From assembly GCA_011033025.1 (NCBI GenBank), contig WFMF01000107.1:186001-250000 (forward strand): a stretch of 64,000 bases of DNA, read 5' to 3'. Below, piece by piece: positions 1-64,000 of this stretch. The notes beneath the pieces are model-generated. The model ran no database searches and was not told the DNA's origin. It saw only the letters and a list, made by a program, of their open reading frames with translations. This DNA is from Beroe forskalii. Lineage: Eukaryota > Ctenophora > Nuda > Beroida > Beroidae. How positions within the stretch are numbered: position 1 is the first letter of the stretch; each line of letters begins with the position of its first letter. The position numbers were made by a program, and so were the translations under genes.

Positions 1-949
1 CGAAGCGAGCAACGTCTGACAAAGTTGCTCTAAACCAGACCCCTAGTTCCTCTGACATTGGGTTGTACAATGGCCCGGCCGATTTTTTGGAGTCTACTAG
101 TACTTTGCTAATCTAGAATTATAGAATTGAAAACATGATTATAATTTTCAATAAATTCAAACTGCACAGAACAATATGTGTAATTTAAGTACCTAAACAA
201 TTACAAATAAGAATGAAAATCGATCAGTTTTTAAACACATTTTTCATCATTCCTCATTCTGGTTCATTCAATTTTGATTAACATTCAACATTAACAAGAA
301 TCAGAAAGGTTACGTATAACGTACGTGCAGATTGTTCAATCGACGGAGGAAGTGTCGATTGAATTTGATACACTTTACTGATAGAATTCATCGTTCGTAA
401 TCGAAAGTTTACCGTGACGAGCGAACAAAAAACTTGCGCATCTTAAAAATAAAATCACGTTACAATTCCATTCCCTTCAACAATCGATCGATCTCAATCT
501 GCACATGTTATATCATATAATATATGCGTTAAATATACTTAAACTGCATTCTTCACGTTACTAGATCTCCACTTTCACTTATCCCTAAGTCTTACTGGCC
601 TCAGGAAAAGGTACCGACAAACACTGCGATTTCATGGCTCTTCAGATGATAGCAACTGAAAAGTAGCAGCCCAGCCGAAACATTTAAACCAAACCAAGAA
701 TAAACCAATATTAACCGTTTTTTTCTTAATTTTTGTCTCTTTCAAACGTTCTGAATGAACGTTTATTTAATATTAGAAGGTGGAATTTAAGAGGCGTTGC
801 TGCAGTTTTAAGTTTTACCGCCGTGTTCTTTCTCATATCATAGGACCAACACAACAAAGCCTTTTACGTTTTGGGAGAAATATTATCATACAGTATTTCA
901 TAATTCATACATCATTGGCATTATACCAGGCATGTGTAGTACACTAAAA
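1..949. other. Intergenic, no gene recognised
   Basis: AT-rich sequence with no coding exon that I can support on either strand. The first bases (cgaagcgagc) resemble the CGAGCGAAGCGAG hairpin caps of the element at 17998-18108, so the window may open inside a related repeat. Nothing else stands out. Confidence 0.5.
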
Positions 950-980
950 CGATCCATGTGTACACTGTACACATGGATCG
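950..980. repeat. 31-bp near-perfect palindrome
   Basis: Two 15-bp arms (950-964 and 966-980) are exact reverse complements around a single central base at 965. It has no flanking TIR-element structure and no adjacent gene, so its role is unknown. It could be a cruciform-prone site or a dimeric protein-binding site. Confidence 0.7.
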
Positions 981-1432
981 GTTGAATGGCAATGAGCGAT
1001 TGATAAACTTAAAGACGAATAATATACTTTTAGTGATGATTATTGATTGTCATTGAATGCCAAATCTAGAAAAGGCATCGCAAAGGTCTTATCTTCGTTT
1101 CCATAAATGGTTAGCACGGTTAGCAGTGCTAATGGGAGGAAATTTTTTGATACTGGGAGGATTTTTTGAAATTGCCAAAAAATATTATTTAAAAAAATTA
1201 CAATAAGTTGCGTTCTTAGAAATAATTCCAGTAAAATTCATACAGTAGTAAACTAACTAATGCACGTATGAAGTTATTGAAGCTATGAATGAAATATTGA
1301 TTATTAGAAGAGTACTTCTAAGTTTGTTCTATATGATTTAAATCGTCATCCCATCATATTAGAACATGTGCGAAATTTGTTCAATTTTTGTCTACAATTA
1401 CAAAGAGAGTAAAAGTCCTATCGAGGCTATAA

Positions 1433-2830
1433 TTCAGTTTAATGTTCAAAAAATGCCTGGCTTCTGGGGCTGCTGCCCCAGACCCTACCCAATAGCTTAT
1501 TTTCATCTCTGCTGACATTTATCATCATTAATAAGGGCCAAATACTTTGAAATTAGACTGAGAAATTACAGTAAAAATTCTATTCGGTTGAAAACATCCA
1601 GCTTCTGGGTGCTGCCGCCCCAAGACCCCCTCCTTCTGCATTTATTCTCATATCTGTACACATATTCCGTTTCGAATACAGCCAACAGGTCAGACTGTCA
1701 TTTCTGGGGGCTGTTGCCCCACACCCCTGCTCACTAGATTTAATTTCCATCTCTGCAAACATTTTTCATCATAAATAAGGGTCAAATACTTTGAAATTAG
1801 ACTTAAATAAGAGTTTAAATCTTATTGAGATGATAATTTTATTAAGTTGAAAACGTCCAGCTTCTGGGGGCTGCCGCCCCCAGACCCCTGCGTACTGGAT
1901 TTCATTATCATCTCTGTAAACAGTTTTCATTTCAAATACGGCCTACGGGCCAAGCAAATGCTTTGAAATCAGACTGAAATAAGAGTTTAAATCTTATTGA
2001 GATGACAATTCTATTCGGTAAAAAACGTCCAGCTTCTGGGGGCTGCCGCCCCCAGACCCCCACATTCTGGATTTATTCTCATATCTGTAGAGACATATTC
2101 CGTTTCGAATACGGCCTGCAGGTCAAACTGTCTACGAGCGATGGGGGCTGCTGCCCTGCAGACCCCTGCGTACTGGATTTCATTATCAACTCTGTAAACA
2201 TTTTTAATTTCGAATACGGCCTACGGGCCAAGCAAATGCTTTGAAATTAGACTGAAATAAGAGTTTAAATCTTATTGAGATGATAATTCGATAAGGTTGA
2301 AAACGTCCCGCTTCTGGGGGCTGCCCCAGACCCCTGCGTACTGGATTTCATTATCATATCTGTAAACATTTTTCATTTCAAATGGCCTACGGGCCAAGCA
2401 AATGCTTTGAAATTAGACTGAAATAAGAGTTAAAATCCTATTGAGATGACGATTCTATTTGGTTAAAACGTCCAGCTTCGGGGCTGCCGCCCCCAGACCC
2501 CTGCTTACTGGATTTCAGTCTCATCTTTGTGGAATTCTTCATTTTAAAAACGGGCTAAATACTTTGAAATTTTTCACAATTTTTAGTCAAATGAGAGCGA
2601 AAATCCTATTGAGGTGAAAAGTTAATCTATTGAAAACGTCGGCTTCTGGGGCTGCCGCCCCAGACCCCCGCAATCCCGCATACTGATATAGGATTAATTT
2701 ATACTTGCTTCGGAAGACATTTTGTACCCCGAAATTAGACTGAAGTATAATTTAAAATCCTGTTAGTTCTGAGGGCTGCCGCCTCCATACGTCTGTTTCA
2801 CTAGTTAGAAATTCAATTTAAATTTACTGG
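1433..2830. repeat. Tandem array with a GC-rich hairpin per unit
   Basis: About ten degenerate units start near 1461, 1602, 1699, 1860, 2034, 2137, 2311, 2475, 2642 and 2766. The AT-rich body includes ATTAGACTGAAATAAGAG and TTATTGAGATGATAATT. Each unit has a GC-rich block, of which the best copies read CTGGGGGCTGCCGCCCCCAG, a perfect 8-bp stem with a 4-nt loop. Spacing is either about 165-175 bp or about 100 bp, which suggests two unit types. Related flanking segments (TAATGGGAGGA, ACTGGGAGGATTTT) occur at about 1130-1165 and 2828-2865 on the two sides. Small ORFs here are accidental. Confidence 0.75.
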
Positions 2831-3443
2831 GAGGATTTTAAATGCTGCTAATGGGAGGAAAAACCTTTTTGGAAGGCAAAGGTCTTATAGTTCTAAATAG
2901 CATTGGATAATAGGATATCATATCTTACATGTAGGTGAAATATATATGAATTCCTTATATATTTGTAATATCAATCCTTATAAGCGTTAACAATAAAGAA
3001 AAACGTGAATCAATAAAACAGGTTGTCAGAACTATATTAGCGCTGATTTGCACGCCTTAATATTGATCCCCGACTCAACGGACCCATGTGCGGTGTGCAC
3101 ATGTTGCGCGTTATAATTACACAGCTGTTTCCTCTCGGGAGCCCGACTTTTTACCCCCGACATTTGAACACATTTTCTTCATCTCTGTCTCCTGACCCTA
3201 ACCTTACCCAAACCCTTGACAATAGCCCATACCATAACCATACCTCAGACCCTAACCTTGGCCTTTTTAGTAGAAATATCATGTGGTAAAATGTCGTGAG
3301 TTAAAAAGTTCGTTCCCCTTTCTCACTTAAAATGGCGAGTCCCAACTCATAACCAAACTAACTAAAACACAGAGTCGATATAATGTACCTCAAGTAAACC
3401 TGATGACCTGCTTAAGGATGCATGGTAATCCATACTGTACATG
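2831..3443. other. Intergenic, degenerate CCTAACC-like stretch
   Basis: No gene is supported. From about 3185 to 3260 the sequence holds a poor CCCTAACC-type repeat like those at 8640-9180 and 51900-52015. Confidence 0.4.
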
Positions 3444-3586
3444 ATAAGGCTCCCTCACATTTTACATGCATATCATGGACGAAAATTGAGGCAAATCTTC
3501 TGCTATTTTTTTTATTATATAGCAATAGGCTATCGTTTCGATGCATATCATAGTCGCTGTAATTAATTAATGTGAGGGAACCTTAT
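3444..3586. mobile_element. Short TIR element or hairpin
   Basis: An 18-bp terminal segment (3444-3461, ATAAGGCTCCCTCACATT) recurs as its reverse complement at 3569-3586 with one mismatch. They bound a 143-bp AT-rich interval, and the flanking bases extend a weaker similarity. This fits a miniature inverted-repeat element, but no clear target duplication can be read. Palindromic regulatory DNA is the alternative. Confidence 0.5.
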
Positions 3587-4018
3587 GCATGATATAACGG
3601 TCACCTCGCCCATCTCAACAATGAAGTGGATATAATGAAACAAATACACTATTAATTAGAGAAGTTACTGTCTAATGTTATCCGGATAATAATAATACGA
3701 TTAACGTAGTGACTCACTCTTCAGCACAATAACTAGGATAGTTTTTTCATCTTGGCAGAGAGGCGCAGTGACTCTCGCGTCTCCTCTGGTAGGCAGTCAT
3801 ACTGTCATTCTTTGGCTTTGGCCTGGGTATGATTGAACATTATTACCCTATTTCAAAACAGGCGACAAAGGAAGTTTGAAATGGTTGATACCTCCAATAA
3901 AGCTGGAATGAGGAACAAGACCTATTTTCTTGTGATTCAGAAAGTAGCTCATTAAGTCATTATCACATGAATGATCTAATGAGACAGTCGTGATATGGCT
4001 CTCGACTCACGCTGCATT

Positions 4019-7000
4019 TCACTGAGGCTTCAAGGAGCACTTGAGGAATTTGTCAAGACCGGAGTAGGCGGCAGCTCCCAGACCAGACTCCAGCATGCGG
4101 CCCACTGTGTTCTTAGCTTGGGAGATGGCTAGTTCCAAGGGTGGTTGTCTGGGTAGACCGTGCGACTCTAAAGTGTTGAAAACATAAGAAATATTTGGTT
4201 GTGGCCTGCGAGTATTCAGCGGATACAGGGACCGCATACGGCATACGAGCCTCCGGTAGGAGGGCCGTAGGCCAAAGCAACGTACCCAGATTCCTACGCC
4301 AAAAACCCAGGACCGCCAGCTTCTTCAACCTAAAGTGGACATCCGCTTTTGAGAAGCTGACTTCCGCTTTTGAGAAGCACTTGTCCGCTTTTGAGAAGCA
4401 GAAGTCTGCTTGTAAATTAAGTATTAACGTTTGCTTTTGAAAAGTGCCGTCCGCCTTTGAAAAGCAGACGTTTGCTTTTGAATAACGTTTGCTTTTAGCT
4501 TTTTTAGGGTCGATTGTCGAACTTCCTCCACAGTTCCAAAATATCGATGATTGCTTGCCCCTATTAAAAGTATCAACAAGATCGTCGATCGACACGTGAC
4601 CACACCAAATCAAATCTACAACGCATTGCAAAAGAATTCATGTGCGCGCAACTTGGGATACGCAAAATCACACAAAACTAGCAATAGTGGTATAGTAGTT
4701 GAATACGATGTTTTCATGAAATTAGGAAAGGAGAGAATGTTCTCATTCTGAAACGGATAATACCTTTCACCGCACCAAAAAAACATTCCACACTATAAAT
4801 CATATGAATCTTCAGTGGTTACCCAGCAGATGCTAGGTCCTCCTTTGCCAACTGCAATGTGGGTCTCACTCAACATCAGCAGGTGGCAAGTGAAGAAGGA
4901 GAGGTTTCGGAGATTTCTTCGAATAAGACTTACTTACACTAAGGTCTGTACACAGTTACTAGAAACTAGAATAACACTTACCTAAAATAGCGCTGTTAAG
5001 GTCTGCGCACAGTTGTTCCCTCTGCGAAGGGTCTAGGAGGTATCCAATTGGCGATTGCCGTGGGTCTCTATATGCCAGCAAACTGAATGCTTCTTTTAGC
5101 TGAGGAAATACATAAATATTATTTGAAACCCGCTGTTTACTTTTTAGAGAAAGTCTGATATCAAAATTAGTTGACAGAGCAAGTTATAAATCACTAACTA
5201 TTACGAATAGTCAAAGACCAAACCCCCAAAAAAGCTCAGTCGTTAGATTTCTTTGTTAAAAGCGTTTTCTCGACTGATTTCGGTAATTGATACCATCAAA
5301 AACAAAATGGGCCTTGTTGCCAACGAAATTTTTGTTGGCAACAGGCCCAAATCGGCCACGCCCTTTTTTCTGTAATACGCTTGGCTGATTTTCTGTATCT
5401 CGGCCCAGGAAGGTCGTAGAGACTTCGTTTTGGGCGCAAAAGAATCGCAAAGGCCGTGTTTTTATACAATTCTTCCTGAATATATGCCCTCAAATGCTCA
5501 GGAACAAAGCAATTGGCGAAAAACTAACTTTTTGGTCATTCGCAAGACATGGCGGATGTAATTTTTGTATCTCGGCCCAGGAAGGTCAAAGAGACTTCGT
5601 TTTGGGCGCAAAAGAATCGCAAAGGTCATGTTTCTATACAATTCTTTCTGGATATATGCCCCATAGTGCTCAGGAACAAAGTTATGGGCCGAGAACCACT
5701 TGTTCAGTGAAGCGTATTATACAGTTCAGAGGCAATTTTTGTATCTCGGTCCAGAAAAGTCGTAGAGACTTCGTTTTGGGCACAAAAGAATCGCAAAGGC
5801 CATGTTTTTATACAATTCTTCCTGAATATACGCCCTTAAATGCCCAGGAAAAAAGTTATTGGCTAAAAACTAATTTTTTGGTCATATGCCAGACATAGCA
5901 GAGGGAATTTTTGTACTTCGGCCCAGGAAAGTGGTAGAGTCTTCATTTTTTGTGCATGTGAATCGCAATGGCCATGTTTATATATAATACGACTTGTCAG
6001 TTGTCGAATAGATACATGCCCTATAATGCTCAGGAGCGGAGCTTTGGGCAAAATCTGATTTTTCTCTCATTTGCAAGACATGGCAAAGGCAGTTCTAGTA
6101 TCTCAACCCAGGAAGTTCGTAGAGTCTTCGTTTTGGACGCAAAGAAGCAGTAATGGCTATGTTTATATTAATAAACATATGTTGTTATTAATAAACATAT
6201 TATTAAATATTATGCCATAAAATACTCCGGAAAAGAGCTATGGCAATACACTGTTTTTCGGTCTTTCACAAGACATGGCGGATGCAATTTGTGTTTTTCT
6301 GTATCATAACTCGGCCCAGATAGTTCGTAGAGACTTCGTTTTGGACGCAAAAGAATTGAAGAATAGCTTAGTCTTAGTAAAACGGCCAGGGTTGGTTTAA
6401 TCGACCAGGCCGGTGGCAGCCATGCTGAGCATGGAGACTTTTTCTAGTACACTAGACAAAGGGCGTGACCTCCTGGGTGGTTTTTAGGCCACCCGAGTGC
6501 CGGGGATATCCTGAGCTGAGAGCAGCCAGTCTGTCCATGACCTCTCTGGACCAGCGAGCTGCCAACGCCCATGGCATCAATAAGACTGTAAAGCAAGACG
6601 AGGCTTGCTCGCAGATTAAGTCAAAGATCTTTCGATGGTGGCTATGTACCACCTCCCTTCGTCTAGATGAGTCACTGGGAGGTCTGACCCAGCCAGACTG
6701 TGTAAATGATATTCCCATAGATTGGGATTTAACTGGGCTCAATGGGCAAAGCCCAGTTCCAGGGTGCAGCCTGGAACAGAAGGAAGGAACAAGAATAGCT
6801 ATGGTCATTTTTATTATATACAACATGCCCTAAATTACATGGGAGGGTTGTGTCAAGCATTACCCTTCAAGGTTCCTGTGCCAAGAGTTCACGGTGAGGT
6901 AGTGCAGTTGCCAGTTGGTTAAGGCGTAGATCAATAGTTCAATTGAAAAACCCTTGCTGGTTTGATTACGGGCCTGCCTAGGGATCGTTCACATATTACG

Positions 7001-10000
7001 TAATCAATTTTTGGGCATTTTTTACCCCCCTCCCCCCCCTCCGTAATCAAACGTAATCATGGCCAAACCCCCTCTTTTTCGAAAATATTACGTAATCATG
7101 GCCCAACCCCCCTCCTTCAGTTTTTTTTGACGTCATCAAAAAACTATATTAACTGACAAAAAATTAGAACAGTATTGTGTGTTTCAATTCAATCATCAAC
7201 ATCATCGACTTGAAGATGACATTCAAAGCTTCATTTAGTTTTTCCTACGGAAATCTTGCCTACGACAACTCCTCTGACAATGAGATGGACACCTCCTCTT
7301 CTTTCTCTTCCTCCAACGCATCCTCATCTGCTCATCATCCTCCTTTACCTCCAACCGATCATCCTCCTCCTCCTCTACACCTGAGGCCCCCAGTTCCACT
7401 AAAGAGCCAGAAGTCAACGTCTTGGTCCCACCTCAACCTCCTTCAACACCGTATCCGTGTCCTGCTTATCTGCCACCAAAGCCGACATTCGACAGAACCC
7501 AAGATCCAGATCAGCCCTAGCCTCTAAGTGCCAGATCAGAGTCTGGCAACTTCACAGACAACTGCAGCTTCCTACACCTTCATCAAAAAAAATGATTCCT
7601 GGATAATGGAGCTACGGATGTACGCCAAGACCTGCTCTGGCATCAACTCTAGAGCTCTAGGGAAAGAAAGGCCTCCGAACCTCTGATCAAGTACAGAGCA
7701 GCAAACCTTATATACAAAGAGGCACTGAAGTGGTTTGGAAGAGTTCAACGAATGGAGTACATCCCTCCTATAAGTCCTCTACGGGCAGCACTAAAGGAAC
7801 AGATACATTCTGAACCATATTGAGTTAGAGTAGATCATGTTTTAATCATAATTATGAAATTTTGACATTTTTTTCTGCAAATTGTTAATTTTTGGTAATA
7901 TAAATTCGGATATCCTTCAAATTTTCATAAAAAATTCTTGAAATTTTGATGAAAATTCTTGAAATTTTCATGAAAATTCGTGAAATTTTCATAAAAATCC
8001 CTGAAATTTTCATGAAAATTTATATATTTTGATTACGTAATCATTGGCCAAACCCCCCCTCCCCCCCTCGTAATCAAACGTAATCATTTGGAAACCCCCT
8101 CCCCCCCCTCGGCTGATTACGTAATATGTGAACGATCCCCTACCGTACTAAGGGCAAGGGACTCATCTCGAGTCTGTGCAGGCTGGTGGTTCACTCAACC
8201 GAGTGAACACGAAACTGGGCAGGACTGCAGGAGGAATAAATTAGAAGCTGCCCAGTGCCCATTACAATTTACTTATATCCTAATATTCCTGTCATTGGCT
8301 GTTAATAAGTGTTACAGCTGTTTGAATGGAAGTAAAATCTTCAAAATAAAAATGAAATCAAAACTCTGCAAACTCGCTTTTCGTCCCATAACTCTGTACC
8401 TGAGTAATCTAGAGCATATGATTATTGACAAGTCGCACATAAACACGATCATTACATGGAGAAAGTCCCAATTTCCCAAACATCAAGGGTACCAGAGGCA
8501 TCCCTGTAGCTGCAACCCCCCAATGCTGTAAGTGGTTTCCGGTGACCCATAAGCTGGCAGTGCCCCTCTGGGGCATGGTTAGTGGTAACCCTACTTTACA
8601 ATAGATTGCAATGACAGTAACCCTAACAATATCCCCCAGACTCACACTTAACCCGAACCCCTTACCCTAACCCTGACCTACTAACCATAACCCCTTATCT
8701 ATGGCCTAGAAGCCCTCTTAACTTAAACCCTGGCTCATATAACTTATTTACAATTGCCGGTACCCTAACTACAACTCAACCCTAATCCTCGCCCCCTAAG
8801 GGTTAGTAAGGGTCAGGTTGTGGGGTTATGACTAGGATTAGAATTAAAGGCTTGATGACTCCGATTATGGGCGACAATTAGGGCTTTAGTTATGGTTATA
8901 GCCATAGGGCTGCGATTATTGTTGGAATTTTAGGGTTCAGGGTTGGAGTTTGGGGCTTGGCTTACCGGCTTAGATTTATGGTAAGGTGGCAGGGTTATGG
9001 TTAAAGTTAAATAAGAGGTAAGTGGTGACTGGTGAAGGATTGAAGGTAGGGATTTTGTAATTGTTGCAGTAAGGGCTTTAGGCCTTAAGGGTATGTATTA
9101 GGTCCCGATATTGGGTCAGGCCTAAAATTAAAGTTAGAGTTAGAAGAGGCAGTAGATAGGAGGTTATGGTTAGGGCTAAAAGTTAGGATTCATGAGTTGA
9201 GGCAGAAATGCCTCTGGTACCCTCGATATGCGTGGCTTCCATCACGCAATGCTAATGGTTATATACATACGACTTGTTGATAATCATCTATAATATGCCC
9301 TTAATATTCTCAGGAACAGAGTTATGCGATTCACTTGCACCAAAAACGAAGCCTCTCTGCCTCTACCACCTTTCTGCGCCGAGGTACAAAAATTGCCTCT
9401 GCTATGTCTGGCAAATGACTGAAAATCAATTTTTGGCCCAAAACTTCGTTCCTGAATATTTAAGAGGAAGTTCTCTTGTAAAAATTACATAAAAACATGG
9501 CCTTTGCGATTCTTTTACGCCCAAATTAAAGTCTCTCCGACTTTTTTGGGCCCAAAACGAAGTCTCTACGACCCTCCTGGACCGAGATACAAAAATTACA
9601 TCCGCCATGTCTTGCGGATGACCAAAAAATTAGCTTTTCGCCAATAACTTTCTTCCTGAGCATTTAAGGGCATATATTCAGGAAGAATTGTATAAAAACA
9701 TGGCCTTTGCGATTCTTTTGCGCCAAAAAGGAAGTCTCTACGACTTTTCTGGGCCGAGATACAAAAATTGCCTCTGAACTGTATAATGCGCTTTACTGAA
9801 CAAGTGGTTCTCGGCCCATAACTTTGTTCCTGAGCACTATGGGACATATATCCAGAAAGAATTGTATAGAAACATGACCTTTGCGATTCTTTTGCGCCCA
9901 AAACGAAGTCTCTTTGACCTTCCTGGGCCGAGATACAAAAATTACATCCGCCATGTCTTGCGAATGACCAAAAAATTAGCTTTTCGCCAATAACTTTCTT

Positions 10001-13000
10001 CCTGAGCATTTAAGGGCATATATTCAGGAAGAATTGTATAAAAACATGGCCTTTGCGATTCTTTTGCGCCAAAAAGGAAGTCTCTGAGACTTTTCTGGGC
10101 CGAGATACAAAAATTGCCTCTGAACTGTATAATGCGCTTTACTGAACAAGTGGTTCTCGGCCCATAACTTTGTTCCTTAGCACTATGGGACATATATTCA
10201 GAAAGAATTGTATAGAAACATGACCTTTGCGATTCTTTTGCGCCCAAAACGAAGTCTCTTTGACCTTCCTGGGCCGAGATACAAAAATTACATCCGCCAT
10301 GTCTTGCGAATGACCAAAAAATTAGTTTTTCGCCAATAACTTTGTTCCTGAGCATTTGAGGGCATATATTCAGGAAGAATTGTATAAAAACATGGCCTTT
10401 GCGATTCTTTTGCGCCCAAAACGAAGTCTCTACGACCTTCCTGGGCCGAGATACAGAAAATCAGCCAAGCGTATTACAGAAAAAAGGGCGTGGCCGATTT
10501 GGGCCTGTTGCCAACAAAAATTTCGTTGGCAACAAGGCCCATTTTGTTTTTGATGGTCTTACTTACCGAAATCAGTCGAGAAAACGCTTTTAACAAAGAA
10601 ATCTAACGGATGGAGGTTTGGTCTCTGACTAGAAATTTATCGAATGATACAAGACATGTAATTTATCAAATAACACAGGTATGTCATTTAAGGTGTGTCC
10701 CACTAAATGAAGATTTGACTTAACAGCCATTTTATCACAATTTAGTAACAGGTAATTGCTTTGAAAATGAAATTTTTGTTTTGAATAGCCAAGAAGCCAA
10801 GCGACGACGTGATAATCATTAATTAAAAAACAGAAAATCAGCAAGCACCCCACGACGTATACCAAAATTTTCAATTGATGTTTTCAAGATTCTCATTGTC
10901 TATTTATATCAATAACCTGTTGTTTTAGAGCTTCGTCTTGCGTGTGTTGAGCAGCCAGTTCCCTGCCAAAAAGGAGGATCTGCTCCAGAGATTGCCTGCT
11001 GGGTGGTCTTTCTGATTCCAATCCTTCTGAAGTAAATTACCTGTGTTTAGTTGTTTAACTCATGATGGTTTACCTAGTACCTGACTTGTCTGTTAAGTAC
11101 CAGGTATGAGTTCAAAAGTTCAAAGTCGCAAGTTCCTAGCTTGTACACAAAGAACCTGCTTACCTGGTTTGAGTTCAAAGTACCAAGTACCTAGCTTGTA
11201 AGCAAAGTACCTGGTTTGAGTTCAAAGTCGCAAGTTCCTAGCTTGTACACAAAGTACCTGCATACCTGGTTTGAGTTCAAAGTACCAAGTACCTAGCTTG
11301 TAAGCAAAGTACCTGGTTTGAGTTCAAAGTACCAAGTACCTAGCTTGTCTACAATAACTAATAAGTACTTGGTTTGAGCTCAAAGAATCAAGTACCTAGT
11401 CTACCTGCTAAGTCCCTGGTATGAGTTCAAGTACCTGGCTTGTGGTCCACATCCATCCTCTGTTCAGCCTCCTCACTCCCGTTCATGAGACTAGCGATGC
11501 TGTAAGGGTGGGAGGCCGGGTCAGGACTGCTCAGACTGTTGATCATCTCAATGAAGTTGCGGATCTGTAGTTTGAAGAGGAGGTCTGGCTGAGCAGTGAG
11601 TAGGGAGGGGTATAGCTCGTGTACCAGGGAGATGGCCTCCCCAATACATCCCCGCATCACCAAGTTCTGCACTCTCTGTCTGCTCTGGATGCTGGGGATG
11701 TCCTCCAAGAAGAAGAGATTAGTGACTTTGGAGAAGCTCTCAGCAGCCCCGCAGTACCCGTGGTGCACCATGTAACCGAACACTATCTTCTTCAGGACGG
11801 AGTCTATGTCGGAGTCGCAGACAGGGGACACATGGGTCGTTATCTGGCGTTGCAACTTCGTCTTCCACTCCAGCATGTAGCCCTCGATGTCAAAGACGAA
11901 GGGTCTGTCACCTGTAGCAGCCGTGTATAAGAGGGTGTAATAAGCCGTTACATGTCGAAGAGATGACTGTGTACCGTAACGCACATGGTCGAAGCCGAGG
12001 AGAAGCCGAGTTGATTAAGACATAATTACCGAAGTTGGCGTCGGCTATCTCGCCGGGGCTCTGCAGCCCCACTGTGGGGTACAGGTTCTGGGGCACGTTG
12101 TCAAAAGCCACACCCAAGTTGACACCGTTCTTAGTGTAGAAGACGGTGGAGTCGATGAGGTTAACACAGCAACCTGAGAAGAGAGATAATGAGGGGAAAC
12201 CTTTGCCATGTTTATCCAACATGGTATTTATATAAAATCTAGTGATGACGAATGTATTCAAAAATTGAAGGGGGGCTAGTGGCACCCCATTAAGGGGGGT
12301 TCATGAGGGGTGCTCACTAAACAACTAATCCATGGGCTTACCAATCACGTCCCCCGTTGTGAAGGTAGGACCGTATTTCTTCCCGTTGCCACTAGAACAG
12401 AAGGAGTTGCCGTCGTCGCCATGGTAACCGTAACTGTCCTTCTCCCATCCCGGCAGCCTGTTCATGTTGACGTTGGCATCAGCCAGCCCGATGCCCATGT
12501 AGCCGTCCCGGCCCTTGCTGATGATCTTCACCTCGAAGTAGTAGATGCCGCAGGCAGCGGGGATGGGCTGCGTGGCCCGCACACTCGCCGCGTCCTTGTG
12601 ATTCTTGCCTTGTCCTGTGAGTCATGGTGTAAGGGGCAACCCTAATCAACTCACGTACAATTTGCATGTACGACTCACAAATGTGCCACTTTTCATCGAA
12701 ATAAATGCTATAATTTTAGAAAAGGCCCAAAATTCCCAAACAAAAATGTTACCATTCCAGAAATTTCCCAAAATTGTCATCACAGTATACTAAATTGTAC
12801 TACCCATATCTGAAAGGAGACATGAAAATACGGAACAAAAAATGATGCCCTTTTCAAGAAATTTGGTTATCTCCCAATTTTATCGAGTTTTCTCCTGAAT
12901 AGCTTAGATTGGTTCTGGCTTCCAAATAATTATGATAAGGAAAATCGCACACTGACAGTGTAAGTTCTGCTCACAACGCTAACACATAGGCACTTGTATG

Positions 13001-13140
13001 AAGTACGTACCGTTGTAATGAACTCGGAGGTTGGTTCTGGATAGTTTGATGAACTGCCATCGGTCCTTGCTGCTCCAGGCTCTGGGTAGCTGGGCCTCGT
13101 TCACATGGGGATACAGCTTGCTGATCCTGTCTTCTGACAT
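4019..13140 (-). CDS. RANBP9/10-like: RanBP9/RanBP10-type CTLH-complex scaffold protein
   Basis: Seven exons, all GT-AG: 13140-13011, 12614-12342, 12173-12030, 11911-11435, 11026-10917, 5099-4982, 4167-4019. They join in phase to 466 codons plus stop. The product reads as an N-terminal segment and SPRY domain (about residues 40-182, with the [15 protein letters not shown] and DGYMGIGL strings), LisH (about 218-250, VHHGYC), CTLH (about 255-315), a short linker with MDVD, and a C-terminal CRA region ([18 protein letters not shown]). Known family role: scaffold of the GID/CTLH E3 ubiquitin ligase in cytosol and nucleus. The vertebrate proline-rich N-terminus and the long CTLH-CRA linker are absent. 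An acceptor-like CTCTTATAG directly precedes the ATG (exon could start at 13142), so an upstream exon is possible. Intron 5 (10916-5100) is swollen by transposons. Confidence 0.93.
4260..4500 (-). repeat. Short tandem repeats in last RANBP9-like intron
   Basis: Six or more copies of a roughly 23-27-nt unit containing CCGCTTTTGAGAAGC lie in the intron between exons 6 and 7. Read on the minus strand they spell a CFSKAD-like repeat inside a 172-residue ORF. That ORF overlaps the real last exon in another frame and is not credible as a protein. Confidence 0.6.
6360..6977 (+). repeat. SINE-like composite repeat, left part
   Basis: A moderately GC-rich stretch contains a tRNA-promoter-like segment near 6910-6945 (AGTTGGTTAAGGCGTAGATC followed by GTTCAATTG), reminiscent of A- and B-box sequences. 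It continues after the nested element at 8143-8260 (GGCAAGGGACTCATCTCGAG). A tRNA-derived SINE is the most economical reading, but the cloverleaf is not intact and the family is not identified. Confidence 0.35.
6981..8139. mobile_element. 1.16-kb TIR DNA transposon, 3-bp target duplication
   Basis: Perfect 26-bp TIRs (6981-7006 and 8114-8139) begin GGGATCGTTCACATATTACG. They are flanked by a CTA duplication at 6978-6980 and 8140-8142. Sub-terminal C-tracts alternate with CGTAATCAAACGTAATCAT on both sides. The interior has a 116-codon ORF (7177-7527, Ser/Pro/His-rich) and further broken reading frames to about 7830 (for example an [20 protein letters not shown] segment). They look like the decayed remains of an internal gene rather than a transposase I can name. 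The 3-bp duplication would fit a PIF/Harbinger-like mechanism, which is inference. Confidence 0.8.
8487..9222. mobile_element. Inverted-repeat-bounded block of telomere-like repeats
   Basis: A 15-bp terminal sequence GGGTACCAGAGGCAT (8487-8501) recurs inverted at 9208-9222. Between them, degenerate CCCTAACC repeats (8640-8800) switch abruptly to degenerate GGTTAGGG repeats (8800-9180). The array is therefore itself inverted and the block could fold on its own. It is too degenerate and too internal to be a telomere. It lies in the middle of the 5.4-kb inverted-repeat element. Confidence 0.6.
11041..11430. repeat. 47-bp minisatellite in RANBP9-like intron 4
   Basis: Six to eight copies of a roughly 45-50-bp unit built from AAGTACCTAGCTTGTA and AAGTACCTGGTTTGAGTTCA fill the intron between exon 4 (ends 11435) and exon 5 (starts 11026). 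The array runs to within a few bases of the exon 4 donor, so the donor sequence GTACTTGAACTCA is itself part of the repeat. Confidence 0.75.
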
Positions 13141-13144
13141 AGCT

Positions 13145-13836
13145 ATAAGAGGGGTTCTGAGAATAAGAGGGGCTTATAGAACATTTAATTATCTTTGCCT
13201 TGGAGCTCTCCCATGAGATAATGGCCTAAGAGTACTCGTAACTTCTACAAATATGGACCCCGATAACACAATTTACTAATATACGAATACTCTCATGAAA
13301 CATTTTGACCCTGTTTGGAAGACCTACAAAAATAACATGCTCACATTGATTCACAAATAGTTGGTGGTCAATTGGTCATTTCTAAATAGGTATAAAATCC
13401 TTGAGCTTGTTGAAAACTTTTTATCCAAGGGGCTGCATGAAATGGTTCAAAAATGTTTTGACTTTGGAATAGAAAATGCTGGCTATATGAGTAGATAAAG
13501 GCAATCTAGATTGAGCATAGTCTCATCAAAATACAAATCCATAAATAGTTAAATCAGTCTCATCAGGGTATTAAAAAACAATTATCAAATACAAAATGAT
13601 TTCAAATTCGGGAAAATCATATTATCAGATATATACGGTCAAAAATAAGTTTCTTCTGATTTGATCTTAAATTTTTCCCAAATATAAACATCATTAATCA
13701 TTACAAAAATTTTAATATTATAAAACAAACTTTTTAACTTAAGATCTAAAAGCAATAACAACAAACTTAATCAAATAACTAAAACATATTGTTTCTCAAT
13801 TCGATATCCAAATTCGGGTCTATTATATAACTTCGA
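13145..13836. other. Intergenic between RANBP9-like and ARH-like genes
   Basis: AT-rich spacer with no coding exon supported. It must hold the 3' UTR of the ADP-ribosylglycohydrolase-like gene and the promoter or first non-coding exon of the RANBP9-like gene, both transcribed from the minus strand. An imperfect 51-bp-spaced duplication (AATGTGGAACAT, then TTGAAGACTCTG) begins at 13838 and overlaps the last coding exon of the ARH-like gene. Confidence 0.4.
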
Positions 13837-13886
13837 ATGTGGAACATGTTGAAGACTCTGCAAAGTTCACAAAACATGATATTTCT

Positions 13887-16800
13887 TCAAATGTGGAACA
13901 TCTTGAAGACTCTGTGAGGCACTTCTGCATGCGGGTCCCACTTCATAACACACTCCAGAGCAGAGCGAGGTATGGAGGAGAGGGAGTAGAGGGCTCCCGC
14001 TATCTGACCTGTTACAGACCCGACAGTGTCGGCGTCTCCACATCTGAGATATAATTATCAAGTGTGAGACAGAGTGAAACGTGAGACAGTATGAGACCTG
14101 ACACAGTGTGAGACTTAGCAAATATCGAATCTTAGCGAATATTTAATATCAGCGAATAATGAAATATTCGATCTGACTGAGTATTCGAGTATTGAACATC
14201 ATAATTGAGTTACCAATATTTTCAAGTATCTTATCTTACTATATATAATGCGTGTTGTTAATGTATATATATATATATATATATATACCACAGACAAAAC
14301 CGCAAGCGGTCGTCATAGCAACCCCCTCACAGAGTCACAGGGGCGCCGTTTTTTAATTTTAAGAGGTTATTATGATCTAAACATACGTTATTTAGCGTCA
14401 AACATAGAAATAATTTATTAAAATCCTTGAAATAGTGATTTCCCTAATTTCTACAAAACGTCCACGTGAACTCACGTGCACTTCATTTCCATCGGCCATT
14501 TCTTGTTCTATTCAAGTACCAAGTAAGTTAAGATATTGATTCAGTCACTATCGTATAGTACAACAGCCCTGCACTTTTGGATTCGGCCTGAAATTGGACT
14601 TAGCCAAATTTTCGACTTTTTCGCGCGGCTCAAATTTACGTTTTTGAGGGGCCACCACACCTTTCCCTTAAATCGTGACGACTTGAAACTTTCTACCCTT
14701 GATATTTGATTGAGAAAGAACACTGATACGTCTGGAAAAGATAGAGCATTGTTCCTGAGCTGAGATATAGATGCTCAAAGTCACCATATTTTGGCCTAGT
14801 AAGGATCCTTGATTTTTGGAGGCCTCCCACGACCTCATTTTTTTACCAATCACCATGAAACTTCTTTTGTGGCTAAATCTCGAGGTCAAGATGCTACATA
14901 AGTCGGGAAATCATGACGCGGTAGAAAACTTTTCAGATACAGTGCTTCAAAGTGGTCCAAAATTACGTTTTTTGGCTAAAATCGTGATTTTATCGATTTT
15001 GATGACGTCATCACACCAATAAAATCGATCCAGTGAGACTTCCTGGATAGCCTATAACATTCTCCCATCTTAGCTGAAAAAAACCCGCACTCGATCATGT
15101 CTGTATCTTTTATGGTTTTCGAGTTTACCCTGACACAAATTAGGTCCTAAAATTATCACGTCTATATATAACTAAGTATATACATGGGTATATATTCGTC
15201 CTGTGACATCGATACATTACTATATAGTCCTGGCAAGGTTACGTTCGAGATATCTCGAGATTTCGGTATACGCATTCACTCGAGAGGGGTCGACTCCTAC
15301 GTAAAATTTGACGAGGAATCGTTTAAGAAAGGTTTCGAAACTCTCAGATGCTTCCTTCACTATTTTCAAACGCAAGTTTTTTTTTTTTTTTGTTTTTTTT
15401 CTTACTGTGAGGGGGTTGCCGTCCTTGCCAGGACGGAAATATATATTTATTTATTTATATGTGGCGATTCATTTTCAAGTTAGCACCGAAATTATCTTTT
15501 AATCGTGTTGTAAGAAAGTTATAATAAATCAGAAAAATAAAGAATTTTTTTGCGGTCACCCTGAGGGGAGTGGGGGGCCACGCCCTTTTTAGTGCAAAAA
15601 TTAAACTTTCGATTTTTTTCAAAATTCCTTCGCCATCGAGTTGCTCATGATGAATAAAAATTTTGAGAATTTTGTCCGAATTATTGGGTCACCCTGAGGG
15701 GCGTGGGGGGCCACGCCCTTTTTTTCGCAAAAATTAAACTTTCGAATTTTTTCAAAATTCCTTCGCCATTGAGTTGCTTATGATGAATAAAAATTTTGAG
15801 AATTTTGTCCGAATTATTGGGTCACTCTGAGGAGCGTGGGAGGCCACGCCCTTTTTTTCGCGAAATTTAAACTTTCGAATTTTTTCAAAATTCCTTCGCC
15901 ATCAAGTTGCTCATGATGAATAAAAGTTTTGAGAATTTTGTCCGAATTATTGGGTCACCCTAAGGGGCGTGGGAGGCCACACCCTTTTTTCGCAAAAAAT
16001 AGATTTTCGAATTTTTTCAAAATTCCTTCGCTATGGAGTTGCTTATGATGAGTAAAGGTTTTGAGAATATTGTCGGCAATATTGGGTTACCGTTGGAGGC
16101 GTGGGAAGCTTTTTTTCGCAGAAATTAAATATTTGAATTTCCCCTCCAAACCTGCACGGTCAAATCACTGTCAAAGGGACATATGGCCGTTAGCTCATGC
16201 GGCTGCCATCATTCGCCGTCCGGAGGACGGGAACCGACTAGTATATATAACGTTCTAAGGTAACACTAGACTCTTTGACAAGAGACAGTGTGAGACACTA
16301 GGTTACTGGGTAGTGTGGGATCTTGCCTTACCTGTTTATACAGCGCAGAACAGCAGCCTCATAGCTATCAGTATGGTAGACACAATGCAGTGACATTGCC
16401 AGGTTGTCACATGCGTAGCTTCCCACGTATCCAGGGTTTTTAGCAGATCGGGTTGGGGAATATCGGAATCTCTCATCCTTCCAGTTCCAGCATTGGTCCT
16501 CGGGAACCTTGTTATATTCATCTTCAGTCCAGTTCTGTGAAGTTAGAGGATGGTAATGAAAAATATTCAGCAAACTGTGGCAATATGAAATATAATATTA
16601 TTCATGCGATTTGACAACGAGATCACTGGATATTAGCTGAAACTCAAAATTTCATGAAAACTTAAATTTAATCCAGAACCTTTCAAATAAATTAACAAAC
16701 TGACGAAAATTGCTCGAATTTAATGCTGTGGTAAATTAATCAGAGCAATGTAGATTTGTAGAATGATGTCATAATACGTTGCCTAGTTTCTCTAATGACG

Positions 16801-17861
16801 CCATTATAAATTACAAAGAACTTACTTCATTCTGTTCACTCTTCGCAATGCATTTTACAGAATCTGTAATGAGGTACTCCATTAGGACCTCCATATCAAG
16901 ACCATCCAGGAACTCTTTACCAGTGTCATTGTCTGACTTTATGGCTTGCACGATGACATAACTGAGAACAGCAGCGCACTCAGCTGACTGGATTCCACTG
17001 TGCGAAGTGAAGCTCTGCTTCATGGCTTCAGAAACCAGGAAATCAGTAGGTTCATTCCGATAAAATATGGGCAAAGGGCAGAGTCGCATGATCGAACCAT
17101 TGCCTGACATGTTCTCATCTCCACGGACATACTTCTCCTTTGGATTCTCAATGAAAGACTTCAGTGAAAAAGATATCTGTCCCCCTAGACCGACAGATCT
17201 GCCATACCAATTTACATTATTCCGGCATTTATCATCATATCTGAATGCATTGTTATAGCCCAAATACCACCACATGACAAACCTTTTTCTCAAATCCAAG
17301 CAATCAACGTGCCCTGTAGTAAGGAGTGTGTCAGCCAAGCAGAGGCCCATGCTCGAGTCATCAGTATACTGACCTGCCTTCAAACCAAACTTGTTAAACA
17401 CTCCTGGGGCACGGAAATTGCTTTCATCCAATGCCCGTATTATAGTCTTTTCATACTGCACAGGTACAAACTCCAGGGGATGACCCCACGAATCTCCAAT
17501 CAGCATACCATATAAACTTCCTAAACAGGAACTGAGATCAGGTATGTCGCTGTACTCTGAGTTCTCAAAGTTTAAAATCGTGTTGTTTCCACCCCAAGAG
17601 GAGCTTGCTTCTGGGCTGAATATCGAGTAATCTATCAATGTAGGTTCTGGGGCAAAAGTTGCTTTAGAAGATTCTCCAGCTTTCGTAATTTCTGCCTCTA
17701 ATTTTGATGGTTGCAAGGATGGAATGTGTTCCTTGACCAGAGGTTTAAAGTGTCGTTTGGCTTGAGCATCATTGATCCTTGCTTTGATTGCATCAGATAT
17801 TTCAGTACTACAGTCTGCAAATAAATTAGCTGTATGAGATTTGGATCGAGCATTTCCCATT
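13887..17861 (-). CDS. ADP-ribosylglycohydrolase (ARH/DraG-like) family protein
   Basis: Three GT-AG exons: 17861-16826 (ATG at 17860), 16534-16332 and 14043-13887. They join in phase to 464 residues. The fold's metal-binding signatures are all present: IGDSWG (about 121-126), YTDDSSM (about 165-171), GNGSIMR, and CGDADTVGSVTGQIAGA near the C-terminus. Family role: Mg-dependent hydrolysis of ADP-ribose linked to protein or other acceptors; the substrate here is not determinable. A roughly 105-residue N-terminal extension precedes the catalytic fold. The N-terminus MGNARS matches the N-myristoylation pattern (Gly2, Ser6), which suggests membrane anchoring (inference). An acceptor (TTTTTCAG) lies one base before the ATG, so a 5' non-coding exon is likely. 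Introns 1 and 2 are 291 and 2288 bp; the second is loaded with repeats. Confidence 0.9.
14262..14288. repeat. (TA)n microsatellite
   Basis: An uninterrupted TA run lies immediately outside the possible left terminus of the inverted-repeat element that begins near 14290. Confidence 0.85.
14290..15440. mobile_element. Possible TIR element in ARH-like intron
   Basis: GCAACCCCCTCACAG at 14318-14332 recurs inverted at 15405-15419, within longer imperfect inverted similarity (CGGTCGTCATA versus CAGGACG). The roughly 1.1-kb interval lies between a TA run on the left and an ATATATTTATTT stretch on the right. It has no recognisable coding content and includes a 13-T tract near 15378. The exact termini are uncertain. 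Confidence 0.45.
15545..16130. repeat. About 140-bp tandem satellite, four to five copies
   Basis: Units carry GGTCACCCTGAGGGG, then GGCCACGCCCTTTTT, then TTCAAAATTCCTTCGCCAT, then TGATGAATAAAAATTTTGAG. Copies begin near 15555, 15690, 15822, 15950 and 16083, becoming more diverged to the right. The array is intronic in the ARH-like gene. No protein is supported. Confidence 0.8.
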
Positions 17862-17965
17862 CTGAAAAAGTGAAAAAGTTATCGTTAAAGTTATTACGTC
17901 AGTAAGAATTTTGCCTACCTATAATATAATAAGTATCAGAAATGAGATACTGTACACTAATATAG

Positions 17966-18141
17966 AGTTACATAACGAATAAGTGTGAAGTAACATGATT
18001 TACGCCACGAGCGAAGCGAGTTGCGTAAATAGCATTATTCACCGAAGCCGAAGGCTGAGTTGAATAATGATTTGTTTTCATCGAGGGCGCAGCCCGAGTT
18101 GAAAACAAGCTGTTACTTCATACTTATGAGTTGTGTAACGA
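17966..18141. mobile_element. Small TIR element made of three consecutive hairpins
   Basis: Imperfect 30-bp ends (17966-17996 and 18111-18141, sharing TGAAGTAACA) enclose three adjacent hairpins. Perfect outer stems are 17998-18005/18023-18030, 18033-18041/18061-18069 and 18072-18080/18100-18108. Each caps with CGA, a small inner stem, a GAA or GCA loop, and GAG(T). The inner stems differ but stay paired (AGCC/GGCT in hairpin 2, GGGC/GCCC in hairpin 3), so pairing has been maintained. It lies just upstream of the ARH-like gene. Confidence 0.65.
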
Positions 18142-19355
18142 TATTATTCACCAAGTGAAATAGATAAGATAAAAATAAGATAAAAACTGGGTGCACAACT
18201 TTGGCATACTGCACCGAGCACAGTGACAGGCAAAAAAGGACGTTCTATCGTATCACTAATTTAGAGAAGACCCTCAATCGCCTGATCAGTTCACTCGCGG
18301 TACCACTACTACTCGCAGCAGAAAAGGACGTTCTATCGTATCACTAATTTGTAATTGGAGAGTTGGAGGAGGAGCAGCACGATCACCTGATCTGCTCACT
18401 GGTAGTACTACTACCGTTGCGCGGTATGTCGGCGTGATGGAATCTGCAATTGGATTGTCACGTGACACGATTTCCGCTCAAAAAGTGGCACGTGACCTAT
18501 CACGTGCAGTCAGGTTCCTGAAAAGTTGGCCGAGAGCCCAGTTCTTAACCACAGTCAGTATTAACTAAAGTGTGAAGTAATACGGCCCAAGTGTTGAATA
18601 ACATGGTAAAAATGGCAAATAATACGGCGTAAGAGTGGAGTAACATGGTAAAAGTGGAAATAACACCAAAAAGGGTGAAGTAATACGACAAAAAACTCTG
18701 AATAATACGTTTTTATTCAACCGGTATAACCCCACCACATGGTGAATAATATAACTTATTAAGTTATTTAGGTATTTGCCATCAAGAACATAGATGTTTC
18801 GGTTTTTAAAAATAATTGCTTGAAGCACTTGAAGCAAAATCAACCGGGCTTTACAATAAATTATTAGTTCAAACTTTCACATCACAATATTACAATTGAT
18901 TAACAGCATCTATACACTAAAAATTTCATTATAAGGTCCATATTTCAAACTTACTGGTAATTTAGCAAAAATTATCAATAATTCATGTATATAAATGTTT
19001 AAATATCATACTGAACCCTCCTTAAAAATATCAGGATTCGACTGACATATCAACATGTATTGTTCATTATAATATATTGACAATAAGGCTGTGTCGAAAC
19101 AATTAATGAAGTTCTTAGAACACTGCCAAGTGGCAAGCTATTACTGGAGGAGACTATTCTACTAGCTGTGTAAGTCTTCTTTCAAGTATCATTTTTCTAA
19201 ACTTTACAACACTACTTTATACAATTAAATTTGAGCAGGTAGACGTATGTCCAATGACACCCCCTAAGGGGAGAAAGTGACGAAGTGATCTGAAGCAACA
19301 AGATCCAGAGGAAATTACTACTCAGCTCTGAATTCGGTTTGTTACTGATTTTCAT
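18142..19355. other. Intergenic with short direct repeats
   Basis: A duplicated segment (GGACGTTCTATCGTATCACTA at about 18239 and 18326) and a set of degenerate GTGAAGTAATACG / GGAGTAACATGGTAAAA motifs (18570-18730) are visible. The latter resemble the ends of the hairpin element at 17966. No gene is supported. Confidence 0.45.
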
Positions 19356-20345
19356 ATGCTTACCATGGGTTCTTTCTTTGATTCAGTTCAGAAAGAGATA
19401 GCTCTTTCCTTAAACCACATGGAAAAGATTAGAGGGTTTAGTAGAAATAAAACTGTAACTGTTCAATTGCTAAAGGATAAGATGGACAAGGATAAAATGG
19501 CTCACATCATCTTGGAAGTCATGGAGAGAACTGAAGCATGTGTAGCATTACTGCAGAATGCAGTAAGTGTAGTTGATTTGAGTCAAAAGGAGAGCAAGGA
19601 AGCTGGAAATAAAGTCATACAGTTACAAGATGAGTTATTGTCCAGTAAGACAAATCAGATTAATCAATTTCAGAAAATGGTTGACAGTCAACTCAAAAAC
19701 ACCATTAAAACAGAGATGAAGAGCTATAGTGATGCAGTGAAGAAAGATGCTGGAGAAAATCTTACTATCAGGAACATCAAAACTGCTGTGAAAGACATAG
19801 TAAAGAATGCATCAGAGGAGAGGGAGAAAAATGTTATACTTTTTGGTGTTCCTGAAGAAGCAGATGAAAACTTGAAGGAAAAGGTTGATGAGATATTCAA
19901 TGTCATCAATGTCAAGCCAAGATTTGTTGCAGCTCGCTTTGGTAGGATTGAAGGCAAGAGGCCTGTCCGCGTAACAGTGGACAAGACTGATACTGTATTT
20001 GAGGTTTTGAAAGTGGCTAAAAATCTGAAGCAGAATGAAGTCTATAGCAATGTATTCATTGGCTTGGATAAAACACCAGAAGAACGGGCTGAGAGGAGAA
20101 AGTTAGTACAGGAATTGAAGAAAAAAATTGCTGAACATCCCAGGAAGAAATTCTTCATAAAAAGGGGTGAGATTCATTGTTTAGAGGATAATGTGGAAGC
20201 AGGTTCATCTGAGCAGAGGGTTAAAGCTGAACAAGAAGAAGTTTCAGGGGCTAAGCCTAGGGTGCATCCTCCTCCTTTCCAGAGGGTAGCATCCACTAGA
20301 AGGCCTGCATACTCTGAGACGGAGGTAGACAGTTCGGACTATTAA
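19356..20345 (+). CDS. Orphan retrotransposon ORF1-type protein, intact
   Basis: A 329-residue ORF with no stop or frameshift. An N-terminal Lys/Glu-rich, probably coiled-coil region (about 1-150) is followed by an RRM-like block (KNVILFGVPEE, then ARFGRI, then RPVRVTV). A basic segment (EERAERRKLVQELKKKI) and a Pro-rich tail come next. This order matches ORF1 of L1/CR1-type LINEs, and the ORF1 at 41956-43086 has the same RRM signatures. No ORF2 follows: downstream there is only non-coding DNA and an (AT)n run at 20616-20643. Family role: nucleic-acid-binding chaperone of a retrotransposon RNP. It may be a truncated insertion, a non-autonomous element or a domesticated gene. Confidence 0.75.
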   Translation: MLTMGSFFDSVQKEIALSLNHMEKIRGFSRNKTVTVQLLKDKMDKDKMAHIILEVMERTEACVALLQNAVSVVDLSQKESKEAGNKVIQLQDELLSSKTNQINQFQKMVDSQLKNTIKTEMKSYSDAVKKDAGENLTIRNIKTAVKDIVKNASEEREKNVILFGVPEEADENLKEKVDEIFNVINVKPRFVAARFGRIEGKRPVRVTVDKTDTVFEVLKVAKNLKQNEVYSNVFIGLDKTPEERAERRKLVQELKKKIAEHPRKKFFIKRGEIHCLEDNVEAGSSEQRVKAEQEEVSGAKPRVHPPPFQRVASTRRPAYSETEVDSSDY

Positions 20346-21128
20346 AGTAATTGGTCTAGCAATTAGTTTAAACTCAGTGGATTTGGATAAACAATTTTTT
20401 AATCATTAAATGTTATGAATGGATCAGATAAAATGATGCCTGATGATGTCATTTACTGACTGATCATCATAAAAATGACATATCAACTATGAACTATTCA
20501 GTTTAGTGTTTGAGATCCATGCGTGAGCAGTGAAGGGTATCTGTTTTCTCTAGATTTGTTTTATCTGCTTTCATTACTGCACGTTAAGGCGGAGCCTTTG
20601 ATCAAGGCATTTAGAGTAATATATATATATATATATATATATAGGTAGGTAATACGTAATAATTGCTTGCATGTTAATCATTTTGACACAGTATAAATTG
20701 CCTTCTGACTTGAGTATACTCAGTCACTAATAGACAATAGGATTGACTGATTTTATATATTAAGCTAATAAGTAGGTATGAAATGTCACTTTGGTTTGAT
20801 AAAACTAAGTACCTTAGGTGTATTTATGGAGGTTGTAATTTGGGGATTTTTCACACACCCTGACAGTTCCAAGTGACTTCATTATCATAATAATATGTTA
20901 ACTAGAGAAATGACTTGAGAAAGATCCCAAAATTGCACACTACCAAATTTGTAAACACCAAACTCATACTCCACATAAATACACATCCTAAGGTAGGTAT
21001 CATAATTCCATATCATGAATTATAACAGTATAAAACCAACATGGATCTGAAATTTCTTATTGAATTACTGATCAAAAATTCGTTGATTATACATAATATC
21101 TATTACAAACCTACATAAAGAACATAGC
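20346..21128. other. Intergenic, (AT)n run
   Basis: No coding exon seen. It includes a perfect AT microsatellite at 20616-20643, which may be the 3' tail of the orphan ORF1 element. Confidence 0.45.
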
Positions 21129-22614
21129 TCATTTGCCCTTAAAATTAGGTTTTCTTTTTTCTCTGAAGGCCATAAGAGCCTCAATTCTGTCCTGTGTAGG
21201 TATGACTCCTAGGTAACACTCATGTTCAACATCCAAGCCAGCTCTCATAGGACCAGCTTCAAATCCATCAGTTATTGCCTTCTTTGCCATTCTCAAAGCA
21301 ACAGGGCCCCTATCTTGTAATAAACTGGCCATTTCCATGGCTTTCATGAAAGCTGCATTGCCCTCAGAATTTTGCTCCACACAATAGTTCACAAGACCAA
21401 TTTGTTCAGCTTCTTACCATACACATCTCTTCCAGTGAAAATTAGCTCCTTGGCCCTGGACACACCAACCACTCGAGGAAGCCTCCTTTGAGTGCCTCCA
21501 CCTCCAGGTATGATAGCTAGTTTTGTTTCAGACAGAGCCATTTTGCTGTTGAGCTACACCCTTATATCAGTCCCAAGTGCTAACTCAAGGCCACCACCCA
21601 TAGCTACTCCATCTATTGCACAAATGGCATAGGAGTTCATAAAGATCTTGGATCATGAGACGGAATCTCCTCACCATATCTGAAATGAATTTGATTTTGA
21701 AAATAATTTTACAGTGCACAAATTACAGTACAGTATATATTTTCCTTTCTATTATATTTAAAAAAAGCTTCTTGGTTGTGCTGAGGGAAGCACTTTTTAA
21801 GCATAACCAATCACAAAGATTGTTGACAAGGCTACTTGCTAAGGATATATTCATAATATATTGTATTCATATCCACCAAAATTTCATTTCTGGAAATTTC
21901 AGTGTCAAAACATTTAAAATTACACTCTTAAAACAGTGCATACTTAAAATCAAAATAAGGTTAAAACATATTTACAAACATAAAGCTGCATTTTAGTAAC
22001 TTGCCAAGGTAACGCTGCATCTTAATGACAATCCCAGGTCAAATCAAATTAACTCAAGTTTAAAATAATATAAATAAAAGAAAATTCCCTCAGCCACACA
22101 ATATCTGCAAACAAATAAGGTGTTAACTGTTATCTAACAAATGCTTACATGTGAACAATGATATGAGGGACTCAATAGAGAATGGAGATCGTGCATAACT
22201 AAACATTACTGAATTATAATGTCTTGAAGAATTTTTCTTTATGATTGAAATATGGATACTTATTAATCACTTTATCTAATCAATTTATTTGCAAGCATAA
22301 TTTAACAAAGATTACATACCTGGGACATCCTCTTCTTTGATGAAGAGTCTCTCTTTCAGATCTGCACCAGCACAAAATATTTTTGGAGATGTACTATAAA
22401 GAATGACTCCTTGCAAACTTTTATTTTCTTTTATCTCTCCTAATGATTCTCGGAGAGCAGCACCCAGTGATAAACTGACAGCATTGACTGGAGGTCTATT
22501 GAGTCCAAGAAGTGCTATGCCAGGATTTGCTTCAGGATAAGTCAGAAGAACTTCACTACTAGAAGAGGAGAGGAATCTCTTGACTCCATGGTGAATTATT
22601 CTTGAGATCAGCAT
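21129..22614 (-). pseudogene. Enoyl-CoA hydratase (AUH/ECHDC2-like), frameshifted
   Basis: Exon 1 is 22614-22320 with a GT donor; exon 2 is 21679-21129 after TTTCAG. Together they cover a whole mitochondrial crotonase: Ser-rich presequence-like N-terminus (RFLSSSSS), the oxyanion-hole strand FCAGADLKER, then [37 protein letters not shown], and a C-terminal FREKRKPNFKGK. The family acts on enoyl-CoA or methylglutaconyl-CoA in leucine and fatty-acid breakdown. Exon 2 is broken three times: a frame change near 21630, an in-frame TAG at 21554-21556, and a frame change near 21408. Two of these look like lost bases in homopolymers, so sequencing error is a real alternative to pseudogenisation. Exon 2 carries no introns over about 550 bp. 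Confidence 0.8.
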
Positions 22615-22639
22615 AACTATGCCTCAAATGAAAAGTTCT

Positions 22640-23142
22640 GCATAAAATGAATTGAATTGAATTGAACACCATTTTTACAGCTGGGTTGTGCTGATCAAGG
22701 CCAACCAGTAAAGAAATAATTATAATAAATTACATATTTAAACACCCCTAAAGCTGGAAAGGTAGGTATTGGACTGAAGATGCCTGCACACCACTCATCT
22801 TGGTGTGACTCACTTAGATCCTACTGCTCTCCACATTTCATTACCTCAAGGGATCATTTTGGTGTTCAAGTACAGAGTTGGAGAAAAGTCTTGCAGATTG
22901 ATGTCTTGAAGAATGATATCTTTTTAATTCAATTATATATGTATGTATGTATAGTGCACTCCTGTTGCCAGGGTGCTGGTGCCAATTATATAACATATAA
23001 TGAAAATGATTTTGGTAAGTTAAAATATCTTAATTCCATGCTAAGACACCACTCATCTTGATGTGATTCACTTAGATCTTACTGCTCTCTACACTGCTTC
23101 GTGTTTGTGTACAAGTATGGAATTGGAGCTTCTGCTAAACAC
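22640..23142. repeat. Two direct repeats, SINE-like
   Basis: A segment CCACTCATCTTG(G/A)TGTGA(C/T)TCACTTAG occurs at about 22791 and again at about 23048, the second directly before the LINE tail. A (GAATT)n run lies near 22655. The family is not identified. Confidence 0.45.
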
Positions 23143-26100
23143 GTAAATAAATAAATAAATAAAAGGATTTTGCCAATTGGGCAACACGATTCAATGCACA
23201 TCATTCTTCAAAACACTTAATCATTTGATTATGTACCTTGACATGGTACTCATAATTAACATATTCGATCAACTGTCATCATTGAAAATATGGTCTACAG
23301 GGTAACACATAGCATGCTATCACCATCAGCTTAGATACCGATAAAAACATTTGAATAATTTAAATGAAACAAGGTGTGCAATTAACCTATACATGCATAT
23401 AATATTCGATACATGCTATAAAAACGCTGTTGTACAATTATAAGAAATGACAATGATAAAAACCTCAATGAGAGTAAATATTTATGCCCTTTCGTTTTGC
23501 TATAAAAGGGTTATCAAGCAAAAATTTATTAAAAACCTCTTTATGGCGCAGGTAGTTAGGATTACCTTCGATTTTATCTATAATCAAAGACGAAACATGC
23601 CAGAAGTTGTCATCAGAACTTCCTAATGAAAAAGAATCATTTTTGAATCTATCTAAATTAATTTTAAAACTTATAACATTATCTGACAATTTAACATAAG
23701 GTGGCAGCTTATTCCAGTACATTTTGATTCTTTCAGGCAAAAACGATTGTCTAATTTTACAAATAGCACTTCCCACTGTGGGTTTGATCCTACTTAAAAT
23801 ATTGCCCTGATCGACCCATCTTAAAAATATTCTTTCCATAAGAAACCTTTCCTGTTGTCATTCTAAACGTTTCTATTAAGTCACCACGAATTCTTCTTTC
23901 ACCAAGGGTAGTCAATCCCATCATCTCCAATCGCTTGCTATAAGGCAAGAGCCCAATATCGTCAGCTAACCTAGTAAAACGCCTCTGTATGGATTCAAGT
24001 TCTAAAATAGTCCCCCAATTACCATGAGTAGCAGAGGGGCTCCAGATTTGCACGCAATACTCTAGTTTTGGTCTTATTATTGCCTTATAAATGCGAGCAA
24101 GAATTCTATAATCCCTGTTTATGACATTTCTTGAAATCCAACCAATAATCTTATTAGCATCTCTAATGCAAGACTTAATATTTGAGTCCCAACTTAATTC
24201 TTCACTCACTTGTAAACCTAAATCTTTCTCAGTTGCTACTTCATCTAATAAAATCCCATCCAAGAAGTAATGATAAAGAGGATTTCTATTGTAAGGTAAA
24301 TGCATAACATGGCACTTTTCAGGATTAAATCTTAGAAGCCAAGTAGATTCCCAATTTTCTAATAAATGCAAGTCTTCATTTACTAAATTGTTATCGCTGG
24401 CATTAGCTATCAACTTCAAATCATCTGCAAACAACTTAACAACATTAACAATTCCATCTGGCAGATCATTAATGAACAGTAGGAAAAGCAAAGGTCCTAG
24501 GACTGAACCCTGAGGGACCCCAGAAAGGACAGGTTTACTATTAGAATAACAGCCACGAACACAAGTTCTCATTGATCTGTCAGATAGAAAATCCCTTACT
24601 ATTTCAAGTATTTGACCATTCACTCCATAGTTTTCAAGCTTGGTAAGGAGGCGGTAATGAGGGACAGAATCAAAAGCCTTCCAAAAATCAAAATAAAAAA
24701 TGTCTACAGGGTACCCACATTCAAGCATTTCTAAAATAGAGTCAATAGTTTCAAGCAGATTAGACAAACATGATTTCCCCTCCAAAAAGCCATGCTGATT
24801 AATATTAATTTTACCTTCAACAATATTAAGAATATTTCTTCTCAAGAATTTTTCATAAATCTTACATAAGATGCATGTAAGTGACACAGGTCTGTAGTTC
24901 AATGGATCTAACTTTGAATCTTTTTTTTATGCAATGCTATTACATTAGCAGTTTTCCATATATGAGGCATCTTTCTCTGTTCAATACAAAAATTGTATAG
25001 TTTTGTCAAACATGCAACAAAATCAGTGTTATCAGCTAAGGACTTTAACAACTTAGGGTGTATATTATCAGGACCAAAACTCTTATAGATATTTATGTTT
25101 TTTAATTCTTTATAAACATCACTAACATCAATCATAATTTCATGATCCTTAATTTCTACATCATTGGAATAGCAACTTTGAGGAAGGGGTCCAAAAGGCT
25201 CATGCACAAATACTGAAGAAAAGGCTTCAGCAAAGCACTCAGCTGTCTCAAAGTCATTTGTTGTCATGGAACCAAGTTGCGCATCCTTCCTCAAGGTTGT
25301 AACAATTGATTTAACCTTACGCCGGTTACGAAGATAAGAGTAAAAAGCCTTCGAATTATGCTTTAAATCATTTGTTATGGTCTTCTCATACTTCAATTTT
25401 GCCTTAGTTTCTAAATCATCAAACTTTTGACTTTCATAAAGTGCAAGATTTAAGTTAGACATATTGGGAACTTCATCAAAAGAATTCCATGCCCTATACT
25501 TAGCTTTAAGAGCTCTTTTCATGGCTGAATTAATCCATGGCATGTTGTAGTTATCAACACTATCTATTCTAACAGGCTCAACCTGGGGCACTTGCTCAGT
25601 AATATTTATCAACTTGCCATGTATTTCATTCCACATTTCATCTACAGTTGCAAAACTCGAGTTTTTAATAGCATTCCAATCTACCTCAAAGACATTTTAA
25701 GAATTTCCTCAGGGTCAATTTTAGTCCATTTCCTTTTAACATCATCAACATCAAAGCAGTGTTTGTCTTTAGGTTGAGATAAGTTCATTGTAGCAATGAT
25801 AGAAACATGGTCACTCTTTCCAAGAGGCTGAGAAACATTAAATTCACTTATTAAGGAATCATCAGAACAAAAACTTGATCAATTGTTGATTCTTGGACAA
25901 TGTTGCCAACTTTCCTGCGACGAGTAACTTCATCAGTAATTAGCCAAGAAAATCCAGCATCATGAACTATTTCCAAAAAATCTTGTTGTAAGACAAAGTT
26001 TTTATTATTGGATTCTATAGGACCAACCACATTCCCAGAGGTCCAAGAGATGCCTGGGAAGTTGAAGTCTCCCAAAATCAATCTTTCAATATCTTCACCT

Positions 26101-26953
26101 GTAGAAGAAGACACTTTTGGAAGAAAAATAATCAAGAAATTTCTCATTCTGTTTCTCGTTTAATGAAGCTGATCTATATAAGCAAGCAATAAGTAACTTT
26201 CCAATATTGGTCCTAATGATAACAGAGACTGAATCTATCCCAGTATCATGACTTCCATCAATAACTTCTATGCTATTACGAACGTATATGACAGATCCAC
26301 CACCTTCACTTACAGACTTCTTTCTATTTTGGTCCTGTCAAGTTTGAAGTTTCTGTTACCAACAAAGCATCTGAAACCAGGTATAGTAATTTCAGCATCT
26401 TCAAGATCTTCACTGAAAAAGGTTTCAGTCACACATATAATATCGAGCTTTTGTGTCTCAGATAATAATTTAAGCTCTGAAATTTTTCTACAAAGATTAT
26501 TACCATTTGTATAGTAGATCTTGAGTTGTTCATTCTTTATTATGTGGTCATCATATTTTGACTGCTCACTTGATTCTTCTGCTGGATCAACTTCTCCCGT
26601 TGTTCCACTCGCTTTCTTCTCTCCTGTCGGGCAAAAAACTTAGCTTCTCTATCAGCATGACACAAATCCTCATTTATCCAGTGTTGGTCACATTTATATC
26701 CTTTGCCATCATTATGCCAAAATTTGGCTGTCTCAGCACTCTTGAGGACCACAACAAGAGGTCTAGGTTTGTTAGCACCATTCTCATCTTGTCTGACCCT
26801 TCCAGCTCTGAAACAAGTGGATATATCCCTCTGAGACATTTTCACCTTATCTGAACACAGATATTTGACGTCATGCACTGCTCTCTGCTCACCTAGAACA
26901 TTGGGAGGTGCTTCAGGTACATTTGATATCACCACATTCTTTATCTTCTTTTT
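23143..26953 (-). mobile_element. CR1-like LINE, 5'-truncated copy 1
   Basis: A minus-strand copy ends in a (TTTA)n tail at 23143-23163. It covers the whole ORF2 and the 3' third of ORF1, and similarity to the fuller copy at 37956-43090 stops abruptly at 26953. ORF2 contains endonuclease pieces (ILGDFNFPGISW), a reverse transcriptase with VPQGSVLGPLLFLLFINDL and the FADDLK active site, and a C-terminal region. It is split by small length changes relative to copy 2: two extra T at about 24921, a two-base loss at about 23802, and single-base homopolymer differences near 25690, 25870, 26118 and 26330. Base identity to copy 2 is otherwise very high, so the insertions are recent. Confidence 0.9.
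23790..25636 (-). pseudogene. LINE ORF2 (reverse transcriptase), copy 1, frame-broken
   Basis: The longest frames are 25636-24908 (linker and start of RT) and 24902-23790 (RT palm with FADD, thumb), separated by the T8 tract at 24921-24928 where copy 2 has T6. The last part of the protein continues in another frame to 23465 after a two-base loss. It encodes target-primed reverse transcription but cannot be active as written. Confidence 0.85.
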
Positions 26954-27803
26954 TAAAAATAGGTTTAAAAAATTTCTTCTCAACATTCAGTCATCAGGAC
27001 ATCCGGAGCACTGGGAATGTCAAAATATTAGTTTTGTAGTATGATGTTTTTTGGTGGTTTATTTACCTACAGCAGTTCTCACTAAAGGACTACTATGATT
27101 ATCAATTTGCATAATATTTTCATGTATTTCAGATCAACAGTTGAATATTGCTGCATTTTATAAGTACCTGTATTTGTATATATATGGAAGGGACTTATAC
27201 TCCAACTTAGGTGAACACAGGTTAATAACAGAACATGAACTGAATTGTGTTTTTAATGGTCATGACAACTATAATTAATCAGTTTAATTTTAGCTTTCAG
27301 TTAAATGATATTTACCATAATAGAGTTTGAGGTGTAGGTATTTCACTACACTAGCTTATTGTTTTTTAATAGTTTTTTGTGGTAGCAAGTTGGTAAATTT
27401 TTCCTGGGAAAACTGTTTTAAATTGTTAATATAGTTGTTGTACCAAAGGTGATACCCAAGTTTTCCACAAGTATTTCCTGTAGCCCACAACACAACTCTC
27501 TTTTTTTAGAAAATTTAATCATTATACCAACCACTTGCTACGTTTCCTGTTTACAATGGCAGGTTATGAAACCTGTTTATAATATCAAATTATACCTTAC
27601 TAGTTCTTTTTTATTTTATTATAAGCAGTTGTTTATTTTGGACCAGCATGGTAGGGTCCCCGTATCTTTTAATTTGTTATTATGATAATGGGCTGTCTGT
27701 CTCCTTTTTTTAATTTTAAATTATTACTTTATTAATTGCTAATTAAATGCTATGTCTCTCATCAACCAAGTATCCAACTATTTAAAATCACAATTGTTAT
27801 ATG
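26954..27803. other. Intergenic AT-rich spacer
   Basis: Lies between the truncation point of LINE copy 1 and the tail of the second LINE family. No coding or repeat feature is supported. Confidence 0.4.
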
Positions 27804-27804
27804 A

Positions 27805-27840
<36 letters not shown>

Positions 27841-30800
27841 GGTATTCAACCATCACTCTTCATAACATTTAACAAGAAACATTAGCTCCCATTAAAAAAC
27901 ACACCATCAAACACAGGTGTCCACTGTCTACTGTTCATTTCAATGAAATATAATTTAAAATATGAAATAGAGATTTTAAAAATTACATACTGAAAGATAA
28001 TATCGTCACCTTCAAATCAAAAGGTGATAACTCGAGTTATCACCTTTTCAAAAAAACCTTACCAAGTGATTCAGAATCTCATTGCGCACCCGTGAGTGAA
28101 ATTTTGAAGTGATTTGAGCAAAATCAGCAACAAAATTTTTTTAGAAAGTTTTGCCAAAAAGTTATAACCCGAGTTATTACCTCCTAAAAATAATTTGAAA
28201 TAATAAAATAAATTTTCTAGGGCTATAACTCAACATATCACCTTTGGTAAAAATAAAACAGTCCAAAATTCCGAAAAAGTTATAACTCCAGTTATAACCC
28301 TATTTTTGAAAGATTGTTTGCTTTTTTCTATTAATTTTCAGGTTATAACTTGAGTTATAACCAAGTTTGAAAGAAATTTTTCACATATTTAGGGTTCTCA
28401 ATTTGAGAAATAAGAAATTGTAAGAATGTTTTATTAAGTACTATAATGGGCCTCTGTTGTATCAAAGAGTTGTCTAGGAAATCTAAAAATACCTATGATA
28501 GTAATTTCATAGTAGGTACTAACAGTATATGGAAGTTTTTATTGACATGCTTTCATGAGCATTGACCAGCAATAATATACAAGTATCGAGGTGAAACATT
28601 ACTTTTCAGTGCCAACAGTTCATTTTGACAAATTGGTGTATGACATAGTTATGCAATTCCCAAATTATTTCCATTATTGTGTCACCCATCTGTTTTAAAA
28701 TTGAGTACCTGTGAACAATGTAGTGATTGATGATTAGGGTACTATTGCTCTAACCTCTATTACTCAAATATTTTTGCCTTATTTGAATCTGCAAGTTAGA
28801 AATTACTAATAGGAAATTCAAGAAGCAACGATTTCATTTCTAGATGAATGGATGATTAGCTGATTTGGAGGATTCTTTTTTCTGATTTAATCAATTGGAA
28901 TGGCATAGGTTGTAATAATAAGATGACCACAGTGGTATCATAAAGCGTGGATTTGATGAGGAGCAATAGTATTTCCAGTAATCAAGTCGAGATCATTTTG
29001 GAATTTCTTCATCATCATGTATCACAAAAATGTAAAATATTAATAGACTTTTGCATTAATCAAAAAATCTAACAACGGGGCCAACTCGGCCAAAATCTAA
29101 TTGACACCATTGATGGTACAGGTCATTTATTAACCATGATAAGAACCACATATCTGACCGAAAACATACGATTTTATGCCTATGGTTGTCAGTTTGTTAA
29201 ATAAAAATTGTCTTAATTTCTTGGCCATTCTTCACAAAACAAAGTAATGAGTAAAACTGGTAGATGTAAATTGTAAAGTGGTATTTTTGTGACTGATAAA
29301 AGGACTGTGTTAATCAATGAAGCACGGAGTTTGCTCAAGACATGATGATATTGTTGATTTAAATGGTGTTTAGTGTTTTACTTCCATACTTTCTGAATAG
29401 TTTGCAATTTTAAGCAGACATGTCAATGTTTTATGCTAGTATGGTACATAGTACTACTGAAAAGTAGTTTGATGAACTCACACAAATAGCTAGATAGCAG
29501 CCACAATTTGATTTGAAACTTAACTTTAGGGTGCAAAATAGTTGTGAACAGTATCATAAAAAGAGGCTAAAATAATAGAGCTATTTTTTGCTTTCCTTAT
29601 TAAAATCACTACAGAGGCGCTTAAAATCGTGAAATTTCGTAATGATGTCATTAAATTTCATGAAACTTTATAATTTTATTGTTTTGAAAATAAAATGTTT
29701 GAACCGAAGAGAATAAAAAGGATGGCGTCTTCAAATATCAGTTTTGAAATAATTCAAGAACATTTTGATATCTTGAAATGGAATTTAAGGCAATAAGGTG
29801 ATAACTCAATGTAATTTATGATAATACTTGTTTTTAGTAGGAGAAAAAGTAATCTTAAAAGGTTATAATTAGAGATATCACCCTTCAAATTATTTTTGTA
29901 AATTAAAGTTTCGAATTAAAGGTGATAACCGTCAATTTTTTCAGGTAATTACCACCTGTAATTAATTAGGTGGGACATCGGGAGGAGGAAACATTATCTG
30001 ATCATACTACATTATTTCATACTATTTAGGAAACCAAAACTTGAGAAAATTTGACCATTAGTTTTGAAGAAAATCAGTTTTTTTCGATTATCTCAAAACT
30101 ATACTTTTCAAGTTATCACCTTTTGATTTGAAGGTGACGATATGATCTGTGATAGAAAACATTCTAGACTCTTAGAAACAATCCCTGATGTTGATTCCTT
30201 TTCTCTTAGCCACAAATGGATTATTTTTTAAATATTGATTAAATTTTTCCTTATTAGACAGATAATTATTCCTTCTATCTTTTCTAACACCTAGTTAGAA
30301 AACATACCAAAAGTTGTTTGGACTAATAGTACATGTCCCTCTTATAGCACTCTAAACTAGTTTTTGAAAATGTCAAATAGTTGAAGCATCCCTTGCATAT
30401 TTGGGTAGATTCCAAAACCTCTAACCCTTTCTAAAATAAAGTTATTTAGTTCATTCTATCAATATCTTTAGAATAAGACACACTCTTATGCTTATAAGTT
30501 AATAAATTCCTCCTACTTCTACCACATTTAAACAAGTCTTGACAATACTGAAACTTTATTGCTAACAACCTTAAAAGTTTCAATTAGATCCCCCTTATCC
30601 TTCTGCCTCTGCCAATGTAGTGAGATTCAATCCATCAAGCCGCTCACTGTAGGGAAGTGTACCTATGCCATTTATTGTCTGGTGAAATGCTGGACACCTT
30701 CCAGCTCCAAGATGGTACCCCAGTTCCCATGAAGAGGCAGAGACCAAAGCTGAAACACAGTACTCAAGCTTTGGTCGGATAAGAGCTTTATAGATTCTCA

Positions 30801-31288
30801 ACATTATATCAATGTCTGCAACACAACGATTTACTTATCCAAGCAATAGTTCTATTAGCATCCTTAATACACTTGGTTGATATTACTTCCCAAAGTAAGT
30901 CGTTTTTCATTTAAAAACACCTAAGTCCTTTCTAAGCAAGTTTCTTCAAGGATCTTATTATCTAATTTATACTCATTTCTAGATTATCATTCAATTCAAT
31001 GTGCATGACTTTGCATTTTTCTGTGTTGAACTCAAAAGCCAAGTTTTCTTCCCAGTTCTCAAGTGATTTCAACCATATTAGTATCATCACTTAGCAGCAT
31101 TTGCAAAAACTTTTTAAAAATCATAAAATTTTTGTGACATTTTTTTATTCCATTAGGTAAGTCGAAAGTAAAGTACAAAAAGCAAGGGGCCCAAAACGGG
31201 TCCCTGTGGTAAACCCGATTTTACAATCTTTTTGAAAATAGAATATTCTCCCTTAAGGGTAGAGCAATAAAAAATGGAAAAGGGAAGA
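27804..31288 (-). mobile_element. Second LINE family, decayed copy split by an insertion
   Basis: An (AAAT)n tail at 27804-27834 is followed by ATTTATGGTATTCAACCATCACTCTTC, closely matching the 3' end of the fragment at 51035. Similarity resumes after the inserted element, from about 30150 to the gap, with C-terminal ORF2 sequence (RIYKALIRPKLEYCV at about 30770) and RT remnants (GTRFGPLAF-like) near 31180. Many frameshifts make it an old copy. The 5' part is lost in the scaffold gap. Confidence 0.7.
27996..30145. mobile_element. 2.1-kb TIR element rich in GGTNATAACTCGAGTTATNACC palindromes
   Basis: Terminal repeats of at least 33 bp (from 28000 inward and from about 30138 inward) begin ATATCGTCACCTTCAAATCA. 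Next to the left TIR is a perfect 30-bp palindrome (28019-28048) centred on CTCGAG. Degenerate versions recur near 28155, 28285, 28345, 29810, 29875, 29935 and 30110, clustered in the two ends. The middle (28500-29700) is AT-rich without an ORF. The element interrupts the 3' region of a LINE, which dates it as younger than that copy. Confidence 0.7.
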
Positions 31289-31388
31289 NNNNNNNNNNNN
31301 NNNNNNNNNNNNNNNNNNNNNNNNNNNNNNNNNNNNNNNNNNNNNNNNNNNNNNNNNNNNNNNNNNNNNNNNNNNNNNNNNNNNNNNN
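31289..31388. other. Scaffold gap (100 N)
   Basis: Exactly 100 undetermined bases, the usual placeholder for a gap of unknown size. It cuts off the 5' part of the AGXT2 gene and the 5' part of the neighbouring LINE, so sequences on the two sides need not be adjacent in the genome. Confidence 0.99.
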
Positions 31389-32099
31389 CTGGGAGGGGTG
31401 TCAGCAGGGATACAGCCCCCCATAGGGTACTATAAGGAGGTCTTCGAGATCACCAAGTCTTACGGAGGTCTGAACATCATGGACGAGGTTCAGTCTGGGT
31501 TCGGGAGGTTGGGCACCCACTTCTGGGGCTTTGAGTATCACGGAGTTACCCCTGACATTGTGACAGCAGCTAAAAGCATCGGTAATGGACATCCTCTGGC
31601 CATGTGCATCACTCGACCTGAGATAGCTGAGGCCTTCGCCAACAGCTCCTTCCACATTAACACCTTTGGAGGGAATGCGGTGGGATGCGCCACGGGTCTT
31701 GCTACCCTGAAAGCTATTGATGAGGACGGGCTGATGGAGAACAGTCATGTTGTTGGGACCCACATTATGGAAGGATTGATACAACTCCAGCAGAAACACG
31801 AGGTCTTGGGTGATATCAGAGGGAAAGGACTCTTCATAGCCATCGAGTTTGTGGAGTCAAGGAGCACATTGAAACCCCTCCCTAACTACCATCTCAATGC
31901 CATAGTGGAGAGGGTGAAGGACCTTGGTGTTATCATTGGTAAAGGCGGGGTCTATGCTAACTGCTGTAGGATTCAGCCTCCCATGTGTATTACCAAGGAG
32001 GACGGGGACTTTACGTTAGCTGTGCTTGATAGGGCTCTGACTGAATATTCACAGGGACAGTTGAATGTGGAATCCTTCAATCCTAATCCGGCAAAATAG
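31389..32099 (+). CDS. AGXT2: Alanine-glyoxylate aminotransferase 2, C-terminal part
   Basis: An open frame from the gap to a TAG stop gives 236 residues (first Met at 31398 is internal). It contains the class-III aminotransferase core: IMDEVQSGFGRLG (the Asp that contacts the PLP pyridine nitrogen), TAAKSIGNGHPL (the PLP Schiff-base lysine), then HINTFGGNAVGCATGLATL and DIRGKGLFIAIEFV. Known family role: mitochondrial transfer of amino groups to glyoxylate or pyruvate, including from beta-aminoisobutyrate and dimethylarginines. The first half, with the substrate-site and glycine-rich PLP regions, lies in or beyond the gap. No intron interrupts these 711 bp, unlike neighbouring genes, so a long last exon or a retrocopy are both possible; the frame is clean. 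A polyadenylation signal is at 32356-32361. Confidence 0.88.
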   Translation: MGGVSAGIQPPIGYYKEVFEITKSYGGLNIMDEVQSGFGRLGTHFWGFEYHGVTPDIVTAAKSIGNGHPLAMCITRPEIAEAFANSSFHINTFGGNAVGCATGLATLKAIDEDGLMENSHVVGTHIMEGLIQLQQKHEVLGDIRGKGLFIAIEFVESRSTLKPLPNYHLNAIVERVKDLGVIIGKGGVYANCCRIQPPMCITKEDGDFTLAVLDRALTEYSQGQLNVESFNPNPAK

Positions 32100-32355
32100 A
32101 TGCGATTTCCTATTTTAAACCTTATTTTTAATTTGTTTTGAATTTTGAAAAGTAATGCAATAATATTATGTTCAAATGTTAATATGTCAGAAATTATACC
32201 AGTGATGCTTGGATTGTTTTTGACACCACCGTAATTTGTTTTTCACGAGGGATTATCGTTTTATGTTTTGATGATTTGATAAGTTGATGAATGTTCACAT
32301 GAAGATTTGTAATTCACATGACTACAAGACGATATTGATATATTGAATAATGTGA

Positions 32356-32361
32356 AATAAA
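32356..32361 (+). terminator. Polyadenylation signal AATAAA for AGXT2
   Basis: Canonical hexamer 257 bp after the AGXT2 stop codon, on the same strand. Inferred from position only. Confidence 0.55.
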
Positions 32362-33236
32362 ACAATTCAATACTGTATAATATATCGTTAATTAACTCAT
32401 TGATTAAGCTAAAAACATAAGCTTCAATATTTCTTCAGAATATTTATTGGGTGAACTTTACGATTTCATTTCTTTTGTGTCGATGATTTTTTTAAATTTT
32501 AAATATTTATGGATATGAATTATAGAATATTTTCATTTCTAGAAAAATTTGGGTCTTTCTTGACTGGAAATGTATGAAATGAAAGTTAATTTATTGAAAT
32601 CTTAATTAACTTGTTGATTACTGACCTTACAAAGTTACAACTTGAACGGTCTGTGAAATATCCATAGCAAGAATTCAGTTTGGCCTATTGTCCGCAAAAG
32701 CTCCCACAATTTGAGAATTCCCTGACGTTCAAATCCATTGTCGGGCCGGCCTACTAATACTAGAAGGAGAATGGGCCTGCGAGGGCCCAGGCGGCCCAGG
32801 AGAGGGAGCTACTGGCTGAGGCAAGTGCTCCCGGCTGAGATGAGAGTCCTGTTGACCGTTACCCCCCGGAGCCGGCCAGTTTACCGTGTCTTATGCACAC
32901 TGAACTTATCTTGAACTATGTTCATTCCTCAACACATCCTCCAACCCCACTATCCCTGAAACTACGCTCTTTTTTGCTCCAAAATATTAGAAGAACAGAG
33001 TTTTCAATTTGAATATAAATTGCATAAAATCTGAATTAAACCAGAATTTTCAATTTGATTTAAGTTAGAAAAGTTAATCTGAATTGAATGAGATAGAATC
33101 TGAATAGCACCCTCTCTCTTCCTAGATTTTAGGATGGGATAGAATCTCAATAAAACCCCTCTCTTGTTAGATTTTAGGATGAGATAGAATCTCAATAGAA
33201 CCCCTCTCTCGTTAGATTTTAGGATGAGATGAGGAG
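32362..33236. repeat. Intergenic with GC-rich block and about 50-bp minisatellite
   Basis: 32740-32890 is a GC-rich island in AT-rich DNA (GGGCCTGCGAGGGCCCAGG) of unknown origin. 33080-33230 holds three copies of a roughly 50-bp unit containing CCCTCTCTNGTTAGATTTTAGGATGAGATAGAATCTCAATA. The last copy runs into the first coding exon of MITD1: GATGAGATGAGGAGATGG is the repeat's edge and includes its ATG. Confidence 0.55.
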
Positions 33237-34858
33237 ATGGATATGTTGGATGAAGCAGAGCAGACACTAAACGCTGGACGGGTTAAGGATGAGGAGGGGA
33301 AATTCGCAGAGGCTTTCGCTCTCTACCAACATGGCCTGGAGAAACTCATGGAAAAGTTAAAACGTGCGTGTTTTAATCACACATGCGTTACACTTACTTA
33401 AATGAAATTAAATTTACTAAGCAGCTTCTATTAGCCATGGTACATGATATTTCAGTGAAAATCTTGTCAAATGTTCATTATGTCACTGATATGACTGAAA
33501 GTGTTGAGTTGGTTTAACGTAATTCGTTTAACTGTCCATTATTATTGGTTTAATGAACTCGGTGTGTATTTTCAGAGCCCATGTCCTCGGAGAAGAAGGA
33601 ATATTACAAGAACATCATCACAGATTACATGGCCAGAGCTGAAGTCATCAAGAAGAAGAAAGACACCGGTGAGTTTAAATTTCACAGTTCGGAACTAATC
33701 TTTTTAATTCAGTGAAGATCTTACTCTGTATCTGCAAAGTAAGAATTAACTATTGAACTGCAAATACCTTGTATCTTGCTTTGTTGTATGCAAGTAATAA
33801 CAGCAGGAAATCTTTATCATTAACCTTACCCTCTTCCACTTTCAGCCACAGAACCTCTGGTACAAGAGATCAGGATTCAGAACGAAGACACGGGTTGGAC
33901 CTTCCGTAGGATCCTCGCTAAACCCATGGCAGACTCGCCCACCCACATTAGGATACAAGACCCTTACCTCCACGCTAGACATCAGGTGACAGGCTTTAAT
34001 GGATATTGTATGCAGTTTGGTTGATAGCAAAGTAAACCAATGGGACACCAATTTAGTGATCCTGCAACTCACACCACATTTTAAGATCAAAACGATCCAT
34101 TTGATTTAAATTAAACTCTTTTATTGCTCCCCATTTCACGTACACTGTTTCAAGTTCGGGTGTTGTGTTAACTGTTGCAGGTGGTTAGTTAGCTAACTTG
34201 GTGGCCCTGTGTGAACTCTTCGCAACCCTCTCCTCTATCTCTCACATCAGAGTCATCACCAGAGCAGCACCAACCGTAAGGAAAAACCTTTTTCGTCTTT
34301 TTAGTTCGTTATATTCAAATACAATTTTAATGCTATATTGCTCAAATCATGAAGAAATTAGTTGTTTATGATCCAGTTTGGCTGAATGGCTGATGTCATT
34401 TTCTAAAACTTAGCACTTTTCAGAGTGAACAGAAATCGATGCAACAGAAGTGCATGCGAGACCTAGGGCAGAGTCTGTCTGAGAAGAATATAACCCTTGT
34501 AACAAACTACTCAGAAACCTTGCATGACAGAGAGGTAACTCGAAGCAAGTCTTAAAATCAGCGGATTGTCGATTCAATAATAGGAAAAAATGCGCATTCT
34601 CGTGAATACCTATGAGACATATTGATTCGACCGATGTCAATCAGTCATACCCAATTAAATATTTACTTTTCAATGATTCACTGATCCCCTTATTTTCTTC
34701 AGATCCGGTTTAAGAACGATAACAACGTCATCTGGGTGGTCATAATGGGCCGAGGCTTGGATATCTACAAGAAACTACCGAGTTGGTTCCATCTGGGAGC
34801 TACGGATTACCAGTACAGGAAATGTCACGAAGTTACCATAACTCTGACCCGGGGATGA
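33237..34858 (+). CDS. MITD1: MIT domain-containing protein 1
   Basis: Six GT-AG exons: 33237-33363, 33576-33668, 33846-33985, 34189-34275, 34424-34534, 34703-34858. They join in phase to 237 residues (human MITD1 is 249). Residues about 1-75 form the MIT three-helix domain that binds ESCRT-III tails (FAEAFALYQHGLEKLMEKL, EYYKNIITDYMARAEVIKKK). The rest is the phospholipase-D-like MITD1 C-terminal domain (IRIQNEDTGWTFRRIL, HIRIQDPYLHARHQ, LHDREIRF, IMGRGLDIYKK, RKCHEVTI). Known role: ESCRT-dependent stabilisation of the midbody in cytokinesis. The ATG follows an acceptor-like TTTTAG at 33227-33232, so an upstream exon cannot be excluded. The exon 4 acceptor is TTAG at 34185-34188, chosen because it restores the HQ-LANLVALCE reading. 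Confidence 0.93.
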
Positions 34859-35304
34859 TGGATTTGAGACTTGTCAAATTTGAAATTGCAGTCGCTATTA
34901 TACTTCGAGAATTCGAACTCCGTGTCCAAAGAATCAAATCACCATTAATATTAAACGCGATCAGAGTTAAAATGTTTTATACTAGAGCTAGTTCTTTCGA
35001 TTTGTTTTCATAGACTTAGTCTTGGGAACTAATCATATTTTGATACTATTATTAAAGTTCGCCTTGAGCAACAATTTCTATTTCCCGTTCTTATTAAGAA
35101 AGTTCGATATGTGATGTATATAATTTTAGTTTTGATTTCTATTGACTTGAATTAACTCAATTGTTTAAATGGCTTCTGCATTGATTTCCTACCTCAAAAT
35201 CATTTCCCAAAATAACTTAAAAGTCACAAGTCACGCATGATAACATAACATGCTCATTGTTGCGTTTAAATAACCTTCATCGTGTTCAAACAAGATATTG
35301 GTTA

Positions 35305-35346
35305 AATAAAGAAAATAACTTTTGCTCCAAATTTCCTTATTTTATT
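35305..35346. terminator. Convergent polyadenylation signals
   Basis: AATAAA on the plus strand at 35305-35310 suits MITD1. AATAAA on the minus strand (35346-35341) suits the membrane-protein gene. They lie 31 bp apart, so the two transcripts probably abut or overlap at their 3' ends (inference). Confidence 0.5.
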
Positions 35347-35399
35347 TTAGCGTTTCATAAGAAATTAAAACTTAAGAACCATGAAATGCCCAGATAATT

Positions 35400-35560
35400 A
35401 ATTAAAATGGAGTTGACCACACTCCTGGATCATCAGCCGGGTCAGATCCGCGGCAGTGGGACCTCTGGAAAACCAGAGGCTGGCACAAAGAGGCTTACCA
35501 GTCCTCCCCCCACTGTGGCCCCTGGCGAACCAGGGACCGTTATAAAATCGTAAAATATGG
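35400..35560. repeat. GC-rich hairpin segment between convergent genes
   Basis: A GC-rich block with paired motifs (CCTCTGG-AAAA-CCAGAGG at 35461-35478; CCCCTGGCGAACCAGGGA at 35519-35536). It lies in the 3' UTR of the membrane-protein gene. A SINE fragment is possible, but no family is recognised. Confidence 0.4.
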
Positions 35561-35601
35561 TGGATAAAATCGTGGAAAGTGGTGGTAGAAATGTCGTCAT
35601 T

Positions 35602-36204
35602 TCACTCCGGCATGGCTATGATGACGTGGTCAGACGCAGGGTCCAATGCAGGCGGGCTCTGGTCTGGTGGGTGGGTATCAGATGCAGGGTCCAATGTAGG
35701 TAGGCTCTGGTCTGGTGGGGTGGTCTCCTGGGCCTTTTCCTCACCAGGATCTGTCAGAGGAATCTCTACTGACTGGTCACCAGGTTCCTGTAGGATTTCA
35801 GCAGTTTCCTTCTCTTCTGTCTTCTCTTCTTCTTTCTTTTCCTGTTCTTCTTTAGCCGCTTCTTTTTCCTCCTCCTCCATATCGACTTGTAGCGCAACAT
35901 CAAGTCTCTCCACCGGGCAGATAGCAGTTCCAGCATGACTGATGTGCACCACCTTAGGCTCTATCCTCTTAGCCATCCTTTCCAGATGCTCCACCAACAC
36001 TTCCATGGACTCTGTCAACTCGTCCACGTTGATCTCGCTCGACTCCGCGATGTCGTCGAGTTTTCTCTCCAAGTCCGTGATGCTCCCGGCCGGAGCAACT
36101 CTCCTCTGTGCCAGGGTGACGAGGAGAATAGCGCTCGATACTCCGATAATCAGTGTTATCAGAGCCAGCGCACAAATCAGCAGAATGTCGGGGGTTCCAA
36201 TCAT
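35602..36204 (-). CDS. Single-pass membrane protein, acidic tail, unknown function
   Basis: A 200-residue ORF that I do not recognise. Residues about 6-31 are a strongly hydrophobic segment at the very N-terminus (signal anchor). Residues about 40-83 look like an amphipathic or coiled-coil stretch (ITDLERKLDDIAESS, DELTESMEVLVEHLERMAKR). Residues about 108-136 are almost purely Glu/Lys/Ala. The C-terminus repeats PPDQS-(L/P)P-(T/A)LDPASD twice; at DNA level this is a 45-bp duplication at about 35636-35720. The start is the first ATG before the hydrophobic segment. An unspliced secretory-pathway or organelle-membrane protein is plausible. It is convergent with MITD1. Confidence 0.6.
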   Translation of the reverse strand: MIGTPDILLICALALITLIIGVSSAILLVTLAQRRVAPAGSITDLERKLDDIAESSEINVDELTESMEVLVEHLERMAKRIEPKVVHISHAGTAICPVERLDVALQVDMEEEEKEAAKEEQEKKEEEKTEEKETAEILQEPGDQSVEIPLTDPGEEKAQETTPPDQSLPTLDPASDTHPPDQSPPALDPASDHVIIAMPE

Positions 36205-36935
36205 TATGCTGTAGGGTTGTGGGTCGTTGCAAGCAACTTGATCTCACGAAGAGCTCCAGAAATACTAACGAATTTGAAATGCGATAATAGAACTGAAGTA
36301 GCACGTGTGGGTTGCCAGGCGCTTTATTTGCACGTGCGTATGTGGTGCGCGCGCTTCTGCTGCAGCTTCTAATCCACTATCTTGGCTCAAATTCAAGACA
36401 AAATGAGAAATTGTTGCGTGTTTGTCCTCGTCACACTCTATAATTACGATTTTGGAACGCGCGAAGTCTTATTGCTAGTTTGTTCTGCGCTCCCAGCTCA
36501 ATTAAGTTCAGCAACGCGCCGCGCTCGAAGCTCTCCAATTTTGCCACTTGGAGCGCGCGGCGCAATTTTATGAATCACTGCACACGTATTCACACATTCT
36601 GCAGTGCATTCATCCATGCTGTCGTATTATGCATAAATTCACTGCTCATGTACATACATATGCATTGAAGGACCGCTACTCCTCTGGACAGAATTGATTG
36701 TTTCGTCCCTGGCCTGTTGAACACCGACCCCTTTAATCTATCATTCTGAAAATCTCCAGGAATTTTCAGGGAGAATCCCTGCAACTCTTTTGAAAGCAAG
36801 CATATCAAATAGAGACAATTTATAACATACTTTAATAAAGTCATAATGTACTAAAATGAGAATACAAATATAATAAATAATTTCCCACAAAAATTCATCA
36901 GCCCAACAAAACATCATCACATCATCTAAGAGATT
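36205..36935. other. Upstream region, no further gene seen
   Basis: Contains a CpG-richer stretch (36300-36570, with repeated GCGCGC) directly upstream of the membrane-protein gene, consistent with its promoter. No motif can be assigned. Confidence 0.35.
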
Positions 36936-37600
36936 GTCAACTTTTTTTTTGATACACTGTGAATGCTGAATGACCTGACGTGTAATGCTGAGGACAGCTC
37001 CTACACACCCCGTGGTGTAACTGTAGAGCTTTAAGCTCAGAAGAAGATCATCTCGCTCCAGTCAGAGCTGCTGGAGTGCAAGTAGAGAAGTTGGATCTAG
37101 TTAAGACTGTAGTACAGTCATCACTGTAAAGAGATTGTGAAAGAAGAGATAAAATCCTTCAGTGGCATTGTCCAGAGTGGTACAGAGGCTCACAGGTGCC
37201 ATTGAGCCAGTTCAGCAAAGAAAGCTGTCCAAGACGTTGTTAACACTGAAGATCGCCGCAAGAACGTCATGATTTTTGACTGAGTGATGAGGCAAATGAG
37301 GACATGAGTGTTATAATAAAGGTAAGCTGTTTGCTGCATTGGGGGAGAAACCACGAATTGATGTCTGCAGAGTAGGGAAACATGCTCGGGGTGCCTCACC
37401 AAGGCCAGTGAAGGTAGTAACAACGTCCTCCACCATAGCAGATCAGCTGATGCAGAAGGGGAGGAAACTCAGCCATCTGGAGATGTACAAGAGAGTGTAT
37501 GTGAATCCTGACTGTTCACTGGAGCAAAGGGAGCAGCAAAGAGAGCTAGTGAAGGAGGTCATTTTTATTGTATTCCAAATTGATGATTAAAAATAAATTT
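36936..37600 (+). pseudogene. Decayed LINE ORF1 fragment
   Basis: Plus-strand remains of an ORF1 like that at 19356: CGCAAGAACGTCATGATTTTTGAC reads RKNVMIFD, followed after frame changes by VCRVGKHARG, RPVKVVTTSS and EQREQQRELVKEV. The last part is open at 37339-37590. At least three frameshifts or stops make it non-functional. Confidence 0.65.
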
Positions 37601-38037
37601 CTTTTCCTAAAATTTCTTTTCCTCAAGCGGCTAACAGATGTGGATAAGGACAAGCATCATTTAATTAGAAATGGGAAGGTGTGCAGAGTTGCCTGGATTG
37701 CAACTCGACAGCAGCATGTATGGGGGATTCTAAGATAAGATAAAGATAAAACTTTTTGCTTTACAGCAACACAGTTCCACAACAAACTCTTCACAAAACT
37801 ACATCGTTCATTTCAACACATGTTACAATGTGTTCATGGTTTCATAACTAAAATGCAACATGTGTTTTGAGCTTGATTATGAATCTTGAACTTAGAAATG
37901 TGTTTGTGTGTGTACAGCTGGATTAATTTGGCATTCCAGTGGGCGGACACAAAACTTAAATAAATAAATAAATAAATAAAAGGATTTTGCCAATTGGGCA
38001 ACACGATTCAATGCACATCATTCTTCAAAACACTTAA

Positions 38038-38631
38038 AGGACGAGTAAAGCGAAATTTAAGGTATATAAAAAATTTCATATTATGATACGTATCATAGTT
38101 AAAAACACTTTAGTCAAAGTCCGATGTTTCTATCCAATTCCTACCGCAGGCTATAGCTAAATCAAAGAGCAATTCTAGGCGCAAAATATGATGCAGTATG
38201 GTCCCCAGTATCAAATTACACCCTGAGTTCACTATGTAAACACAGTTTATATTTCGCTGTTTTTGACGGTTTTGATTGATTTTTTTCACGCCTCGATTAC
38301 TAATTAGATAGATTTTTTGGTTTTTACTATTGACTAAGAAAATTGAGAATTCCACTAGACGAAACAAAACGGTGTTTAACCACTCATATGGGATGGATAA
38401 TTATACCAAAACGCCAGATAAATAACATGCAAGGTCGCGTGGATAGGAAGGGGACCAGATTTCGACATCAACTGCATGTTATGTATGATAAATATATGGA
38501 AGGGAATATCTCGTCTTGTGGGTGTGGTCGAATCTTCGTTTTTTAACGATTAGATTAGAGAATTGCCCTAGATTCTGTGTACAACGTCTTAGAACGATAT
38601 TTGACAAAAATTTCTTCGCTTTACTCGTCCT
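38038..38631. mobile_element. 594-bp TTAA-specific MITE (piggyBac-like)
   Basis: TIRs AGGACGAGTAAAGCGAA (38038-38054 and inverted at the right end) flank an AT-rich interior with no transposase. TTAA is present on both sides (38034-38037 and 38632-38635). LINE copy 1 has the uninterrupted sequence with a single TTAA at 23217-23220, which proves the insertion, its exact ends and its target duplication. TTAA targeting is the hallmark of piggyBac and also occurs in Kolobok-type elements. Confidence 0.95.
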
Positions 38632-39041
38632 TTAATCATTTGATTATGTACCTTGACATGGTACTCAGAATTAACATATTCGATCAACTGTCATCATTGA
38701 AAATATAGTCTACAGGGTAACACATAGTATGCTATCACCATCAGCTCAGATAACGATAAAAACATTTGAATAATTTAAATGAAACAAGGTGTGCAATTAA
38801 CCCATACATGCATATAATATTCGATACATGCTATAAAAACGCTGTTGTACAATTATAAGAAATGAAAATGATAAAAACCTCAATGAGAGTAAATATTTAT
38901 GCCCTTTCGTTTTGCTATAAAAGGGTTATCAAGCAAAAATTTATTAAAAACCTCTTTATGGCGCAGGTAGTTAGGATTACCTTCGATTTTATCTATAATC
39001 AATCAAGGATGAAACATGCCAGAAGTTGTCATCAGAACTTC

Positions 39042-41970
39042 CTAATGAAAAAGAATCATTTTGAATCTATCTAAATTAATTTTAAAACTTATAACATTAT
39101 CTGACAATTTAACATAAGGTGGCAGCTTATTCCAGTACATTTTGATTCTTTCAGGCAAAAACGATTGTCTAATTTTACAAATAGCACTTCCCACTGTGGG
39201 TTTGATCCTACTTAAAATATTGCTCCCTGATCGACCCATCTTAAAAATATTCTTTCCATAAGAAACCTTTCCTGTTGTCATTCTAAACGTTTCTATTAAG
39301 TCACCACGAATTCTTCTTTCACCAAGGGTAGTCAATCCCATCATCTCCAATCGCTTGCTATAAGGCAAGAGCCCAATATCGTCAGCTAACCTAGTAAAAC
39401 GCCTCTGTATGGATTCAAGTTCTAAAATAGTCCCCCAATTACCATGAGTAGCAGAGGGGCTCCAGATTTGCACGCAATACTCTAGTTTTGGTCTTATTAT
39501 TGTCTTATAAATGCGAGCAAGAATTCTATAATCCCTGTTTATGACATTTCTTGAAATCCAACCAATAATCTTATTAGCATCTCTAATGCAAGACTTAATA
39601 TTTGAGTCCCAACTTAATTCTTCACTCACTTGTAAACCTAAATCTTTCTCAGTTGTTACTTCATCTAATAAAATCCCATCCAAGAAGTAATGATAAAGAG
39701 GATTTCTATTGTAAGGTAAATGCATAACATGGCACTTTTCAGGATTAAATCTTAGAAGCCAAGTAGATTCCCAATTTTCTAATAAATGCAAGTCTTCATT
39801 TACTAAATTGTTATCACTGGCATTAGCTATCAACTTCAAATCATCTGCAAACAACTTAACAACATTAACAATTCCATCTGGCAGATCATTAATGAACAGT
39901 AGGAAAAGCAAAGGTCCTAGGACTGAACCCTGAGGGACCCCAGAAAGGACAGGTTTACTATTTGAATAACAGCCACGAACACAAGTTCTCATTGATCTGT
40001 CAGATAGAAAATCCCTTACTATTTCAAGTATTTGACCATTCACTCCATAGTTTTCAAGCTTGGTAAGGAGGCGGTAATGAGGGACAGAATCAAAAGCCTT
40101 CCAAAAATCAAAATAAAAAATGTCTACAGGGTAGCCACATTCAAGCATTTCTAAAATAGAGTCAATTGTTTCAAGCAGATTAGACAAACATGATTTCCCC
40201 TCCAAAAAACCATGCTGATTAATATTAATTTTTCCTTCAACAATATTAAGAATATTTCTTCTCAAGAATTTTTCATAAATCTTACATAAGATGCATGTAA
40301 GTGACACAGGTCTGTAGTTCAATGGATCTAACTTTGAATCTTTTTTATGCAATGCTATTACATTAGCAGTTTTCCATATATGAGGCATCTTTCTCTGTTC
40401 AATACAAAAATTGTATAGTTTTGTCAAACATGCAACAAAATCAGTGTTATCAGCTAAGGACTTTAACAACTTAGGGTGTATATTATCAGGACCAAAACTC
40501 TTATAGATATTTATGTTTTTTAATTCTTTATAAACATCACTAACATCAATCATAATTTCATGATCCTTAATTTCTACATCATTGGAATAGCAACTTTGAG
40601 GAAGGGGTCCAAAAGGCTCATGCACAAATACTGAAGAAAAGGCTTCAGCAAAGCACTCAGCTGTCTCAAAGTCATTTGTTGTCATGGAACCAAGTTGCGC
40701 ATCCTTCCTCAAGGTTGTAACAATTGATTTAACCTTACGCCGGTTACGAAGATAAGAGTAAAAGCCTTCGAATTATGCTTTAAATCATTTGTTATGGTCT
40801 TCTCATACTTCAATTTTGCCTTAGTTTCTAAATCATCAAACTTTTGACTTTCATAAAGTGCAAGATTTAAGTTAGACATATTGGGAACTTCATCAAAAGA
40901 ATTCCATGCCCTATACTTAGCTTTAAGAGCTCTTTTCATGGCTGAATTAATCCATGGCATGTTGTAGTTATCAACACTATCTATTCTAACAGGCTCAACC
41001 TGGGGCACTTGCTCAGTAATATTTATCAACTTGCCATGTATTTCATTCCACATTTCATCTACAGTTGCAAAACTTGAGTTTTTAATAGCATTCCAATCTA
41101 CCTCAAAAGACATTTTAAGAATTTCCTCAGGGTCAATTTTAGTCCATTTCCTTTTAACATCATCAACATCAAAGCAGTGTTTGTCTTTAGGTTGAGATAA
41201 GTTCATTGTAGCAATGATAGAAACATGGTCACTCTTTCCAAGAGGCTGAGAAACATTAAATTCACTTATTAAGGAATCATCAGAACAAAAAACTTGATCA
41301 ATTGTTGATTCTTGGACAATGTTGCCAACTTTCCTGCGACGAGTAACTTCATCAGTAATTAGCCAAGAAAATCCAGCATCATGAACTATTTCCAAAAAAT
41401 CTTGTTGTAAGACAAAGCTCTTATTATTGGATTCTATAGGACCAACCACATTCCCAGAGGTCCAAGAGATGCCTGGGAAGTTGAAGTCTCCCAAAATCAA
41501 TCTTTCAATATCTTCACCTGTAGAAGAAGACACTTTGGAAGAAAAATAATCAAGAAATTTCTCATTCTGTTTCTCATTTAATGAAGCTGATCTATATAAG
41601 CAAGCAATAAGTAACTTTCCAATATTGGTCCTAATGATAACAGAGACTGAATCTATCCCAGTATCATGACTTCCATCAATAACTTCTATGCTATTACGAA
41701 CGTATATGACAGATCCACCACCTTCACTTACAGACTTCTTTCTATTTTTGGTCCTGTCAAGTTTGAAGTTTCTGTTACCAACAAAGCATCTGAAACCAGG
41801 TATAGTAATTTCAGCATCTTCAAGATCTTCACTGAAAAAGGTTTCAGTCACACATATAATATCGAGCTTTTGTGTCTCAGATAATAATTGAAGCTCTGAA
41901 ATTTTTCTACAAAGATTATTACCATTTGTATAGTAGATCTTGAGTTGTTCATTCTTTATTGTGTGGTCAT
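39042..41970 (-). pseudogene. LINE ORF2: endonuclease-reverse transcriptase, one frameshift
   Basis: N-terminal endonuclease (LDIICVTETFFSED, YVRNSIEV, ILGDFNFPGISW, GKSDHVSII) in frame to 40709. The RT (KPVLSGVPQGSVLGPLLFLL, VKLFADDLKLIANA) and C-terminal domain run in a second frame, 40712-39042. The frames part in an A-run at about 40760, where LINE copy 1 has one more A; copy 1 is open at this point, so the ancestral frame is known. The start overlaps the end of ORF1. It performs target-primed reverse transcription. If the missing A is a sequencing error, the element could be coding-competent here. Confidence 0.9.
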
Positions 41971-43086
41971 CATATTTTGACTGCTCACTTGATTCTTCTG
42001 CTGGATCAACTTCTCCCGTTGTTCCACTCGCTTTCTTCTCTCCTGTCGGGCAAAAAACTTAGCTTCTCTATCAGCATGACACAAATCCTCATTTATCCAG
42101 TGTTGGTCACATTTATATCCTTTGCCATCATTATGCCAAAATTTGGCTGTCTCAGCACTCTTGAGGACCACAACAAGAGGTCTAGGTTTGTTAGCACCAT
42201 TCTCATCTTGTCTGACCCTTCCAGCTCTGAAACAAGTGGATATATCCCTCTGAGACATTTTCACCTTATCTGAACACAGATATTGGACGTCATGCACTGC
42301 TCTCTGCTCACCTAGAACATTGGGAGGTGCTTCAGGTACATTTGATATCACCACATTCTTTATCTTCTTTTGCCTTTCCAACTGTTCCCTGCTCAATGAC
42401 TTGCATACGTCCTTAACAAGTTCAGGGCTTCTAGACACTTCTAGAATCTCTTTTTGGTTAGACTTAACAGTCTCAGCATAAGTCTTAACCTCTTTCCTGA
42501 CTCCACTATGGACTGATTTTGTTTCCAAAACAAGTTCCTCTTTGACACTGGCAATGTCCTGACGTACTGCATTGAGCTCATCCCTAACTATTCTTCTGAT
42601 TGCCTTATGACCAGAAGAAAACTTGAAGCTGATACATTCAAAACACCACCAGTTTGACAACAGTTTAATATGTCCTGAGGAGAGTCCAGTGAGGTTGACA
42701 CAGTCAATATGAAAATTCAGGCCACACTTTGAACATTGTACTGAGGCTATATCATCCACTAATTTTCCACATACACATTGACAATCAGGTTTGCTGGACT
42801 CGGAATTTTTGGGTATCTTTGCATCAGGGCTTGAGATTGGGAGTGATTTATCAACCTCACTGTTAGCTGCTTTCCTAGAGTAAGTTATGACACTCCGATT
42901 TCTTTTTCTGTCATTATTAACAACTGTCCAGTCTCTATCAGGGTCGTCAGTTTCTGTCCCATTTTCCTCAGTATCTGTTGGGGGACATGAATTCAACTCT
43001 TCAGAATCTTGATGATGACTTGAGCACACAGTTCTAGTAAATGGTGAATAAGAACTCAAGGGAATCAGGAGGCGCACGTGCCGCAA
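41956..43086 (-). CDS. LINE ORF1 protein with PHD finger and RRM-like domain
   Basis: A 376-residue intact ORF. Residues about 100-155 hold a zinc finger of the PHD pattern (CQCVCG, CSKCGLNFHIDC, WWCFEC). A Lys/Glu-rich helical part (about 165-240) follows, then an RRM-like block (KNVVISNVPEAPP, ISTCFRAGRV, RPLVVVLKS) and a basic C-terminus (ARQERRKRVEQREKL). Family role: RNA-binding partner of ORF2 in the retrotransposition particle; PHD-bearing ORF1s are known in CR1-group LINEs. ORF1 and ORF2 overlap slightly in different frames. The starting Met at 43086 is the first in frame after the GC-rich upstream DNA. Confidence 0.85.
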   Translation of the reverse strand: MRHVRLLIPLSSYSPFTRTVCSSHHQDSEELNSCPPTDTEENGTETDDPDRDWTVVNNDRKRNRSVITYSRKAANSEVDKSLPISSPDAKIPKNSESSKPDCQCVCGKLVDDIASVQCSKCGLNFHIDCVNLTGLSSGHIKLLSNWWCFECISFKFSSGHKAIRRIVRDELNAVRQDIASVKEELVLETKSVHSGVRKEVKTYAETVKSNQKEILEVSRSPELVKDVCKSLSREQLERQKKIKNVVISNVPEAPPNVLGEQRAVHDVQYLCSDKVKMSQRDISTCFRAGRVRQDENGANKPRPLVVVLKSAETAKFWHNDGKGYKCDQHWINEDLCHADREAKFFARQERRKRVEQREKLIQQKNQVSSQNMMTTQ

Positions 43087-43090
43087 ACTT

Positions 43091-43520
43091 CGTGCGCAAA
43101 ATCAGGGTCCTGGTTAGGGAAAGTGCTTGGATTGAAATTGATTTGCTGTAACTATTTAACCAGATCTATTGCTTTAACCAGATCCCTTGTTGTACGTGCG
43201 CGCTTGTCAGACGTTGCGTCGTTGCCCGACCCCTCGCGCGCGCCACGCCGCCACGACTCGCAATGCAATGTCTGACGACATCAGACACGCGCGCGGCGTA
43301 GCACCGCGCCGCATAGCTCCTAGCTTTCGCAAAGCCCATGATTAGGGGAACCAGAGCCTTAGTTTTCGCGCGCGGCGTATAGTTCTTTGTTCTTTGACGC
43401 TCCTGGCCTTGTTAGGAGAAAAATTGATATGAAATTTAAAAAGTTTGTCAATGTCATTCAGGCGTTCGCGTTGCCTGACCCCTCACGTGCACCACGACTG
43501 TTAAATAAATTTAAAATGTG
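43091..43520. repeat. CpG-rich repeat sharing a GTTAGGG motif with 52195-52500
   Basis: A GC- and CpG-rich stretch in AT-rich DNA with (A/C)GGGTCCTGGTTAGGG at about 43104 and GATTAGGGGAACCAG at about 43342. A similar block at 52195-52500 has CCCTGGTTAGGGGAA and CCCTGGTTAGGGCAA. It is either the LINE's 5' UTR or promoter, or a separate dispersed repeat. No gene. Confidence 0.4.
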
Positions 43521-45190
43521 AAATAATGGGCCTGGCGACTCAAACAATAAAAGTTAAAGGACTTAGATTTTCTCATTTTCCAAGATGGGAATACGTATAT
43601 TTGATAATAATGAAATGATTATTATTGATTTGAGGATCGAGGATTTAATTTATATAGGACAATTTAGTGATATAGAACATTTAAGCAAACTTTTACACAC
43701 GTTCATGCAAAATATCTTCAATTGAACTTTGAAATGAATGTTGAAACTTTTTAGGTTTTCTCAGAACCAAGATTTATGAATGACTTCAAACTTCTTATTG
43801 AGTAAATTCAGTTCAGTTCCAATCAACAGAATATGCTTTTATTCTAGATATGGAAATGCCCGGATATTTGACTATAATATCTTAATAAGCAATTCCTTTA
43901 AAATTGATATAACCTAAAGAAAAACTTGGCCTATGGCCAGTCACTTACTCGAGCAGTCCATTCCAAAAAATGTATCTTGAAAATGCTCAAAGTATTGCAA
44001 TTTAATCTTTGAATTATTATTCTACTTCAGGTCACGATTTTGGACATGGCCCATTCACAAAACCTCATTTAATTAGCTGTGATCAGTGATGTGTCAGCTG
44101 GAGCATCACCCTTTTTCACAGACATATCTACTTAAATAATTTAAAGGAAAACCAGAAATGATAGCGGTCAAAGATATTTATCAGAGTGCCAAGGTTCTTG
44201 AAATGAGCTAGATGTCAAACTGGGCAGTTTGAATTTATATGCATGAATATCAGGCAGGGGTCATCAAGCATACTTCTTTAACAAGTATCTAAAAGTTTGC
44301 CATTGCAAATTTCTAGGTAAATGTCACCTAAAGTGAATGTGGAGTTTTATAGGTACATATATATAAAAAATAGTTCTTATATTGTCACTGATAGTGTTTA
44401 TGTTGTCACTGAAGTTTGAGTGCCTAAATATTGTCAGTAGAAGGACTGCACTTCCTCCTCCCTCTCCTCAACAGTGGTGGCCAGGGCTGATTGTTGTGCC
44501 TTTTCCTTCAGTGATGATGCTGACTGGATCATCTGCAGTTGCTGGAACTGGTGTTAGCTCCTTCTTTTGGTTATTGCCCACTTCTTCTTCCCTTTGTCCA
44601 GCTCCAGGTTGTTTCTGTGCTGCTCCTTGCAGACAGCAGCCCTGTGTGAAGTGTTGTCAGGTTTTTTTTGGGGGCCAACATTTAAAGATTTAAGTAATTT
44701 AGGTATGAGCTAGAGACTTCAATGGATGGGTTGTGGCAATGAATTGAATTGAATTGAATATAATTTATATGCCACAATGATCTATACAAAAAGGCATCTC
44801 AGTTATGCTGAGGGACAGCAAATCAATAATTTTTGCATAAATTGTCAAGTTTATTACCTGTTAACTCCATAGGTACATAGAGATGATGAGATGGCATCCT
44901 GCAATCCATAACATCATCTCAAGCATACCCAACACTAAGGTGCTTTGAAAATTGGCTTTGTAACACCTTTTTTACTTCTATCTCTTCCATGCCAAGTTAG
45001 CGTTCCTGAAGATAAAATGAAAATAATTTTTACAGCACAATTTAATTATAGTATATATTTTTCCTGTTCCCAATTGCGTTTTCGTGGTGTGCTGGGCGCA
45101 ACCAAATTCAGTTCTATGTTTTCGGTCTTGATATGTCACTTTTTCGATCAACTGCTCCTTTAGTCTGTATTAGCATCCCCTAACCCAATA
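43521..45190. other. Intergenic, no gene recognised
   Basis: AT-rich spacer with a (GAATT)n run near 44740. ORFs here (for example 44382-44693) lack domains, splice context or composition that would support them. Confidence 0.4.
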
Positions 45191-45381
45191 GCCACGCCCT
45201 AGCCACACCTACTTTTTCATAACTCCCGAAGTAATGGTCATAGAAGGTCAATACAGACTTGAAACCATGTTTATGTTTAAACATCAAAACCAGTGGATGA
45301 AACCTAAGTTTGCCATTAGTCTCGACCTTCTACGACCATTACTTCGGGAGTTATAAAAAGAGGGTGTGGTCAGGGCGTGGC
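45191..45381. mobile_element. Long imperfect inverted repeat, about 58-bp arms
   Basis: The left arm 45191-45249 and right arm 45324-45381 are inverted copies with a few mismatches. They share a perfect core ATAACTCCCGAAGTAATGGT, with a 74-bp spacer. The DNA could form a strong hairpin; a MITE is likely, but no clean target duplication is visible. Confidence 0.6.
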
Positions 45382-45998
45382 AGGGTCAAGATAACGTCAT
45401 AGAGACTTGAGACTCAAATTAAACAAAATGCCTTCCTATGGTTTATATTTAAGGAAAATGGTTTCAAGATCATAAATCCATGCATGAAAACCCGATTTTC
45501 GGTATTTTACCAGTATAAGGAATGGCCAAAAATGGGCATGGCATGTGCCAGTGTTTCCCGATGGAGTTGGGCCGAAAAAATTTTTCTGGTGGTTCAGTGG
45601 CCCCAAACGCAAAATATAATCAAGTATTCAGACTGATTCGGCACAAAACGTGTTTTCTGAACATCCCTAATGTACACTGTACATCAAGAAGGTATAGCTC
45701 ATTTGTACTGTTTATGATGACTCAGTTAGATAAAAAGCAAACATAAAAAGAAAACTACACAAGTTTCATTGGATGTAAGTTGTTGTTACTGTGGTTTTAC
45801 TGCAGCTGGTTTTTACTGCCATTTGAGTGTAACTCAGAGTACTTGGTATGTGACTTACTGGTGGAGGTAAGTTCCAGCTGTCCTTGCAGGAATCTCATCG
45901 TTATGCTCAGCAGTTGGTAGCATGTAGGATCTTCTAAGCTCCAAGACACTGGATGTCGGTGGTTGACGGTTGTTTACTGTTGAGGCTGTGGAATATTA

Positions 45999-46158
45999 GG
46001 TGGTTTCATCGTTCCGCGTCGATCAAATGGATTGATCAAATGAAAAACGCACACAATACACTTTTATGAAGACATCCGCGCAAAAAGCAAGCGCGCGCGA
46101 TTGTGTGCCATTTTCATTTGATCAGTTCATTTGATCGACGCGTAACGATGCAGGTGCC
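45999..46158. mobile_element. 160-bp MITE, copy A (ATCGTTCCGCGTCGATCAAATG family)
   Basis: Ends GGTGGTTTCATCGTTCCGCG and, inverted, GGCACCTGCATCGTTACGCG. The sub-terminal GATCAAATG repeats pair with each other, and the GC-rich core contains GCGCGCGCG. Flanks are TTA on the left and TAA on the right. Same family and orientation as the copy at 50032-50181; the copy at 61640-61799 is inverted. Confidence 0.85.
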
Positions 46159-47908
46159 TAATGTTTGACTGACTTTTTTATAAATATTTTTTTAATAAAT
46201 CTTTTAAAGTTTTAGGTTCTTAAATGGAAGATACAGTTTTTTATGTATGTCATAACACATGCTACAAACATGGAGCCACATGACTTGAAAATTTCAGAAT
46301 GATTCTCATTTCTAGAACTCGTGACACCCATTTAACACCTCTAAAGCCTTACCAGATGAAGCATTCGTTCGTCAGAGTGATCCAAAGTGTCCCTTCTGAC
46401 GTGGTGATTCATATGACTGCATGGTTTGTCAGCGCCATCCTATCACCCTTCTTCAAGGAGAGCAAAACTTTTGGACAAAACCTCTTCAATCATCACTACC
46501 TGAATATTTTTACTTTTCAGTGTCAAAGTGTACGACACATTAATACAGGATTACCTATTTATTGTTTTGTTACTTATAGGTAACTAATGCCAGCTATTCT
46601 AGCATCCTGTCCTGACATTTACTTTGATCTCCCTGTAACAATTCAACAAGGTTCAGACCAAGGAAGAAATAGAAACTGTGTATCTTATATACTCTTATAC
46701 CAAACCATGTTATCAAGCATGTTCGTTATTGTATTTCTGTCAGTGTTCTTGGCCTATACGTTTATCACCCTTTATTCTGCTTGGTCAGATGTTCACCCAG
46801 GTAAACTTTGTAATCTTTGCTTTGTCGAGCTGCTTTGAAGCTTCAGATAGAATAATTGATGCTGTGAGTAATATTATATCTGAGTTAAGGAGCACTATAT
46901 AGAAACAACTTTAAATATAAGAAACAACTTTTAATAATTTATTCGGCACTTCACAATCAAATCATATCATATATTTATCAATATGAATAATAGGCTGCCC
47001 TTCTGTGTAAAATTTTCACCACAAGATTAAGTTTACATGCTCAAAAATGCCACATGTGGATTGGCTGTGCCCGAATCAGCTAATTTTACAACAGACCGCT
47101 TTATAAATATCTATTACAAGCACCAGGTTGGTATACCACCATGGGTACACTATGCAGGAAGCCAGCTAAGTCAGCACAATACCTGCTGCCAGCATTTGGG
47201 CCGATGGACATTCCCTGTCTATTAAATTGAACAATGACCAATCCAAATGCAAACAGCAGCTACCCTACCAATTCAGACTGATGTCCGCATTCCTAGCAAA
47301 GAATTAGGTGGTTTCGTTCAGAGTAGTTTCATTTGTATAGATAATACTATCTATAGAAAATTGATTTGTCAATCTGTTTGAAGGGGCACATCCAACCATA
47401 ATTATATTCTAAAACTACTGATAGTCTGTTGATTTATCAAATGGGCGCCTTAGGCAATCTAATAAATTAAATTGAATTGAAATGAAGAAAATAGATTAAA
47501 TAAATCACATCGAAGTTATATAGCATTTAAAAATTAAAGATAATAAATTTAAAAATTCATACCATGGTCTACAATCTAGAACAACAAAGAAAGCCTGATA
47601 AAAGCCTATTCAGTCACTATCTGTCCTAACTACCTGAATTCTGAGACGCCTACCTGTGACCCTATGTCTAAACCACCTTCCTTTCCCGAGGAGACCTGGC
47701 CTTTTGATGCTACTTTTGATAATAAATATCAAAATTGGTGTCAATTTTTGGTAACACAGAAAGAGTTGCAATTTAAGAACAATTTCACCATGTAATTTCA
47801 CATCCACTCAAAAATCTACTGAAGCGTTTAATCCGGACGAGGGTCGTCAGACCCAAGTGGGAAGAAATAGTGTTGTTTTGCTGTAAAATAGTTGGTCCCA
47901 GCTGTTTC
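46159..47908. other. Unassigned region with two weak open frames
   Basis: Plus-strand ORFs at 46299-46583 and 46587-46838 encode partly hydrophobic peptides (for example MFVIVFLSVFLAYTFITLYSAW). An acceptor-like TCATTTCTAG lies at 46307-46316, but no donor fits well and no homology is recognised. They could be decayed exons of a membrane protein. I do not call a gene. The rest is AT-rich spacer. Confidence 0.3.
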
Positions 47909-48450
47909 GGGGGGGGATCAGGGACTAAGTGCAAGACACGAGGCCGGGGTGGGTGGTGTTTGGCCCTTGGCGAAATCACTTAGTCCAGTGTACTAACTGA
48001 GGTGGTCACCTTATGGGAAAATCAAAATCACTTCGTCCAAATGGCATATTTTTCCATATTTGGGCATTTTTGCCAGATGACGTCATAATTTTGGGGTGGG
48101 TCCCCACAAATTGTATTAAATTTCAGTTAGTACACGGGACAAATTGCTCATCTTGGGGTGGGTCCCTACAAAACATGACAAATTTCAGTTAGTACATGGG
48201 ACAATCTGCAGCGTTTTATGCTCATTTAGGGGTGGGTACCTTCAAATAGTGACAAATATCAGTTAATACAGGGGACAATCTGCCGCTTGGATAGGTTTTT
48301 ATGCTAATTTTGGGGTGGGTCACTACAAATGGTGCCAAATATCACTTAGTTCATGGGATTATCTGAAGGGGTGGTGGGTGGTATTTCAAAATTGGGCAAA
48401 AAATCACTTAGTACCCCTCGTGTCTTGCATTTAATCCATGATCCCCCCCG
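47909..48450. mobile_element. hAT-like MITE with perfect 8-bp target duplication
   Basis: The ends are G-run-GATCA...AAGTGCAAGACACGAGG on the left and the inverted equivalent on the right (AAATGCAAGACACGAGG as reverse complement). The direct 8-bp repeat GCTGTTTC lies at 47901-47908 and 48451-48458, outside the ends. The interior has four copies of a 65-80-bp unit: GGGGTGGGTCCCTACAAA, then CAGTTAGTACA(C/T)GGGACAA. There is no ORF. An 8-bp duplication is typical of hAT elements. Confidence 0.8.
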
Positions 48451-48865
48451 GCTGTTTCCGGTCGGGGTTCCATGATCTCAGCTCTGACCGTATATCTTTG
48501 ATAATGAACTCGACAAGCCTCGTCCATTATCCAACTTACACAGTCTCGGCTGTCGCCCCGACCATGTAAGTTGCGGTATATGGTCACCACTTCGACATAT
48601 AACTGCTTATTGTAGTGCCTTAGGGAAACCACTCAACAATTTTTCTGCAGTCTCGTAACTCAGTAAACGTGCCTGCTCAAACTCGCCTATTTCTCTGCAG
48701 TCTGATAACCCATTATGCTTTAATAGCGTAGTGCATATTGCCCACTCACCTATGCACAGTGTACAGTACACTACAAAAACCTGGTGTGCAGACAATCTCA
48801 TACACGTCCATTGACCAGCCTCCCCCTGTTCCATCTTGACAATTATCCCCTGGACCATCTTTCTT

Positions 48866-50552
48866 TTAGGTGCTCCAAGCATCAGCCAATGTGAAGCACT
48901 CGTCGTCACTCTCTATTCCAAAAACAGTGACTCCAACCCAATATTACCGATGATATATACTAGAAATTCAAAAACGTACCTTTTTTGAAAGTGCAGGCTT
49001 GACCTTGCCCAACAGGTATCTGCCCAGCTTCACAATCAACACACCGGTTGCTATCCTTGTTAAAGTACTGAGTGTCAGTACACGGGGTACAGGAATCTTT
49101 AGTAACAGATACAGTCCTGAAGAGTGTTATTAACCACGTAAGCTCACTTTAACCGTGGTGCCTCGTGATGTATCACGACGCAATTGGGTTCTTTTTGCGG
49201 TGGGTGATGGCACCCCGATATGTGCTTTACTCATGTAATGTGTATTGTGTACTTGCACAAAAGTCCATTTACCTGCTATCTCAGGCGGCGAAAATACCTA
49301 ATATCAATCATGCCAGAACGGCGTTTTGAGCCAAAGATCCGCTTTTGGGGCGCAAAATCAAATACCAAAATCAGTGCCACAATGCTCTTATATTGCCCAA
49401 CATAATATCCTGAAACGTTCATTCACTTTAAGTTTGCCCAAAAAGAGCTGGAGGTATCTAACGACGGAACTAACCCAATACAAGTGATGCAGTCTCCTGC
49501 CCCGGGCTTAGTGTACTGGTAACTTTCACAAGGTTTACAAACTGACTGTCCTGCTTCATCCTGAAAATAGACACATCTCTAAGACCAAAGTCACATGATG
49601 AAAAGTCCTGTTGACTAGGTAAATAAATGCAAGCTTGACCAATAAGCTCGCAATATTATGAATTCATGCACGCTGATTGGTTAATCTTGAGTTCATTCCC
49701 ATGGTGTCTCGTCAGCTCAACCAATGAGCGTGCAGTACTCTCCAAATCCTGTCTGCTGATTGGCCTAGCTGCTATAATTCCGTTGCTTAACCTGGTACTC
49801 TCCAGGAGGACATGGTTCACACTTGGTCTTATCGACTGTGGACTTCGTTCCTATAGGACATTCCTCACACACAGTGGCTGTGTTCGAGTATCGCTGAAAA
49901 TGTAGCAATTTTAGTTCTGAAAATCTTTGTAATAGATCTAAAACTTTTCGAAATCTATAATTTCGAAAGATTGAAATTTTCTCGCAGCTAATGAAAATGT
50001 GATTTGAGACCATAGATAAGAAACTACCTTAGGTGGTTTCATCGTTCCGCGTCGATCAAATGGACTGATCAAATGAACAACGCGCATAATACACTTTTAC
50101 GAAAACTTCCGCGCAAAAAGCGATTATGTGCGTTTTTCATTTGATCAGTTCATTTGATCGACGCGGAACGATGCAGGTGCCTTACTATTTTACATGCTAT
50201 CATGAACTCCGGAATTTAAAAAGGCAAAATAAGTATACGGCAACACCAAATTAAGCATTTCTCATTGCCCAAGTTCATAGTATTATGTGTAATTAATTTT
50301 AACGCCTCAGTTTCACCAAATCAAGTATTTTCTGCGGCCTGAGTCCTCTGTCCTGACTTGATATTGTCAACTCTATTCAACTCACCCCTCAGCACAGGGT
50401 TCGCAGTCTGCTTTATCAGAATTTGGCTGCTCGCCAGCCGGGCAGTTCTTGCACCCAATAAACTGGCTGAAGTCGGTAGGTCTATACTCGTTATCATCAC
50501 AAGCTACACAGTCATTAGTTTTTGTCGTAGAACACACCCACTGGGCACACAG
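48866..50552 (-). CDS. Cysteine-rich GCC2/GCC3-like repeat protein, 3' exons
   Basis: Exons 50552-50386, 49893-49792, 49560-49475, 49116-48980 and 48912-48866. The last four join in phase and end at a TAA after TLADAWST. They encode repeating Cys pairs: CVACDDNEYRP, CKNCPAGEQPNSDKADCEPC, CEECPIGTKSTVDKTKCEPCPPGEYQ, CKPCESYQYTKPGAGDCITC, CTPCTDTQYFNKDSNRCVDC. This is the pattern of GCC2/GCC3 (ephrin-receptor-like or TNFR-like) extracellular modules. The first exon listed ends in a phase that does not match the second, so an exon may be missed between them, where a MITE sits at 50032-50181. The upstream exons, signal peptide and any membrane segment are not seen. The identity of the full protein is unknown; an extracellular location is inferred from the cysteine pattern. 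Confidence 0.7.
50032..50181. mobile_element. 150-bp MITE, copy B
   Basis: Same family as 45999-46158, flanked by a perfect TTA on both sides (50029-50031 and 50182-50184). It lies in an intron of the cysteine-rich gene. The 3-bp TTA duplication suggests PIF/Harbinger-type mobilisation (inference). Confidence 0.88.
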
Positions 50553-50689
50553 CTGAAAAATAGCTGGTTGTAAATCCAGTTGCAAACCAGGAGATAATAT
50601 TTTTTCTGTTATGACAAGAAGAAGAAATCTATGATTGATCATTAAAATGAAACCCAGAAATCTCAATAATGAAATCAAACCCACACACT

Positions 50690-51034
50690 ATGAACCACTA
50701 TTCTACTGACAGTTTCAAGATAAAAATATCTCTTCTTCAGGAACTCCACATAGTGTTACACAACATTCTCAAATTTGATTGTAATTTGATTGTAAAATTT
50801 CTTTCTAATTCAAATATGTTTTAACCCTGATTTTCAGGAGAAGCAACTCTCAAGATGGAGTATTGGATCAGGATGCATGCCACTCGCATTAATTTTATTA
50901 ATGTGCAATGTAAAAGGTCACAAATGACCCAGATCCATCCACCGGTCCTCTACTTCTCTTCACTATTAGTGTTTGCTTAATTTCTTGATTCTTGCAGTAA
51001 GGCTAAAAGGCTTCTGTGGCATTAGATAAGCATA
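50690..51034. other. Spacer, no feature seen
   Basis: AT-rich sequence upstream of the cysteine-rich exons. No additional Cys-rich exon can be found. Confidence 0.35.
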
Positions 51035-51650
51035 GTTAGTTTAGTTTAAGAGTTATGGTATTTAACCATCACTGCTCACAAAGACAATATAACAATCGTG
51101 TTCGTTTACATTTTTTACGCACCTTTGAACACAGGTGCCCATTTAACATCATTATAAAAACACCTTCAGAAAAACTGCAACTAGAATTGAATAAATTAAC
51201 AACATGTGAATAATTTATTAGAAAATAAATAGAATAAAAATGCCTCACTATATGGCAGCGAAATACTAGATTAATAATAACAAAATAAAAGTTTAAAAAA
51301 CTAACTGTATCTAAAAACCTCAATGACCTATGCTGAATAAATGTTTATTCCCTTTTTTCTTTTTGCCACAAATGGGTTATCACTCAGATACTGGTTGAAC
51401 CTTTTCTTGTTATGTAAATAAGTATCACCCTCTATTTTCTCAAGAACAACTGTAGATATGTACCAAAAGTTATTAGGTGAAAATACTTGTGCATTAGTCT
51501 TGTAGTGTTCTAATAAAGCTTTAAATGTGTCAACACTTGAGGCATCTCTAACAAATTTAGGCAAATTATTCCAATAAGGCTTAATTCTTTCTCCAATAAA
51601 ATTCCCATTAATTCTATTAACCAGAACAAGTTATACTCTTAAAATAATTG
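51035..51650 (-). mobile_element. 3' fragment of second LINE family
   Basis: Matches the 3' end at 27835 (TTATGGTATT-AACCATCACT) and encodes the ORF2 C-terminus at 51564-51328 (FWYISTVVLEKIEGD, DNPFVAKRKKGINIYS). The end resembles the corresponding INIYSH ending of the CR1-like copies, so the two families are related. 5'-truncated. Confidence 0.75.
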
Positions 51651-51828
51651 CATGGTACACAAGAGTGGTACAAATTTATACAAATTTAAGAATATAATAG
51701 TAGCTTAACAAAAGTGTAACTCAAATAGTTTTGCAATTCTCCGTCGTTGAAAGACCTTGTGAGAGTTGACACCATTCATGGCCTACATCAGCAGGTGCAA
51801 ATATTGAAAACTAACAAACTTGTGATCA

Positions 51829-52126
51829 TTCAATTCCACAGCTTTTAATTTGGGGTATCTCTCCCATATAAACGGCTCTGAGTGACGTCACAGATCTAAA
51901 CGTCAATTTTTCTGTATCCTAAACCTAACCATTGCCCTAACCAAAACCCTAACCTTAATCCTAACCCTGAACCTAACAAATCCTGACCCTAATCAGAACC
52001 CTAACCCTAATGCTTAAAGCGCTAGGTGCGCTTAATTATATTTTTCTGAGTGACGTCATTGTCATAGATAATGAAGGCTCCCGTTTACATGGGAGACGTA
52101 CCCAATTCCACAAGCTTTTAATTTGG
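51829..52126. mobile_element. TIR block with telomere-like core and 23-bp flanking direct repeats
   Basis: Inverted ends (51852-51875 and 52081-52103, GGGTA-TCTCCCAT-TAAACGG) enclose degenerate CCCTAACC repeats (51900-52015) between two AGTGACGTCA motifs. Outside the ends, CAATTCCACA(A)GCTTTTAATTTGG occurs directly at about 51831-51853 and 52103-52126, which looks like a long target duplication. It resembles the block at 8487-9222 in design but not in end sequence. Confidence 0.6.
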
Positions 52127-52194
52127 CGTACGATGTATGACCCGCTGGTTCTCGAGAAGTTCTGTCATCGTCACGACAACTTTTAATGATTGCC

Positions 52195-52500
52195 CTAACC
52201 AGGACCTAAGTTACGCTCACGGAGTGCGCGGCAAGCGACGCCCCTGGTTAGGGGAATTTCAATGAAGGTGTTTAGCGCTTGCTGCGCCGCGCACTCTGTG
52301 CGCGCGCGCGTAAGCCGTAACCAGGACCCTGGTTAGGGCAAGCCGAAGGACAATCGAATTTTTACGTGGCGTGCCGTGCGCGGCTTTCTCACGCGCACCA
52401 CACTGCCTTGCTAAACACGTATATTTCCTTGTTTGCGCTGCGCGGCGCTTCCCCAGAAGGCCAAGGGAAGCGCCGCGCGCGTACACACACCTATGCGGCT
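52195..52500. repeat. CpG-rich repeat with CCCTGGTTAGGG motifs
   Basis: GC-rich island with several GCGCGC runs and two CCCTGGTTAGGG copies, like 43091-43520. It lies 290 bp beyond the TUFM stop. A gene is not supported. Confidence 0.4.
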
Positions 52501-52787
52501 TAGGAACTCACTGCCTATCATTTTGATCTACTGTCATGAGTGAGCCTAGCCGCGCATGCATTAATATTTATTTATCATTGTAAATGAGGACACGAGTTTC
52601 AGTTACCGATGAAAGTGAGACGTTTCACGTGTGCTCACGTGTGATACAGAGGGTCACACTCACAGATCTCATATTCTCATCATTTATATAGTATATACGA
52701 CGGTGATCGGATAGGGTCATAATTTAAATTATAAAAAGGAGTAGCATAAAAACATAAACCTTAAGTCCTATGTCGTTAAGTTTTACA

Positions 52788-55700
52788 TTACGAGGCAGCA
52801 GCAAGAGCAGCCTTTTCGATAATATTTGTGACAATTCCGGTGCCAATCGTTTTTCCAGACTCCCTAATTGTAAAGCGCTGCCCAATCTCCATGGGAATAC
52901 CCGAACTTGAGACAGAGTTGAGATCAATGGTCGCATTATCGCCGGGCATCACCATGTCCATGCCCTCTGGTAACTTGATCTAAGGAGATGGTATTTTACT
53001 TTCAGGTGGAAAAGCTTGGAGGCCTATTCCAAATAATTACCTCTGAAATGTGTCATGAAACACCAATTTCTTATTTGAATTTTAAATATTATTATTAAGG
53101 AGTGAGAAAAGTTTTGGAACTAATAGAATAGGATAAGTCGAATGGAATATTGGAATAATCACTAAGTTACAAATACGATAAAATAAGTACTTTATTTGAC
53201 TCCACATGTTGTGGAATGTGGATTATATTGTGACTCACAGAAAAGCTAAGACTTACTGAAAAGCTAGTGGCGTATCCCTTGCTGTACACAAGGGGCTCGA
53301 ATTTGTTGAAGAAAGGCTTGTGTCGGCCTCCCTCGTCCTTCGTCAGGAAATAGCACTGGGCCTGGAAACAGGAAGGGATTTAGAACATAGAATTCGCCTC
53401 TCTTTTGCGCGCCGTCGTTTCACTCCTCGTCGTTCCGACGTGGGAGTCAGTTTAGATGGATGAACGGCACCAAAAGCAGAAAATAGACACGAAATAGGCC
53501 TGCAAAAAATGAGCTGGAAGTTTAAAAATCAAGTGTATCACTGAATATGCCATGATTAAACTTAGAAAGGCCGGGTCACTAAAATTCCACCAAGCAGTCG
53601 GAATATTTGTCAAATTCACGAGCCGTCGGATCGTTGCTCCCCTACCTGGAATGATTTGATGGACTCGATGCTGTTGGGAGCGCAGACAATAGTTCCACCC
53701 CTGACATCAGCCCTGGTGACCCCTCTCAGGAGGATGCCTACGTCATCTCCAGCCTGGCCCTCCTCCAGAGTCTTGTTAAACGTCTCCACTCCTGGGGGAG
53801 TGGTTAGTGGGGGGAGTGGTAAGTGGGGGGGGGAGTGGTTACTGTGGGGGGAGTGGTTTGTGTGGGAAGGGGGGAGTGGTTAGTGGGGGAGGGGGAGTGG
53901 TTAGGGGGGGGAGTGGTTAGTGGGGGGAGTGGTAAATGTGGGGAGGGGGAGTGGTTAGTGTGGGGGTGGTAAGTGGGGGGTTAAATGTGGGGGGGGGGTG
54001 GTTAGTGGCAGGAGTGGTTACTGTGGGGAGTGGTAACTGGGGGAGTGGTTGGGGGGAGTGGGGGGAGTGGTTAATGTGGGGGGGGGTGGTTAGTGGGGGT
54101 TAAGTGGGGGATTAAATTGGTTGGGGGAGGGGGGAGTGGTTAGAGTGGGGAGGGGAGTGGTAAGTGGGGGGGGGAGTGGTTAGTGTGGGGGGGGAGTGGT
54201 TAAATGGGGAGAGTGGTGGGGAGGAGTGTTTAGTGTGGGGAGTGGTAAATGTGGGAAGGGGGAGTGGTTAGTGTGGGGAGGGGAGTGGTTAGTGGGGGGG
54301 AGTGGTTAGTGAGGGAGTGGTTGGTGGGGGAGTGGTTGGTGGGGGAAGGGAGGTTGTGTGTGGGGAGGAGGAGTGGTTAGTGGGGGGAGTGGTGGTTAGT
54401 GGGGGGAAGGGGAGGTTAGTGTGTGGGGAGGGGAAGGGGGGAGTGGTTAGTGGTAAATGTGGGGGGAGTGGTTAGTGTGGGGGGGGGGAGTGGTTAGTGT
54501 GGGGAGGGGGAGTGGTAAGTGTGGGGGAGGGGGAGTGTGGGGGAGGGGGAGTGGTTAGTGTGGGATTGGGGAGAGGTTCGTGTTGGGAGGGGAGTGGTTA
54601 TCACTTGAGTGGAGTGGTTTGCAGTAGCACGGAGAGAGTTGATAAGATGTAGAGGGAGGGGGGGTTACGGTGATGATACCGATTACCGGGAATTCAATAA
54701 TCATTGAATTCAACTCCAATTCTAAAAAGGATGGAGCAATATTCCGGACAAAAACCCACCTATGACGGAACTCTTGATACGTTTTCCCTTTCCGATGACC
54801 TCGCACGGATCGCCCTTCTTGACGATGCCCCGCTCAATCCGACCACTGCAGACCACGCCCCGCGCGACCTGGAACGATCCTTCAGCCGAGAGCAGGAAAG
54901 GCGAGGTAAGGTCACGCTGTGGCTCGGGAATGTGGGTATCCACAGTGTCCATCAGTTTCTTGATAGCTTCCACCCCAATCTCAGGCTTAGTGTCGTTGAG
55001 AGCACATATGAGGGGGGGAGGGAGCTTATATATGGATAGTGAAGAAGAGACTTCAAAACATTACAAAGCTGCGTCAAAACATTGGAGAATCTGTATCAGA
55101 TGATCACAACTTGCCAAAGGGACAAAGGGAATGGAATCTCATATGGCAGATCCGAAGATAAATGGAGTATTGTCAGCATCGAAGCCGTATTTCTCCAGCA
55201 GTTCCCTGATTTCCATGTCCACCAACTCCAGCATCTCTTCGTCGTCCATGATGTCCACTTTGTTAATGAACACCACCAGGTTCTTTATACCTGAAACAAA
55301 ATAAGAAATTAAAAACGAAATCTCCCAGAGTCATTCCGTTAAATGGGTTGCGAACTCTAAGACCGGCTAAAACTGTAGTATTTCTCAAGTCTGCAAAAAT
55401 TTCTTTGCTGGAATGACATGATACAAACTCTCTAGTTCAGCATGGAACACGTGACATCATGCTTGATTTAGCAGTGTACTGTGCATGCTCAGAACTTCAA
55501 TTAGTCTGACTCTCTCCGTGAAAATGCTGTTGTTGCGAATATCAGTGACTATTTGAGGTAATTTCAGTATCTATTTGATTGTATTCCTTGACTGATCTAC
55601 TTTTGCAAGGAGCATGATAAGGAAACCAAGAATAGACATCTTCCTGAAAATCCTGATACTGATTTATGTAATCTACATATTTTCGCCACTTCTACCAAAC

Positions 55701-57476
55701 TCCGTAGACCTAAGCCCAGCCCTAAAACTGCAAGATAACGTGAACCTCAGCCCAGCCCTAAAACTGCAAGATAACGAGTCAGTTCGACGATTTATTGAGA
55801 AACTCCAACATCCCGAGGACTGTGACTCCGCCCGGAAACTCGTCTGTCCGCTAACTCCGGCTTGCGGGTTCGGCTGCATAACCCACAAACTTGTGAACTG
55901 TTTCATATACGCTGCCTGGACAAACCGGACCGTGTTACTGTACCCCTTCCCAGGACCCATCATAACGAAGGAGGGGTGGGAGCGGTACTTCCTGCCTATC
56001 AGTGAGAACTGTACGAGTTATGGGCGCCCCGAGAAGTGGGGTCCGGACCATGCCCAGCACCAGGTGGTGAGAATAGACTCGCACCGTGCGGCCCCCACCC
56101 CGGGGTTGGAGGAGTGGGAGGGGGTGCCGCCCCCCTGGGTGCAGGCCCCCTCCTCAGTGGAGTCCCCCATGGCTTGGTGGGTGGGGCACATCGTACAGTA
56201 CGTCTACCGGCTCCAGCCCACCATGGCAGAACACGTGAGGGCTGCTAAGGAGAACATTGGGTTTGTAGAGCCCATTCCAGGGATGCAGGTGCGCAGGACG
56301 GACAAGAAACGGGAGACTGAGTATGTGCCAGTGGAGGCATACATGCCGTCCATAGAGCGTTACTATAGCAACCAGAAGAAGGGGGCAGTAAAACGCGTGT
56401 ACTTGGCAACAGACGAGCCTGCAGTGGTGAGCGAGCTACAGACCGAATACCCTGACTACACCTTCATCAGTGATAGTGCGACTGTGAGCGCTGCCAGCAA
56501 CTTTACGCAAAACAGCAGGTTCAGTTCGGAGAACCATTTGGGAATAATAACAGACATTCAGTTGCTCCTGAGTTGCGAGTTTGTGGTGTGCACTCTGTCC
56601 TCTAACATCGGTAGACTTGTGTACGAGGTACACAGCTCGAGATTATGGGATCTCAGGGAGACATTTCACTCGGCAGACAAAGCGTACGAATACCTCTGAT
56701 TACATAAATTCTCTGCTTAAGAATTACTTTACTTTGGGATGACTGGAAAGATTTCATATATCCTTGCCTCTTATTTACTTATTTTACTGATTTCAACATA
56801 TTATAATGATTATGATCAAACTAATCTCAATGATTTTATCGTGTTTCCACTTCTCCTGGGTGAGGGGTCTGAAAATACCAGTTATTTCACTACCTTCCTT
56901 CCCATAACGACAGAAGTCAGAACACAATACATAACCACGTACCTATCTGCTGCGCTAGGAGCAGATGTTCCCTGGTCTGCGGCATCTGTCCGTCCGTCGC
57001 CGCCACCACCAGAATCACGCCGTCCATCTTGCTGGCTCCCATTATCATGTTCTTGACGTAGTCCGCGTGTCCCGGACAGTCCACGTGCGAGTAGTGCCGC
57101 GCGGCGGTCTCGTACTCCACGTGCTGGCTGTTGATCGTGATGCCGCGCACCTGCTCCTCCGGCGCGTTGTCGATCTGCGCGTAGTCGCGGAACTGCGCCA
57201 GCCCATCCTCCGCAAGTACTTTGGGAATACGGGGGGCTCAGTGGGGGTAAAGTGGGGGATGGGTTAAGTAGTGGGGGGGGGGGAAATAGTTTTATCTGAG
57301 TATCTGATCGAGTGATCGAATGATTTGAAAATATTCCTGCTAAATCAATGGTAACTTTATAAGCAAACCTTTAGTGATAGCTGCTGTTAGCGTGGTTTTG
57401 CCGTGGTCAATGTGTCCGATCGTGCCGATGTTCAGATGAGCTTTCTTTCTGTCGAATGTTGCTAGCAACCTTGAAG
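52788..57476 (-). CDS. TUFM: Mitochondrial elongation factor Tu (5' exon missing)
   Basis: Exons 57476-57369, 57218-56943, 55290-55140 joined to 55004-54760, 53791-53646, 53361-53257 and 52979-52788 keep one frame for about 408 codons. GTPase motifs are complete: GHIDHGKT (P-loop), RGITI (switch I), DCPGH, NKVD and GSA. Domain 2 ([17 protein letters not shown]) and domain 3 ([17 protein letters not shown]) follow. It delivers aminoacyl-tRNA to the mitochondrial ribosome. The first exon with ATG and transit peptide was not found. The 135-bp break at 55005-55139 has CATATG at both edges, an in-frame TGA, and no GT-AG boundaries (see findings). The other introns are GT-AG. One intron contains a G-rich minisatellite, another a nested fucosyltransferase gene. 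The introns exclude bacterial contamination. Confidence 0.92.
53795..54600. repeat. G-rich minisatellite in TUFM intron
   Basis: About 800 bp of irregular GGGGAGTGGTTAGTGTGGGG units on the plus strand, almost free of C. Units of about 12-30 bp vary in G-run length (4-10). The non-template strand for TUFM is C-rich, so the template strand is the G-rich one. The array begins immediately at the acceptor of the 53791 exon, so the pyrimidine tract of that acceptor is the repeat itself. Confidence 0.9.
55005..55145 (-). other. 135-bp interruption of TUFM bounded by CATATG repeats
   Basis: CATATG at 55005-55010 and 55140-55145. Removing one copy plus the 129 bp between them restores the conserved FGSAICALND reading. 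Reading through meets TGA directly after the first CATATG. None of the six alternative boundaries inside the repeat gives GT-AG, GC-AG or AT-AC. No terminal inverted repeats. It is either a non-canonical intron or a recent insertion with a 6-bp target duplication. Confidence 0.75.
55614..56699 (+). CDS. Alpha-1,6-fucosyltransferase-like (GT23, FUT8-type), no SH3
   Basis: An intronless 361-residue ORF in an intron of TUFM on the opposite strand. Residues about 8-28 form the type II Golgi signal anchor. Then come [15 protein letters not shown] and CGFGC-x-THKLVNCF (FUT8 N-terminal catalytic part), [14 protein letters not shown], the donor-binding VRRTDK (226-231), RVYLATDEP (261-269), FISDS (284-288) and the final [19 protein letters not shown]8 adds core fucose to the innermost GlcNAc of N-glycans using GDP-fucose. 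This protein stops about where the SH3 domain of vertebrate FUT8 begins, and its stem is short. Eleven residues of the stem are duplicated (two SPALKLQDN copies; a 33-bp DNA repeat at about 55710-55780). Intronless structure suggests a retrocopy that kept an open frame; activity is uncertain. Confidence 0.87.
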   Translation: MIRKPRIDIFLKILILIYVIYIFSPLLPNSVDLSPALKLQDNVNLSPALKLQDNESVRRFIEKLQHPEDCDSARKLVCPLTPACGFGCITHKLVNCFIYAAWTNRTVLLYPFPGPIITKEGWERYFLPISENCTSYGRPEKWGPDHAQHQVVRIDSHRAAPTPGLEEWEGVPPPWVQAPSSVESPMAWWVGHIVQYVYRLQPTMAEHVRAAKENIGFVEPIPGMQVRRTDKKRETEYVPVEAYMPSIERYYSNQKKGAVKRVYLATDEPAVVSELQTEYPDYTFISDSATVSAASNFTQNSRFSSENHLGIITDIQLLLSCEFVVCTLSSNIGRLVYEVHSSRLWDLRETFHSADKAYEYL

Positions 57477-58634
57477 CTGAAATTAGAAGACATCAAAAAC
57501 AATGTATCCAGTGGCTCATGATAATTTTGTATGGTAGGGGAATAAATATTCGGAGGTTCATATTCTGTCAGTTCTTCAAGTTGTTACAAATGCATCACAA
57601 CAGTTATTAATAAGAATGTTTGCTGCGCGGCGTAACCATCTAATAGCACTTTTCACTGTGATCTGTTTCAATGCTTCTGAGAAGCAAATTTGAAATTATT
57701 TGATATTTCCATGGCCACAAAATAAGTCGTTGTAAATAATGGCCTCATAAGCACATAATAATATGTTGAATAGAGCTAGAGCTATTAAAATGTCATGAGT
57801 AACGGCTCGTAGGAGGATTAAAAACAAACAATGATGGGACGCACAAGGTAGGAGAGGTGGAAATTATGCTTGCTATTTTGCTGAAATGGGTCTCTTGAAA
57901 ATACTAGATGTTGCAAGCTAATGGAAGTCTAAACACAGCTTCCAAGTCAAAATATGCTTGGTAGAAAATCCAAACAAATACGGTGAGTTGCTAAATACCA
58001 CTTAAGGTATGACGTTGGGCCGTGTGATTAGTTGACATCAGGTACTGAAATCAAGTTCTTCACACCACCATAATCATGCGATTCAACGCATTCGATGTGC
58101 AGCTTTCAACCGTTATAATGACCCCAGCTGGAGGAACCTTTTGTTTGTGCATGACTTATAAAAAGGGGTGGCACCCTTCAATGCAGACAAGGGACACTTT
58201 GATTTGCTTGGCCCCATCACGAAAGCTACTTCAGAAACTTTCGGTGCCCCGCTGTTTGAGCACTTAGATGAAACAGTTTTCATTTGACTTTAACGCGCTG
58301 ATTATTCCAGCCATGGCGTGCTATATACCTTACTCTCACGGGTATATCTGTCATGCAACGATAACTGTCGATATTTAGTTAGTTTACCCATACGATTCTT
58401 GTTGTTTGGGGATAAATGACGTATTCAGTATTCACCAACCAAAGGGCGAGCTGGCTTAAGGCTCGTGTTCTGATTGGTCAATGCTTCACTACTCCGCAAA
58501 CAATACAATCAAATTCAAATCAATCAATTGAAATCCTTGGACTATTCGGGAAAAGTAAACTAGTCACCGATATTGATACTGAATTTCAACAATATTCCAG
58601 TAACTTAACCCATATTTTATTCAGGTTATCAGGA
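57477..58634. other. Intergenic or TUFM 5' region, no exon recognised
   Basis: Should contain the TUFM first exon and promoter (minus strand) and the promoter of the repeat-protein gene (plus strand). I could not identify a transit-peptide exon ending in phase 1 with confidence. Confidence 0.4.
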
Positions 58635-61235
58635 ATGTCAAGGATCCTCCTGATAACCCTACTCGTCACATGCCTCGTATACGCAGCAACCAGCAGAGCT
58701 GTCGTGCAGAAACAAAATACCAAAAAACAACTCAGATACAAGAATAAAAACAAAAACAAGAACAAATACCAACCACAAATTGTGGAAAAAGATGGCACCG
58801 CGCAAAATACTGAAAATGTGCCGGCTGCCCTCGAAGATAGGACTGTAGCAAAGGCCGAGGACGTCCACGCTGTAGACAGAAGTCCACCATCACCACCACA
58901 CAGAGACCCAGCACAGAACGGCCAAGCTGGGGCAGGCAACTCTCCTGTCAAGGGTCAGACGGGTCATGCTGATCTGGATAAAGCTGATATGGAGCAAATT
59001 CAAGCTGATCTGGATCAAGCTTTCATTGATCAAGCTGCTATGATTAAAGAACAGATGTGGGAATACGGGGAGAAGTACAAAAAAGATGAGGGTCTCCAAG
59101 AACTCAAGGAGTTAATGGAAATAGTGCAGCTAAGTATCAGCTTGGATGACAGGTTCTTGATTTGTGATGCATTCGCGGACTTTTTTCCAAACCGACTTCC
59201 GGGACAGCATGTGGGAGATTCTAAATCATCAATGGGAGGAAGCGCAGGAAACACTCCTGGAAGTGGGTGGGGAGCTGTTCCCTGGGATGTTTGGTGATTA
59301 TACTGAGCTAGGGGGTGAAGAAGAAAGTGATATTGAAGAAGAAAGTGGGATTGGAGAAGAGAACTGGGGTGAAGAAAGTGGGAGTGAAGAAGAGAACTGG
59401 GAGGACGAAGAAGAAAAAGCCTGGATAAGAGAAGGAGAGGGACATGACAGAGAGGGACATTACGGAGAAGGACATGACAGAGAGGGACATTACGGAGAGG
59501 GACATGACAGAGAGGGACATTACGGAGAGGGACATTACGGAGAGGGACATCACGGAGAGGGACATGACGGAGAGGGACATTACGGAGAGGGACATTACAG
59601 AGAGGAAAACATGACGGAGAGAAGGACATTCGCAGACAAACATTATCAGATTAGACAAAATTATCAGAAAAACATTACGGAGAGGGACATGACAGAGAAA
59701 TTACGGAGAGGACATTGCGAGAGGACATGACAAAATCATGGGATGAAGAGAATACCCTCAAGATACAATACGGAGGGACAATACAGAGAGGGACATTACG
59801 GTGAGGGACATTACGGAGAGGGACATTACGGAGAGGGACATGACCGAGAGGGACATTACGGAGAGGGACATTACGGAGAGGGACATTACGGAGAGGGACA
59901 TGACAGAGAGGGACATGACAGAGAGGGACATGACAGAGAGGGACATCATGGAGAGAGACATTTCAGAGAGGGACATTACGGAGAGGGAAATGACGGAGAG
60001 GGACATTATAGAGAGGGACATTACGGAGAGGGACATCATGGAGAGGGAAATGATGGAGAGGGTCATTACGGAGAGGACATTACGGAGAGGGGCATGTCGG
60101 AGAAGGACATTACGGAGACGGACATTACGGAGAAGGACATGTCGGAGAGGGACATTACGGAGAGGGGCATGACAGAGAGGGACATTACGGAGAGGAACAT
60201 TACGGAGAGGGACATGACAGAGAGGGACATTACGGAGAGGGACATTACGGAGAGGGAAATTATAGAGAGGGACATGACGGAGAGGGACATTCCGGAGAGG
60301 GACATTACGGAGAGGGACATTATGGAGAGGAACATGACGGAGAGGGACATTACGGAGAGGGACATTACGGAGAGGGACATTACGGAGAGGGACATGTCGG
60401 AGAGGGACATGACAGAGAGGGACATTACGGAGACGGACATGACGGAGACGGACATGACGGAGAGGGACATTACGGAGAGGAACATTACGGAGACGGACAT
60501 GACGGAGAGGGACATGACGGAGAGGAACATTACGGAGACGGACATGACGGAGACGGACATGACGGAGACGGACATGACGGAGACGGACATGACGGAGACG
60601 GACATTACGGAGAGGGACATTACGGAGAGGAAAACTGGAATGAAGAAGAAAAAACAGACTCAGAACCAGACTGGCATATGAACGAAGAGGAACAAGAAAA
60701 AGCGTGGAGAGCTTGGATGGAAGATGAAGGCTTTTATTGGGACGAAGAAGAAAAAATCTACAGGATGGTCGAAGATTCTAAACGTGGCAATGTTGATGAA
60801 TACGATCCAGATCCATATGGTCACGATGAAGAGGGACATTACGGAGAGGAAAACTGGAGTGAAGAAGAAGTGATCGAATTAGCAAAATTGTATCCAGAAA
60901 AACGCTGGTATTATGACGAAGAAGAAAGGACTTGGATGGAACAAAAATCCTGGGATGAAGAAGAATACCCTCAAGATACAATGCAGGGCGAAGATTCTAT
61001 GCGTGGCTATGTTGATGATAGCGAACCCTATAACGGAGAGGGACATTACGGAGAGGGACATTACGGCGAGGAAAATTGGAATCACAGAAGAAAACGCAGA
61101 GAGGTTGAAAAAGTAAATCTGAAAGTTCTGGAAGAAAAGCTCAAGTACTTCTTTAGCAGGCGATTATACTTCAGCTTCATTGCAAATTACTGCCAATTTG
61201 AGCAGGGCAAATGGCACAACTGGCAAGGTTATTAA
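58635..61235 (+). CDS. Secreted His/Gly/Glu-rich pentapeptide-repeat protein, frame-shifted
   Basis: The ATG at 58635 starts a clear signal peptide (MSRILLITLLVTCLVYAATS), then a basic Lys/Asn stretch, a Pro-rich linker and helical parts (DLDKADMEQIQADLDQAF). In an upstream extension (58416) the hydrophobic segment would be internal, so 58635 is preferred. From about 59440 to 60640 a 15-nt unit encodes E-G-H-(Y/D)-(G/R), about 75 times. Acidic Trp-rich blocks (EENW, WDEEE) precede and follow it, then a basic C-terminus (RRKRREVEK) and a stop at 61235. The frame changes at a T6 run (59181-59186), around 59600-59760, and at about 60072 where a GGG is GG; start and end share one frame. I know no family. 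A metal-binding or structural or adhesive extracellular protein is inferred from composition. Confidence 0.6.
59440..60640 (+). repeat. 15-bp coding minisatellite (GAGGGACATTACGGA)
   Basis: About 75-80 copies of GAGGGACAT(TAC/GAC)(GGA/AGA), sometimes GAGACGGACATGACG. All variable positions fit E-G-H-Y/D-G/R coding: the substitutions change Tyr/Asp, Gly/Arg or Gly-Glu/Gly-Asp but keep His. Repeats continue as isolated units at 60832-60846 and 61035-61065. Confidence 0.92.
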
Positions 61236-61639
61236 ATGGTTACAATATGATGCGATGATCGGTTCTTCATACTCTTGTGAAGATTTCTGAACTACTCGAA
61301 CATTTATCAAAAAGTAGGTGGAGACCGGAAAATAGAAGTGCTGATGAAGTGAAACCACTAAACTAACATATGAATGATACCTGGTTATTAGATTAAGTTT
61401 ATACCTATCGAACCCAGTTTTATTCATATCATCATTACTCATTAGTAAAACCAGCCAATTTCTTTATATCGTATTTAACAACTTAACTCTTTTGCCACCT
61501 CGTGCCGTAAACAGAAATATTAAACTCGTGTATTATTTAGAAAACACAGAAGCTGGATGAATTTTTCAAATTTAATGATGATGGTTGTAGAATATTTCAT
61601 GTTTTTGAATATTTGCTCGTTTCTTAGTTATCACCTTCA
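61236..61639. other. 3' flank of repeat-protein gene
   Basis: AT-rich, no coding feature. No strong AATAAA was found close to the stop. Confidence 0.35.
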
Positions 61640-61799
61640 GGCACCTGCATCGTTCCGCATCGATCAAATGAAATGATCAAATGAAAAACGCACACAATCG
61701 TTCGCGTTTGTTTTTTGCGCGGACGTCTTCGTAAAAGTGTGTTGTACGCGTTTTTCATTTGATCAGCCCGTTTGATCGACGCGGAACGATGAAACCACC
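61640..61799. mobile_element. 160-bp MITE, copy C (inverted orientation)
   Basis: Reverse-oriented member of the family at 45999 and 50032: starts GGCACCTGCATCGTTCCGC and ends GATCGACGCGGAACGATGAAACCACC. Flanks are TTCA on the left and CTAG on the right, so a target duplication is not clear for this copy. Confidence 0.85.
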
Positions 61800-63594
61800 C
61801 TAGAATTGGAGTACTGCTAATTAAATTGACATCTTGCTTAGATTTAAGTACCTTGCTTAGATTAAGTATCATGCGTTATTTAATGATGCATACCAACCAA
61901 CATTGATCGACAAGGCGTGCGGACGAAATCACACTGGGACACAGCCCTACGTAACTCCGGACGTTTTTCCGGGCGGACGTTAGTCCTACCATCACTGTTG
62001 CCTCTGATGCTGCCAGAAATAATCTAAAACCTCCAACAATGTCCATAGGAAAGTAAATCATTAATTCTACTAAGGGGAAGGGGCTACAAATGTGAAATGA
62101 TCATGATTTGTTGGGTGCTGTCTTCGTCTAATGACGGATAAAGTTCCTGCTCGTGGATTAGTGCGCACAGCATGATTTTAAAGGGGCGGGGGTTTAATCA
62201 TGCAAAATCTTGATAAGCAACGTCAAGAAAGCATGCCGTAGAAATAATTGTGGATATCTACAAGTTCTGTGGTATGTGATTTCTATCAAATCTACGTAAT
62301 CTCACAAAGTCAGCACCAATTGTCGTTCAAGATTTGATACTTAATGCGCATAGAACGTTCAAAAAGAGATAAAAGTGACTTTAAAAAGGTAAACTATGGT
62401 TTTTCTCAGTACAGTGCAGTGCACAACTTGGACACGAAATTTCCAGATCAAATTTGGCACACTCGTTGCGCGCGCGGCTAGCTAATCACGCGCGCACGAA
62501 CCGTTTTTTCATGAATTTAGGAGATTTGATAGAATAAACATCTGTAAAAGATGCGTGAGGCGATCGCGCGTCGCGTAAAATGTTTAATTTGTGGACACTC
62601 CCAGTAGATGTTCTAGCCCAAAATTGTCATGATTCTACATGTGGATTTACCTATTGATCCTCGACACAGCATGCCGCGCGTGCCGTAGGAAACGCAAAAA
62701 GCTCCAACTATTTTCCAAGAATATCTGCAAATGAGATCATGATACGGGTAAGGTTTCATCCAATCAAGCAGGCGACTCGGCATCATCTATTACCCACTTC
62801 ACTCTGTGATAATTACGTCCTAAAACTTAGGATCATGTTATCAAAACAGACATAATGTAAACACAAGGAGACAAAGACGATACTTTAATTCACGGATTAC
62901 TGGGAAATCCATGACAAAAATGAAGAGGAACCCCATGTAGATCATGACGATTCCATGACAATTCTGCTAGAACATCTACTCGACACTCCTAATCGCTTGG
63001 ATGGGGTTATTATCAGGTTACCACACCATGGAAAATGGGCAGCCCAAAACGCCATTCTAGAGCATGATAATATGGATTAATAAAACGGGGAAGGGGTTAG
63101 AAAAAGAACCAGTGACCACCAGTGTAACCCATGGTACGAAAAAAGCGATCGAACTTTGGAAACTTGAAAAGACAGACTCATTTCCCCTACTCTTTTCAGC
63201 TAATTCATTAATTAACTCACCAATTTGGATCGACTTCGCACTCTGAAAGGAATAATTTAGTAGTTTCAGGCACTATTTCGATGGTAATAAAAACTAAATA
63301 AATCGATAAGACTGCTACTTCAGCATTGAATCCTCAGCATTCAGGGCAATACAATCACTGCAGCATTTGAGCGAGGAAATTACCTTGTTGACAGTGGATA
63401 AGGTAGAGTAGAGACCTCCTGAAAGATAAGACGTTTGTTAGGACTATGAGAATCGGAAACATAGATTTACTGCTGTAGCTCGGCTGTTATTATCTTCCAA
63501 TTTATTTTCTCCAGTTAAAGATTTGATAAAAAGTGTCGTGTCTTAAAAATAATTTGAACAAACTCGAGTAATGACTTAAGTTTCAATTTAAAAA
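61800..63594. other. Intergenic, no gene recognised
   Basis: A few CpG-rich words (62460-62690, with GCGCGCG) and short ORFs without support. Nothing assignable. Confidence 0.4.
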
Positions 63595-63825
63595 GTGAGT
63601 GATAGAGTGATAGGACCTACAACACTAGTTTCAATCTGAATTTCACTCTGAATTGTGAGCGATAGGACCTACAACACAAGTTTCAGTCTGAATTTCACTC
63701 TAAATAGTGAGTTATAGGACCTAAAACTCAAGTTTCAGTCTGAATTTCACTCTGAATTGTGAGTGATAGGACCTACAACTCAAGTTTCAATCTGAATTTC
63801 AATCTGAATTTCAGTTATATGAATG
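63595..63825. repeat. About 53-bp minisatellite, four copies
   Basis: Units of GATAGGACCTACAACNCAAG then TTTCA(G/A)TCTGAATTTCACTCTGAATTGTGAG, four copies with few differences, ending in a partial TCTGAATTTCA repeat. Confidence 0.85.
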
Positions 63826-64000
63826 AATTCACTCACCACAGCATCGTCGGAATGTGAGACTCAGCATGTCCACCCTAGCCTATCAAAGAATACGATGTTA
63901 GAAAGTGTTAGCAAGTCATGTTTACGAACAAAATGACCACTATAATTCTAATAAAGTGATAGAATGGTAACTTAGTAACTTGATAGAATGATGACTTGAT

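Follow-up and report, generated by a model that had tools for sequence, protein, structure and literature searches.

Background

Recently gained introns in Daphnia have been attributed to double-strand-break repair; they have short flanking direct repeats and are mostly sourceless (PMC4202315, PMC3443670). The nonconventional introns of euglenids have non-canonical borders and direct repeats at their junctions, 8 nt in a recently acquired one (PMC4770533). Introner elements of the dinoflagellate Amoebophrya carry direct repeats at the border, terminal inverted repeats and varied dinucleotides (PMC7789003), and introners are described as multi-copy families with target duplications from which the splice sites are drawn (PMC9860276). 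Oikopleura dioica and Eurytemora affinis have GA-AG introns, in which the GA dinucleotide recurs with conserved flanks (PMC7072748). In Fritillaria 95% of introns are non-canonical and many have non-GT donors; the type found there has YAY before the 5' site and as its last three bases, and is mostly AG/AC or AG/AT (PMC13326754). Direct repeats near intron borders have been reported for introns of many kinds (PMC11782384). PMC12621601 is also among the literature drawn on.

It has long been asked how introns arise and how a conserved gene can retain an insert that lacks splice signals. Here we describe such an insert in the TUFM gene of Beroe forskalii, which encodes mitochondrial EF-Tu. No paper in the literature consulted was recognised as describing this locus, which is weak evidence of novelty.

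The TUFM gene and its insert

The window, meaning the whole stretch of DNA analysed (64,000 nucleotides), is C77:186001-250000; the assembly totals 216 Mb and has 1,134 contigs. TUFM lies on its minus strand, with resolved exons spanning 57476 to 52788 (Table 1), and its coding sequence is split by a 135-bp unit between two identical copies of CATATG. In the sense of the gene, the upstream exon is followed by CATATG, 129 bp, a second CATATG and then coding sequence again. The frame is open up to F G S A I, where it meets TGA; a second in-frame stop, TAA, lies further into the insert. The length of the unit corresponds to 45 codons.

With one unit excised the gene reads FIFGSAICALNDT and the family sequence is restored. 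The joined protein (406 aa) scores 503.4 bits against its best match among solved EF-Tu sequences and 497.7 bits against bovine mitochondrial EF-Tu (1xb2), and 110 distinct solved sequences match it with an E of 1e-20 or lower. The join is gap-free in three alignments; the nearest gap, of two residues, is about five to seven residues downstream. A first-pass annotation had reported the segment with these coordinates and repeats, and had claimed that removing 135 bp restores EF-Tu; both points stood on re-reading. It also had coding resume exactly after the second CATATG. The second copy, however, is itself partly coding: ATA TGT GCT reads I C A, and coding thus restarts within the repeat.

Table 1. 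Positions of the features discussed (window coordinates unless a contig is named).
Feature	Position	Strand	Remark
TUFM exon	57369-57476	-	first resolved
TUFM exon	56943-57218	-	
TUFM exon	55146-55290	-	5' of insert; ends ...FIFGSA-I
First CATATG copy	55140-55145	-	5' side in gene sense
Insert unit	55011-55145	-	129-bp core and one CATATG copy; contains two in-frame stops; every cut register non-canonical
Second CATATG copy	55005-55010	-	3' side; partly coding once one unit is removed
TUFM exon	54760-55010	-	3' of insert; starts I-CALND
TUFM intron	53792-54759	-	mostly degenerate GGGGAGTGGTTAGTG-like repeat on + strand
TUFM exon	53646-53791	-	
TUFM exon	53257-53361	-	
TUFM terminal exon	52788-52979	-	ends with TAA
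FUT8-like open frame	55614-56699	+	361 aa, uninterrupted
Repeat-rich open frame	59743-60681	+	312 codons
Imperfect direct repeat	C77:115767		29 bp, spacing 138 bp
Phosducin-like insert	C77:158602-158882	-	281-bp unit
Frame change, S1-domain gene	C77:281466-281514		one base, no intron; by eye
Frame change, CCT1	L041		one base, no intron; by eye
AKR intron 1	C77:282860-283300	+	
CCT3, one copy (L042)	C558:175350-178150		inverted relative to L043
CCT3, other copy (L043)	C558:214200-216950		inverted relative to L042
U1 locus (L054)	C220:18714-18874	-	starts ATACTAACCTG

The repeat permits seven cut registers (CA-CT, AT-TC, TA-CA, AT-AT, TG-TA, GA-AT and AG-TG). None of the seven is GT-AG, GC-AG or AT-AC, as had been claimed at first reading, and none has an AG 3' end, so the GT-AG or GC-AG ends of a U2-type intron are absent from every register. 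U12-type introns have a ATATCCTT-like donor and an AC or AG acceptor as consensus. The AT registers of TUFM start ATATGAG or ATGAG and finish in TC or AT, and a U12-type intron was rejected because of the mismatch at the donor. Five other introns of TUFM (B, C, E, F and G) could be resolved at both ends, and all are GT-AG; one further upstream is known from its AG end alone. The first-pass statement that the other introns in this and neighbouring genes are GT-AG is borne out for these five and for most of the neighbours, but not for AKR intron 1 (GT-TG) or the phosducin-like insert.

The ends of the unit form an 8-bp terminal inverted repeat, CATATGAG/CTCATATG, which is mostly the palindrome CATATG with only AG/CT in addition. 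Folded as RNA, the unit has a z of -2.88, matched by none of 200 shuffles, with 8 bp of pairing between its ends. The sense strand is 65% pyrimidine, a level reached by 1.07% of random 135-mers. Among random 135-bp cuts, 0.64% in 264 kb and 1.2% in the gene region have a flanking repeat of at least 6 bp; of mismatched donor/acceptor pairs, 6% equal or pass the 6 bp seen here.

A TUFM intron contains, on the opposite strand, a frame for a FUT8-like fucosyltransferase (E 4.5e-74). A LINE-like reverse transcriptase was also found, and these two genes, together with the protein families present, give the host an animal-like character. The repeat-rich frame at 59743-60681 is made of a repeated ERDITERDMTER/GEGHYGEGHYG-like motif.

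Source copies, empty site and spliceosomal RNA genes

Searches of the assembly with a 166-bp query (insert and flanks) and with the 129-bp core at E up to 10, the latter being a check proposed at first reading, returned the self-match only; both were made with a search that passes over common words, which makes the rarity of the insert provisional. The central 27-mer, allowed up to three mismatches, also matched only itself. These searches, in which the insert matched nothing but itself, weigh against an abundant element that jumped recently. The joined 20-mer of an empty site has no exact match in the assembly; with three mismatches it occurs at six places, versus eight for a reversed control pattern. 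The assembly yielded no sister copy of the insert and no second haplotype of the site. The TUFM protein, as typed, has 14 matches in the 216 Mb, five at this locus and nine elsewhere at 30-38% identity. A pseudogene or a second TUFM is also disfavoured, as the gene looks intact elsewhere and the genome search gave no close second copy. No known RNA family reaches its gathering score in the window, and none appears at E up to 1 in 54700-55400.

The genome has ten matches to U1 and one to U12. Two of the three U1 loci fetched start with ATACTTACCTG; the third starts differently (Table 1) and, judged by its sequence, would pair better with GTTAGT donors, which are present at several introns here. 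The ordinary 5' end of two of these U1 genes gives no grounds to expect donors of the TUFM type to be accepted, and the U1 and U12 genes looked at held nothing to account for the choice of a donor without GT.

Exon junctions in other conserved genes

Junctions were read in genes of C77 (two tandem AKR genes, a RANBP9/10-like, an S1-domain and a phosducin-like gene) and in HBS1L, EEF1A, CCT1, 2, 3 (two copies), 6, 7 and 8 and eight proteasome genes. Names other than TUFM are what we take these genes to be from family matches and known homologues. For each junction, every cut yielding exactly the expected peptide was listed; the peptides were picked by the author from three-frame readings, and the sample is small and not blind. 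Seventy-two peptides were run and two were dropped before counting, which left 70 junctions. At CCT8.5 the computed cut was wrong and distant, though a GT-AG solution exists; at CCT7.2 the peptide was one residue short, and a GT-AG cut can be read in the flanks. The 70 exclude junctions that resisted resolution, among them some in the S1-domain gene, HBS1L and the second AKR gene. CCT3 copies a and b are counted as one independent locus.

A GT-AG cut is available at 62 of the 70 junctions. The other eight (7 independent) offer neither a GT-AG nor a GC-AG cut that yields the expected peptide: TUFM, AKR intron 1, the phosducin-like insert, CCT6 introns 1 and 3, CCT8 intron 1 and the same CCT3 intron in both copies. 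Exact direct repeats of at least 11 bp are found at eight junctions (7 independent), namely CCT3 a, CCT3 b, CCT6.1, CCT6.3, phosducin-like, CCT7.1, CCT7.4 and PSMA6.2, versus 0 of 4,426 mismatched donor/acceptor pairs, about 0.02% of which reach 10 bp. The last three are GT-AG introns, and canonical junctions alone give 3/62 versus 0/3,472 mismatched pairs. Long repeats of this kind are the trace expected of recent insertions that duplicate their target. Outside the 70, each of three GINS3 junctions offers a GT-AG cut.

Repeats of 6 to 19 bp are the sole feature common to the non-GT junctions apart from AKR; no donor dinucleotide is common to them. Four besides TUFM keep an AG 3' end in one register (CCT3 was judged by reading). 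The strongest cases in the survey have repeats of 11-19 bp; with its 6 bp, TUFM is placed in the set by the random-cut control and by its architecture. Four other non-GT units have 4, 0, 0 and 3 end-to-end pairs, three GT-AG units have 0, 0 and 6, and hairpin ends were rejected as a class feature because end pairing is not common to the repeat-bounded set. When 264 kb were scanned de novo for open frames broken by repeat-bounded segments, simple repeats swamped the result.

AKR intron 1 is GT-TG in the register that keeps the motif DCALVYQNE; its tandem paralogue has GT-AG at the matching position. The phosducin-like unit, whose repeat came to light in a repeat scan, has a 20-bp direct repeat (one mismatch) across the exon junction and is AT-AG in one register. 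CCT6 intron 1 is GA-AG and CCT6 intron 3 AT-AG, again in one register each. In CCT3 the unit measures 149 bp in copy a and 144 bp in copy b, breaks the frame in both copies and bears an 18-19-bp repeat; the copies lie inverted about 40 kb apart and are identical at 165 of 170 aligned bases over insert and repeats. The pair may be a true inverted duplication or two haplotypes joined by the assembler. No third CCT3 was identified among 45 CCT search matches, read in part. That both copies are interrupted argues against rare null alleles. Two CCT-like genes sampled, which read as CCT4 and CCT5, are uninterrupted.

GT-AG cuts with a changed protein are possible at CCT6.1 (5 residues fewer or 9 more), CCT6.3 (2 fewer), CCT8.1 (1 fewer), CCT3b (17 to 27 more) and, worked by hand, the phosducin-like insert (1 or 4 more). 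For CCT3a the ranges tried gave GC-AG cuts only, with no GT-AG. Seven other inserts were searched jointly and six gave their own locus only (CCT3 plus its second copy); the CCT6.3 insert holds about 130 bp of a dispersed repeat with at least 33 further matches (40 of 106 candidates scored).

At the end of an open frame elsewhere on C77 there is an imperfect direct repeat that ends in ACAGGTA (Table 1), such as would be produced if an AGGT site were duplicated in tandem.

Proposed origin and removal of the insert

The 135-bp segment is read here, with moderate confidence, as a young intron that arose by a repeat-generating insertion and would be cut out of the RNA at non-GT boundaries. About 129 bp would have been inserted, with duplication of 6 bp of the target, CATATG, by repair of a staggered double-strand break or by way of some element. 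Removal from the pre-mRNA would leave one CATATG, in whichever register, with no GT at the start or AG at the end; the predicted junction is ...GGATCTGC joined to CATATGTGC. The insert would then belong to a broader set of introns in this genome that are bounded by direct repeats. That set appears mixed: some members are ordinary GT-AG introns, and in others the expected protein is preserved by no GT-AG or GC-AG register. From the sequence we infer removal at the RNA level, the spliceosome as its agent, the young age and the mode of insertion; the other repeat-bounded inserts were presumably made by break repair or by other elements, and removed by RNA processing. Between the two readings offered at first, a non-canonical repeat-bounded intron and a fresh insertion that inactivates the gene, the former is favoured, because TUFM looks intact elsewhere and gave no close second copy in the genome search, the insert matched only itself, no exact empty site was found, and comparable repeat-bounded inserts lacking a GT-AG or GC-AG cut are present in other conserved genes, both CCT3 copies included. 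Some observations go against a young intron. A young insert should have a source, and the genome searches found none; the TUFM repeat is shorter than in the strongest cases and comes without an AG 3' end; and several of the other exceptions have the GT-AG cuts with altered protein given above.

The main rival is a loss-of-function allele: a heterozygous individual of which the insert-bearing allele was assembled, with the insert staying in the RNA. The two in-frame stops and the lack of a canonical cut are as such an allele would have them, the 6-bp repeat could be an ordinary target duplication, and only one haplotype seems to be represented at TUFM. We consider it unlikely, as it leaves similar inserts in other conserved genes unexplained, above all those in both copies of CCT3. 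The missing source or sister copy also counts against it, though a young intron needs a source too. An artefact of assembly is very improbable. The assembly is imperfect, to judge by apparent single-base frameshifts in the S1-domain gene and CCT1, which are probably assembly errors; however, a unique 129-bp insert with exact flanking repeats is unlike a homopolymer error, and similar inserts occur on several contigs.

Splicing might instead use more ordinary sites and change the protein, for example GC-AG at TCT/GCCATA and TATATAAG/CT with four extra residues. Such in-frame solutions exist in TUFM, and imprecise gains are described for introners in the available part of PMC9860276. This too is improbable: the conserved alanine of GSA would be replaced and LPPPL added there, the GC-AG donor is poor, and no GT-AG cut is found among the 30 closest alternatives of 302. 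Finally, the repeat itself might fix the ends without U1, as is supposed for euglenid nonconventional introns, or the segment might be excised from the DNA. The repeats common to the non-GT cases bar AKR and the pairing of the TUFM ends both speak for this, but the units do not have end pairing in common, an AG 3' end survives in one register at four other non-GT junctions, and nothing in the loci analysed points to DNA excision; we regard it as distinctly improbable.

Clean removal of the TUFM and CCT3 inserts in RNA would mean that this lineage recognises donors more loosely than the GT rule allows. If they are not so removed, loci of this type show how often such insertions break genes. With exact repeats of at least 11 bp at eight of 70 sampled junctions, the genome would let intron birth be observed directly.

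Comparison with known systems

The TUFM insert resembles the gained introns of Daphnia in being flanked by a short repeat and in having no source that was found; however, 118 of 120 derived introns there are GT-AG (PMC4202315, PMC3443670, in the parts available), whereas the TUFM insert has neither GT nor AG. With introners it shares the target duplication, CATATG being present twice, but the several similar copies per genome expected of them are wanting, as the genome searches returned the insert alone. Compared with the terminal inverted repeats of introners, that of TUFM is 8 bp long, and 6 of these are the palindromic repeat. Border direct repeats, inverted repeats at the ends and varied dinucleotides are likewise seen in Amoebophrya, where many elements fall into families but singletons are also reported (PMC7789003, as far as available); no second copy was found of the TUFM insert.

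The animals with GA-AG introns, Oikopleura and Eurytemora, tolerate non-GT donors, and the GA-AG register of CCT6 intron 1 is comparable; the exceptions here have no common donor dinucleotide. Fritillaria offers an animal intron that is neither GT nor AG, and the TUFM register CAT/ATGAG...CAT has YAY at both ends. That register is one of seven and is AT-AT, and most sampled junctions in this genome have a GT-AG cut. With the euglenid introns the TUFM insert shares non-canonical borders, direct repeats and ends that can pair, although the host is no euglenid and end pairing is not general in the set. A broader and quite unlikely reading is that this genome gains introns by insertions leaving direct repeats of 6 to 19 bp, and that the repeat rather than GT and AG fixes their ends; such introns, alongside those of the ordinary GT-AG type, would be an animal counterpart of the nonconventional introns of euglenids, with TUFM, which has neither GT nor AG, as the extreme case.
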